This document shows, piece after piece, positions 1 to 64,000 of a DNA stretch of 64,000 nucleotides; the stretch's first letter is position 1; each line of letters opens with the position of its first letter. The position numbers and the translations under genes were made by a program. Under the pieces are notes generated by a model. That model ran no database searches and was not told the DNA's origin. It saw only the letters and a program-made list of their open reading frames with translations. Source of the DNA: Crambe crambe. Its lineage: Eukaryota; Porifera; Demospongiae; Poecilosclerida; Crambeidae. Location of the stretch: the NCBI GenBank assembly GCA_963924555.1, contig OZ004596.1, positions 5,466,139 to 5,530,138 of the forward strand, in the 5' to 3' direction.

Positions 1-2144
1 GCCTCTGTCATTACCACAGTGGGAACCTGGCCAGAAGTACATTATTAACACCTCCAGAGTACACCTCTAAAGGATACCTCACTTATAAACATGTCATTTA
101 CACCTCCACAAGAAAGAAAAATCACTAATGACCACTTACTTTTCTATTTTGAGGCTGTTCTTTGAATTCACCTTCTGCCCTGGTCTTGGCAACTGAGGGG
201 TATGGAATCCTGGCACTCCACCCAGCATCTGGTGGAATTTTCTCTCCTTCTTACTGGTGGGTACCTCCCCCTCCAACCTACAGGAGGTCAAAAACGATAT
301 GCATGCTCACAAGCTGTATGCATTGAAATGGAGGGTGTCAAGTAAGGGACAAAGGGTGTGGCAAGGTAGGGATAAAGGGTGTGGCATATCCATGATATCA
401 TGGAGTATGAATAAATAGGTATGATGTCACATAGGACGTCTACAGAAATGTCAGGGTTAAGAACCACTAGTGCTATAGAATTCAATACGTCATAAAGGTA
501 CCTGAATTTGAGTGGTTTGCCGGGTAGAGGAATCCGAATATGCTGAATGGAAGAACCTTTCTCATCCGAGAGTTGCTGTTGGAAGTCAGTATGTTCAGTT
601 CCCCCATCCACTTCCTCCTGGTCTCCATTCTCCTCTTTACAACAGCACTCAACACTGCAATTGTGAAACATAAAGTAGGTCATTTTGTAGCTGAAGCAAT
701 CACAGGCATCAGAAAATAACACACAATGAAAGAATTTCGTTGTATGTGAAAATACAAAGAATGAGACGCACTTCCAGACACTCACTACTAAGTGATGGGA
801 CAAATTATGCTGACTAATTATTCTACACAGAATCGGATTGATAACCACTATTAGACCTTATTTGGATAAATGTATGAGCTGAAACCTATCATCTAACTTA
901 CCACAGGAGCCTGCTGCTGGACTTCCAGAGAGTGTATGGGTCCTTTTCTCCGATAGGCACTCCACAGCGATCACACACAAAGCACTCCGGATGGAACGTA
1001 TGAGAGATCCCCACCGTCTGAATAAATGCCACTAATTAAGTATACTGGTTCTAGTTCTTTTAGTATACTAGTTCTTGTATACTGTTCCTAGTGGAGGCAT
1101 AATTAGATAACTACTGATCCAACCAAACACCCGGACTCCCACCCAGTTCCTTAGCAAAGTTCTTGCAGAGTTATTACACAAACAAGGTGCAGTATATTTC
1201 ACGTATATTTTCTTGCATACTGGCTAGTATACCATGGTTGGTGGAGTACATTTTTGTATATTCTAGTATATCTTACCATGGTTGGTCCTGTGATGTAGCC
1301 ATTGCACCTTTCACACTTGTGCGCCGACTTTTCGTAAAAATGTTCCATGCAGTACGATTGCTCCTCCTCTTCATAGTAGGTTTCTGGCAAAGGAATTAAA
1401 CAGACAACACACCTACAAGGTAGAGGGTGAGAGAACAGAAAAGGTACATGGAGATACCATCCAGTAAATGGCAACAAGATGCCTATTCAATATCAAAGTG
1501 AAGGAAGTGTCCTATATTATGTTATGCTTACTTATTAAGTATAACAACCATTCAAATAGTGCTTTTACTTGTGGGGAAAGAATGTCTAGTCCCTAATGGA
1601 TTGCCATCTATAACAATAATGATACTAGAATGTGCACACCCGTCTAGTGACTTCATGCTGCATTGCATTGACTCCGTTTTATCACAGTCCATGTAGAAAA
1701 AAACACAGTCATGTTCGGGAAGAAGTAATGCACACAATCGCGCACACAAAATAGATTGCACCAGGCAATATTGATAACAGCACAGTTGACCACTTCTCCA
1801 CTAAATCAGATGGGAAAGTACTTAAAAGGTTGAAGTCATTCATTTGTCTGATCGAAGAGGAGAATAAGGAGAGATTAGTCACAGTTTGTGACTGAATCAT
1901 CATAATTAGAATTATATATGCACTTTACATGATACGACATGGAATGTTTGGTTACCCTAATAGTTGTCTATGTTATATAATGTACTAGTCAACTTTTGGT
2001 TTTGTTGACTTGTAGCAGTACCAGCAACGAAATTCTTTCCTACTTGTTAAGTTTTGAATTGATTTTTAAAACTTTAAAGGTACTAATGAGATAACGAAGA
2101 TACTAATTGGAACTACTCAGGTCACTCCCCCCCCCCTCCCTTCA

Positions 2145-2180
<36 letters not shown>

Positions 2181-2515
2181 CACCTGAAGCACTCCACATG
2201 CCACACCTTTCCCATGGCCTCCAGCACCTGCATCCCCTCGGGTGGGAAGGTTCGCTGACAACGTGCACACCATTCTATACAACAATGCACTCATCATTAT
2301 ACCATCCATGAGTTCCTGAACAACCCTCTGGAGACAATTTGGATGTGTGTAGAAAAAGACTATTGCACAGGACTGTTGATACTCACACATAAACTCTTCA
2401 TTATGGGAATGGCAAGCCATTGAAGGGACATCCTTCTCCCATTACTGCCCTTCTCTTATTACTCCACACATTCATTTATTTCTTGAAGTCCTGAAGCTTT
2501 CCGATGTCCCTCCAA

Positions 2516-2551
<36 letters not shown>

Positions 2552-2715
2552 AGATTAAGACCTTCATCATTGATGCTACTGATCCGTCGTGTGGGTGTTC
2601 TCTCTGAAACTCCCATGACTTCCTGTGCAGAAGGACTTGTCTCTCTTCCAGTGGCACTGGTGCTACCATCAGATGTGAGGGTGCCAGAAGGGGCAGCTGC
2701 CACTGTTGCAGCCAT
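1..2715 (-). CDS. LIMK1/2-like: LIM domain kinase (LIMK-type), 5' part; runs off the left edge
   Basis: LIM kinases phosphorylate and inactivate cofilin. Proposed exons in transcript order: 2562-2715 (start ATG, weak donor), 2184-2274, 1277-1412, 902-1017, 502-654, 140-277. Splice phases agree from exon 2 to exon 6. Two LIM domains have all zinc ligands. LIM1 shows C-AR-C, H-VE-C-FR-C-VV-C and C-ME-H. LIM2 shows C-ER-C, H-PE-C-FV-C-DR-C and C-VE-C. From the second cysteine pair of LIM1 to the end of LIM2 the spacing equals that of vertebrate LIMK, and LIM2 has the LIMK-like stretch IGEKDPYTL. The following IRIP...PLKFRLEGEV resembles the start of the LIMK PDZ domain. The kinase domain would lie outside the window. 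LIM-only proteins are the alternative. The first exon is the least certain part, because its donor (GTCTTA) is weak and it ends beside a GA microsatellite. Confidence 0.75.
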
Positions 2716-3207
2716 GACTAGCTATAAAAGAGTGGAGATCACCTTAGGAGCTGGTTATCTAATACTGTTAAAACACATTAACTACAATGGCTTACCTTGA
2801 TCCTGCCTGCTTAATTACACCTTTGTGCACTGAAAAGGTTCAAGTTCAGTTAGCAAAGCTGATGCGCGCGTTATGATCACAGAACCATTAATCACAGCTG
2901 CTTTTACTCATAAACAACCACACCCACACATAAATAAATTTAAGCGATCGTCAGTCTCCGGATAGGTCCGTATACTTCAGTTATCCTCGCTCGTGGGTAG
3001 TTTCCTGTCATTTTCCTGGAACTGCTGGCTCAGCAATCCCATATAAGGGTAAACATACGCTAATAGTATTCATCATTGTCATGTTATCAAGAAGTAAAAT
3101 CCTGCATCCTGCACCTGTAGTCATTCCACTGAGTTGACACGGCTCTATGACATTGAAGACAGTCCAGTTTAGTTAGACTTTTTTTCATTTTGAAAGGCGT
3201 TTCATAG
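2716..3207. promoter_or_regulatory. shared 5' region between LIMK-like and slingshot
   Basis: These 492 bp separate the two divergent start codons (2715 on minus, 3208 on plus). No open gene is visible inside, so the segment must carry the 5' UTRs and promoters of both genes. I see no clear TATA box. A CG-containing stretch (gcgcgcg) lies near 2863. Confidence 0.6.
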
Positions 3208-6200
3208 ATGTCGCTAGTGACCTTAGAAAGGAGCTCGCCTTCTCCTCACGAATCGGTGAGTGCGTCGTAGCTAGCAGTTAAGCTGGCACCATTAAATTAA
3301 TATGTTTAGTCTCGCACCCCTGTGGCTAGAATTGTGCACTGGGAGTTGTACCCTGAGGCCAGGGCTCTCTGAAAGACCTAGGGCACATGTACTGTCTTTC
3401 TTTCCTCACTAGGAGAATCTTTGTGGTTTTTTTTTAATGAAAGGTCATATGAAAAGGTCTGTGGGTTTCTCCTTAGGCATGTGATAAAGTCTGTCCATAG
3501 AATTGTTTACTAACCACCATGGTATGTGTCAATAGAAGAAGTGCTTATGAGAGTGCTTGCATAAATACCTCGGTTGACTGCTGAATATGGAAATGGTCCA
3601 TATTGACAAGGATGTACCAAGCCATTGCTCTGTGCTATCTAATGGGCTGTCCACATCTGGATCTGAACACTCGTGATAGTCACCATGATCTCATAGGTTA
3701 TGCATGGTCACAGACCTCCTTGGCATAATGAGGTGTTGTCATGTTCTCTGGGTGTATTGCAGCTTTTGTCAGGGACATGATATGTCGTGTAGGTTTAGAA
3801 AACGGAGTGTAATGGCTGAATGGGCTATGAAGTGATGTGCATTGAGGCCTGGCTGTCAAATTGTGCCAAAGGGACTCATTAGCATGTCTGGAGAGTGCAT
3901 ACTGCCCAGATGGCATTTGTGATTCCACATGTAGTTTGGGGGCAACAAAAAAACTCTATTCTGTTTGTGGAATTATTTTTTTGTACATGTGGCATGAGAT
4001 CAGACAAGGTCAGGAACTAGTGAAGTGGTTATCTTGCTCCAGTTGACTAACCCCATCTCCATGGTCACAAGGAATTTGTATAATGTTATATACATCAGCT
4101 GATCTCATTGATCTTCAAATTCCTTCTTCCCCTTTCATGCATTTTTTCTTCTTCTGTAGGAAAATGAAGACTTGCTCTCCATCTCCAGTTATGAAGGATT
4201 CGTAGCACGTGATCACTATGCCCTCTGCCTCTCCCCACGTCCCTTCACATCCCTTGGTCCCGGAAGGAGTGGAGGTGTGTACTTAAGAATCTAAAAATTT
4301 AAAAATATCAGAGTTGCTCCATACGTTCATCACTTTATAGAGATGCGTAAATATTTCCACGGTTCATCCTATAGGGGTGTGGTATCCCTTATCCTATATT
4401 AGGGATTCTCTCTATCATATCCATTACCAGCAGAGAATGTAGTATTCTTGGATGGGAAATCCAGGTTTTCTTTGTGGGTTTCAATTTCCAAACAGCTGGT
4501 CCCTCATTTTGGCATATTTTGACTATAATGAGTAGTTATGACGGCTTTTTTCACTCATAATTTTTCGGAGTTTCATGGTTTGATCACACTTGTGCGACTA
4601 CACAGCATGATGGGTGTGGTGTGACCATTCATGATTCGCCATCTTGACCTTGTGCTGTTTAATGCGACAGTTTATCTCAAGTGCCCAGAGTTTATGCCAT
4701 GCTGGTGAATGTTTTTGCATAACATCAATGCGACATGTGTTCCAATTTGTACTACAAGTGAGGCCACTGAGACTCCCAGAGACCAGAGTATTTAATTGTG
4801 TGTTCTTTTCGGTTTTAGTATTTCCCTCATGAGAGTTGGTGTATCTTTCAAGAACTTTGAAATTGAGTCTGCCAGGATGTAGTGTACTATTTTATCTCTT
4901 AATGTGATCACTGACTGATCAGTATCCTGTTGTAATTATGGTGCTGACCTGAGTGGCTAAACAGTCTGGGAAATAATGTGCTCTACATGCTGAGAGGATT
5001 GTACCTTGAGTGAGGTCACTACCTGGAATGATGTACCCAGGCCATTCCTTCTTAGCATGCTCAGTGTGTTCCTTTATGGACAGCCAAGATCACTGATTTG
5101 AGTGATTTTAATAAGTATGTGCTACCACCATGACTTGAGAAAAATTTTGCCAATCACATTTTTGTATGAAAAATATAAAGAGTATTATGTTAAAGCCCAT
5201 AGCTAAAGAATTCTGTAGGTGTTTGGCGTTATTAGCGATGGTAATGCTTCAGTCTTATGTATGTCATATGATGAGAGTGGGGTGCTTGAGAAACTGACTG
5301 ACCTTATTAGAGGCCATGATGCATGCAGCCAACTGGCTGGTATACTGGGGGGCCTACATTAACATGACCCTATTAGCAGGTCAGCATTGCAGTAGTGTGG
5401 GCAGTCAAAACCTTGTTCATCTTTCTCTTACAAGTAAGCAATGATCAAACACACACACAGTTTATATACACAGTCGGACCAAAAATGATGCTGAAAGTGA
5501 GTTCCAAGTTTTGAACTCCTATCTTTTCCTTATTTGCTCATGGCTTACCTTCTCATGCACACAATGAAATTGAATTAGAATTAGAAGCCATTTTGGTTGA
5601 TATAGTAGCCCATGTTGGTATTCTATATGAAAGGGATGAAATGGCACACAAAGAATGTCATCCCTCCCCTCTCCCCCTCTCCCTCCTCCTTGATTATTAA
5701 TGACCAGGAGAAAAAAAAGAAGTTTGTTACTGTCTTATCAATTGCCTTATTGCACACAAAGAACATTCATCAATTTCCCATTAGCAGACCATCTTGGATT
5801 AATATGGCCGTTAGTGGGTCTGGTCTCATCGTCATCAATGATACCTTTGAGCTTCTCCTTTGATGTTCGTAGGTGCTGTCAGGGGGTAAAGTTAGGTTCC
5901 CTTTGTTTTGTCATTTAGTAAAGAGTTATCAAATGCAGTGAGGTTGCTTTGATGTCAGAACCTATGGCTGCTCCATTATATATCTACCGGTTTTGTTCCT
6001 AGTAGAGTGCTGGGTTTTCTTTTGACTGACTCCCTTTGACTCCCTGTTTACTTCCATCTTTCCCTATTCTGTGTGACCTCTTCAATGTAACAACTACCAT
6101 GTCCACACGATGTAATGTTTGAACAAGGAAGTTTTCCTTCTTCTGTGTGTGTCTACGTATGCATAGTCTTCTTGGCACAAGTCTTACCTGGGTACACCTC

Positions 6201-9200
6201 ATTATCACTCCACTTCTCCTTTATGCGTATTACTAACAGTCTGTCCAGCAGTTGTGTCACTCGCGCATGTATGAACGTCATGTGCACGCACAGAAGGTTA
6301 ATTCCTTCATGTGAGTCACACATGCAGTGCATACAATGAGAGCAAGTGAGAGTGCACTTGACTGGCGTCTAGCTAGGTTTGCCAACAGTGACACTCAAAG
6401 GTTGCTCAGACTCGTGTCAAGCCAATGTAATCATAATGCCTGGGTTCACTCCATTGGATACCATAAAAGGGCATCATAATAGTATTGTGTAGTCTTAAGT
6501 ACAAGAGCTGTTATGATATTACGAGACTTCCCATAATGTATTGTATTTCATTACTGTACTGGAAACACATCAGAATCATTAATTACAGGGACTTGAGTGC
6601 AATCTGAGCATATGAAGGGTTTCAGGATTAGCATGATGTTATTGATTTGTATTTCTTTTGCACTTGTAGATCAACTAAGAATCTTCTCTCACTTGAAGAA
6701 ATTGATGAAAATACTCAGAAATGATGACAAACTCCGAATGGTAAAGATACCTTAGACTGGGGAGGAGGGAGTATTTAAAGCTGTTTACTTTAAACCTTGG
6801 AACAATTGAGCAGTTCTATTGCCCTCCTCCATTGTATGTTTATTACTTTCCAAATACTGATAATTTTTGTTTATCAAAACAAGTTTTGTTATCAGACCAA
6901 CTGTGCATGTGCCGTTGCTATGGATGCTACAGTATATAAACACTCAAAATACAGAAGGTTTTCTTTTGGTGTCAAAGAGGCCAAACAACTTAATATTGAT
7001 CATCCGCTAGTGATCTTTTCCACCCCTATTCAGACCTTATCACTTGATCATAATGTTGACTGTCACCTTCCATTCACAGAGGTCACTTTTGCTGACGTAG
7101 CAATCAGTGGAGTTTTTCTTACTCCTTCCTTCCAGTTGAGGAAGGTCTGGGGATACTCATTTGACCATCAAATTAGGACATTTTTCTTTTCCTGATCCCA
7201 CAAATATCCAAGTGTTCTAATAATTTAGGCCAATTCAGGAGTCCATAGAATAGCTGGGGGTAATTAACAGGCAAGTTTTATTTATTTATCTTTGAAATAT
7301 GCTGTGTCTAGTGTGAGCGCCTTGCAGTTGACTTTCCTCAAGAGTGTTAGGAGCTTATTCATCTCACTCTAATGAATCTTCTTTGCATGCATAGGCAACC
7401 CTAGCAACATCGAATGAATACTTATATTATCATCTCACCTATGGGAAGAGTAGCAGCTGATAAATGTCATGAGACCTTTCATAGTTGACCAGACCACCTA
7501 TGGAGTTGAATTTATGAGTGCAGTAGTAAACTCAAGTTTGCACAGTGTTGCTGCATATGCCAAGTCCATAAATTTTAGTAGGAGTATTAGCGTGAACACT
7601 CTTATCTTTGTGTTCTTGAAATCCATGAGTTTTGTTCTCATAATTATTGTTATGTAGTGTACTGCACGTGCTCAGTACAGTTTTAATGAGGTCACCACTG
7701 ATTGGTATGTTGCATTATTTTTGCAGCAAGTTCACTGTTCTTAATACACAAAATGTTGCCTTGCTTACAACCAGCTTCTTTGATTGTTCCTTATCATAAT
7801 TAATTCTACCAAAGGCATTCTACACATTCTTTTCAAAGGATCTGGTAATGGACACCCAATAATAACTTGTACAGTCAAACTGCTGGCCATTGGATATGAC
7901 AATGTTCATATAACACTTCCACTCCCACTGATTGCCATCCACTCTGGCTTATTAGTGGTACAGTGAGCACAAGACTTGGGTGGGCATCTGGGGCCAGTGG
8001 CCTAATTAGATCACTATTAGTAGCATCATTGCTCTAAAACTATTCCCATCCTTATGTAGTAATGGTTCTTGCCATTTTTGTCGCATTTATTACTCCCGGG
8101 CAGGTGACAGTGTTTTGCACATGCCAATGTGCCATATGTAGATTTAACTCAATTGTGATGTTGTTCTTGCCACAATGGCAATACCCTTTCAGTTGGAACC
8201 AGCCAGCTGACATGAGCTGGATCCAGTTGCATTATCAGACTTCCAGAACAGTACATTGTAAATATGCAACGTAAGTAGTCTAAAGGCTCCTATGGACTAG
8301 TAATAGCACTTTTGTTTTTTGTTGAACAAAACCACTTTTTGTGCTGACTAAGTTACAACTGTCTGGAGTCATTTTATCTCCCCCATCTTATTTTCTGTTT
8401 CAGGTTGTGGAGCTGGAGAATAACAGTGCTCGGAGGGTGACCAAGTACCTGGTCATCGTTGCCACCAATGGTCACATGGCCACCGAGGAAACCATAGTCT
8501 TGGGGACTGAGCAGGAAGACAGCAGGTACCTACATAATACAATTATGACATAGCAGAAATTCTGCAGGTAAAATTCTTCCCATCCATGTTGTATGATCAG
8601 ATGACTGTACCCTTAGACCCTTCTTCCTCTTTCCCATGTTTTACAAAATATTTACCTTCCCTGGTCCCAGATACCTAGCAGCTGCTGTTTCACTAGCTTC
8701 CTGCTCCAAATCTTGTTGAAATGTAGTTTCAGTTACCATCGCCTACTAGGCTGATGACACAGCAAGAACAAGCGTGCACACACACACACACACACACAGC
8801 CCTTTTCAGCTTCCCCCCAGCCCTACACTATCATAACTACATAACACTATGTACCTTGACCCTTCATAGATGCTAGTTATGTATTAAATTTTCACTATGC
8901 AGTGTGAGAATCTCTCTGGTGCTTCCACTTTGGAGGGACACAGAGATCAAGTTAGATGGAGATGGGTAAGTCAGCCACTTGTTGTTATGTAGTTATCAGA
9001 CATCCCCTCAATGTCCTCCCTACTCCTCCAATTAATTGAGTGCTTCGTCCCAGTATTACGATTTACACATTCTTTGTCCGCCCATAACTTGTGGAATGAC
9101 AGACAAATGCTTTTTTTCTTCTTGATAGTAAAAAAAGGATTATATCTTCTTCCTTCCATTAGAGACCGATTTTCAAATATGCCTATAATCAACTGTTACA

Positions 9201-12200
9201 TAATCTTGTGTAATTTCTTTGAGTGCATTTTAGTCTCAGCCTGTTGTGTGCATGTCGTAACATTCTTATAGTGCTAAATGGACCTGTTTACTGTGTGTGT
9301 ACATACATACATACGTATGTATCAGAGAGTGCGGTAGCACTCTCTAAGTAGGGATGGCAGGTCAAAGTCCATAGGACAGTATAAACTAAAAACTCTTCTT
9401 TCTCTTCTACCCTCACTCTACAGGTTCTCAGAAGGCTACAGTGAATTATTATATCTACAAAGAAGAGAGGAGAATGTTCAAAAGCCAAAAATTCATTCGC
9501 CAACATAAGAAAAAAACGAGTTCTAAAATTGACTTTTCGTTCTTTTTCTTTATAATAATAATAATAATAATAATGTATAAGATCGACGTACCGGCTTACT
9601 GGCTATAGTCATCAAAATTCTGCTTTGGCCATCTGTTAGAGCGGCACCTAGAGGCTGATCTTTTGCTATTAGTTTTGACTAAGGCTCTACTTCACTATTC
9701 GATAGCACTCGGAACACTGCTAATCTTTCTACGCCATTTTGAAGGGGGCGGGGCTTATGGGCGGAGCCACGTAAGCTTAAGTTTAGCTATAGCCAAGGTC
9801 TTCATTCATTATCTGATGATCTTCCAGTCACTCCTTGCTGAATTACAGTACAGATGCTCATCCTATAGTAGCATTATAACCAGTACTTGGCTGTAGTGTA
9901 GTCAGCTCACTTCACCATGCCGTGTACATGTCATTTACATTGCTGTTGCTGTAAAGTTTTATATCAACAAAACTTAAATAGCTAAACAAATTCTTCAACC
10001 AGAGACACTGTATGTACCTACAAAAGAGGTTTATGTAGAGCTGGCTTTGTATAGTACTGTACTGTAGCCTCCCTCATTCAACTTCAAGCACTAAGAAAAA
10101 GGATAGAAACAAGTGAGCGTAAAAAATTTCTTCAAATAAAAAGGTTAAGTAGGGATAGCCTAAAATCTAGCTGGGCTATCTATAATGTGCTGCAGCCTCG
10201 TATGAAAAAAATCTTCGCGATATTACCTCATAAAAGGGGTGGGGCAATTAATAGCAGTTCTCCTCATATAACACCTGCACAGGATGTGGCCATTTGATGG
10301 CATCCACTATTATGATCACTACACCAAATGCATAAACTCCCCATACTCCTCCCTCAAGCAAGACATACGTACCATCTCAATAATTATTTCAGTGATCACA
10401 TATGTAACAATTAGCTAATGCTGTTCACTTTTTAAAATGTTCACTCCTTTCAGTACTCCATTACACTGCAGATGATCATCCTTCAAACTCTCCTCCCTGA
10501 ACAGAATGAAATACTGATCATTAATTTAGTTCAATCAAGGAAGCCTTTAGTGTCTATCAATAAGAATGCAAACAAGTGAATCCAAAAAATTTCTTCGAAA
10601 TAAAAATGTGAAGTAGGGATGCTATTATAACTGCAGCTTCATTATGAAAACCAAGTACTGCAGCATCGAAGCAGTATGGCCCAAAAATCTAGCTGGAATA
10701 TGTATTATAACTGCATGCAAGAGAGTGAACTTAGTGAAGTGACCCTTACCCATCATCAAGTACGAGATACTATTCCTACTTCACTCCCTTGGCCCTTGAT
10801 CATGGGAGTGAAGTAGGAATAGTATCTCGTACTTGATGATGGGTAAGGGTCACTTCACTAAGTTCACTCTCTTGCATGCAGTTATAATACATATTCCAGC
10901 TAGATTTTTGGGCCATACTGCTTCGATGCTGCAGTACTTGGTTTTCATAATGAAGCTGCAGTTATAATAGCATCCCTACTTCACATTTTTATTTCGAAGA
11001 AATTTTTTGCATTCACTTGTGTATGTATGTATGTATGTATGTATGTATGTATGTATGTATGTATGTATGTATGTATGTATGTTTATTTGCTGACTTGCAG
11101 TGGTTTCAGCGTTCACACAGGAGACAGGCATCAAGTCTTCAAACCTTCCTCAGTTCAAAGCATGTGGTGAGTTCAGAATTGCAAACTTCCTACACTTGAC
11201 TATAACTACACTGTGTGTGTACATGACTTGACTTTTGTCGATGTGCACACGTGATGATCCTTTCCTACTGTACATCCAGACTCTGGTTTTTTAGTGTCCA
11301 ATTTAGAAGGCCTACCCCTATAGTGGTTTGTGGTTTTAGACCTGATCTTTTCCTGTCTTCATGACACTATTAAATGATACTATTTCGCACAGGGCTGCTC
11401 TCCAGATGTTGTATAAGGCCACCAAGGATGCACAAGCCCATAACTACTATGTGGGGGGTCTGAGCCATACCTGGATGAGTTACTACTCTGTCATGCTCAC
11501 CACTGATGGAGCAATTCTCAATGAATGGTCAGTTATCAATACAACCTGTATTGTGTGTTTCGTAAAGTATACATAGAGTTTGTTTCATAAAGTTATGCAT
11601 AGAGTTATTAGCAGAATGTGAAAGAGTTTATCATATCCCAAACTTTGATATTAAACTAGCTGCTACTACTTCCCCAATAGCAGCAACAACAACAGCACAA
11701 ATGATGTGCCCAACTCTCCTCTTGGACTTCTTCAATGCTCAGTCCTCCTGGAGATCTCTTATCTGCAAAATCAGACGACTTGTTGAATCTGTTCACCATT
11801 TCAGTTTTGATCACCAGAGGCTGTTCCTGGAGACTTTTGTCTTGGAAGTCTAGTTCAGACACTTCGTCCAAAGACCGAAGTCTATCAATGCTCACAGTCA
11901 GCAATGCTGTCTGTCCCTCATTGGTAGGAATGGTTTCAAAACACTCCATCCATAAATCACTCAGCCAGTAATCTCTGTCAGGAAGACTTCTTTCACTTTG
12001 ATGTCCAGCAGGGACAACTTTGAGGTTATTAATGATCTTTACTGGCACTCCCACTTCTGTGAGGAGAGCCTCTTTGATCAAGTCCTTCCACTCCTGTATC
12101 CATTGCTTGAATCTCTCCTCTCTCTTATCCTTGGATGCAAGAGACTTAAAATTTGGACTTTCGGTTATCATATTAGCAAAGGTCAAGACGATGATGGCAT

Positions 12201-15200
12201 TAGTCCAGAAATCATAGCCGAATTTCTCAGTCAATCTTTTCATTGCACGAATATCGTTGTTATCTTTGATGAAATGATTCTGTGTAGTTGAAATGCAATA
12301 AAGAACAAGATCTCTCTGAGTACACTTTTTAGCCATGTCTTCTAAGTACTCCATCTCATTGGCTGTTCCATCTTGTAGCCCAGGTGAGTCCCAGACAGTG
12401 ATGACTGATTCTTTCACCGTATGAGTGTATTCTTCCACCTTTGTGGTGGTTCCCTTAGTCCCAACAGCACCACTTACTCTAGCTACTTCAGTTCCTAGTA
12501 GCCCGTTGATCAGGGTGGACTTTCCTGACCCTGTCTTCCCACTCAGCAGGACCTGTATTCCATTTGCACTCTTGTACAATTCGACAATCTCTTCCAGAGT
12601 TGTGTGTTTATTCTCGGATTTAAACTGAAGAGCAGACACTATCTTAGCATGATTGTTGCTCTCTCTGTTACTGCACTCATTGGACTCCAAGTATATTCCT
12701 ATACTCTCTGAGAGAGCCATTTTCCCCTCACTTCTTCTTGGAAGCTTTGTGGCTAAAGATGATCATGTGATTTTCACCAAAAATGGTAATGCAAGGAAAC
12801 TCTGACTATTGTAGAGGGAAAAAGGAAATAGTTGTAAACCAAATAGTCCCTTGGGGGTGAGTATGACTGGAAAATTTAAACTAAGCACTGTGAACAGTGT
12901 TCTAGCTTTGAATTTTAGCTCCCTACAAATGCTAGAGTTTTCACTGGTGTATATAGGAACTTAACTGTAGAGTCAGTCAACATGTAACATTTTAAAACAT
13001 GTAACATTTTAAAACATGTAACATTAAAGCAAGCTTGCTGGTAATTAACATTAAAGCAAGCTTGCTGGTAGTAGCAGCTGCCTCAGTTATTACTCTCGGT
13101 CATGTTTTTATCATTATAAAAGCTGTCCTGATCACTCGCTATTTTAAAGCTTCCTGCTGCTTGACCTACCTGTATCAGTACCATTCTTGTTTCATACTTG
13201 TTTCAAAATGGCTAGCAGCAGATATGAAGAGATTGAACTTACTGAGTTTATTCAAGGCGCTATTGCTGTTGATCCAGATGTAAGAATTGAAAGAATTGAA
13301 GACTTACAAAAGGTGGCTGAAGACACTGAGAAGTTAGAGAAAATAATCAGTGGCGCTAAAGAGCTCTCAATATTGATAGTTGGAAAGACAGGAACTGGTA
13401 AATCAACTTTGATTAATGGACTTATTGGAGAAGAAGTAGCCAAAGTGGTTGAGGAGCTATCAACTGAAGGGGTGACCCATAATGTTGAATGCTACCATAA
13501 AGAAATTGAAACAGTTGATGTTAGTATTTTTGATTCTCCCGGTCTACAAGATGGCTCTGGTAAAGAACATACATACTTGGATGAGTTGTATGAAAAGTGT
13601 TGTGATGTTGACCTCATCATATTTGCAATCAGAATGGGTGACAACAGATTCGTCCCAAAAAATCCTGACGCTGTAGCCATGGTTAATTTCACAAAGAGAT
13701 TCCAAACCTCAGTTTGGAAAAGAAGCATAGTGGCCATCACTTGTGCCAATTTGTTTGAAAATTTGAATCCACAGTTGAAGAAATCTTCCGTGGAGAGGAA
13801 AAAGAAGTCCTTTCAGAAGTTTATTAAGGATATAGAGAATGCAGTTCATGCAACGTTAATTCACGATGCAGGTGTCCCAGAGGAGATAGCATTGAAAGTG
13901 AAGGTTGTACCAACTGGACACCAAGATGACTCGTACCTCATGGATGGAAGTTTGTGGTTCAGTGTCTTTTGGTATAAATGTTTTATGTCTATGCAAACGA
14001 GCAAAGCTCGCCTGTCGATGATAAAATTGAATGCGAGGAGATTCAGAACAGTTGATAACTTACATCTGGATAACTTGCCAAAGTCTTTAGAGGAACAGCC
14101 CATTTTCATATCTGAAATGCACACCCCCACTGATACAACAAAAGGTTCCAGAAATTCCAAGGTGCCTGTGGTCCTCGGTGCTGTTATCGGACCAGCAGCC
14201 GTTGGTGGTTTAGTGGGTGTCTTGGGGCTTCTGGCAGGACCTGTTGGATTGGTGGGTATGCCTATTGGTATATTCGCTGGACTGGTGATTGGTGGCATTG
14301 CAGCTGCAAACCTTGCTAGAGACTAACAGTGAATCATTAATACTTGTAATCATTCATTCAAACTACTGCAAGGGGACCGAGTGCTGCCTACATCCATGAT
14401 TATCACTTGTTGCACACGTGTTGTGGTATAATTGTAATTGTTATTCATTTGCAAATAATGTGTGTCCTTATATGGGTGTAGCTAGATCAAGTCTGGTGAT
14501 AGTATGCTTAGTTTGGAAAAACGTTGAAAGATGGCTGAGAAATTTGAGGCCATAGAGTTGGTAGATGCTAGTAGAAGTGTCAAACCAGATATAACTATTG
14601 TAGAGTTGAAAGAATTAGCAGAAGATACTGAGACATTGGAGAGAATTATCAAGAATGCTAAGGAGATTTCAATCCTGATCATTGGGAAGACAGGAACTGG
14701 TAAATCAACTTTAGTGAATGGACTTGTTGGGGAGGAAGTTGCTGAAGTACAGCTGGGATTGACCACTGCTGGAGTAACCAAGGAAGTCAAGTCGTACCAC
14801 AGAGTGATTGATGAAGTTGATGTGAAAATTTTCGACTCTCCTGGTTTGCAAGATGGATCTTCTCAAGAAGATGCCTATTTGAACGCACTTAAGAAAGAAT
14901 GCTGCAATGTTTATCTGATTATATTTGCAATACGAATGAGTGATAACCGATTTGTTCCGAATAATCCTGATGCTATTGCCATGGTCAAGTTTACAAAGAA
15001 GTTTGGGCCTTCAATCTGGAACAGAACCATTGTGGCCATCACTTGTGCCAATTCGGCTGAGATTTTGAATCCGCAAGTCAAGAAAATGTCCCCCGACAAA
15101 AAGAAGGAGTTTTTCCAGTCATACGTTGAAGATTACAAGAAAGTAATTCATCGAACGCTTATCAATGACGCACATGTCCCAGAAGAGATAGCTACAAAGG

Positions 15201-18200
15201 TCAAGGTTGTGCCTACTGGCTATGAAGATGAAGCAAAACTCATGGATGGGACTTTATGGTTTAGTAATTTCTGGTTGGAATGTTTTACTTCTATTCCTAC
15301 CAGTGAGGGACGGATGGCTATGTTGAAGTTAAATGCTAAGAGACTTAAACCAGCCAGTGAGGTAAAAAATGGTGATTTTTCGAAATTGTCCTTACCTAAG
15401 CAACCTATCATCATACCCGAGTCGAAAGTGTCAACCGATAAGATGGTTGCCGGTGCTCTTTTTGGTCCAGCATGTATTGGTGCTTTGATAGGCCTTGTGG
15501 GACTGGTAGCAGGACCCATTGGATTAGTGGGTGTGCCTTTTGGTCTTTTAGCTGGAATGGTGGTTGGTGGTATTGCACTTGCTGCCTCCTCTGAAAAGAA
15601 GAAGTCGTAACCCTCCATGTAGTCAGTTTTATGTGAATTTACTTTTCACCTGTATTTATGTTATGTACTATTTAGACCGTATGCTTTTTTATAATATGGT
15701 GTGCATTATTTAGAGTATAGTTGGTCTTGGTGTGCATTGTTTAGAGTATACACTTGCCATTTACACTATTTAGCTAAGGGTGTGTGCTTACCACTTAGGG
15801 GATGATTGTATCGATGAATAATGAAATAAAAACGTGCATTAAAACAAGATGACAGGATTATTTATGAAACTTAGGAACTTGCTGGAGGATGTGGAGACTT
15901 TTCGACCTGACTCTCCCATCTACAGCAGTGACGTCAGTAACTGGCAAGTATTCTCATATTTCATTATCATTTTATTCCCCGTGAAGTAGAGGCCAGAATT
16001 GACTACAACTGCATGATTTTTTGCCTCAGGAATGACAATCGTATGGCACTGGAAAAAGTTTTGATCTGCAAACTGAGAGAGGTGATGCTCGGCCAAGACC
16101 TGGAGGAAGTGACCAGCAAGCAACTCCGACTGTTAGTGGAGAAAGAGATGAACATGGACCTGAAGGAATACCGAGGTTTCCTGGACCAACATATGCTAAG
16201 AATCTTGGGACAGATGGAACGTCCTTCCCAGATTTTTGATTACCTGTTCTTGGTATGTGCTATTCTGTTGTAAGACTATGTATCTTGTTTCACTTGTACC
16301 ACCTAATAGGGGTCAGAATGGAATGCTTCCAACCTTCCTGAATTGAAAGAAATCGGGTATGTGGATGATAGTTATACCCCAAAATTATCCCATTTTATCA
16401 ATTTCGATCATAGGGTGAAGTACATTCTGAACATTAGTAGAGAGATTGACAACTTTTACCCAGAGGAGTTCAAATATCTAAATATCAGGTATGCAAGAGA
16501 CTATTATTATTATTATGTAGCAAGTATTGATCAAGGTTTGGCTTTATTGTATGTAGGTTGTATGACCTTCCCAATAGTGAGCTGATTAAGCATTGGGATA
16601 AGACCTACACTTTCCTCAAAGAGGCCAAGTGAGATGATAAGCTTAAATGTGCTGTGTCTTCATTGATTGCTGGGTGGTTGTTTTTTTTTTCATGTGTTTA
16701 GGACAAGTGGGAAGAAAGTGTTGGTGCACTGCAAGATGGGCATCAGCAGATCAGCTGCTACTGTGAGTTCATCTTCTAATGATAAACCTTTAGAAAGAGG
16801 CTGTTGTTGTAATCCCTGATTCCAGGGTTTTATTTTAAATGAGGGCACTGGTTCAATATCCAACAATCATTTGCAGGTGATGGCCTATGCTATGAAGGAA
16901 TACAAGATGTCGTTAAAGGAAGCCCTCCACCATGTCAAGTCTAAACGCAACATAGCCAACCCCAATGACGGCTTCCTCCACCAGCTGGAAGCTTATGAAG
17001 GAATCTTAAAAGCAAGGTAAAGAGGTTTTGTTGTATTTTGGCCGGCCATAATGGTGTTTTTTTTGTTTAGACACAATGAGCTATGGGGCAAGCAGGCTCC
17101 CTCAAGACCACTCCCCCTTGCCCTCCAGAGGATTCGTTCACTATCGGAACCTAACCTCCCAGACATCCTTAACCGATCCAACTCCAAAGAGGAGGAGCAG
17201 GAGTTCTTCATGGATGAAGGAGACATGCTCCACTCCTCATCCAACCACCTTGACCACAATACCAAGGGAGAACCACCACATCACCACGCCCCTTTCTCTT
17301 CTTCTTCTTCCCACATCCCCTCACACTCCATGCCTATCGATAAGACACAAAACATCAGAAACTTTTTAGCATCGCTGCCGAATGTGACAGTGGAAGACGA
17401 CCAGGGACTCGGCGATAACATCATGTGCAACTCCGAGAGTGGGTCGGGTTACTCCTCCCCCGTATCCAGTCCCACCGATGAGGACCACCTCCACAGTCGC
17501 TACAATAAACTGGCCAAGGAGATCAAGAATGAGTCTAAGAGTAGGAGTGGCCAGTGTGAGATGGAGGCCGAGGGTGAGGAGGACAATGTGGAGGAAGAGG
17601 ATATGCCAAGTCAGCAAAATCAGTTCAAAGAGGAGGAAGGGTCGTTATCGTCATCGTCATCTGTTGGAACAGATGAGAGAGCTGCCACGTATGTTGTTAA
17701 CCCTGAGTCACCTGAAAATTCTCCCACTTCGAGCCAGAGAGACTACTCATCTCTCAATACTCGTGAAGATGCCCTGACCGCTCAAACCACTGAACGACAC
17801 CAGCCAGTGGCCCAGATTCCCGTTCTTCACAGCATGACCAAAGCCTTCAGTCTTCCCCGAGACATGGAATGTACTGCTGCTGCATTTTCAAACTACAAAA
17901 GAGTACCTCTCCCCGTTTCAGAGGATACTCAAGAGGACACTGCATCGATAGAAGGAGAATCAGATCTCCAGAACAGCAAAAAATCTGAAGTGGAGGAGAC
18001 AGGAGTTCAAAGTGAGGCCAATCCAACGGCAAAAGTGGATGGATTGGATATACAACCTCAAACGGCAGTGTTGGGGGGTCCTTTGGATGTTACGGGTCCT
18101 ATCAAGGTACCTCAGATACAGAGTGTTCCTGAAAGAATCAAAGAAATTGAAGAAATGAATTCTCAGAAGGTCTCGTCCAAATCTAACGGTGTTTCGGCTG

Positions 18201-19186
18201 ATGGTAGTGTCCCCCCACAAGATAAGGACAGTAAATGCGACTTCTTTATTCCTGATGAGGGCATGAAGTCTGGGAATAGAGAGAGTGCTACACCGAGCAT
18301 GACAAGGACCCCATCTGGACATTCAATATGTTCTTCTACTTCACTGTCAGGTGGAGAGGAGGAGCTCAAACAACTCACTTATAAATCACCACCAGTCATC
18401 ACCACAAGACATGGCTCTCTAAGCCCAAAGCCACCACCGCAGGAAAGCACAGAGACGCATGTCCGGACTGCCAGCTGCTCCCTGTTGCCCCTAAATCCAA
18501 GTCCCCTACAGGTCTCTGAATCTCCAGTCATCGAGCCAATTCCAGTGACTGTAAATGCAGAGATTGGTCAGTTAGGAACAGGAGCTGTGAAAGCACGTGT
18601 TATGGACATCGAGGAGAGGAACAGAGATGATAAATCCAGCAGTGCAGACGAGTTGTCATCAGTACGGAGACATTCCACTCCTCCATTCCAGACTAGACCT
18701 TCATCATCGAATGATATGATGGGAGTGGAATCTTCAAGATACGAATCCAAGGACTTGAAACGACTCGCAGCTACTCAACGAAGACCTTCCAGTGACATCG
18801 TGCTGGAACACACAAGATCTACCAACCAGCATCAGAGAAGGGAAACCACACCTCCTGCCCTTTTTTCAGCATGGAGTAAACTGATAACTGATGTCGAAGA
18901 CCCTCCTCTGCCAGTCCAAGATCTCAAGAAGAAGTTTGAGGATTCTGATGCTGTTAGTATTGGGAGTAGCGTAGGGAGTTCCTCCTCCAGTTGGTGGGGA
19001 GGAAAAGTGAAGAACAAAATCTCAAATCTGAGGCGGTCGCAGTCGTTGAGGGATGTGGAGTCGCCTGGAAAGACTCGATTGCGCCTTCGAGGGAGACGTT
19101 TGCCCCCTTACTTTGGCGAGGAGCCGCCACCTCGTGTCGTTAGAACAGAAAGTCCATGTTCGCAGAATCGGAGCAGTGACATTTAA
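3208..19186 (+). CDS. SSH: slingshot protein phosphatase (cofilin phosphatase), complete
   Basis: Slingshot dephosphorylates and reactivates cofilin at actin filaments. The 15 exons are 3208-3255, 4160-4274, 6670-6740, 8404-8525, 8903-8965, 11101-11166, 11393-11527, 15875-15943, 16030-16252, 16310-16356, 16414-16488, 16557-16628, 16702-16762, 16877-17016 and 17071-19186. They sum to 3423 nt (1140 residues) with every phase matching. The N terminus MSLVTLERS matches the family's conserved start. The SSH N-terminal domain spans roughly residues 40-200. A DEK_C-like segment follows in exon 9. The dual-specificity phosphatase core carries the catalytic signature HCKMGISRS in exon 13. The last exon encodes about 705 mostly disordered residues. 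It contains RSLSEP, a perfect mode-1 14-3-3 site, and near its end LRRSQSL, which resembles the actin-binding LKRSHS motif of long vertebrate SSH forms. Intron 8 appears to use a GC donor. Intron 7 contains three other genes. Confidence 0.95.
10109..10190. repeat. diverged relative of the foldback element arm
   Basis: The sequence from acaagtgagcg through gtagggatagcc and atctagctgggctat resembles the outer part of the foldback arm at 10572 (acaagtgaatcc, gtagggatgc, atctagctgga). This indicates an older dispersed copy in the same slingshot intron. Confidence 0.5.
10572..11020. mobile_element. foldback (long inverted repeat) element in slingshot intron 6
   Basis: The left arm (10572-10788) and right arm (10804-11020) are each 217 bp and nearly perfect reverse complements around a 15-bp spacer. 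I noticed one mismatch near the outer ends. No transposase frame lies inside, so the element would be non-autonomous, of the MITE/foldback type. The right end abuts a (TGTA)n microsatellite. I could not identify a convincing target-site duplication. Confidence 0.8.
11021..11082. repeat. (GTAT)n microsatellite
   Basis: About 15 uninterrupted gtat units directly follow the foldback element and end just before the acceptor of slingshot exon 6 (exon starts at 11101). Confidence 0.95.
11656..12720 (-). CDS. AIG1/Toc-like GTPase nested in slingshot intron 7
   Basis: An intronless 354-residue frame on the strand opposite to its host gene. The P-loop is GKTGSGKST (about residue 61), G3 is DSPGLQDG, and the G4 position reads TFAN where Ras-like GTPases have NKxD, recalling the TxA pattern of AIG1/Toc34-type GTPases. 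A region with KVVPAGHQSE occupies the expected G5 zone. The family's proteins usually sit on membranes and act as GTP-dependent switches or scaffolds; the target here is unknown. It is a more distant paralogue of the two plus-strand genes. It lacks their glycine-rich hydrophobic tail and ends with six consecutive cysteines and a serine run. The start ATG at 12720 follows no other in-frame Met. Confidence 0.85.
   Translation of the reverse strand: MALSESIGIYLESNECSNRESNNHAKIVSALQFKSENKHTTLEEIVELYKSANGIQVLLSGKTGSGKSTLINGLLGTEVARVSGAVGTKGTTTKVEEYTHTVKESVITVWDSPGLQDGTANEMEYLEDMAKKCTQRDLVLYCISTTQNHFIKDNNDIRAMKRLTEKFGYDFWTNAIIVLTFANMITESPNFKSLASKDKREERFKQWIQEWKDLIKEALLTEVGVPVKIINNLKVVPAGHQSERSLPDRDYWLSDLWMECFETIPTNEGQTALLTVSIDRLRSLDEVSELDFQDKSLQEQPLVIKTEMVNRFNKSSDFADKRSPGGLSIEEVQEESWAHHLCCCCCCYWGSSSS
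12721..13207. promoter_or_regulatory. divergent region between nested GTPase genes, with short tandem repeats
   Basis: These 487 bp separate the start of the minus-strand GTPase from the first plus-strand GTPase. From about 12980 there are imperfect copies of acatgtaacatttta, then two copies of acattaaagcaagcttgctggta ending near 13070. No gene was seen. Confidence 0.5.
13208..14326 (+). CDS. AIG1/Toc-like GTPase, nested copy 1 (plus strand)
   Basis: Intronless, 372 residues. I chose the ATG at 13208 (aaaATGG context) rather than the upstream in-frame Met because the paralogue at 14531 aligns from this point. Motifs are P-loop GKTGTGKST, switch region STEGVT, G3 DSPGLQDG, G4 TCAN, then a basic helix rich in lysine and KVVPTGHQDD. 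The last 50 or so residues are a glycine/valine/proline-rich hydrophobic stretch that could form one or two membrane segments, as in membrane-anchored GIMAP or Toc proteins. It is transcribed in the same direction as the slingshot host gene, within its intron 7. No poly(A) tract or target duplication marks it as a recent retrocopy. Confidence 0.88.
   Translation: MASSRYEEIELTEFIQGAIAVDPDVRIERIEDLQKVAEDTEKLEKIISGAKELSILIVGKTGTGKSTLINGLIGEEVAKVVEELSTEGVTHNVECYHKEIETVDVSIFDSPGLQDGSGKEHTYLDELYEKCCDVDLIIFAIRMGDNRFVPKNPDAVAMVNFTKRFQTSVWKRSIVAITCANLFENLNPQLKKSSVERKKKSFQKFIKDIENAVHATLIHDAGVPEEIALKVKVVPTGHQDDSYLMDGSLWFSVFWYKCFMSMQTSKARLSMIKLNARRFRTVDNLHLDNLPKSLEEQPIFISEMHTPTDTTKGSRNSKVPVVLGAVIGPAAVGGLVGVLGLLAGPVGLVGMPIGIFAGLVIGGIAAANLARD
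14531..15610 (+). CDS. AIG1/Toc-like GTPase, nested copy 2 (plus strand)
   Basis: Intronless, 359 residues, starting at aagATGG. It is a close tandem paralogue of the gene ending at 14326, with a 204-bp gap between them. It has the same order of motifs: GKTGTGKST, TTAGVT, DSPGLQDG, TCAN, KVVPTGYEDE and a glycine-rich hydrophobic C terminus ending in basic EKKKS. That tail suggests membrane anchoring with a short cytosolic basic end. Its stop lies 264 bp before slingshot exon 8, so this gene fills the end of the host intron. Substrate or partner cannot be inferred. Confidence 0.88.
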   Translation: MAEKFEAIELVDASRSVKPDITIVELKELAEDTETLERIIKNAKEISILIIGKTGTGKSTLVNGLVGEEVAEVQLGLTTAGVTKEVKSYHRVIDEVDVKIFDSPGLQDGSSQEDAYLNALKKECCNVYLIIFAIRMSDNRFVPNNPDAIAMVKFTKKFGPSIWNRTIVAITCANSAEILNPQVKKMSPDKKKEFFQSYVEDYKKVIHRTLINDAHVPEEIATKVKVVPTGYEDEAKLMDGTLWFSNFWLECFTSIPTSEGRMAMLKLNAKRLKPASEVKNGDFSKLSLPKQPIIIPESKVSTDKMVAGALFGPACIGALIGLVGLVAGPIGLVGVPFGLLAGMVVGGIALAASSEKKKS

Positions 19187-19681
19187 TAACATAAGGATTC
19201 TATGGATTCACATTCGGATATGTTTCGTGTTTACACTTCATTTTGTTATTTAAAACATGTTATTTATTTCTTCCTCTATCAATTTGTCATTTTTTGTTTG
19301 TTAATGGCTTGAAATCATTTTTCACTTCAATAATAGTCTGATATTATGTACAGTGGAACCTCAATCAACCACATGCACTCCAAAAGAAGAACAAAGGACA
19401 ATAAGTTATCCTTGTACAATACACACTACATGAAACCTCAACCTCCGTATACAAAGGACAAACTTGAAAGGCTGGTCCCCAGTGTGCCCTGCATAAAGAA
19501 AGGCTGGGTCCCCAGCGTGTCCATTATTTCCTGCATAAAGAAAGGCTGGGTCCCCAGTGTGTCTATTCCCTGCATAAAGAAAGGCTGGGTCCCCAGTGTG
19601 TCTATTTCCTGCATAAAGAAAGGCTGGGTCCCCAGTGTGTCCATTATTAGAGGCTATAATATACTGTTCACATTATTTCTG
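19187..19681. repeat. gap between slingshot and PIH1D1 with a 39-42 bp minisatellite
   Basis: This convergent 3' region carries about five tandem copies, from roughly 19467 to 19655, of a unit beginning aggctgggtccccagtgtgt. Units are 39 or 42 bp, so frames stay open on both strands. I regard those frames as by-products of unit length. Nothing else gene-like is present. Confidence 0.85.
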
Positions 19682-21645
19682 TCATAATGGTGCTTTTGCA
19701 GTGACTGAGAGTGTCAAGGTCAAGAGGTTTGTTTCAGTGTTGTACTGAGCACCAACAGTCTCGTTGTCCTGAGCACCAACAGTCTCGTTGTCCACCAGAA
19801 AGGGAAGGTCCACATCCAGAAAGAACAAGCTTGGCCTAGTCTTCAGCACAACTCTATCTTCCCCTACTTCCAGACACAAATTACGAGAGGACTTCTGTAA
19901 CAATAAAAAAACTTGATACAATTTCATGGGAGGTATTTTTGTAACTATCAAGACTCACTGCACATGCAATATATATAGAACAGGATTGATATGAGAACAG
20001 CCACTTACTATGCCAGGTAGCTGGATTTCCATCACCAAGTATTCAGGTATTTCACCCTCCACAGGTTCTCTGATCATTGTGTACTTGGGCTCAGGTGAAC
20101 TGCATTGCAGCAATAAATCAACCACATATTGACATACAAACACACTGTCTATTGTACTTACTCTGTAGATAACTCAGTGGACTTTCCATTAGACTTAGTT
20201 TGCCTATAAAAAGAGATACACAAAATTTAATTTCAAGCAGCTGCATAATTATGCAGTGTGTTAGTGTGTGTCCACTTCTCGATAGAAGGAATAGTCTCAT
20301 GGACTGTTTAGTGCTTGAGAAGATCGTTCTTACTTGTCCTTGTCCATTTCAATGATGAATGGTTTGGATTTCTGTCGCACGGACTGCTCAGGGAGAGAGC
20401 CTAGGAACTTGCGATTCTTCATTATCTTGCAATCTGTAAAGAAAGTTTTATAAGCACCAGTGCAGCCATCATGGGTATGCCCATCACTCACCCCTGGACA
20501 GACGAATGTCATACTTGTCCTCCAATCCTTCCAGCACTACAGTCAGAAGAAAATTCTTCATTTTGTATCTTTTCTACATCACAAAATGGAATAAAATTAA
20601 ATGTTTTTTTTTTTCCTTCTTTCTTGCATGGCTCATCTCCCCCCAAGTTACAAAGAGTGCACACATACCTGGACTGTTCCAAAGAACTTGGATGAGATGA
20701 TCACATCATAAGCTTGGCACTCATTTCCTGCTGCATTTGAGAAGTAGATCAATAGAAATAAGCAAAACAAACAAGCAAACAAACAAGCAAACAAACAAGC
20801 AAAACAAACAAGCAAACAAACAAGCAAAACAAACAAGCAAACAAACAAGCAAAACAAACAAGCAAACAAACAACCAAAACAAACAAGCAAACAAGCAAAC
20901 AAACAAGCAAAACAAACAAGCAAACAAACAAAACAAACGAGCAAACAAACAAGCAAAACAAACAAGCAAACAAACAAGCAAAACAAACAAATAAAATAAA
21001 ACAAACAAAAAACAACAACAAAGAATTGTTTGAACTGACAGTTATCAGTGACTGTGTGGGGTTCTCCCAGACTGATGGGCACGCGGTATTGAGACCCATC
21101 ACCTGACTCCAGCAAAGTCTCCAGCTGCTCATCTGTTATCTCCTTAGGAGGAGGAATCTGAAGGTGGGGAATTAAACCATCATATTAAAGTTAAGAGAGT
21201 CACTCCCTGTCTAATTAAAGGAAACGATTAGGAACGAAAATGGTTAGGAAGAGTGTGTATCACTGGTGCTATTCCTGATAATAACTGATGCATACCTGAT
21301 CTGTTCTGCAGACGTTGATGAAGACTTTCTCTTTATTGTTGTTCCAGGTTTTCAAGCAGAATCCTGCAAAAAAATATACAATTTTTTGTAGAATATACTA
21401 ATCAGCATGACCACACCTTACCTGGTTCAGGGATGACTGTTTTGGTCAATGGCTCACTCCCCACTTGTGGTGCCAAGTCCTCTGGCTAGTTTATAACAAT
21501 ATTATTATCACATCATTGCAGGCCTCCCCCTGCCCTTAGCTAGTCTGGCACGTGAGAATACCTTTAATAAGAGATTTTTTACTACATTATCTGGGAGAGA
21601 AGATTCTTCTTCTTCTTTTGAATCCAGCAACAAGGAATCCATCAT
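19682..21645 (-). CDS. PIH1D1: PIH1 domain-containing protein 1 (R2TP co-chaperone subunit)
   Basis: PIH1D1 is the adaptor of the R2TP complex (RUVBL1/2, RPAP3), which with HSP90 assembles RNA polymerases, snoRNPs and PIKK kinases. The start is at 21645, with the first exon rich in Glu/Ser. Later exons encode family-specific stretches: ISLGEPH near 21070, AYDVIISSKFF near 20715, LEGLEDKYDIRL near 20530, and MKNRKFLGSL near 20410. The C-terminal CS-like beta-sandwich is at 19900-19682, with LCLEVGEDRVVL and FLDVDLPFLVD. The last exon contains an in-frame 24-bp tandem duplication. An intron holds a long AAACAAGC-type minisatellite. The 5' end is 126 bp from divergent MSH3. Confidence 0.85.
20757..21020. 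repeat. AAAC/AAGC-type minisatellite in a PIH1D1 intron
   Basis: About 250 bp consist almost only of aaacaagc and aaac units in irregular order. The long low-complexity reading frames here (Lys/Gln/Thr/Asn on plus, Cys/Leu/Phe on minus) come from the repeat. Confidence 0.95.
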
Positions 21646-21771
21646 CACATCATTTCAGCCAGCACGGATTCTCAGAGTTAACTTATCCCATGTGAGCGCA
21701 GTTAGAGGGTTAATGTGGAAACCACGTGGTCACTGTGTACAGCTGTGCATGCTGTAGCTGTAGTGTTAGAA
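21646..21771. promoter_or_regulatory. 126-bp shared 5' region of PIH1D1 and MSH3
   Basis: Only 126 bp separate the two divergent start codons, so both 5' UTRs and core promoters must share or overlap this space. There is no TATA box in the usual sense. Confidence 0.6.
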
Positions 21772-24700
21772 ATGCAGTCCAGTTTGCGTCGTTTTATGAA
21801 GCGCGTGGAGGATGAAAAGGAGGCTAAAAGGGTGAGTCATGTTGTGATGTCTTCCTTCAACTTCTAATTTGGTTGTATTTAGAAACGATTACACCCTGAT
21901 TCCTGCTCTGAAGGTGAAAGGGGTGTGGCTGACACACAGTCAGCTAATAATGGAGTGGACGGCAAGCGACAGAAAATCGAGGCAGGTATGTCTTTACAAG
22001 TATCCTTCCTTTTTTGAGTAGAACTAGTCGTATTGAACAGGTGGCAAAAACAAACTGTATGGATTCTCTCACACGCCAAAAACTTCTTCCCATTTCCCCA
22101 CTGAGAATGGTCCATCAACCAGCACAACATCTGAAAAGAAAAGCAATCCTATGAAAGATTGCAACAGCAGCAACTTACTGGAGACAGAAAAATCACCTCG
22201 GGGGACCAGAAGCACAAAATCAACTAAGGACAGAGCAAAGTCTCAGTACACTCCTTTAGAGCAGCAGTATCTTTCGATCAAAGCCTCGCACCCTGATGCT
22301 GTCTTGTTCGTTGAGTGTGGGTATAGATACCGTTTCTTTGATGAAGACGCTGAAGTAGCGTCAAAAGTACTGAAGATTGGATGTTTTCCTGATCATAACT
22401 TTAACACTGCAAGCATACCTACGTATCGTCTCAATATCCACTTGAGAAGGTAAGGGATGTCATGAAGACATGAGTTTTCTCTAATTTTTGTATCATATCA
22501 CACTAGGCTTGTAGCAGCTGGCTATAAAGTAGGTGTTGTCAAGCAGATGGAAACAGCTGCTCTCAAGGCTGCCAGCGGAAACAAGTCTGGCCCATTCACC
22601 AGAGAACTTACAGGACTGTATACCAGATCAACGCTCATTGGTAAGATGACAAGATAGAAGAGGGTTGTTGTTTGTTTGTTTGTTTGTTTGTTTAGCTATA
22701 CCATGACTAGGTCCTGATGTGGAAGAGGAAGACGGTGGAAGCAATGAAGGAGGTGTCTTTCTAATGTGTATAAGTGAACTTGCCTCAACGAAATCCATCA
22801 AAAGAAAAGATAAGGAAACCACCATCGGATTCTTGGTACACAAAACAAGTGAACTGCACCAATGATTTACTTACATATAATTTACCACACAGGCTGTGCA
22901 ACCAGCTGCTGGGAACATGATCTATGATGAGTTTCAGGATCGTGTTGACTCCTTGTCAGAACTGGAGACTCGACTGTCTCACATACAGCCAGTGGAACTT
23001 CTCCTCCCCAATGGCTCTTCCAAGAGACTCGAGCAGATGTTGACAGACTGGAAGCTACATGGTAGAAGGTGAGAGGGGAGGGGGGAGGAGTCCATGTTGA
23101 GAGATTTAGTGAGTATTGTCATAGTGATTCAAAGGCACTAAGGATCGAAAAGCTTCCTCAAGGATGGTTTGAATATAACAAGGCCTTTAGCACTGTCAGT
23201 GAGTTTTACGGAAGGAAGACAGAGTCTGATGCTGAGGCTGAAGAGTGTTGTGATACTCTAGAGAAAGCAGAAGGTAATGCAGTTATGGCCTGTAGGATGT
23301 ACTATTCATGTGATTAAACTTTTTCAGCACTTCAAGTAGCCATCAATCTCCCTTCCACTTCTCTCTCCTGTCTGAGTGGACTCATCCACCATCTCAAGCC
23401 ATTCAACCTCCAAAGGGTCCTCTCACTTACCAGGCATGTACATATCATTGGTACAAACTAGTAATCTCAGAGTATTAACTATACTGTTGTGATAGCAACA
23501 TGCAGCCTTTCGGTACTGGAATGCATTGCATGAGGCTCACCAGCAGAACTTTGAGCAGTCTGGAAATATTCAAGAACCAAGTGAGTCGAATTCTTACTCC
23601 CTTTGGTACGAGTTAGTTGGTTTATGTGCATGCACATAGTCTGATGCATCTGAGAAGGGGACTTTGTTTTGGGTGTTAAATCACACTCAGACACCTTTCG
23701 GGAAAAGGCTTTTGTTCAATTGGATATGCTACCCTCTCAAAGATATCAGGTTTGTGGGTCTTTTATTCATAGAATTTTATATTACATTATGTATGGCTAT
23801 TGTTTTTGTGATCAGTAAGATCAAGATGAGGCAGGAAGCTGTATCCGAGCTAAGCCAAGGAGAAAAACCCACCTTATCTCTCCTAAAAGTCATCCTCACA
23901 AAACTGCCAGATCTGGAAAGGAAACTATGCAGTGCTTACCACAAAAAGGTTTTTAAATTTTTAAAATTTATTTGTTTGTTTGTTTATTTGTTTGTTTGTT
24001 TGTTTATTTGTTTCTAGTGTTCTCCTGCAGAATTCCACTCTCTTATAAAAACACTTAATTGTGTTTCCCATAAACTAGACTCCTTTTCAGAGATGGCCTT
24101 GAGTGACTTGAAATCCAAACTGCTGTTGAACATTATCAAAGAGGTCAGTAAACTAATGGTGCCTATAATATAGGTCAGTAAACTCACCACAGGGTAACAA
24201 TAAGTCAGTAAACTAGGTCAGTAAACTAGCTGTAATTTTAATGTATACTTTAGATTCCAACATTACTGAGAGGAGTTGACAACTTTTTAGAGAACTTGTG
24301 TGAGACAGCAGCCAAGTTAGTCTTTAATTAAGAGGAGCCCCTGTTATGAATTAACGTGCCATTTTCGTCTCTTTTGTGAGTGCAGGGAAGGTAACTACGA
24401 GAATCTCTTCACTAAGGCGGAACAGTTTCCCAATGTCCTCAGAGAAAAAACAGTGAGTCTGACACTCAGAGGTGCAAGGTAGTGATTAAGTGAGCGTCTC
24501 TTTCAATTAGGCCATCTCCGACAGCAAGCAAAAATTAAAGGATCATAGGAAATTATTTCGAAGGACTTTATCAGATCATACTTTGGATTATGTCACTGTT
24601 TCCGGAGATCAGGTAATATTGTGTGTGTGTGTATGTATGTATGTACGTACGTAAGGAAATTAGTGACTTTTTAATCCTCAGTATTTAGTTGAAGTGAAGA

Positions 24701-25350
24701 ACAAAGAAGCTCATAAAGTCCCTGCCAATTGGTTGAGAGTCAGTAGGTATGATCAAGAACCAAATACACCACAAGTTTTAGTGGGCAAAAAATTTCATGA
24801 TTTTGAAGTGTGAACCATAAAAATCCAACCCCACAAAGATAATGTATACGTTGTACATTACTGCAGAACCAAGCTAGTGACCCGGTTCCGTCCTCCTTAT
24901 GTGACAGAGGCACTGAAGGAGCTGACTCAGCATCACGATCAACTCCTCCTTCATGCCAAAACTGCATGGGACTCTGTTCTCGAGTAGGTAGATCATGTGA
25001 CTTAACAATGTGTACCCTCTCTCAATGTTCCCTGTCTCTCCAACACTCAAGAGTGTTCGTTTTCCTGCAGTGACTTCAGTAGTCTTTATGGAGGCTATAA
25101 GAGAGCAGTGGACCTTCTTGCTTCAGCAGACTGTCTAATTTCACTCTCTGAGGTGGCAAAGATGCCTGGATACACATGGTAATGGTAATCTTATAGGTGT
25201 GTAGTTATGCAAAAATTGAAACATTGATCACAGCCCTGACATAGTAGAAGAGCAAGTGATAGAGATAAAAGAAGGTCGCCACCCAATCATCGACTTGCTG
25301 TTCGAAGGGGGACAGTATGTGGCCAATGATACATCTCTTGATGTAATTTA

Positions 25351-25389
<39 letters not shown>

Positions 25390-27095
25390 CATACATACAT
25401 GATTCCTCCATGGTCAGGTATCAAGGTTACGTTCCATGATTATCACTGGACCCAACATGGGAGGGAAGAGCTCCTATATCAAGCAGGTATGTAAGTATGT
25501 TAAAACATATTGCCTGATTGCAACAGTTGCATGATGTTCTTATAATATTATGTCCAAGATGGTGTTATTAAATTGGCTATCGGAATCTCACTTCCTCCCA
25601 AATATTTATTTTGCACAAGCTGTATCTAATAACACAAATAGAGAGAAATATTGAACAAAAGTGCTGTTTGTAGTCCAGTAGGTTTATATTGAATACGTGA
25701 CTGCTGTTCTCTCAAGGGTGCTTTCTTTGAAAATAATAACATGTTTTTATGGCATTATTATTGTAAGCATTCGTTGGCCTACAAATGTAGTCGCTGTTTG
25801 ATTTATCATAACTTATTTCTAGAGCAAGACAGAGTTATGATTATGCATGAGTGGCTGCCTTTAGTATTGGATTGCTATAATCATTCATAACAATAATGGT
25901 AAACGATAAATGATAAATGTTGGTGGTTTGTTTCATAAGCTAATTTTATGAGAACTAATTCTATTGAATAATGATAAATATTGGGAATGGTTTGTTATAA
26001 TTATCAGCTACTATTGTGTTTTTAAGTTTTTATAAATTTTATAGAGAAAGAAAAAAAATTATTTCATTAACATTTCATTTCTATCAGGTAGCACTGATTT
26101 GTGTACTGGGTCAGGTTGGATCACATGTGCCAGCCAGAACTGCTAAACTGGGAGTGCTGGATGGAATATACACAAGGTGCCTGCATGACTCAACATCTTG
26201 TGACTCATAACATCACTTATGATAACACATCTGTGCAGAATGGGAGCATATGATAATATATTTTCTGGAAAAAGTACCTTCATGATGGAATTAATGGTAA
26301 GGATTAAGTGGCTCTATGTACTTACTAGCCAAATAGTTGAGAAGACTAACCAAGAAGGAGATGTGGTGTGTTTGGAGGAGATAAATCATAATGATATATA
26401 GGAGGCTGCTGAAATAATGAAACTATCCACTGAGAGGTCCTTGGTGATAATGGACGAGCTAGGTCGAGGGACAAGCACTCATGATGGGACAGCCATAGCT
26501 TATGCAACTCTTGCTTACTTCATAGAAAGTGTATGTTTCTGAAACTCAAAGCTATAAAGGACTTAGTAAATAAGCACTTATTTTAACTGTGCAGGTGAAG
26601 TGTTTAACACTGTTTGTTACACACTATCCCCTGATAGGAGAGTTAGAGATAAAGTACCCTTCTTGTGTCGCTAACTTTCACATGGCCTACGTGCAAGTGG
26701 ACACTGCAGGTAAGACAGCAACATTATATTAATGCTAATGCATATGCATGCATTATAAAGCTCCATTTTCTGTAGAGGAAGATTTCGATAAAGTCATATT
26801 TCTGTACCACTTGGATAGAGGACAGGCTAATGCTAGTTATGGTCTGAATGTTGCTTCCCTGGCTGGGTTATCAAGTGGCATTCTTCAACTCGCTCACAGC
26901 AAGTCTAAGCAGTTGGAGATAGAAGTACAGAGCAAGCTTTCTTCAAAGCCGTTGGGGAAGGACTTGCAAGTGAATGACTCCAAAGTCAGTCAATCTGTAG
27001 CAAAGGTGCACTCCTTACTGAAGTTTTTAAACAGTCCCCATTGTGACAACATCAAAACATCATTACAGACTTACATTGCAACTAGTGAAATTTAA
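21772..27095 (+). CDS. MSH3: DNA mismatch repair protein MSH3 (MutS-beta subunit)
   Basis: MSH3 pairs with MSH2 to recognise insertion/deletion loops. First exons are 21772-21831, 21883-21985, 22041-22449, 22507-22640, 22711-22835, 22893-23068, 23143-23273, 23328-23433 and 23496-23580; the last ends at 27095. The N terminus has QSSLRRFM, a PCNA-binding-box-like motif with Met in place of the second aromatic residue. The mismatch-binding domain contains ECGYRYRFF; human MSH3 has YK where this has YR. Connector, lever and clamp exons follow. The ATPase has Walker [10 protein letters not shown] at about 25447, a signature region with FSGKSTFM, Walker [16 protein letters not shown] at about 26445, and a conserved THYP. 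The intron after 23433 begins with GC and is the only choice that keeps the family frame. A (GA)n microsatellite lies in an intron near 25350. Confidence 0.95.
25353..25388. repeat. (GA)n microsatellite in an MSH3 intron
   Basis: About 18 ga units directly follow the donor used after the exon encoding NDTSLD. Similar GA/TC tracts occur at 2151-2176, 2519-2547 and 35346-35371. Confidence 0.95.
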
Positions 27096-27334
27096 TAGCT
27101 AGCCGTCATTAATCTTTTTTGTTTTGCAATAGCTAACTTCTTGTGTTAAAAAACTTGATTGATTCCCAAAAGCAAGCTATACTTTGGGGAAATGTAGCTA
27201 ATTTCATGGGGCAATTACATAACATCAGTATGGTGTAATAACACTGTCCATGTCATAAATGTGGATCAGTCAACGGTTGCAGAGCTAGCTAACTGTGCAA
27301 AGCTGCGATTTCTTCATAATTACTATTGCTGTCA

Positions 27335-28669
27335 TGGCATCTGCTGTTCTTCTGAAAGTCTTTATGCTGCAAGTTGTTGCAGTGACACTGTTCAAGAGTG
27401 CAGGTTTGTACATATATAGTGCAATAGCCTAATCTCTTTAGCTATAACCTTTCTTTTGCAGCATGCTTGTTCAGAGAAGATCCTGCTGATACTGTCTGTA
27501 CTCTTGGACAATCGTTTATTGTCCGCAGTCGAGTCCCTGAATATGCATACACAGCATATTGGATGTTCAATGGAGAACCCATCTACATCAACCGTCCTCC
27601 TCCTGCTGGAGTCATCCCTACCAGTTTTAACGAACTATTTGAATTGTCCATCACTTGTATTCCAGAAAGACACTATATCACTGTACAGTGCATTGCAGTG
27701 GTTCCCGAATCCAGGTTTCCAGGTGGAGAAGAAAAGAGTCCACCTGCTTTAATCCGAGTGCAAGGTTAGAAAAATCCTACAACTACACATTGCTAATTCA
27801 CTACATTTCTTTCCTGAATTGTACTATTACCAAGACTTGTATGTCTGATCAAACTGAGTGACCAATCAAATCACTTATTTCTAGGTTTACCAGACCAAGT
27901 GGTAGCCATAAATGTGACTTCTACTCACTCCTCCATCACACTAACATGGGAACCCCCAGCTCCAAACCTGACATACTGCGTGGCTGTCCATGCTCTTAAC
28001 ATTTCCAGAGATGGTCACAGCAGAGCTACTGAAGGGGCAGAATATTGCATGCTGAGCCAAACTTTATTTGTTTTCTCCAGTGCTGACTCTGGTCATGATT
28101 TTGAATTTATTGTGACTGCAGTGAGCATGCTTGGAAGAGGTCCTCCTTCAGCTCATATCACAGCTAATTTAAGTGCTGTGTATTTCTCACCAGATCTTGC
28201 TGTTATATCATCCACAGCTTCAATAGATGTGTCATCCACAGTTTCAACTGTCATAATGATCACTCCCACACCTAACTTGATCCAGTCAATGAAGAATTCG
28301 CCATCTTCACTCTTCTCTGTTGCAGCTATATTGAGTATGTCCCTGTATAAGTGTAACAATCGATTTCACGTACCCTATCATGTCTTTCTTTTGATTCATA
28401 GTTCTCTTATTCCTGGTTCTTTTCATTATTTCTGTGATATGCTCTTACTTGTTCATCAAAAAAAGGAAGAAAAAAGGTAAAATGCTAATTTTTCAGCAAC
28501 AAAATATAAACTAATTTAATTTTATTCAGTTATCAAAGTGGACTTGATGAAATGTGTGGCCTATGAGAGTGCAGGCCCTCCTCCCTGTGTTGTGGAGAAG
28601 AAAAAGATTGATGAGAGTTTAAAAAGTCCTAAAAAGGAACCCATTTATGCTAGCATTGCTAACTCTTAA
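27335..28669 (+). CDS. single-pass membrane protein with Ig-like and fibronectin III-like ectodomain
   Basis: I do not recognise an orthologue. Exons are 27335-27403, 27462-27764, 27885 to about 28336, then a membrane exon near 28400-28476 and a last exon ending at 28669. It opens with a hydrophobic signal peptide. An Ig-like stretch with paired cysteines and a Trp (TAYWMFNGE) follows. Then comes a fibronectin type III domain (SSITLTWEPPAPNLTYCV ... FEFIVTAVSMLGRG) and a Ser/Thr-rich stalk. One transmembrane helix (LLFLVLFIISVICSYLF) is followed by a stop-transfer KKRKKK and a roughly 48-residue cytoplasmic tail. The tail has YESAG and ends PIYASIANS; YASI fits a YxxPhi sorting signal, while neither tyrosine gives a canonical ITIM. 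It is likely an adhesion or receptor-like surface protein. It lies 239 bp after MSH3 and 209 bp before AP4B1, all on one strand. Confidence 0.75.
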
Positions 28670-28878
28670 ATTACTGCGCATGTGCAGTATTTGTGTGTGT
28701 GGGACCTATTTCAAGGAAATGTTTATAATTAACAAAAGAAATATTGAAAGATAAAGCTTATATACATCCGATATCAATAGGAAGTGGCTGTACTGTGTAA
28801 AGCGAGCCGTCTGTCAGCTGAGTGACTTAGCTGGGGTGCAAATCCTGGTTACAGAGCGAGTGACTTGAATAGTTTAGG

Positions 28879-31800
28879 ATGGCTGGGAACCAAGAGTCCA
28901 AAAGAAGTGAGGTTGGAGAACTGAGGTCAGTTGTATACCAGCCTAGAACAAAGGTTTGAACCCTCTTAATCTTGGTGCACCTTAGGGCTTTTCTAAGAAA
29001 CCCTGAAGTTCAGAGGGATCCCAAGCGCTACCTGCAGACCGTGCAAAAAGTCATTGCATGCATGACGCTTGGAATTGATGTCTCCAAGTTGTTTAGCGAA
29101 ATGATAATGGTAGTGAGAAAAATAAGCAACAAAAAAAAAATCATAAGCTTTACTTACTGAGTCCAACTCACAGGCAGGTGCTACCCAAGATGTGGTGCAG
29201 AAGAAGCTGGTGTATCTGTACCTTGGGAATTACTCCAAATCAAACTCAGAACTAGCCTTGCTGACTGTCAATACTCTACAGAAAGATTGTAGGGATAGGA
29301 ACCCAATGGTCCGTGGACTGGCTCTCAGGACCATGTGTTCTCTCAGGTATGTATAAAATCTTGATAATAGGTTAGGTACTATACTAGATTAATATCAGTT
29401 GGCCATCATGCCAAGCACAGACTTTTACCAAGCCCCACTTTAAAACAGCACTAACCTTAGAAATAACTTTCAAGGTTATTTTAATTGAAAAAAAAAAAAA
29501 AACCTCTCTTTACAAAGAAAGGTCTCCTTTAATGGACAGCTGTCTCAAGCACCAAGACATGTGTTAATGAGGGATTCAGCTTATAATCTTACTCGTGCGT
29601 ACATAGGTTACCCAACATTCTTGAGTACCTGCGAGAGCCCCTGCAAGCAGGACTAGGGGACAAGAGTCCTTATGTTAGGAAAGCTGCAGTGATGGGTGTC
29701 GTCAAGCTCTTCTATGTAGCTCCAGAGTTTATCACAGGTACTGCATGTGTAGTGATGTCATTTCCCTTAATTCCAGGGGATTCCCCCTTGAGCCCCCTTT
29801 GATCTGGGATCAACACTTCAAACTTTCTTCTTCCAGAGATGAACTTTGTGGATATTCTCTACCAGATGCTACGTGATCGAGATCCTCAAGTGGTTAGTAA
29901 CTGCATAGCTGCCCTCACTGAGCTCTTGGCTAATGAGGGAGGGATGGTGGTCAACACCAAGATTGCCCATTACCTCCTCAACAGGTGCATTTTTTTTTTT
30001 TTTAATATTCAATGTACCGTAATTACTACCTTCTTTCCCCAATAGATTGCGAGATTTTAGTGAGTGGGGACAGTGCCAAATTTTGGAGCTGCTGAGATGT
30101 TACCAGCCTGCTTCAGAGGATGAGATTTTTGACGTACTTGTGAGTAATAATCATAGGGTCTTTTTGGGAATTACCACATGGGTGTGGTTACCAGACTGTG
30201 AGATTTTCTTGTAATAATCATAGGTCACTCCCCCATGGGTGTGGTTTGGGTCATTTTTCCCTTTATTCTGCAGAACATTCTTGATGATCGGCTGAAGCAT
30301 GCCAACTTTGGAGTGGTACTGACTGCTGTGTGTCTATTTCTGCGTCTCACGGCGGACATGCCACACCTCCAAGAGGACATTTACAGTAGAATACGCAGTG
30401 AGTCTAAGCACTTTTGTAGAACAAATGAAACCTGATATTTTACTTTTTCTCCTCTTCCTCCTCCTCCTCCTCTCAGCCCCTCTGCTGACCTTCCTGGGCT
30501 CCAGCTCAGCTGAACAAGTGTACACCTGCCTCCAACACATTCAGCTCCTGCTGGCAAGGCAGCCTGAGCTCTGGAAAGAGGACTACCGAAATTTCTTCTG
30601 CAGGTACAGGAAGAATTTGGCAAAAACCTCTTTAATAACTAGTTTCAGAGTCAGATGTTACGACCACAGAATTCCTGGTCATATTGAGTGGCAAAGTCTT
30701 CAGCTTTTGTAGTTGCTTTATACGTTGGTTGCTTGACCTTTGTTTTAGTTTTCCTTCCTGCATGCCTCCCTACAGGTATAATGATCCGCCATATGTCAAA
30801 ATGAAGAAGTTGGAACTGCTGACTGAAGTGTGCACTGTGCCCAATGCCCAGAACATAGTGGACGAGTTAGGGTCAGTGAATTATACAGGTCAAATGCATG
30901 ATCCTGAAGATTAGACCCCAGATTACCATCGGGTAATCTCCTCAGATCATGAGAGGTTGGCTACATTTTTTGCAGGGAGTATGCAACAGACGTGAATGCT
31001 CTAGTGGCAAGGAATGCCCTCCAGGCAATCGGCAAGATTGCCCTCAGATTGCCTGCCAGGGCCAACATGTGTGTGGATAGGCTCCTCTCCTTGCTGGTCC
31101 TGGACATTGACTATGTCACCTCTGGAACTCTCATAGTTATGACCAGTGAGCATGGAGTGTGTAGTTAAGGGTGGTCCTTCTATCGTTGTTCTCCGTCATA
31201 GACATTCTTCGCAAGTTTGACAACATGATAGAAGTGATCCTTCCCCAACTTCCACACGACCTTGAGGCTATTGTGGACCCTGAGGGAAAGGCAGCCCTCA
31301 TTTGGATTCTGGGGGAATATGGAGAGGTACACTAAAGCCACACCCATAATATGTCTTTCCAACTTCCCTTTTCCTTATTAGGCTCTCCCCAATGCTCCCT
31401 ACATCCTGGAAGAAGTGGTGAACAGTGTGTCAGATGAATCTTCCTCTGGAGTGAAACTCCAGCTCCTCTCTGCAGTCATGAAGCTGTTCTTCAAGAGACC
31501 TCCAGAGTGTCAGGAAATGCTAGGGAGACTTTTGGAACATGCCATAGGCAAGTCATCCCTGCATGAAGAGTTTTGGATTATCCTCCTCCCTGGTATGCAT
31601 GGTGACGTTCTTTTTTGTGCAGATGAGGAAGGAGATATTGATGTCCATGATAGAGGGATGCTCTATTATCGACTGCTGAAGAAGGATGTGAAAGAAGCAG
31701 AGCGAGTCGTCTGTGGTCAAATCAAGACTGTCACAGAAAAGAACACAGTGATTCCTCGGGTAAAGAAGTAGAAGATTTTGCTGTATACAACCTTTCAGTA

Positions 31801-33286
31801 TTGTGGTAGTGTATTCAAGGATGCTGTGTATCTGAACTGGTTGGGTATGATGCCTTTTTGCTTTACTTACCACGTGCAGCTTTCTTTGTTTCCGGAGTTT
31901 AATTCCCTTTCTGTGATGTATGGGGAGCTATCTAAGAACTTCATAAGTCAGGAAGCTCCTTACATGCCAGGAGAAGCACCTTCCACTAAGGGGGCAGGTA
32001 TATCTTACAAGCTGCAGATGCAGCTAATCCAGTCACACCTTCTATGTGCTTGTTTGTATTTAGAGAGCAACTTTGACCTGATGCTGGATACTCACAGTTT
32101 TGGCAGTGATTCTTCAGACTCTTCTCCATCTCCAATGATCAGTAGACATAATGTCAGGGTAGACGCTCCAGTAAGTTTGAGGCCCCTCCTAAACTCAACT
32201 GTGCACTGTAGCAATAATCTTCCTTCCTTCCTCCAGCTTGAAATTCCAGACCCCCCTGTTCCTGGCACTCCTCCTTGCATTCTCCTGCACCCTTCTGCCA
32301 CTATATCAGCCAGTGATTTCGAGAGCAAGTGGCTCAGTCTCTCTGTCATGTAAGTTATGGCATATGCATAGACAAAGAGTGTGCACTGCAGCAAATTGAG
32401 AGTAGTCCCTGATCTATTTGACCTTTTGCCATGCCAATGGTGGCCATTTTGGTGCTCTTGGAGATTGTGCAACAAAATAGCCACCTAAAATAATGCATGC
32501 AAACACTCCACTGGTGGTCATGTACGTATTATAAAGCATTGCCAACTCTTGCAGCTACTATAAATCTATTCATTGCCATTTGTGAGTGGGAGATATAAAG
32601 ATAATCATGGAACATATGTCAGCAGTTTCATGGCACAGAAGATCATTGGTGTGGAGTTCCAGCAGCCCAAAAAATTCAGATGAACACTTGATTTATATCC
32701 TCTTTCCATCACTTTATCCAAAAAGTCTCAATGTTGACTGACTGCAAAAAACATCCCAAGTGCTTAGCTCCTTTTAATAATCTCTTTTTACAGGAGAGAA
32801 GGTAAGGTCCAGTTAGACTACATGCCACCTCCCAAAGAAATGGAGAAGGTGTTTGCCACTCGCTTCATCATGACCATGGCCTCCAGTCCCCCTGACAAGC
32901 AGATGATCAAAATGTTCTTGTATGCACAAAATGTGAGTCATATAGTTTATCCATGCTCCAGCTGTGGCATATAACAGTAGTAGAGCTGAGCTATACAGTA
33001 ATATCTTTGAGAAGTTAAAGTACTTAGCTGTGGAACATTGATATTTCAATTTGGCTTTTGAAGTTTTTGATGCAATAACTAGTACTCTTGGTACTATCAC
33101 AAGTGTTTAAATTTCTTGCACTCATAGGTATCCACTTTGCATTTTTTCCTGATGGAGGTGAACATAATGCTAGCTGGTCCTTCTCTCTCCTTCACTCTCA
33201 AGTGTGAAAACCCAAAACAAATGCCTCATTTTGTCAAACACTTTCTGCAGACACTTGTGGCAAAGAATTTGCTCACCAAACGTTAA
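28879..33286 (+). CDS. AP4B1: AP-4 adaptor complex beta subunit
   Basis: AP-4 sorts cargo from the trans-Golgi network. Exons include 28879-28925, 28986-29109, 29174-29346, about 29607-29737 and 29836-29984, with a stop at 33286. The adaptin trunk is recognisable throughout: [40 protein letters not shown], and later [12 protein letters not shown] and [14 protein letters not shown]. It ends with beta-4-like appendage sequence. [11 protein letters not shown] near the start and [12 protein letters not shown] near 31650 match AP4B1 rather than the AP-1/2/3 beta chains. At 31548-31622 there is a 75-nt segment flanked by AG|GCAAGT and ...TTTTTTGTGCAG. It is open in frame but absent from the human protein, so it is probably a GC-AG intron. 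Many animals (flies, nematodes) have lost AP-4. Confidence 0.92.
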
Positions 33287-33544
33287 TTAAGTGGAGGTTA
33301 AACTTTTATCAGTGGTGGTGTAGCTATGTGGCTAGGCTATTCAAATTTAGATGTGGAATTAAATTGCTCATGAATGAACTTAGAACATACAAATTTAGTA
33401 CGACCACAGCCATATTAGGACCTGGTGCCTGCATGCACTTGGCTATATCATGTAATGTAAAGAAAAAAATTATTTTATTGCATCATTCAACATGAAGTAG
33501 TATGTATAATAATAATCAGGGTGTTCACAATTATAACGTTCAGT

Positions 33545-34231
33545 TTAGAAATCCTTGGTAGCACAGAAGAGGTAGCTGGCTGCATCTTTCAGGTTCCTAT
33601 CCTGGTAATACCAGAGAAGACGCTCCTTCCAGATCTGCCAGGCCTCAGCATTGGTCAGCTTGGGGATGGGGCGGTTGAGAAGGGTAATGGGAGTACCACT
33701 GTCGTAGTGGTTGGAGACCCAGGCCACAGCATTATAGATTCCATTGTTATCCACATCAAGGAGACAATCGCACACTTCCTCACTGGGTGGATTTCGCATG
33801 GTCTGGTCTTGGAATACTTGCCTCACACGCATCCATACATCCCACATGTGGAACTTGTGGGCAATCCTCTCTACTGGTGACCAATAAGGTCCCAGTCCGT
33901 CATTATCCCTGCCAATGTTGCTGAGAATCTTGTCGATAGTGTTCATGGACATGGTGGTGAAATCACTGCCTAGTTTGTCCTCGGGTGCATGGCGAACTAC
34001 TTTCTGGTCCGAGTGACGGTCCATGTTGACAGTTGGAATGTTGTTCTTCTCAGTTGCTTTGGGATTGAAGAGCTGGAGGCCTTCCACCGTCATGGAATGG
34101 ATGGCGTGAGCAATCGTCTCGTTGAAGTTGCTCGAAAAGCCGCTTTCCCGGAGGAGAATAGGACACAGCCTAGACTGGGTGGGTACAGCGTAGGCTGTCC
34201 CTACGAAAAGAAGAACCAGTAGAACCTTCAT
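33545..34231 (-). CDS. secreted protein of unknown function (single exon)
   Basis: A 228-residue intronless frame. I start it at 34231 because the next residues, MKVLLVLLFVGTAYA, form a clean signal peptide with AYA cleavage before VPTQS. An upstream in-frame Met at 34285 would place 18 residues ahead of it. The mature part is mostly soluble, with sparse cysteines (RLCPIL, EVCDCLLDVDNNG, LFCATKDF) and several aromatic stretches (HKFHMWDVW, WQIWKERLLWYYQD). The segment DVDNNGIYNAV loosely resembles a calcium-binding loop, but no full EF-hand can be made. No family was recognised. It is convergent with AP4B1 (258-bp gap) and divergent from cytidine deaminase (141 bp). Confidence 0.7.
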   Translation of the reverse strand: MKVLLVLLFVGTAYAVPTQSRLCPILLRESGFSSNFNETIAHAIHSMTVEGLQLFNPKATEKNNIPTVNMDRHSDQKVVRHAPEDKLGSDFTTMSMNTIDKILSNIGRDNDGLGPYWSPVERIAHKFHMWDVWMRVRQVFQDQTMRNPPSEEVCDCLLDVDNNGIYNAVAWVSNHYDSGTPITLLNRPIPKLTNAEAWQIWKERLLWYYQDRNLKDAASYLFCATKDF

Positions 34232-34372
34232 CTCTACAAACACGTACACTTGCAAGCTAGTAGAGGGCAGGGCTATCTTGCGCATGCGTAATAGCGTAAG
34301 AGATTACGTCACATGATCATATGACTAGTTTAGTTCTGCGCAAAGTATAGTAGTAAACAAATCCGAGCAGAC
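34232..34372. promoter_or_regulatory. 141-bp shared 5' region of the secreted-protein gene and cytidine deaminase
   Basis: The two start codons diverge with 141 bp between them. The segment includes gcgcatgcgtaatag and tgacgtcaca-like tacgtcacatg; the latter resembles a CRE half-site (CGTCA). Confidence 0.45.
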
Positions 34373-34913
<541 letters not shown>

Positions 34914-35530
34914 AAACCATTAAGTAACATTGTGTGTCCATGCTAGATTTAAAAACTGTGTGTCAAAAAAAAGAAAGATGACATTGATTTTGAAAATCAG
35001 TTGATTTAAAGTTTTGGGCAAATGAAGTGAACCCATATACAGAACATGACTGCTTAATATTTAGATGCCACAATTATGAGGTAACATGACTCCAGATGCC
35101 ACAATTACGACTGCTATGAATTAATGGTATACTTGTACTTCATGTGGTTTCTCATGGTTCTGTATTGCATGTGTATATAGATATAATTATAATATTGTGA
35201 TTGTGTAAACATTACTCAAGTTACAGAGTTCAGTATTGTTTGTAATACACTGTAATGATAATGATGAATCATGTGTTCTATAGCTGTACCAGTGATTGTC
35301 TAAACAAGTCACAAAAAGTCATAGCTATATAATCCTGAAACAGAAAGAGAGAGAGAGAGAGAGAGAGAGAGTTATTATTTTAAAGCCAGCTGGCTGTCCA
35401 TTTACCATAATGAAATATAAAACACAGAGATGGTATAATGCAGAGAAAAAGTGTATAAAATAAGTAAAACTGTATTTTTGAAGTAAAAATTTAGCTTTAA
35501 AAATTCTCAATTAAAAAAATAAGAGTCACA
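34914..35530. other. gap between cytidine deaminase and the PARP gene
   Basis: This 617-bp convergent, AT-rich 3' region holds a short duplicated phrase (gatgccacaattatgaggtaacatgact / gatgccacaattacgact at 35063-35111) and a (GA)n tract at 35346-35371. No gene is visible. Confidence 0.6.
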
Positions 35531-38500
35531 TTACATGTAGGTGATGAGATAAGCAGGATAAGCCTTTTCATTGTCATATGTCATGTACACCATCGAACCT
35601 GCTGTGTTTCCTGATACAGTGTCATATCGTACTCGATTACTGCCAGGCTTGAAGGGAGGCATGCGCAGCTCACTATTGGAAGGACAAAAAAGGCTTTCTC
35701 CGGTCAAAACCTTCACCAGAAACATTTCCATCAATCCTGTTCGTGAAGAGGAAATGCGAGACATGTAATTAAAAAAATTTCCCCGCTGGTACAAAGATCT
35801 TGCATTCTGGTGATATCCATAAGGGACACTTTGGATGCCATAAGAACTGCCAGCATCTCTAGGATGGGCATAATTGTGGCAGTACTTCGCATTCACAGCA
35901 AAATAGTTTGCCCTTCCCCACATACCAGAGGCACTGTAGCGCATATCGAAACCATCTCGTCCTTCGTATATATCCTTGGGGTCGTTTCCTCTGGAGCCAT
36001 GGAAGAGTTCCATCTCGTTCACAATGCCATTGTTGTCATCTTTCAAAACTTTTTTCTGGTGTGCATATTTCCTCCACAATTTTGTATTCTGGATCCTTAT
36101 TATTTTAACAATAGTGTGGTCCTCCATTGTTAATTCGAATTTGCTCGCCACGTACTCCCACTCATCAGACTCCCTGGTCAACTCAAACACTTCAACATCC
36201 TTTGTCTGTTTCACCCACTCAGCTGGAACCTCTTCTAGTAAGCTATCTTTAGCTGGAGTGGTTGTAGTGTCATGAAATTTCACAATTTCCTGTAGAATTG
36301 CTATTTTTGCGCTATCAATCTTCAATTTGGTTCCCATTAGCTTTAGCACTTTTTGCTGCTTTCCTGACAACTCTGAGGACATTTCAAATGAGCTTATGAC
36401 TCGGTTCTCTTTTGCTATTTCTTTGATTACTGTTTCCAGTTCTTCAGTGGTAGCTTCCGGCAGAGTTGTACTTGAATCTGATTTGATGCAGTCGTCCAAT
36501 GTCTTGAGTAACTTCTCTGCTGCACTGGATAAGTTTTCTTTGGGACCGCGCAATATTATAGCTACTTCAGGGAAGGTCTCTCCACTTTCCTCGTTCAGTG
36601 ATTTACACTCTCTCTGAATCACAAAGTCATGAATTGGCTGAGAGAGGGGTTGTTCCAAAAGAATAGGTCTTTGCATAGCCACAGACTGGGGAAGTGGCAT
36701 AGCCACAGACTGGGGAAGTGGCATAGCCACAGATTGGGGAAGTGGCATAGTGGGATGGGGAAGTGGAATAGTGATAGGGTATCGGAGAGGTGGAAAAGCA
36801 ATAGGCTGTGGAATTCCCAACCCTTGTCTTGGATGCACAGGATGTGCAAGTAAAGCCTTGCGTCCTTGGCCACTCAATGGAACTTCAGCCCTCACTTTTC
36901 TTTTGATCTTTCTTCTGAATCCAGTAATGACATTGATTTGTAGCATAAATGCAAAATCAATTTTATATACACTACGATTGACAGTAATCTGGCATGAACC
37001 ACGTGGGTTTGCTCGATAAGCCGAATTCAAAAGTTTGTTCACATCAGTGGTGTATGACGAAAAGCTTCCTTGATCGTTACTCCATTTCCAGATGTGTGTA
37101 TCTGGAGGTGAGACTTCTGCAGGAGGCAAGTCCAAAGCTTGTGCTTGTGCTTGGATGGAGGGGGCTGTGGGAAGCTTTACTTCTTGCTCCTTCTCCGTTT
37201 TTACAAAAGAGCAAAAGACATCAACAGTGCTCTGAGAAAATAGCACAAACCGAATTGTGCGAAGAGAAGTATCAGGATAGTCTTGACAGAAATCTTTCAC
37301 TGCTTTTAGGGATGCTTTTGCACATACTTTCTCTGGTACACCAAATATCCCCGTACTTATAGCTGGAAGGGAAATCGAAGTCAGAGAGTTTTCACTTGCC
37401 ATTTTGAGAGATTCAAGAACTGCTGAGCAAAGAAGACTTTCTTCATTACGCTCACCTCCACTCCATCTTGGTCCCACAGCATGTATGACGTTCTTACAAG
37501 ACAAGCGACCAGATCCTAAGCAAACAGCACTACCAGGACTCACTCTGGAGTTCTTCTCAATGTACTTATCACTTTCAGACTGGATATCAGGTCCTCCAGC
37601 ATCTGAAATATCCAGTGCCAAACCCCCAAAATGCTTCAGATCTTCATTGGCTGGATTCACGATAGCATCAACGCATTCTTGCAAAATATTGCCCTTGAAG
37701 ATGTTGACCTGCATGTATCTTTCTGTGTCAGCAAATTGTAAGTGCAAAATATGATTCAGAGTAGAAGTAACAAGAAATCTGTCTTCGAGTTCTGACTTCA
37801 GAGTAGAAAAATCTGGAGTGACAAGAAATGGGCTACAAATGGTTCTCACACTGACTTCCTTTTGGTCAATGTCTTTTTCAATGGCTCTGATAGTCGTCTC
37901 AACTATTTCAGATTTCGCAGCTTTGACTGATGACTCAATACCGACAACCTGGACCCCAACGCTAGGTGTCTTGAGCAAGTTGATGGACAGATTATAACTC
38001 CCAGCTATGGTGCGAGCTCTAGCAAGATATGGTTCAAAGTGTGATCCAGACTGCAGAACAAGCTGCACAACCGGGTCTTTGCTGGAAATGACATCACTGG
38101 TTATGATATTATCCCGAACAAACTCCCGAATATTTTTAGCAGCTGCATCAAGATCATCAGAGACTTCTTTCGGTGCATGAACTGTCACATTTCCTGTTGA
38201 GAGGTCAATATCTGAAATGAATACATTCAGATCACCAAGAAATTCCATTTCGTTCGTTCTTTTTGCATCATCAAGCATTTTGACCCCTTCCCTTGACAAA
38301 GAGATATCTTTAGTTTCAGTTTCGGTTTTACGGATCAGGCTTTTGATCTCTTCCATTTTATCATTGGAGGTGCCAATAATTTCAAATGTGACACGAGTTT
38401 TGGCCGAAGATTTTTTAGTCACTTTATAAAACGTTATGAGAGTCTTGGAGCCTTTTTCTTCCTTCGCTGCAAGTTGCTGCCAATACTTCTTCCACATTTC

Positions 38501-41500
38501 ATACAACTTCGAGTCACAAGTCACAGAAAAAGATTCGGAAGATACTTTCATGCTTAGTAGTCTGGACTTCAACTCACCCATCACTTCTTTCACTTGCTTC
38601 AAAGATCCTGTTACTTCTAAGAAGTAATCATCACTGTTTTCATTTGGCACAAGCAATGTGAGTTCTGAACACTTATTTCTTAATTCAAGCAGTTCCTTCT
38701 CATATGCACTATCCAAAAGCTTGCCTTGATGGACATTAAGGGGAATCTGCTTTAAATTTTGTGTTGATTCAATTGCATCAGTTAATTCCTCATAACATTG
38801 CTGAATTTCGTCCATTATAAGACCAGATATGACTACTGAGGACTGCTTATATGAAATTTTAACAGAAAATTTATTTTCCAGCTTATCTTGCAACTCCATC
38901 ACTGCTTCTTTAGCATCTCCATCCAGGGAATATTGTTTACTTCCCGGATTCAGTCGATCAAGCAACTTGCAAGCTTCTTTATAAACATCTAAATTCTTGC
39001 AAAATATATAAATAACAGTAGCCGAATCTTGAGAATCCATACTTGTAGTGGAAAGATTCTCTTGCACTATCTTAAAGTCAAAGGTGGAGTCTCTTCTCTT
39101 AAAGGGGATTAAAATACGTTCCTTGGTAAGAGATATCAAAGTAGGCTGGTCAAAATGCACAATCACTTTGTGACAATGGATTTCTGATAGCATATCATTC
39201 AATATCATTGTTTTAGTACACTCAATTGAAGAAAGACTTCCAGTTAAAAAAACCTTTTCTCCATCGAAAATAAGTCTAGCAGGAAACTGTGATAGTTTGG
39301 ATTCATTTACGAAAGACTGTAAGAAAATTGCTTCTTCAGGTTTGCAAGGCAATGGCCTAACAAGCAGTGATTCTATGATAGACATCACATAATCCATGCT
39401 TGAGTGAAGTCGACTGGAGTAACACAATAGTAGAACATTTTTCACAGGTGATTCTGGAAGGGAAATGTAAACCTCTTCAGACCGTAGCCTTTCTCTCAAC
39501 GTGTCAAGCAGCTCCTCCTGCAACTCACTCTTGAGACTCACACCACCAATCAGAAATTCTTGCTCCACTAAGCTCATTTCTTCGTGAGCCTTTTCGATGT
39601 CATATATCGGCCCATCAAATAGTATTTTTTCTGAGCCTGCTCTGTATCCAGTCACATGCACACCACATTTTTGTTCAATTATAGAAGCGAGAGACGGCTT
39701 CAGGTACACCAAAGCCTCCATCTTCAACCTGAAATAATAACAATAATAATAAGTATTGCTATAACAGAAGTTGTCCATAATATGCCATGTCATAATAATT
39801 ATCTACTCTACACATTATAATAAACAGGCAGTTCCCATACACAGCTAATTTTCTTACTCACTTGTGGATAGGAAATGAATTAAGATGCATTGTAACATCT
39901 TGGTAAGCATACTCAACAGCTTCTTTCTTGCCAAAGAATTGTAATGCCTTTTCAGCACTTGCATCCAACAGCTGGATACTAATGTTTCTATTGTTGTGAT
40001 AAGGAAGAAGGATGTTATTCAACAAGGTGCTTCCAGTTGATTCTACAACCGTCATTAGTCTAGTCCACCGACTAGGTAACAGTTTCATAACCGCACACAC
40101 TTCTTCCACAGTGCTGCTGCCACTACTTGGAGGTGATACTATCCTTGCTGGTAATGGTTCTGTCACCTTTATTGTAATCACTGATCCTTTAAATGTAGTG
40201 TTGTGGAGTGTCTGGTAAGCACTTTCTGCAGCTGCTAGAGTCTTGAAGTCAATACGAGCATAAGGATTTCTCCCATCGGAGGAGAATAACTTGGGAGCAC
40301 TGTCCAGTTCTCCAAAAACTTCAAATCGTTTACGAAGATCTTGAACAGTTACTGATTGAGAAACATGTGAAACCTTTATCGATCCCTTTGGCTGCAGTCT
40401 TGTAGCACTTTCTTCAAAGTGTTGAGAAAGTAATGTTGTGTTCGGTGTTCCCATTGATGGAGTGTAAGATGACTTGCTCACTGAAAGTGGTTCTGTCACC
40501 TTTATTGTTATCACAGAACCTTTAAAGTAAGTGTTATGGAGTTTTCGATAAGCACTCTCTGCAGCATCTGGAGTTTTGAAGTTAACTCGAGCATAAGGGT
40601 TCTTCCCTTTGGGTGAGAACAGCTTTGGAGTACCATCAAGTTCTCCAAATTTTTCAAATAGTTTACGAAGATCCCGAACAGTTGTTGAGTGTGAAACATG
40701 CGAAACTTTTATTGATGATTTCAGGGCTTCCCGAGTATGTTGAAAATCAAACTGCTGAGTGGATGCTTGGTCAGAACCGAAGTGCTCAGAAAATAGATCT
40801 TTTTTGGACTGAGTACTACCTCCATGGAGCACATCAGAGAACCCTGACAAAGGGTAAGATGATAATGTCAATGATGCTGCTGTATTCTCCAAGACAGGAA
40901 ATTGAGAAATATCGTATGTTGGAGGTTGCACTTGAGACAGAAATGGATAATCTGAGTTATCACCAAATTCAAATTTATCCTCAGAACTTAACCTGGAACT
41001 TCTCATTTTTTCCTTAGCGGATCGAGAGGGACGAGCAGGATCTTCAAACTTCAAAGATATGGAGTAGTTACCCAATACTTTGGTGCCTTTCATTTTTAGA
41101 ATGGCACGCTCAGCAGTAGCTCTTGAAGAGAATGCTACCACACCAATACCTGTCGTTTCCTTGGTCGCACGGTTTCTAATAACGTAGGCATCAATGGGGT
41201 TAAACATGCGAAAATGTTGCTTCAAATCTTCATCAGATAGAATATTTGGGAATTTCGGGTCAGAGTATATAAAAACCTTACACTTGTCACTTTCACCGAC
41301 AGAGCCTGAACTAACAGAGAGTGAACGGGTACAGGGTTGAGGTGAGGACAAAACTTCAGCAGCATTCTGATGCTTGAGGTTCACCATCTGAGCATACGTG
41401 CCACGTTTCATCGACCACGGATTATCAGATAAATCCTTAGAAAAACTCACACTGATCTGCATATCTCTTAGTGAGCTATCTTTAATATCACTACCTTTTA

Positions 41501-42890
41501 GTAAGCTGTTATTGAAAGCTCCAATTGCATCTCTACCACTAGCCAGTGATGAGAAAGTTACGATAAACTGGCGAATATCCTGCAAAAGTTCAACTTCGAT
41601 AATCTCTGAGCCAAAACGTTTGAAGTGCTCCCACATGTGCTGCTCCAAAATATAATCTGGAAAAGTGGGACCAACTATGACTTTACAATTTCCTGATTTC
41701 CCTTCAGCTATGTTTTCTTGAGCGACAGAGGACTGTTCTTGATCTGACTGAGGTTGGAATGCCATCACCTCAAGCACATGCTCGTCGTCAAGTGACATGC
41801 CATTCAAATCCTTGATTGCTTCAGCTCCAAGGCTTTCCGGAACCAATAAAACGCAAGCAGTAGTCGTATTTGGTTCCATTATTATCATGCTGATAAAGTT
41901 TTTATCGTAGCCTCTTCCAATGATGCAATCTGGGAAACAGTGCTTCACGGATGGATGGAATTTCAGAAAGAGATGAGCCACCGATTTCCCTAGTAAAGCA
42001 CGAGGAATGGTCGGGGGAAGAATAGGAAGGACTTCAATCTGATTAAAGCCTTGAATTGTCAAAGGCTATGAACAAAATTACAAACAAAACAACATTAATA
42101 AGCATGAAGAAGTAAGATTTGTATGCATAGACTTCGTATGGTACCAATAGTCCATATTTATTTCACAGGTTAACATCAGACACAGCTACAGTGAATACTT
42201 CAAGATATCCATCCATAGCTACACTTCAGATCCCCTGCAATGAGCAGCCCTAAGGGATGTATTGTCCATTTTATTATAGCCACATAGCCGTGTACATGTA
42301 CACTTAAAATCCCCCCTAAAAAAACTTACCCAAAATTATTAAACAATGCTTGGCTCCTTATGCACTGTACGTATGCCAAGAATGCTCAAAGGATGCTCAA
42401 TGCATTACATTTAATTAGGGTGGATTATTTAATTCCTCTTATGCCCACAATCACAGACCCATTAAACATAACCATTTCATATTCAGTTGTAATAATAAAC
42501 TGTCAGAGAAGGCAACAAACATTACAATTGAATTACATAATAATGTATACCAGATTATTAAACGGATCGGTTTGCCACTTTCCATCAACATAGAAGTGAT
42601 AATAATGGAGACCCACAGAGAGTTTGAAGGCTCTGTACACATCACCTGAGCTGTAATGAGAGACAAAATTGCAAATGACAATAAATTCTCACTTAGTTAT
42701 AACAGTAGTTAACTGTTTTCAATGAATAGGGACATTGTTAGAGCTACAGTAAACTAAGATAATTAAAACTGAACCTCGTTTGGGTCGTTAGGGGAACTTT
42801 CTGCCAGTCGGTGAAACTGCCACTAAGGAATACTCTCTTCCCATCTCCTGGCCAGCGAAAGTAAGTATACTTGGAGTGAGACTCAGTCAT
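35531..42890 (-). CDS. CBM48-RRM-macro-WWE-PARP protein (PARP14/10-like mono-ART with a glycogen-binding module)
   Basis: Four exons in transcript order, 42775-42890, 42551-42650, 39862-42065 and 35531-39728, join in phase into 2205 residues. The start at 42890 has A at -3. Residues about 8-85 form an AMPK-beta-type CBM48 (YFRWPGDGKRVFLSGSFTDW ... FYVDGKW ... GFNQIEV), and its last strand is encoded by the RRM exon. RRM-like units follow near 195-285, 332-415, 522-600 and 632-710; the last two are near-duplicates. KH-like segments come next, then one macro domain (about 1471-1650; NIFKGNILQECVDAIVNPAN), a WWE domain (about 1685-1755), a PLPQSVAM tandem repeat and a C-terminal PARP domain (about 1976-2205). 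The PARP domain has the His of FHGSR and the Tyr of ANYFAV. A hydrophobic residue stands where PARP1 has its catalytic Glu, so mono-ADP-ribosylation is expected. PARP10/14 relatives act in RNA-linked and stress/immune signalling. Confidence 0.82.
36665..36760. repeat. 24-bp in-frame tandem repeat in the PARP gene
   Basis: Three or more copies of a 24-bp unit (gcatagccacagactggggaagtg on plus) encode PLPQSVAM repeats in the linker between the WWE and PARP domains. Confidence 0.9.
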
Positions 42891-43118
42891 CGTGGGTACG
42901 TAGATCCTCACAAATAACACGGTAAGTACATGTGTGACAAATTTCTTAAAGAAAGAGTGAACTTCTAACTAGCTAGCTATTATGCATAGTCAGCTAAAAT
43001 TAATTATAGTATTGCAGAATCACGATAGATGACGCAATGCGCAATAATAAAGGACTGAGCTATTGGAAAAGAATACGGACATAAAAAGGGCTGAGGACAT
43101 AAATTATTATTGTTAAGA

Positions 43119-46064
<2,946 letters not shown>

Positions 46065-46564
46065 ATGGCGAATCTAACCGTTCCAATGTGTAATGGCATT
46101 GGAAGATATGTCTGCCAACTGAAGAGACTAACCATACAATACTGCTATCTTGGCGGCAGCAGCAAAGGCATGAGGTGTGCATTAGTTAGAATCTCGCTCC
46201 CAGCCTGCTATGCACATGATTTTGTGTTTGTAGGGACTACATTGACAATAAAGTGGTACAGTTTGCAAGAGATAATCCAGAAGTGGCTGTCTATGTGCGT
46301 TATCGACCAAGAAGACATCCTCGGATAATTGGGGAATTTTGTGAGTAAATACCCTTTAATTTTATTATTATTATTAATGCATTTCCAGTGAATGAAAACA
46401 GTCAAGTTATCCCTGTCCCAAACCTGAGCAGGAAAGAGATCAGCGAGCACATCTCAAGGCTGAGAACTTCATCTGGTAACAAACCAACCAAACTGAAGAA
46501 ATATTGGCACACAGACAGACCAACCATCCAGGGAAATTGGTCCCCATTTATCAAACTTGAATAA
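46065..46564 (+). CDS. MRPL43: mitochondrial ribosomal protein L43
   Basis: A large-subunit protein of the mitochondrial ribosome with a thioredoxin-like L51/S25/CI-B8 fold. Exons 46065-46174, 46234-46340 and 46389-46564 join in phase to about 130 residues. Family phrases are [14 protein letters not shown], a second exon with [20 protein letters not shown], and the conserved end [14 protein letters not shown]. It is shorter than human MRPL43 because it lacks the variable C-terminal extension. The start is the ATG in gaaaATGG at 46065. Confidence 0.9.
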
Positions 46565-46980
46565 TTATCATCAAGGGAATACAAATCAAGAAATAGTTTT
46601 GGCAAAGGAAAAAACAATGGTTTTGGTGAAGGGATGGTAGTGCTTTTGTTTTGTATAAAAAAATAAAACTCCTGAGAGGAGTAGGATTCAAGAAGTTTCG
46701 GAGTTGTCCTGCATGTGAGACAGTCTGTAGAGGAGAGGCAGTAGAGTAGTGTGGGTCATCATGATAAAGTTTCGGAGTCAAGCAGTTGCTCTGTTCAAAT
46801 GATATGAAAGGAAGATACATCAAGATTGTAACTAGGAACCCCTTACCAACTTTATTGATTTGCGAGAGGAGGGAGATTTTCATGTCTGATTCACTGCAAA
46901 TAAGTAAAATCATCTGAAAATGCAAAGTTTAGTGGGAAAGGGAAATCACAAGACAACGATCACAAAATTGCATGGGTGGG
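46565..46980. other. convergent gap between MRPL43 and the unknown minus-strand gene
   Basis: This 416-bp 3' region has frames on both strands but none with splice signals or family similarity. Nothing is identified beyond an aataaa-type signal near 46661. Confidence 0.5.
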
Positions 46981-48207
46981 TCATTCATCTGTAGCTACGA
47001 TTATAAATATGTACTTTTCTGAATCACTGTCACTGTCCTCGTCGTCAAACATCATTAAGTCTCCTCCTCTTGCCTTAGCACCTTCTACATCCACTTCCAT
47101 GCTTTCCTCTTTCTCCTCCTCTCCCTCAAAGCTAACCCTCAGCTTGGCATTTGGAACAGAAGGACTGACATGAGTGTGCAGTCGGATGCTATTGTCTACA
47201 TGAGCTACTCCAGATTCATCTTGTTTGAGTGCATTTAAATGATTCCTAGAAATGAGAGGCTGAGTGATCTCTGATTGTTCTTGTCGTGTTTTCTGCCAGC
47301 GCTGTCTTCTCCTCAACTCATCTGCTGTGATCTTATCTAATCTTGCCAGCTGCTTCTCCTTCCTCTGAGCAGCTATAAAAATGTTGAAATCACTTAATTA
47401 AGGGAGTTCCACTGTACTGAAAGCTTACCTGGAGGTGCCTTTTTGATTCTTGAAGGTAAGGATGACTTGAAGACAGTAACTCCTCCTCCATCATCATCCA
47501 GTTCAGGATCATCAAACAAAGGATCAAACTTCTGGAGGTTTGGTCTGAAGAGAAAAGCATGCAAATAGGATCAGTGGACCCTAAGAGAGAGAGCTGGCTA
47601 TTCTACTAAAATGCATAATTAATTAATGCAAAAGAATATTGCTGCAGTGGTTAAACAATACAATTTTGGGAGAGGTTCCAAATCGTGATGTATGCCTTTA
47701 CCTGCGTGCATCCCGAGACTCTGTAGCAGTTGTTGATGTAGAAGTAGTACTCCTAATCTCGGATGCTGTTTCACTCACATCCTCTAGAGATCTGGCCCTG
47801 TATGCCTTGTTCTTTTTCTTCTTCTTTTTATGCCTCTTCTTCCGACTGATCTCACTGAGACTATCCAGCTCCACAGTTTTCTTCTGTTGTACAGTCTGGA
47901 AAATGAAAATGAAAATGCACTGGTCCATAGAGGGCTACTAAAAGAACATAGAAAGCACTATTATAAGCATGATCTTTCTATTGGCTATAGCTAAATTGAT
48001 CCTATTGTACGGGGTGATAAGAGTCTTTTAGTGATTGTCACCTATCTAGGATCTAGGAGCACTAATTTCACACTTTACCTGCATCAGGTCTAATAGCCTC
48101 GAGGGTGGTATCTTTATCCCTCCAAATTCGAAGTAAACTTCTGCCGCCTCTCCTACACCACCACCCTCCTCTTCTGAGTCAGTACCCGAGAGGACCCACC
48201 CTTCCAT
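46981..48207 (-). CDS. conserved-looking nuclear-type protein of unknown function
   Basis: Four exons (48079-48207, 47702-47895, 47429-47544, 46981-47372) join in phase into 276 residues. I do not recognise the family. The N terminus is acidic (MEGWVLSGTDSEEEGG) and followed by FGGIKIPPSRLLDLMQ. Then come a strongly basic stretch (KKRHKKKKKKNKAYRA, a likely NLS), a Ser/Thr-rich region, an acidic LFDDPELDDDGGG, and a basic helix (QRKEKQLARLDKITADELRR). An acidic tail has MMFDDEDSDSDSE, a run of likely CK2 sites. The alternation of basic helices and acidic patches suggests a nuclear RNA- or chromatin-associated protein, but this is inference. Its start lies 213 bp from divergent IWR1. Confidence 0.75.
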
Positions 48208-48420
48208 AGCCAATTAAAACCTTTCCTCCCTTACTTGCGAGAGTTAAAGAGCTGAAAAGCCTGGGGACGGAAAAAAAATTTTTTTTGAACCTTCAACTCC
48301 GTAAGGTAAAGGGTAGCCAAATGTTTTTGTATAATTATGTGTACATTGTATGGTACATTAGCTCAGCACTGTTAGCTGAAAAACTCGTTCTATTCCCCTC
48401 ATTTAGATAATTAGAGTGGA

Positions 48421-50734
48421 ATGGCCAGCAGGTCTAGCAGTGACTCTGTTCCTGTTGTGCTACGAGTCAAGAGGAAAAGGACGGAAGAGCCAGCTGATGC
48501 CCTGGGTGAGCATTATTTAGAATCTATCCATTTATTATTATCGGTAACATGCAGTTATTCCGACAAAACTGACAAAACTGGACCCATTACTTCACGATCA
48601 AGGTATGTTTTTAGCCTATTCTAATGCTATTATCCCAATTATTAAATCAACACAGATCAGAGGGTATTTCATTTTGCTGGTACAGTTCAAGCCCATGACC
48701 ATTCTACAAAGGAAGTGTTGGTAAGGAGGAAATCATTACCTGATAGCTAATGAGTGTATTAAACATTCTGTAGGCGACAAGTATAGGGGGTAATTATATC
48801 TTAAGTTTGTGTGTGTAAGTGATGTACCTGAATCAATTCATGGGTACTTATCACTACAAGCACTTATTTGTTCTCGACTCTGAGTCAACTCTGAGTGTGC
48901 AAGAAGTAGGGGGTGGGGCTAGCAAGTACCAAACAGCCCTAGCCCTAGCCACCAACCTGGTTCTCAAGTGAGACATGAGGAGGAGGCTAGGTTGAAAGTC
49001 CTGTATGTCAGCTGATACTGATAGAGAACATCATGGTTTTTGTACGTAGGCACAGGTCACTAAACATAGACGGCAGCTGACCTCAGTCAAACAACTGACC
49101 TCATTCTCTAATCTCAGCATTTCTCATCAGCAGGAGAGCCGCAGGGAAGCCAGTAAGGTGCAGCTGCTAGTGTTAAGCACTCGTAAAAGTATTTGTCATA
49201 ACCATTTTATAATTCTGCATTCCATTGACCAATCAGTGTAGTTTGTGCTATCTGCAGGACTCCGCTTCAACCCAACGTTTCAAGCTTGTCTCCAAGTGCA
49301 GATCACTGGAAGAAGAAGGGGGAACTGAACAGCCCTCTGCATCAAGTACACAAGGGTAAATTTCTGTAATTAGGGTTGGTTCACTTCTAGCCACCTGCTA
49401 TTTGTGTGTGATACACCTGTTGTTTTGATCATTCATAGGGCAATTTTTTCATACCAGGGCTACCAAAATAATAATCATACAGCCGTGAAGTAGAAATTGA
49501 ATACTGTCCTGTTGTTGATTAGCTTACTTAAATCAGCCATTTATCAAATAAACTTTGATGAAATTTTCCCAAACTTCTATCATGGGGTTGAACTATCTCT
49601 GCACCAAATTTCAGACCCAAGGCTACTTTTTGAGAGTTAGAAGTGGCCAATGGCAGATATTTGATTTCTTCCTGGACTGTCACACATATCTTAATCATAA
49701 TAGTGTGTGCTTTATATACAATGCAGAGAAGAGCATGAAGGCTCGACAAAAAAGCCTTTGCTGAATGAGTTGGTCCACATGTACGATCTTGAGCAAGAAA
49801 CACCTTCTCCTTTATCATCATGTGTGCAAAATGGTGGAGCTTCTTCCAAAGAGAAACCATCTGATGATGACACTTTGAGAGGAGCCGAGTGCATGAATGA
49901 TGACATGATTAGTGTCATGAAGAACTGCAGCAGGAGCATAATCACCTGCAACTCAACTCCAATGGTCCAAGAAAGGGTTTGTGGTAATAATGACTATACA
50001 GATGCCCTACGTGCAACTGCTATCGTAAATATTAATCTGTGCACAGGAACTTCTGACTATGTGTATGACTTGTACTATACCCAAACCAGCAATGTCCAGG
50101 AAATGATGTCATAGTAAGTCACATGATAGCCATGTGATATTGAATTTATTGTTTTGATTTAAATTCAGCAACTGGGCTAGTGTCTGTGCTCGGTCCTACG
50201 AAGAGCCGATGCTTATTCATGATGAAATAGACTCGGATGAAGACCAGTATTATGATGATGAATATGATTCCAATGGTAAGGGTTACAAGTGTTTATAATT
50301 AATACACTGTCACATGGAGACTATTGAAATAGCGTCCTTCAATACAGATGAGGGGAATTGGAGAAACGATTACCCTGATGAGCAGGAAGACTCCTCATGT
50401 AACTTGAGTGATGAGGAAGATGCCCTGAGGTACCAACCTTATTCAGGTGAACTATGCATCATATCCATTGTGCGTGCTAACTTATTTTTTTGTGTATTAT
50501 AGACTACAGTGGAGATGAAGAGAAAAATGGCCTTGATGGAAGTTATTGGTATGTGAATCTGTTGATTTGTTGTGTGTGTGGTAGTTTACAATATCTGGTA
50601 GAGGGTACAAAAAACAGAAGAGTTATGCACACTAAAATATCCCAATACACATCAGGTGTGCAATGTACACTAATGTGACCATATAGATGTGCAGTGTTGT
50701 GACACACTTTCTCTATTACAGGGACCAGACTTAA
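48421..50734 (+). CDS. SLC7A6OS: SLC7A6OS / IWR1-like RNA polymerase II nuclear import factor
   Basis: IWR1 binds assembled RNA polymerase II and directs its nuclear import. The protein starts with the family's VLRVKRKRTEEPADAL, a bipartite-like NLS. Exons 48421-48505, 48555-48602, 48656-48720, about 49050-49160, about 49259-49356, about 49731-50112, about 50169-50276, about 50349-50446, about 50503-50548 and 50722-50734 keep consistent phases. Later exons contain DYVYDLYYTQ, the conserved IWR1 signature (human DYVYDIYY). An acidic stretch with NWRNDYPDEQ and YNWASV-type sequence follows. The last exon encodes only the end of YWDQT. A relic copy of this last exon lies upstream of the second beta-helix gene. 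Confidence 0.87.
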
Positions 50735-51074
50735 TCTATTGCTACATTACAGATCACATTCTTGTATACAGAACTCGATGACTTGTTCTATAATTATTTT
50801 CACTTGAATCAGATTTTTAAACATCAAGTCTTTATTATTTTGTATTGAAATGACACGAGAGGTGATGGCTAGTGAGTAGTGACAGAATGTACCTTATGTT
50901 GTGATAGAGAGCTGATGTTGGTAATTGCTATGTTGCTGTTTGTTTTTTGTGTTGATTTATGTACACAAAACTGTAGCAATGGCTTGCATGCAAGTATAAA
51001 GCTTCATTTCAGTAGGATCAGTACTACACGAAATGACTAATATAGCTAGCTAGCTAAACTGTCAGAGAGTGAAA
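50735..51074. promoter_or_regulatory. upstream region of beta-helix gene 1 (duplicated upstream of gene 2)
   Basis: These 340 bp between IWR1 and the first beta-helix gene contain a TATA-like tataaag near 50995 and a pyrimidine-rich stretch. Recognisably similar sequence lies at 55615-56012, upstream of gene 2, where the TATA-like motif is degraded. Confidence 0.45.
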
Positions 51075-54000
51075 ATGGGAAGATCAGAACTAATGGTAGC
51101 TTTAATATTATTGCAGACAAGTACTCTGCTGAGTTTCTGTCACTCTGTCAATACACTTACAGAGTATTTCGTGAAGGCTGATTCCAGTTCTGAATCGAGT
51201 TCTTTATGTCCTCCTGGCAGTGTCATGTGTCATACCTTGCAGTATTATGCCAACCACTCAAACTTCACAAATAACAGTGTTTTCTACTTTCTAGAAGGAG
51301 AACACCTCTTATCATCTAAAGTGGAGATCAAGGACGTGGTCAACCTCTCATTCTTGGGAGCTAGCTCAAGTCCAGAATTAAATCCAATACTTTGTGATTC
51401 TTCATCCTCTGGATTCCAAATCCAGAATTTTTCCAAACTCAGTTTGGAAAACTTGACTGTCCTCAATTGTGGGTTTAATCTGCAAATTGAGTTTGCTGGT
51501 GCAATAGTTCTGATGAATGGTTCTGATTTAAGTATCAAAAATACCCAAATCTCCAACAGCTCTGGCTATGGACTAGCAGCTTTTGCTGTAGGTGGCTCTT
51601 CCTCCATAGTCAACTCCACCTTCTCAGATAATCATGCCACTCAAGATTACTTTGGTGGTAATACCCTCTTTTTCTATTCCAGCTGTAGTGAATCCAGTAA
51701 CCTTACTATCGATGGGACTCAATTCTTGAATGGGTATGAAAATCACAGCTCTGGGGTAATGATAGGCACTGGCGGTCTCACTGTCCAGGTACTTTGCAGC
51801 AATGTACACGTGACTATCATGAATTCTATATTCGATAAGAATCAGGGATATTTTGGCAGTGGGTTATACTTCCACTTCGTCATGTTGACGAATAACTCTG
51901 TAAGGATCAGTAATGTCATGTTTAGTAATGGCAAAGGAAGTCGTGGTGTTGGTTTATTTATAGTTCTAGATGAAGACCTGGTCCAGAATGATCCTTTTTC
52001 CTGTGGCAAAAATGTTCCACTTAATCGTGATCCCAATTTCCTTATGATGCTGACGGGGATTTTGTTCGTAGGAAACAATGGAATAGGTGCATTGGTCATT
52101 GAGGACAGACAATACTCAGATCAAGATTGTGTCACCCAGCATTTACTAGTTAAGGATACTGTGTTTCGTAGTAACTACAACCCCCAACCATTCTGGGTTG
52201 GTTCAGCTGTTCACTATAGCAACCGTCCTTATAGTTGGATCTACAAAGCCTCCAGAACTATACAACCCACTTTTCAAAATGTCTCCTTTGTAAGGAACAC
52301 TGGAGTGGCACATGGGGTTAAATTTCAAGCAGCTACACTATACTTTGAAGTTGTTCTAAAGGTGACGTTTATTGATTGTACGTTTGAGAGTAACAATGAA
52401 GCTGGTATCATCTCCATTAAGACTAATTTAATATTCCAAGGGAACCACACCTTCAGGAACAACTCTGCATTCTATGGAGGAGGAATGGCATTGATGAAGG
52501 ATTCTTATCTGTATCTTAGACAAGACACAAACATCCTGTTCATCAACAACCATGCACAGTGGGTAGGAGGAGGTATGTTCATCGATTCTGGTCAACCCAT
52601 TCCTACTATCACACCATGTTTCTTTCAAGTTGATAAATATGGACCTTCCAATGACCCAGTCAGCACCATCAAGGTTAACTTTGTGAACAACAGTGCCATG
52701 TATGCTGGTTCTTCCTTTTATGGTGGGCATATTAAAGGCTGTAGAGCATTTATCGGTAAAATCAGTGGAGAAGAGCATTTTAGTAAAATTTTTAAGGTCG
52801 TGAATACAGAAGTGGACCCTTCAGCTGCTTCTTCTGATCCTTACAAAGCCTGTTTGTGTTTCAATGGTAGTCGTCTACCTAACTGCACTCAAGATGACTA
52901 TGATATAGAAGAACACATCTTTTCTGTGTATGTCCATCCAGGTGAGGACTTCACCTTGAACATAGCAGTCGTTGGGGCCACCCTGTTTGGTGCAGTGCCT
53001 GGAGCCATTCATGCATTCTTCGATCCTTCTGCAGGCAATGCCAGTTTTGGGCCACTGCAGAACTCGCAGACGAATAACAATGCCTTCTGCAATACATTCA
53101 AGTACTCAGTTTTCTCTGATAGGGAAATTGTGAATTTTTATATCACAGCTGAGCGGTTTACTTTCATGCCATACATCACTGCTTTTATCCCCAACATCAC
53201 AGTGCACTTGAAGCCTTGTCCTCTTGGGTTCGCATTATCAGACGGATTGTGTACCTGTGACCCTGTGATAAGAAAGAAAGACATCCATTGCTACATCAGC
53301 AATCAAAGTATTCTCTCACCTGCTCACTCCTGGATAGGAATCATCAACGAATCCTCTGAAAACACAAATGAAACAGGTGTCATATTCCATGACTACTGTC
53401 CCTATGGTTACTGCCTCCCTTATGAAGTGTACATAAACGTGAGCAATCTAAGTACTGTGGACAATCAGTGCAAACTCCATCGGACTGGACTGCTCTGTGG
53501 ACACTGCAAGGCAGGTTATAGTCTGATGCTAAGCTATCACAAGTGTGCCAAGTGTTCTAATATCTACTTACTGCTCTTCTTTCCTTTTGCAGTCACTTGG
53601 CTGGTATTGGTGATTTTGTTATTCGCTTTGAACTTAACGGTCACTGAGGGCACCATTAATGGCTTGATATTTTACGCCAACGTAGTGAGTATGAATCGCT
53701 CCATTTTCTTACCCGGAGCACCAAGTCACTTCTTTGCAGTCATAGCTTGGCTAAACTTAGACTTTGGGATTGATACGTGCCTTTTTGATGGGATGGATGC
53801 ATACAGTGAGATGTGGCTGGAGTTCATAACTCCTTTCTACTTATGGGCTGTCATTTTCATTATCATTGTGCTGTACAATAAATCCCCCAATTTTATGCAG
53901 AAATTGGGTGGACAGAATGCTGTCAAGGTCTTGGCTACTTTACTGTTGCTTTCTTACACGAAATTACAGCAAACAGTGGTAACCATCTTCTCCTTCACCA

Positions 54001-54764
54001 CTGTGCAGTACCCAAGTGGTGCAGTGCATTATGTGTGGCTCTATAATGCAAACGTCAAGTTCTTGCAGGGGAAGCACCTGTTCCTCTTTATAGCTGGCAT
54101 GCTGATCCTCATCTTCCTGATAATCCCTTACACTTTGGCTCTCTCTCTGTTCCAGCATATGCAGGCTTGTTCGCATCACAGGGTCTTTCGGTGGGTGAAC
54201 AAACTGAAACCCATCTTTGATGCTTATGCTGGTCCTTACAAAGATAGGTGCCGAGTATGGACTGGTATGTTACTTGTCATTCGCACAATACTTATCATTC
54301 TGTTCATATCCAACATCATGGGATCACCAGACCTCAACTTGCTGATAATACTTGTGATTTCTCTCGCCCTATCAGTACTAATGGCCTCTTTACATGGGAT
54401 ATACAAAAGGCAGTTGAATAATATCCTCGAGTCGTTCTTCTACTTGAACCTTGGGGTTTTCGCCGGAGGTGTGCTATATGCCAGAAATAACAACAATGAT
54501 GCTATCCCTGCCATAGCATGTTTATCAGTTGGCTTGACCCTTGCTGTCCTTGTCGCTGTATTCTGCTATCACCTTTTGAATCATGTGTCCTGCTTGAAAC
54601 GACTCTCTCTAGCAATACATAATATGTGGCAGCACTGTGGTCATAACATCGCTGGTGTGGAAGAGGAAGAGCCATTGCTGGATAGTTACAGGAGAGAAGA
54701 GTCACAGAAAAGAATCATTCAACCTGTCTTGTTACAAGATACTCTTCATGCTCAGGACAAGTAA
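51075..54764 (+). CDS. beta-helix ectodomain / multi-pass membrane protein, copy 1
   Basis: A single exon of 1229 residues. The start is the ATG at 51075 (MGRSEL, gaaaATGG). A signal peptide (ALILLQTSTLLSFCHS) precedes about 600 residues of parallel beta-helix-like repeats: SFLGASSS, FRNNSAFYGGGMAL and FINNHAQWVGGGMF, the last two in the F-NN-A--GGG style of polymorphic-membrane-protein repeats. NxS/T sites are very frequent. A cysteine-rich juxtamembrane module follows (CPYGYC ... RTGLLCGHCKAGYS ... CAKC). Then come about eight hydrophobic segments (LLLFFPFAVTWLVLVILLFA onwards) with the loop AYAGPYKDRCRVWTGMLL. The cytoplasmic tail has EEEEPLLDSY, an acidic dileucine sorting signal. It looks like a surface receptor or adhesion protein. 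Function is unknown, and I know no characterised orthologue. Confidence 0.85.
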   Translation: MGRSELMVALILLQTSTLLSFCHSVNTLTEYFVKADSSSESSSLCPPGSVMCHTLQYYANHSNFTNNSVFYFLEGEHLLSSKVEIKDVVNLSFLGASSSPELNPILCDSSSSGFQIQNFSKLSLENLTVLNCGFNLQIEFAGAIVLMNGSDLSIKNTQISNSSGYGLAAFAVGGSSSIVNSTFSDNHATQDYFGGNTLFFYSSCSESSNLTIDGTQFLNGYENHSSGVMIGTGGLTVQVLCSNVHVTIMNSIFDKNQGYFGSGLYFHFVMLTNNSVRISNVMFSNGKGSRGVGLFIVLDEDLVQNDPFSCGKNVPLNRDPNFLMMLTGILFVGNNGIGALVIEDRQYSDQDCVTQHLLVKDTVFRSNYNPQPFWVGSAVHYSNRPYSWIYKASRTIQPTFQNVSFVRNTGVAHGVKFQAATLYFEVVLKVTFIDCTFESNNEAGIISIKTNLIFQGNHTFRNNSAFYGGGMALMKDSYLYLRQDTNILFINNHAQWVGGGMFIDSGQPIPTITPCFFQVDKYGPSNDPVSTIKVNFVNNSAMYAGSSFYGGHIKGCRAFIGKISGEEHFSKIFKVVNTEVDPSAASSDPYKACLCFNGSRLPNCTQDDYDIEEHIFSVYVHPGEDFTLNIAVVGATLFGAVPGAIHAFFDPSAGNASFGPLQNSQTNNNAFCNTFKYSVFSDREIVNFYITAERFTFMPYITAFIPNITVHLKPCPLGFALSDGLCTCDPVIRKKDIHCYISNQSILSPAHSWIGIINESSENTNETGVIFHDYCPYGYCLPYEVYINVSNLSTVDNQCKLHRTGLLCGHCKAGYSLMLSYHKCAKCSNIYLLLFFPFAVTWLVLVILLFALNLTVTEGTINGLIFYANVVSMNRSIFLPGAPSHFFAVIAWLNLDFGIDTCLFDGMDAYSEMWLEFITPFYLWAVIFIIIVLYNKSPNFMQKLGGQNAVKVLATLLLLSYTKLQQTVVTIFSFTTVQYPSGAVHYVWLYNANVKFLQGKHLFLFIAGMLILIFLIIPYTLALSLFQHMQACSHHRVFRWVNKLKPIFDAYAGPYKDRCRVWTGMLLVIRTILIILFISNIMGSPDLNLLIILVISLALSVLMASLHGIYKRQLNNILESFFYLNLGVFAGGVLYARNNNNDAIPAIACLSVGLTLAVLVAVFCYHLLNHVSCLKRLSLAIHNMWQHCGHNIAGVEEEEPLLDSYRREESQKRIIQPVLLQDTLHAQDK

Positions 54765-55133
54765 CTTCATTTCTTTCACAATTTCATTATATAGCAATGC
54801 ATTGTTACTTTTACGCATCTTTTTCATAGCAATACATAGCTAATACCATTACTATCAAGGAGTCCTCTAGTGTGTCGGTATGAATGGTGTGTATGTGCAG
54901 AATCAAACAACCTGATTGATTGATAATTCAAACATCACCTCCTTGATTAGATGATATACACATTAGAGTCATAGATGAAATGGTCCCTGCAGGAGAAGGA
55001 AATAAATGTGATAGCTACTAGGTAAGGGGTCTTATGTAAAATTCACATAAAATGTGTACATGATTTAACTAGTTATGTGCTCGTAGCACAGAAGGGTGAG
55101 CAAACCAACACAGCAAAAACTTTAAATGTTGCA

Positions 55134-55334
55134 TTATGATATTTTGGAGTTGCATGCCCTCTTCTCATGGAATCTATAAGCCCTATCCCTTTCATTTCTT
55201 TTATCAAGCCTTGACCGTCTTTGTTCTGCTGATTCAGAGCTTCTTCTGGCTCTATCCTTCGCATTCCTTCGGTCTAACCTTGCTCTTTTTTGCTGCTCAG
55301 TTTTGGAGTAGTGTTCATTCACTTCACTTTCCAT
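55134..55334 (-). CDS. short STPR-repeat protein frame, possibly a mobile-element fragment
   Basis: A 66-residue frame from ATG at 55334 contains two tandem 24-residue arginine-rich units, RARLDRRNAKDRARR and RSRLDKRNERDRAYR. They match the style of the STPR DNA-binding repeat (silkworm FMBP-1 type), which I have seen attached to Helitron-like element proteins. It has no intron and no further domain. It sits in the young duplication next to a GCGCATGCGC palindrome (about 55359). It could be a truncated mobile-element gene or a very short real gene. Confidence 0.4.
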   Translation of the reverse strand: MESEVNEHYSKTEQQKRARLDRRNAKDRARRSSESAEQRRSRLDKRNERDRAYRFHEKRACNSKIS

Positions 55335-55584
55335 TGTTAGCTAAAAGTTAGCTATTTTGCGCATGCGCAGTATTTTACCCTCAGGGCTTGATATTGCCAC
55401 TATCCAGTTTGTACACCATAGAGAGGGGCTCGCTTCGCTCACGATTAAGTATAAGGAACAAAAGGTGTATAAATTGATTAGACTCCTTTTCTCAAGTACT
55501 ATCAATGCACATACCATATGACCAGAAAAGTGTACACTCTATATAGCAGTGCAAGGCATAATATATGCACTTTCATTTTGCACT

Positions 55585-55620
55585 TTCTTTATTACAGGGA
55601 CCAAATTCAATCTATTGCTA
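55585..55620 (+). pseudogene. relic of the SLC7A6OS/IWR1 last exon
   Basis: The sequence cactttctttattacagggaccaaattcaatctattgc matches the real acceptor and terminal exon at 50705-50740 (cactttctctattacagggaccagacttaatctattgc). Here the ACT-TAA end has become ATT-CAA, so the stop is lost. No other IWR1 exon lies nearby, so this is a by-product of duplicating copy 1 with its left flank. Confidence 0.8.
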
Positions 55621-56012
55621 CAATATGGATCACGTTCTTGTATATATACAGAACTCAATGACTTGTAATTGAAAAAACTATTATTTTCATTTGCAATAGA
55701 GAATCAGATTTTTATAGACATCAAGTTATTTTGTATTGAAATGACGCAAGCAGGAACTCCATGGTAGCTAATGACGCAAGCAGGAACTCCATGGTAGCTA
55801 ATGACAAAATGTGGATAGTTAGGACTTTGTTGTGATAGAAAGTTATTGTAACTATGTTGCTATTTTGTTTTTTGTTTTTTGTGAAAACTATAGCCTCGTA
55901 CACAGGCCCCACTTTTCTGCCAAAAAAGGTACAATGGCTTGTATGCAACTATGATACTTCATTTCAGTAGGATCAGTACTACAGACAGTGAAAAATAGAA
56001 AAATCAGGACTA

Positions 56013-59000
56013 ATGGTAGCTTTAATATTATTGCAGACAAGTACTCTGCTGAGTTTCTGTCACTCTGTCAATACACTTACAGAGTATTTCGTGAAGGCTG
56101 ATTCCAGTTCTGAATCGAGTTCTTTATGTCCTCCTGGCAGTGTCATGTGTCATACCTTGCAGTATTATGCCAACCACTCAAACTTCACAAGCAACAGTGT
56201 TTTCTACTTTCTAGAAGGAGAACACCTCTTATCGTCTAAAGTGGAGATCAAGGACGTGGTCAACCTCTCATTCTTGGGAGCTAGCTCAAGTCCAGAATTA
56301 AACCCGATACTTTGTGATTCTTCATCCTCTGGATTCCAAATCCAGAAGTTTTCCAAATTCAGTTTGGAGAACTTGACTGTCCTCAACTGTGGGTTTAATC
56401 TGCAAGTTGAGTTTGCTGGTGCAATAGTTCTGATGAATGGTTCTGATATAAGTATCAGAAATACCCGAATCTCTAACAGCTCTGGCTATGGACTAGCAGC
56501 TCTTGCTGTAGGTGGCTCTTCCTCCATAGTCAACTCCACCTTCTCAGATAATCATGCCACTCAAGATTACTTTGGTGGTAATACCCTCTTTTTCTATTCC
56601 AGCTGCAGTGAGTCCAGTAACCTTACTATCGATGGGACTCAATTCTTGAATGGGTATGAAAATCACAGCTCTGGGGTAATGATAGGCACTGGTGGTCTCA
56701 CTGTCCAGGTACTTTGCAGCAATGTACACGTGACTATCATGAATTCTATATTCGATAAGAATCAGGGATATTTTGGCAGTGGGTTATACTTTCACTTTGC
56801 CATGTTGACGAATAACTCCATAAGGATCAGTAATGTTGTATTTAGTAATGGCAAAGGAGATCGTGGTGTTGGTTTATTTATAATTCTAAGCGAAAGTCTG
56901 CTCCAGAATGATCCATTTTCCTGTGGCAAAGATGTTCCACTTAATCGTGATCCCAATTTCCTTATGATGCTGACAGGGGTTTTGTTCATAGGAAACAATG
57001 GAACAGGTGCATTGTTCATTGAGGACCGGCAATACTTGGATCAAGATTGTGTCACCCAGTATGTACTAGTTAAGGATACTGTGTTTCGTAGTAACTACAA
57101 CCTCCATCAATTCTGGGTTGGTTCAGCTGTTCACTATAGTGGTCGTCCTTATAATAAGATCTTCAAAGCCTCCAGAACTATACAACCCACTTTTCAAAAT
57201 GTCTCCTTTGTAAGGAACACTGGAGTAGCACATGGCATTAAATTTCAAGCAGCTACACTATACTTTGAAGTCGTTCTAAATGTGACGTTTATTGACTGTA
57301 CGTTTGACAGTAACAATGAAGCTGGTATTATCTCTATTAAGACCAATTTAATATTCCAAGGGAACCACACCTTCAGGAACAACTCTGCATTCTATGGAGG
57401 AGGAATGGCATTGATGAAGGATTCTTATCTGTATCTTAGACAAGACACAAACATCCTGTTCATCAACAACCATGCACAGTGGGTAGGAGGAGGTATGTTC
57501 ATCGATTCTGGTCAACCCATTCCTACTATCACGCCTTGTTTCTTTCAAGTTGACACATATGGATCTTCCAATGACCCAATCAGCACTATCAGGGTTAATT
57601 TTGTGAACAACAGTGCTATGTATGCTGGTTCTTCCTTTTATGGTGGGCATATTAAAAGCTGTGAAGCATTTATTGGTAAAATCAGTGGAGAAGAGCATTT
57701 TAGTGAGATTTTCAAGGTCGTGAATACAGAGGTGGACCCTTCAGCTGCTTCTTCTGATCCTTATAAAGCCTGTTTGTGTTTCAATGGTAGTCGTCTACCT
57801 AATTGCTCTGGAGATAATTATGAAGATCACACCTTTTCTGTGTATGTCCACCCAGGCGAGGACTTCACCTTGAACATAGCAGTCGTTGGGGCCACCCTAT
57901 TTGGCACAGTGCCTGGAGCCATTCATGCATTCTTTGATCATTCTGCAGGCAATGCTAGTTTTGGGCCACTGCAGAACTCACAGACGAATAACAATGCCTT
58001 CTGCAATACATTCAAGTACTCAGTTTTCTCTGATAGGGAAATTGTGAATTTTTATGTCACAGCTGAACGGTTTACTTTCATACCATATATCACTGCTTTT
58101 CTCCCCAACATCACAGTGCACTTGAAGCCTTGTCCTCTTGGGTTCGCATTATCAGAGGGATCGTGTATCTGTGACCCTGTGATAAGAAAGAAAGACATCC
58201 ATTGCTACATCAGCAATCAAAGTATTCTCTCACCTGCTCACTCCTGGATAGGAGTTATCAACGAATCCTCTGAAAACATAAATGAAACAGGTGTCATATT
58301 CCATGACTACTGTCCCTATGGTTACTGCCTCCCTCATGAAGTGTACATAAACGTGAGCAATCTAAGTACTGTGGACAATCAGTGCAAATTCCATCGGACT
58401 GGACTGCTCTGTGGACGCTGCAAGGCAGGTTATAGTCTGATGCTAAGCTATCACAAGTGTGCCAAGTGTTCTAACATCTACTTACTGCTCTTCTTTCCTT
58501 TTGCGATCACTTGGCTGGTATTGGTGGTTTTGTTTTTCGCTTTGAACTTAACGGTCACTGAGGGCACCATCAATGGCTTGATATTTTACGCCAACGTAGT
58601 GAGTATGAATCATTCCATTTTCTTACCGGAACCCGGAGCACCAAGTCACTTCTTTGCAGTCATAGCTTGGCTAAACCTAGACTATGGGATTGATATGTGT
58701 CTCTTTAATGGGATGGATGCTTACAGTGAGATGTGGCTGGAGTTCGTCACTCCTTTCTACTTATGGGCTGTCATTTTCATTATCATTGTGCTGTACAATA
58801 AATTCCCCAATTTTATGCAGAAATTGGGTGGACAGAACCCTGTCAAGGTCTTGGCCACTTTACTCTTGCTTTCTTACACGAAATTACAGCAAACAGTAGT
58901 AACCATCTTCTCCTTCACCACTGTGCAGTACCCAAGTGGTGCAGTGCGTTATGTGTGGCTCTATGATGCAAACGTTGAGTTCTTGCAGGGGAAGCACCTG

Positions 59001-59675
59001 TTCCTCTTTATAGCTGGCATGCTGATCCTCATCTTCCTGATAATCCCTTACACTTTGGCTCTCTCTTTGTTCCAGCATATGCAGGCCTGTTCGCATCACA
59101 GGGTCTTTCGGTGGGTGAACAAACTTAAACCCATCTTTGACGCTTATGCTGGTCCTTACAAAGATAGGTGCCGAGTATGGACTGGTATGTTGCTTGTCAT
59201 TCGCACAATACTTATCATTCTGTTCATATCCAACATCATGGGATCACCAGACCTCAACTTGCTGATAATACTTGTGATTTCTCTCGCCCTATCGGTACTA
59301 ATGGCCTCTTTACATGGGATATATAAAAAGCGGTTGAATAACTTTCTCGAGTCGTTCTTCTACTTGAACCTTGGGGTTTTTGCCGGAGGTGTGCTATATG
59401 CCAGAAATAACAACCATGATGTTATCCCTACCATTGCGTGTGTATCAATTGGCTTGACCCTTGCTGTCCTTGTCGCTGTATTCTGCTATCACCTTTCAAA
59501 TCGTGTGTTCTGCTTGAAACGATTCTCTCTTGATATGTGGCAGCATTGTGGTCATAACATCACTGATGTGGAAGAGGAAGAGCCATTGCTGGATAGTTAC
59601 AGGAGAGAAGAGTCACAGAAAAGAATCATTCAACCTGTCTTGTTACAAGACACTCTTCATGCTCAGGACAAGTAA
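56013..59675 (+). CDS. beta-helix ectodomain / multi-pass membrane protein, copy 2
   Basis: A single exon of 1220 residues, nearly identical to the copy starting at 51075, so the duplication is recent. The first ATG of copy 1 has become ATA here, and translation must begin six codons later at MVALILLQ, still with a full signal peptide. Domain order is the same: beta-helix repeats, cysteine-rich module, about eight membrane segments, EEEEPLLDSY tail. Differences cluster in two ectodomain places. One is the patch near 57136-57170 (SGRPYNKIF versus SNRPYSWIY). The other is a short indel near 57805 (SGDNYEDHTF versus TQDDYDIEEHIF). There are extra residues LPEPGAP in a membrane-proximal loop. The frame is intact throughout. 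Confidence 0.85.
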   Translation: MVALILLQTSTLLSFCHSVNTLTEYFVKADSSSESSSLCPPGSVMCHTLQYYANHSNFTSNSVFYFLEGEHLLSSKVEIKDVVNLSFLGASSSPELNPILCDSSSSGFQIQKFSKFSLENLTVLNCGFNLQVEFAGAIVLMNGSDISIRNTRISNSSGYGLAALAVGGSSSIVNSTFSDNHATQDYFGGNTLFFYSSCSESSNLTIDGTQFLNGYENHSSGVMIGTGGLTVQVLCSNVHVTIMNSIFDKNQGYFGSGLYFHFAMLTNNSIRISNVVFSNGKGDRGVGLFIILSESLLQNDPFSCGKDVPLNRDPNFLMMLTGVLFIGNNGTGALFIEDRQYLDQDCVTQYVLVKDTVFRSNYNLHQFWVGSAVHYSGRPYNKIFKASRTIQPTFQNVSFVRNTGVAHGIKFQAATLYFEVVLNVTFIDCTFDSNNEAGIISIKTNLIFQGNHTFRNNSAFYGGGMALMKDSYLYLRQDTNILFINNHAQWVGGGMFIDSGQPIPTITPCFFQVDTYGSSNDPISTIRVNFVNNSAMYAGSSFYGGHIKSCEAFIGKISGEEHFSEIFKVVNTEVDPSAASSDPYKACLCFNGSRLPNCSGDNYEDHTFSVYVHPGEDFTLNIAVVGATLFGTVPGAIHAFFDHSAGNASFGPLQNSQTNNNAFCNTFKYSVFSDREIVNFYVTAERFTFIPYITAFLPNITVHLKPCPLGFALSEGSCICDPVIRKKDIHCYISNQSILSPAHSWIGVINESSENINETGVIFHDYCPYGYCLPHEVYINVSNLSTVDNQCKFHRTGLLCGRCKAGYSLMLSYHKCAKCSNIYLLLFFPFAITWLVLVVLFFALNLTVTEGTINGLIFYANVVSMNHSIFLPEPGAPSHFFAVIAWLNLDYGIDMCLFNGMDAYSEMWLEFVTPFYLWAVIFIIIVLYNKFPNFMQKLGGQNPVKVLATLLLLSYTKLQQTVVTIFSFTTVQYPSGAVRYVWLYDANVEFLQGKHLFLFIAGMLILIFLIIPYTLALSLFQHMQACSHHRVFRWVNKLKPIFDAYAGPYKDRCRVWTGMLLVIRTILIILFISNIMGSPDLNLLIILVISLALSVLMASLHGIYKKRLNNFLESFFYLNLGVFAGGVLYARNNNHDVIPTIACVSIGLTLAVLVAVFCYHLSNRVFCLKRFSLDMWQHCGHNITDVEEEEPLLDSYRREESQKRIIQPVLLQDTLHAQDK

Positions 59676-61369
59676 CTTCATTTCTTTCATGCATCATTAC
59701 TTTTACGCATTTCCATAGGATTTGTGTGGCAATACATAGCTAATACCATTACTATCAAGGAATCCTCTAGTGTGTCGGTATGAATGGTGTACATGTGTAA
59801 TCAAACAAACTGATTAGTAAAAGCATCACCTCATTAATTAGCTATAATTATGTGAATAGTACATTAAGTATTACAATTATATAAAAGAGAGTCATAGACG
59901 GAATTGTGGCGTCCAAGCAAACCAAACACTTCAACTGTAAGACTATTTTTTATTTTTTGTTGATTATTTAGTTATTCTTATGTACAAGCAATTCATTTTA
60001 TTATTGTGTGCCTTAGGCTATGTATATGTGTGTCTGTGTGTGTGTGTGTGTGTGCATCTGTTTCTTTTATTTTATTTCTGTTGTGGTTATTGTAATTAGT
60101 ACATTGTCTAACATCATTCCTCCACGCATTCTTATTTCATGATGTCATCTCTAATTCTATTGGTCCATATAGGTACCTATGTTATTATATAGTTATGAGG
60201 TGACATAGCTACAATTCCTGGATCATTCCTGCGAGTTTGCGCACTTGCCCACCCTCTAAAGCCCAAGCTGCAGCAACTATAAAATGTTAACAAGCGGTTA
60301 CATACAGGGGATACAAGTAGAAGGTGGAATCAAGACACAGAACTGAAAGGAGATGGAAAGGTCAGAGAATTTAAGGACAGGAACGGCCAGTAGGATTGAG
60401 ATATACATATACTGCAACTGCATTGCTCACCTCAATGCTTTGTACAATAGCTAGCTCACCTCAATGCTTTGTACAATAGCTAGCTCACCTCAATGCTTTG
60501 TACAATAGCTAGCTCACCTCAATGCTTTGTACAATAGCTAGCTCACCTCAATGCTTTGTACAATAGCTAGCTCACCTCAATGCTTTGTACAATAGCTAGC
60601 TCACCTCAATGCTTTGTACAATAGCTAGCTCACCTCAATGCTTTGTACAATAGCTAGCTCACCTCAATGCTTTGTACAATAGCTAGCTCACCTCAATGCT
60701 TTGTACAATAGCTAGCTATCTAGCATACACCTACTATATTAACTATCAAAAGTGCATTGCTCACCTCAGTCCCCGAGTATGTCAATTAATGCTTACATGT
60801 ATTGCTCATCTCAATATTTTAGCTGTGAACTAAACTATATAGCAACTACCCGCCCGCCCGCCCGGCTATAACTCCACTAATTTTCAAGTAGCTACTACCA
60901 CATGGCCAGAAAAGTGTGGCATTAGTTTGGGTTTCTACTTTAGTCGGGTAGTTGCTAGTTTAGTTCACAGCTAAAAGATTGAGGTGAGCAATACATGTAA
61001 GCATTAATTGGCATGCTTGGGGCCTGAGGTGAGCAATGCATCTAATATACTTTTTATAGTTAATATAGCGGTGTAGCTATGTTAGATATATAGCTAACTA
61101 TTATACAAAGCATTAAGCTGACATATTTAATTTCTTCTCCTGCATGGATTATTCCGTCTTTATTGCAATATTTAACACATAATCTATGAGGTGATGCTTG
61201 AATTTACTAATCAGGTTGTTTGATACCATTCATACAGACACACTAGAGGATTCCTTGATAGTAATGGTATTAGCTATGTATTGCCACACAAATCCTATGG
61301 AAATGCGTAAAAGTAATGATGCATTGCTATAGCTAACTAACTATATTATGAATTGTGAAAGAAATGAAG
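59676..61369. repeat. centre of a large inverted duplication between copies 2 and 3
   Basis: Copies 2 and 3 converge here. Their 3' flanks are reverse complements: the phrase with cctctagtgtgtcggtatgaatggtg on the left corresponds to 61200-61265 on the right. The core arms are about 60755-60855 and 60944-61040, separated by about 90 bp containing gcccgcccgcccgg. The left arm has about 500 bp (about 59880-60425) with no counterpart on the right, including a (GT)n tract near 60030. Confidence 0.8.
60426..60715. repeat. 29-bp minisatellite, ten copies
   Basis: Exactly ten head-to-tail copies of ctcacctcaatgctttgtac followed by aatagctag span 290 bp with almost no divergence. The matching place in the right arm (about 61085-61120) has only one diverged copy, so the array expanded after the inverted duplication. 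Confidence 0.97.
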
Positions 61370-64000
61370 TTACTTGTCCTGAGCATAAAGAGTGTCTTGT
61401 AACAAGACAGGTTGAATGATTCTTTTCTGTGACTCTTCTCTCCTGTAACTATCCAGCAATGGCTCTTCCTCTTCCACCCCAGTGATGTTATGACCACAGT
61501 GCTGCCACATATCAAGAGAGAATCGTTTCAAACAGGACACACGATTCGAAAGGTGATAGAAGAATACTACAGCGACAAGGACAGCAAGGGTCAAGCCAAC
61601 TGATAAATATGCAATGACAGGGATAGCATCATGGTTGTTATTTCTGGCATATAGCACACCTCCAGCGAAAACCCCAAGGTTCAAGTAGAAGAACGACTCG
61701 AGGATGTTATTCAACCGCTTTTTGTATATCCCATGTAAAGAGGCCATTAGTACCGATAGGGTGAGAGAAATCACAAGTATTATCAGCAAGTTGAGGTCTG
61801 GTGATCCCATGATGTTGGATATGAACAGAATGATAAGTATTGTGCGAATGACAAGTAACATACCAGTCCATACTCGGCACCTATCTTTGTAAGGACCAGC
61901 ATAAGCGTCAAAGATGGGTTTAAGTTTGTTCACCCACCGAAAGACCCTGTGATGCGAACAAGCCTGCATATGCTGGAACAGAGAGAGAGCCAAAGTGTAA
62001 GGGATTATCAGGAAGATGAGGATCAGCATGCCAGCTATAAAAAGGAACAGGTGCTTCCCCTGCAAGAACTCAATGTTTGCATCATAGAGCCACACATAAC
62101 GTACTGCACCACTTGGGTACTGCACAGTGGTGAAGGAGAAGATGGTTACCACTGTTTGCTGTAATTTCGTGTAAGAAAGCAACAATAAAGTAGCCAAGAC
62201 CTTGACAGCATTCTGTCCACCCAATTTCTGCATAAAATTGGGGAATTTATTGTACAGCACAATGATAATGAAAATGACAGCCCATAAGTAGAAAGGAGTA
62301 ATGAACTCCAGCCACATCTCACTGTAAGCATCCATCCCATCAAAAAGGCACGTATCAATCCCAAAGTCTAGGTTTAGCCAAGCTATGACTGCAAAGAAGT
62401 GACTTGGTGCTCCGGGTAAGAAAATGGAGCGATTCATACTCACTATGTTGACGTAAAATATCAAGCCATTGATGGTGCCCTCAGTGACCGTTAAATTCAA
62501 AGCAAATAATAAAACCACCAATACCAGCCAAGTGACTGCAAAAGGAAAGAAGAGCAGTAAGTAGATGTTAGAACACTTGGCACACTTATGATAGCTTAGC
62601 ATCAGACTATAACCTGCCTTGCAGCGTCCACAGAGCAGTCCAGTCCGATAGAGTTTGCACTGATTATCCACAGTACTTAGATTGCTCACATTTATGTACA
62701 CTTCATGAGGGAGGCAGTAACCATAAGGACAGTAGTCATGGATTATGACACCCGTTTCATTTGTGTTTTCAGAGGATTCGTTGATAACTCCTATCCAGGA
62801 GTGAGCAGGTGAGAGAATACTTTGATTGCTGATGTAGCAATGGATGTCTTTCTTTCTTATCACAGGGTCACAGGTACACAATCCCTCTGATAATGCGAAC
62901 CCAAGAGGACAAGGCTTCAAGTGCACTGTGATGTTGGGGATAAAAGCAGTGATGTATGGCATGAAAGTAAACCGCTCAGCTGTGATATAAAAATTCACAA
63001 TTTCCCTATCAGAGAAAACTGAGTACTTGAATGTATTGCAGAAGGCATTGTTATTCGTCTGCGAGTTCTGCAGTGGCCCAAAACTAGTATTGCCTGCAGA
63101 ATGATCAAAGAATGCATGAATGGCTCCAGGCACTGCGCCAAACAGGGTGGCCCCAACGACTGCTATGTTCAAGGTGAAGTCCTCGCCTGGGTGGACATAC
63201 ACAGAAAAGATGTGTTCTTCTACATCATAGTCATCTTGAGTGCAATTAGGTAGACGACTACCATTGTAACACAAACAGGCTTTGTAAGGATCAGAAGATG
63301 CAGCCGAAGGGTCCTCTTCTGTATTCACTACCTTAAAAATCTCACTAAAGTGCTCTTCTCCACTGATTTTACCGATAAATGCTTTACAGCCTTTAATATG
63401 CCCACCATAAAAGGAAGAACCAGCATACTTGGCACTGTTGTTCACAAAATTAACCTTGATGGTGCTGAATGGGTCATTGGAAGGTCCATATGAATCAACT
63501 TGATAGAAACATGGCACGATAGTAGGAATGGGTTGACTGGAATCGATGAACATACCTCCTCCTACCCATTTTGCATGGTTGTTGATGAACAGGATGTTAG
63601 TGTCTTGTCTAAGATACAGATAAGAATCCTTCATCAATGCCATTCCTCCTCCATAGAATGCAGAGTTGTTCCTGAAGGTGTGGTTCCCTTGGAATATTAA
63701 ATTGGTCTTAATGGAGATGATACCAGCTGCATTGTTACTGTCAAACGTACAGTCAATAAACGTCACATTTATAACAACTTCAAAGTATAGAGTAGCTGCT
63801 TGAAATTGAATGTTGTGTGCCACTCCAGTGTTCCTTACAAAGGAGACATTTTGAAAAGTGGGTTGTATAGTTCTGGAGGCTTTGTAGATCCATTTATGAG
63901 CACGAGCACCATAGTGAACAGCTGAACCAACCAAGAATTGCTGGAGGTTGTAGTTACTACGAAACACAGTATCCTTAACCAGTACATACTGGGTGACACA
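61370..64000 (-). CDS. beta-helix ectodomain / multi-pass membrane protein, copy 3 (inverted; runs off the right edge)
   Basis: The C-terminal 877 or so residues of a third copy, on the opposite strand. The frame is open to the last base of the window (CVTQYVLVKDTVFRS at the edge), so the N-terminal part lies beyond it. It keeps the second half of the beta-helix, the cysteine-rich module with LLCGRCKAGYS, all membrane segments and the EEEEPLLDSY tail. It resembles copy 1 in having TQDDYD(V)EEHIF, and resembles copy 2 in the shorter SRFSLDMWQ ending near 61510. It therefore appears to be a mosaic or a third lineage. The variable patch reads GARAHKWIY. Confidence 0.85.
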   Translation of the reverse strand, partial: CVTQYVLVKDTVFRSNYNLQQFLVGSAVHYGARAHKWIYKASRTIQPTFQNVSFVRNTGVAHNIQFQAATLYFEVVINVTFIDCTFDSNNAAGIISIKTNLIFQGNHTFRNNSAFYGGGMALMKDSYLYLRQDTNILFINNHAKWVGGGMFIDSSQPIPTIVPCFYQVDSYGPSNDPFSTIKVNFVNNSAKYAGSSFYGGHIKGCKAFIGKISGEEHFSEIFKVVNTEEDPSAASSDPYKACLCYNGSRLPNCTQDDYDVEEHIFSVYVHPGEDFTLNIAVVGATLFGAVPGAIHAFFDHSAGNTSFGPLQNSQTNNNAFCNTFKYSVFSDREIVNFYITAERFTFMPYITAFIPNITVHLKPCPLGFALSEGLCTCDPVIRKKDIHCYISNQSILSPAHSWIGVINESSENTNETGVIIHDYCPYGYCLPHEVYINVSNLSTVDNQCKLYRTGLLCGRCKAGYSLMLSYHKCAKCSNIYLLLFFPFAVTWLVLVVLLFALNLTVTEGTINGLIFYVNIVSMNRSIFLPGAPSHFFAVIAWLNLDFGIDTCLFDGMDAYSEMWLEFITPFYLWAVIFIIIVLYNKFPNFMQKLGGQNAVKVLATLLLLSYTKLQQTVVTIFSFTTVQYPSGAVRYVWLYDANIEFLQGKHLFLFIAGMLILIFLIIPYTLALSLFQHMQACSHHRVFRWVNKLKPIFDAYAGPYKDRCRVWTGMLLVIRTILIILFISNIMGSPDLNLLIILVISLTLSVLMASLHGIYKKRLNNILESFFYLNLGVFAGGVLYARNNNHDAIPVIAYLSVGLTLAVLVAVVFFYHLSNRVSCLKRFSLDMWQHCGHNITGVEEEEPLLDSYRREESQKRIIQPVLLQDTLYAQDK

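Follow-up and report, generated by a model that had tools for sequence, protein, structure and literature searches.

A predicted PARP14-like gene with an N-terminal AMPK-type CBM48 in the sponge Crambe crambe

The closest described counterpart of the gene analysed here is PARP14, which belongs with PARP9, PARP10 and PARP15 to the clade 3 macro-PARPs. Passages of a published survey describe PARP14-like genes as clustered in lancelet and often duplicated in sponge (PMC4245714). In the 64,000-nucleotide window of Crambe crambe DNA that we analysed (the whole stretch, to which all coordinates refer), we found a predicted gene that resembles PARP14 in its RRMs and its WWE domain, in a macrodomain and an ART domain that are closest to those of PARP14, and in having clustered paralogs, as in lancelet. 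It differs in having an AMPK-type CBM48 at its N-terminus and one detected macrodomain instead of three. It also differs in the KH repeats that PARP14-like proteins have between RRMs and macrodomain, for which Pfam gave no match in the window protein and a weak signal, below the cut-off everywhere it was seen, in paralogs A, C and D.

The second point of comparison is the CBM of AMPK beta (CBM48, Pfam family AMPK1_CBM). The window module matches its profile, has the same intron phases at positions that are identical or two codons off, and carries both of its tryptophans, but it has lost K126, has a shorter final segment and is fused to a PARP. There is a precedent for joining an AMPK-type CBM to another partner, namely plant AKIN-beta-gamma, which unlike the window gene remains within a kinase complex (SnRK1). 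A further likeness, in logic and with no homology claimed, is to RNF213, a large immune enzyme with an N-terminal CBM20 of the starch-binding type, which its authors, in the passages concerned, speculate to be a receptor domain (PMC11549300). The CBM of RNF213 belongs to another family and its effector is an E3 ubiquitin ligase.

Gene structure and domains

The predicted gene lies on the minus strand, where four exons can be spliced in frame to a CDS of 6,618 nt, whose single stop codon is at its end and which encodes a protein of 2,205 aa. All three introns are GT-AG. The original prediction had given coordinates and phases for the two small exons at the start of the gene, and these were borne out, with the frame open throughout:

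42775..42890, minus strand: exon 1 (116 nt; phase 2 at its end), covering aa 1-38 plus 2 nt, with the start codon and the N-terminal half of the CBM48; W29 is equivalent to W100 of AMPK-beta1
42551..42650, minus strand: exon 2 (100 nt; phase 0 at its end), covering the second half of the CBM48; W64 corresponds to W133, and K126 is replaced by His
39862..42065, minus strand: exon 3; end of the CBM48, a stretch without domain assignment and the RRM region
42030..42065, minus strand: first 12 codons of exon 3, the presumed last CBM48 strand PLTIQGFNQIEV
35531..39728, minus strand: exon 4; conserved region of about 650 aa, macrodomain, WWE, PARP and stop codon

Pfam profiles gave the domain order CBM48, three clear RRMs, macrodomain, WWE and PARP. 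The domains downstream of the CBM48 are as follows:

41481..41660, minus strand: weak RRM (E 0.056, below the cut-off)
41067..41252, minus strand: RRM (47.5 bits)
40509..40706, minus strand: RRM (40.4 bits)
40176..40373, minus strand: RRM (31.7 bits)
37316..37660, minus strand: macrodomain (103 bits; closest solved relative PARP14 3vfq, E 8.5e-52)
36899..37093, minus strand: WWE domain (52 bits)
35534..36169, minus strand: PARP (ART) catalytic domain (40 bits; Pfam match as far as 35696)

The exon that follows the CBM had been described as an RRM exon. It does contain clear RRMs (three stretches match the RRM_1 profile), but these start only at about aa 344 and not right after the CBM, because aa 85-200, directly after the module, are without a Pfam match and the next RRM falls below the cut-off. 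The ART domain aligns to PARP14 3goy (E 1.4e-23), and a second aligned stretch extends to the C-terminus. At the triad positions, which we take from general knowledge, His and Tyr are kept and the third residue is not Glu, in keeping with a PARP14-like (clade 3) enzyme, but Val, aligned with Leu of PARP14. By sequence similarity, both the macrodomain and the ART domain are thus closest to PARP14, and the PARP14-like set of one macrodomain, WWE and RRM is present. On exon 4, NCBIfam gave 11 matches, all of which lay on the macrodomain stretch and none of which reached its own cut-off, and a profile of the conserved/KH region (about 650 aa), built from four paralogs, had no match in the PDB.

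Paralogs and origin of the fusion

Paralog A, on another contig, is about 40% identical to the window gene over the middle. It reads as five GT-AG exons without internal stop (2,256 aa; the acceptor of its RRM exon was picked to fit the phase), and its domain order and CBM introns are the same as those of the window gene. The start of the RRM exon had been proposed to supply the last CBM48 strand, and this segment recurs as a separate small exon in both A and B. When the start of exon 3 was compared with phase-0 small exons, A scored 32 and B 31, above the other 10,522 control peptides of a set of 10,525 (reference included), the next best of which scored 17. The CBM exons of A and B are 89% (exon 1) and 98% (exon 2) identical, with dN of 0.053 and dS of 0.147; blastn aligned nothing between their first introns and, between their second introns, nothing beyond the small exon and an additional island of 48 bases.

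The introns also relate the module to the genome's own AMPK-beta gene. The first CBM intron is at the same codon and in phase 2 in both genes. The second is in phase 0 in both and lies two codons further on in the window gene and in paralog A (exon 2 ends DPSNIL and DPFNNL) than in AMPK-beta (DPTE). From these introns and from the similarity of the modules, we infer that the CBM descended from an AMPK-beta gene; it was probably gained before the duplication that separated the paralogs.

The architecture of paralog A, the introns shared with AMPK-beta and the conservation of the last CBM strand across paralogs strongly support the original view of a true CBM48-PARP fusion in a single gene, which, on the sequence, we consider very likely. 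An accident of gene prediction is unlikely because this unusual arrangement occurs again in a distant copy elsewhere in the genome, and an accident of modelling confined to the window was rejected given this copy and the shared open frame. The CBM48 exons and the PARP gene could instead be adjoining but separate transcription units. The two window donors (GAG/GTTCAG and CTG/GTATAC) would fit this, as they look weak against what we take to be the general consensus (those of paralog A at the matching places are CGG/GTACGC and CTG/GTATGT), and so would the fact that translation without splicing runs from the start codon into a stop after 48 residues. We consider such an arrangement very improbable, since paralog A repeats the same order, the phase-0 junction is kept in all three copies (window, A and B), and exon 3 encodes the last CBM strand in the open frame of its RRMs, in which the first ATG is only the 60th codon.

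The paralogs differ in what surrounds these parts. Paralog B has a Roc/COR-like region in its tail. Paralogs C and D retain the RRM-macro-PARP parts and have no detectable CBM, which shows that the module is not general to the group and led us to reject the idea that all PARP14-like paralogs here carry one; among the at least ten CBM matches listed, none was at the related pair on C8. A CBM48 gene on C5 was set aside, being a CBM-esterase with only distant similarity (25% over 52 aa). Death domains considered in the N-terminal exon of D and in the exon before the Roc/COR region of B were dropped, as Pfam gave no such match, and a Death-like ORF downstream of B lies beyond its stop codon and was rejected as part of it. 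Scans for relatives gave 18 pattern matches in prokaryote genomes and five in viral contigs, none of them confirmed, and this absence is expected for an animal gene.

The CBM48 module and its possible ligands

The AMPK1_CBM profile matched the spliced exons 1 and 2 with 58.5 bits (E 7.9e-16), against a curated cut-off of 26.8 bits, so the assignment made in the original prediction is significant. Exon 1 alone scored 29.3 bits and exon 2 alone 23.9, and the modules of paralogs A and B scored 58.8 and 61.0. The best PDB match was AMPK-beta1 4yef (E 1e-15), and NCBIfam gave no match for the CBM.

The residues initially assigned to glycogen contacts held up in part. Both stacking tryptophans (the W100 and W133 equivalents) are present in the three copies, and K126, which marks glycogen binding and not the fold, is replaced, by His in the window and by Met in A and B. 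The glycogen contacts of AMPK-beta also include L146, T148 and N150, and here the assignment (Asn retained, Ile at L146) is not secure, because the window module has two residues fewer than AMPK-beta in the segment that follows DP and more than one alignment is possible. According to a passage of PMC6274970, the isolated CBM of AMPK-beta1 no longer bound glycogen once it carried K126Q. With the lysine lost in all three copies and the L146-N150 segment shortened, the AMPK mode of binding may be gone, and AMPK-type glycogen binding by the window CBM48 is doubtful.

These losses, together with the lack of a detectable CBM in the sister paralogs C and D, would also be accounted for if the fusion were real and its CBM48 no longer bound carbohydrate, acting as a protein-interaction or folding module, e.g., docking on the AMPK alpha kinase domain. 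We regard this as somewhat unlikely, given that all copies keep both stacking tryptophans even though the CBMs of the window gene and paralog A are only 49% identical (over 74 aa). A metabolic role, in which the CBM would hold a MARylating enzyme on cytosolic glycogen to modify glycogen enzymes or mark abnormal polyglucosan, agrees with a module closest to the glycogen-binding subunit of AMPK. It also agrees with the occurrence of both glucan and ADP-ribose marks, as passages of one source describe ubiquitination of polyglucosan by HOIL-1 and of ADP-ribose by DELTEX ligases (PMC13270118). Yet K126 is lost and the protein outside the CBM is built like PARP14, with RRMs, which makes this role improbable in our view.

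Proposed function and significance

As a tentative best explanation of the whole, the gene may encode a targeted MARylating, PARP14-like immune enzyme with carbohydrate recruitment. Beyond the established gene structure and domain identity, we infer a ligand, a catalytic activity and an immune role. The CBM48 would place the protein on a glucan or a glycan-bearing surface, as a recognition or recruitment module by analogy with the proposal for the CBM20 of RNF213, and the RRMs would sample RNA. The ART domain could then put single ADP-riboses on nearby protein or nucleic acid, marks that the PARP14-like macrodomain may read or remove. Its most likely setting would be intracellular innate immunity, as for PARP14; this context rests mainly on the kinship with PARP14, since the KH signal is below the cut-off and the Death-like ORF is outside B.

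More speculatively, and we think rather unlikely, the CBM48-RRM front end could be a portable intracellular sensor of carbohydrate and RNA that was joined to different effectors in this lineage. The effector would be ADP-ribosylation for the window gene and for paralog A, and for B a GTPase tail of the Roc/COR-like kind. If true, it would constitute a new family of cytosolic receptors that sense glycans and derive from an AMPK subunit.

We know of no protein that combines carbohydrate recognition and ADP-ribosylation, and no paper combining CBM48 and PARP was found in the open literature searched. Passages of a survey that includes Amphimedon PARP14-like proteins name macro, WWE, RRM and Radial spoke3, and the words "glycogen" and "carbohydrate" are absent from these passages (PMC4245714). 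To this extent, the CBM48-RRM-macro-WWE-PARP architecture does appear undescribed, as was originally proposed.

If the proposed function is true, the gene would tie carbohydrate recognition physically and directly to ADP-ribosylation. An energy-sensor module would have been recruited, before the duplication of copies that are now about 40% identical, into a PARP enzyme family with known antiviral roles and fast evolution. The gene would then be a test case for whether the N-terminal CBMs of giant immune enzymes such as RNF213 are receptors.

Gene structure and presumed last CBM strand

The four predicted exons of the window gene join into 6,618 nt encoding 2,205 residues, with a single stop, which is terminal. 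The joined reading agrees with the exon phases of the original prediction: phase 2 at the end of exon 1, phase 0 at the end of exon 2.

Exons of the window gene (window positions)
42890-42775, minus strand, exon 1
42650-42551, minus strand, exon 2
42065-39862, minus strand, exon 3
39728-35531, minus strand, exon 4

Judged by its sequence, the domain encoded by exons 1 and 2 is a CBM48. The two exons together match the Pfam family AMPK1_CBM with 58.5 bits. Exon 1 on its own gives 29.3 bits and exon 2 gives 23.9 bits (cut-off 26.8); since each half alone is weak, the signal sits in the spliced product. Among solved structures, the domain is closest to AMPK beta-1 chains (4yef, E 1e-15), followed by beta-2 and SIP2; a pullulanase and glucan phosphatases of plants match weakly. 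The matches listed (E up to 1) comprise 20 distinct sequences. The other Pfam matches of the gene are RRM_1 (three stretches), Macro (103 bits), WWE (52 bits), and PARP (40 bits). Pfam scans of six exon 3 fragments place clear RRMs at about residues 344-405, 526-591, and 637-702 and a weak one, below cut-off, at 208-267; they give no match at 85-200, directly after the CBM. A short proline-rich repeat, MPLPQSVA, occurs in three units between the WWE and PARP domains (about window 36660-36760).

In the window gene, the presumed last CBM strand, at the start of exon 3 (PLTIQGFNQIEV), and the RRMs lie in one open frame, an arrangement that two separate genes would not easily explain. Two relatives on contig C6, genes A and B, carry small exons after the matching phase-0 intron: PLTNQGRSQVTIFD in A and PLTDKGHSQVNILNYD in B. 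They were revealed by a blastn comparison of A with B, in which nothing aligned in intron 1 and only two conserved islands aligned in intron 2, the intron after CBM exon 2. As a control, we took the 12 residues after every AG, where open, on both strands of the window and the C6 stretch (10,525 peptides including the reference). Against the window strand, the reference scored 61, the A exon 32, and the B exon 31, whereas none of the remaining 10,522 peptides scored above 17; the true small exon ranked first of 78 candidates in the intron of A and first of 159 in that of B. The second island, 48 bases and 79% conserved between A and B, is not accounted for by the exons found (C6:6512178-6512225, i.e., L049:7178-7225, and C6:6483727-6483769).

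Paralogs with and without the CBM48

A search of the genome assembly with the spliced CBM (E up to 10) listed 10 matches: three in the window gene, four on C6, two in the AMPK-beta gene, and one in a gene on C5. Around the C6 matches, four relatives of the window gene (A to D) lie within an 80-kb stretch.

CBM-bearing relatives on C6
Gene A, C6:6513300 down to 6504002, minus strand, CBM exons followed by RRM, macro, WWE, and PARP parts
Gene B, C6:6477986-6494034 (stretches L046-L048), plus strand, seven GT-AG exons, 1,562 aa

The original prediction proposed a true fusion of CBM48 and PARP, and gene A strongly supports this with a like domain order and like CBM exon phases (2, then 0 after ...PSNIL). 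Its CBM scores 58.8 bits. Five GT-AG exons of A join into 2,256 aa without a stop, the acceptor of the RRM exon having been picked by us to fit the phase. Identity to the window gene is 39.5% over 984 aligned middle positions and 45% over 385 positions at the PARP end; it is lower than elsewhere in the first RRM part (31% over 360). Genes C and D have the RRM-to-PARP part. No CBM was found near them by blastn from A or by loose tblastn with the CBM of A (best chance match E 1.1) in the stretches compared, which were 13.4 kb for C, including 6.8 kb upstream of its match to A, and 18 kb for D, including 11 kb upstream. The CBM is thus carried by two of the four macro-PARP genes compared in detail (the window gene and A; not C and D). 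Two further relatives, known from matches alone, lie on C8, with no CBM match there among the matches listed. The genome has a large PARP set, with at least 42 exon-level matches to the catalytic domain, several of them clustered on C1, C5, C6, C8, and C9.

The stretch of 650 residues that separates RRM from macro is conserved in four paralogs (35-38% to the window gene). KH models score below cut-off there in A, C, and D, and a four-sequence profile of the region gave no PDB match; in PARP14, many KH domains have been predicted from AlphaFold models (PMC10450202).

Gene B shares the CBM (61.0 bits) and the RRMs; after them come a portion of the KH-like region and then a Roc/COR-like tail, without the macro-PARP continuation. 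As predicted from the sequence, its exons end in phases 2, 0, 1, 2, 2, and 1, then the stop. The tail matches COR-A (E 1e-5) with 25.9 bits, below the cut-off of 35.3, and a P-loop is seen by eye ahead of it. A Death-like ORF (L048:289-780; E 3.4e-4, slightly below cut-off) begins about 1.3 kb past the stop codon of B and was rejected as part of it. If the seven-exon reading of B is right, one CBM48-RRM front end would serve two different effectors. The full seven-exon reading speaks for such a portable front end, and the exclusion of the Death-like ORF speaks against it.

Probable origin of the CBM exons and possible constraint on them

Places in the assembly matching AMPK1_CBM at E 0.001 or better (at least four; 143 Mb on 119 contigs searched)
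Window gene, one
AMPK-beta gene exons, C9, two
CBM-esterase, C5, one

The C5 gene (L001:565-1866, minus strand) is a CBM48 fusion of another sort, a 434-aa ORF combining AMPK1_CBM (42.6 bits) with a putative esterase domain (80.6 bits). Over 63 aa, the AMPK-beta of this genome shares 70% identity with AMPK-beta1 (4yef), in keeping with an animal genome. Its CBM is broken in phase 2 at PMTN-AG/C-QGD and in phase 0 after DPTE, and that of the window gene in phase 2 at PLTTQT-AG/C-SGD and in phase 0 after DPFNNL. The first intron falls at the same aligned codon in both genes; the second has the same phase, two codons away. This comparison suggests that the CBM exons derive, together with their introns, from an AMPK-beta gene. 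Within one of its introns, the AMPK-beta gene on C9 has a very long CT microsatellite along with more CT runs (about L003:1636-2147 and L002:1316-1443).

Genes A and B are 89% identical in CBM exon 1 and 98% in exon 2. Together with the values for these exons (dN 0.053, dS 0.147; 13 changed codons, four of them silent) and with the introns, which aligned at most in the two islands, this suggests constraint, although on small numbers.

Carbohydrate binding and proposed role

Both Trp are present in all three CBM copies (window, A, and B). Compared with AMPK-beta, two residues are missing from the segment after DP, and for this reason L146, T148, and N150, contacts in AMPK-beta, are not assignable with confidence; the earlier reading of a retained Asn and an Ile at L146 hinges on the alignment chosen. 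The K126 position is His in the window gene and Met in A and B. In the isolated AMPK-beta1 CBM, glycogen binding was reported to be abolished by W100G and K126Q and reduced by W133L (PMC6274970). With K126 lost and the L146, T148, and N150 positions insecure, it is doubtful that glycogen is bound as in AMPK. The domain may possibly bind some glucan or glycan. Two rivals of the immune role proposed below are live: that the window gene works in glycogen metabolism, and that its CBM has a non-carbohydrate role.

At the other end of the protein, PARP14 is the best match of the ART domain (E 1.4e-23). In that alignment the domain keeps His and Tyr and has Val opposite the PARP14 Leu, a combination typical of mono-ADP-ribosyltransferases. 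The macrodomain likewise matches PARP14 best (chain 3vfq, E 8.5e-52), in two stretches, the higher-scoring one on the first macrodomain of the chain. PARP14 is reported to be both transferase and hydrolase (PMC10499325, PMC10470015).

As far as the open-access literature goes, the CBM48-PARP architecture is undescribed. We found there no description of CBM48 together with PARP, nor any pairing of a glycogen-binding domain or CBM48 with PARP14; AMPK1_CBM paired with a macro domain or PARP was absent from the 15 papers listed of 315. The open-access titles and abstract openings listed on sponge macrodomain PARPs, glycogen and ADP-ribosylation, CBMs and RNF213, sponge immunity, and AMPK domain fusion described no such protein. 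Six PARP14-like proteins with macro are reported in Amphimedon, of which a subset has WWE, a subset RRM, and one Radial spoke3 (PMC4245714). A 2026 review of PARP14 names sponge paralogs in its section on evolution, where no CBM48-PARP fusion appears (PMC13224862).

The nearest functional precedent for the window protein is RNF213, which has an N-terminal CBM20. Positive selection is reported for this CBM20 and for the adjacent stalk, and the study speculates that the CBM20 serves as a receptor domain (PMC11549300). Of the explanations considered, we take as most likely that the window protein is an innate-immunity enzyme that samples RNA, is recruited to carbohydrate, and MARylates: the CBM48 would recruit the protein to carbohydrate, the RRMs would sample RNA, and the ART would MARylate in an innate-immunity setting.
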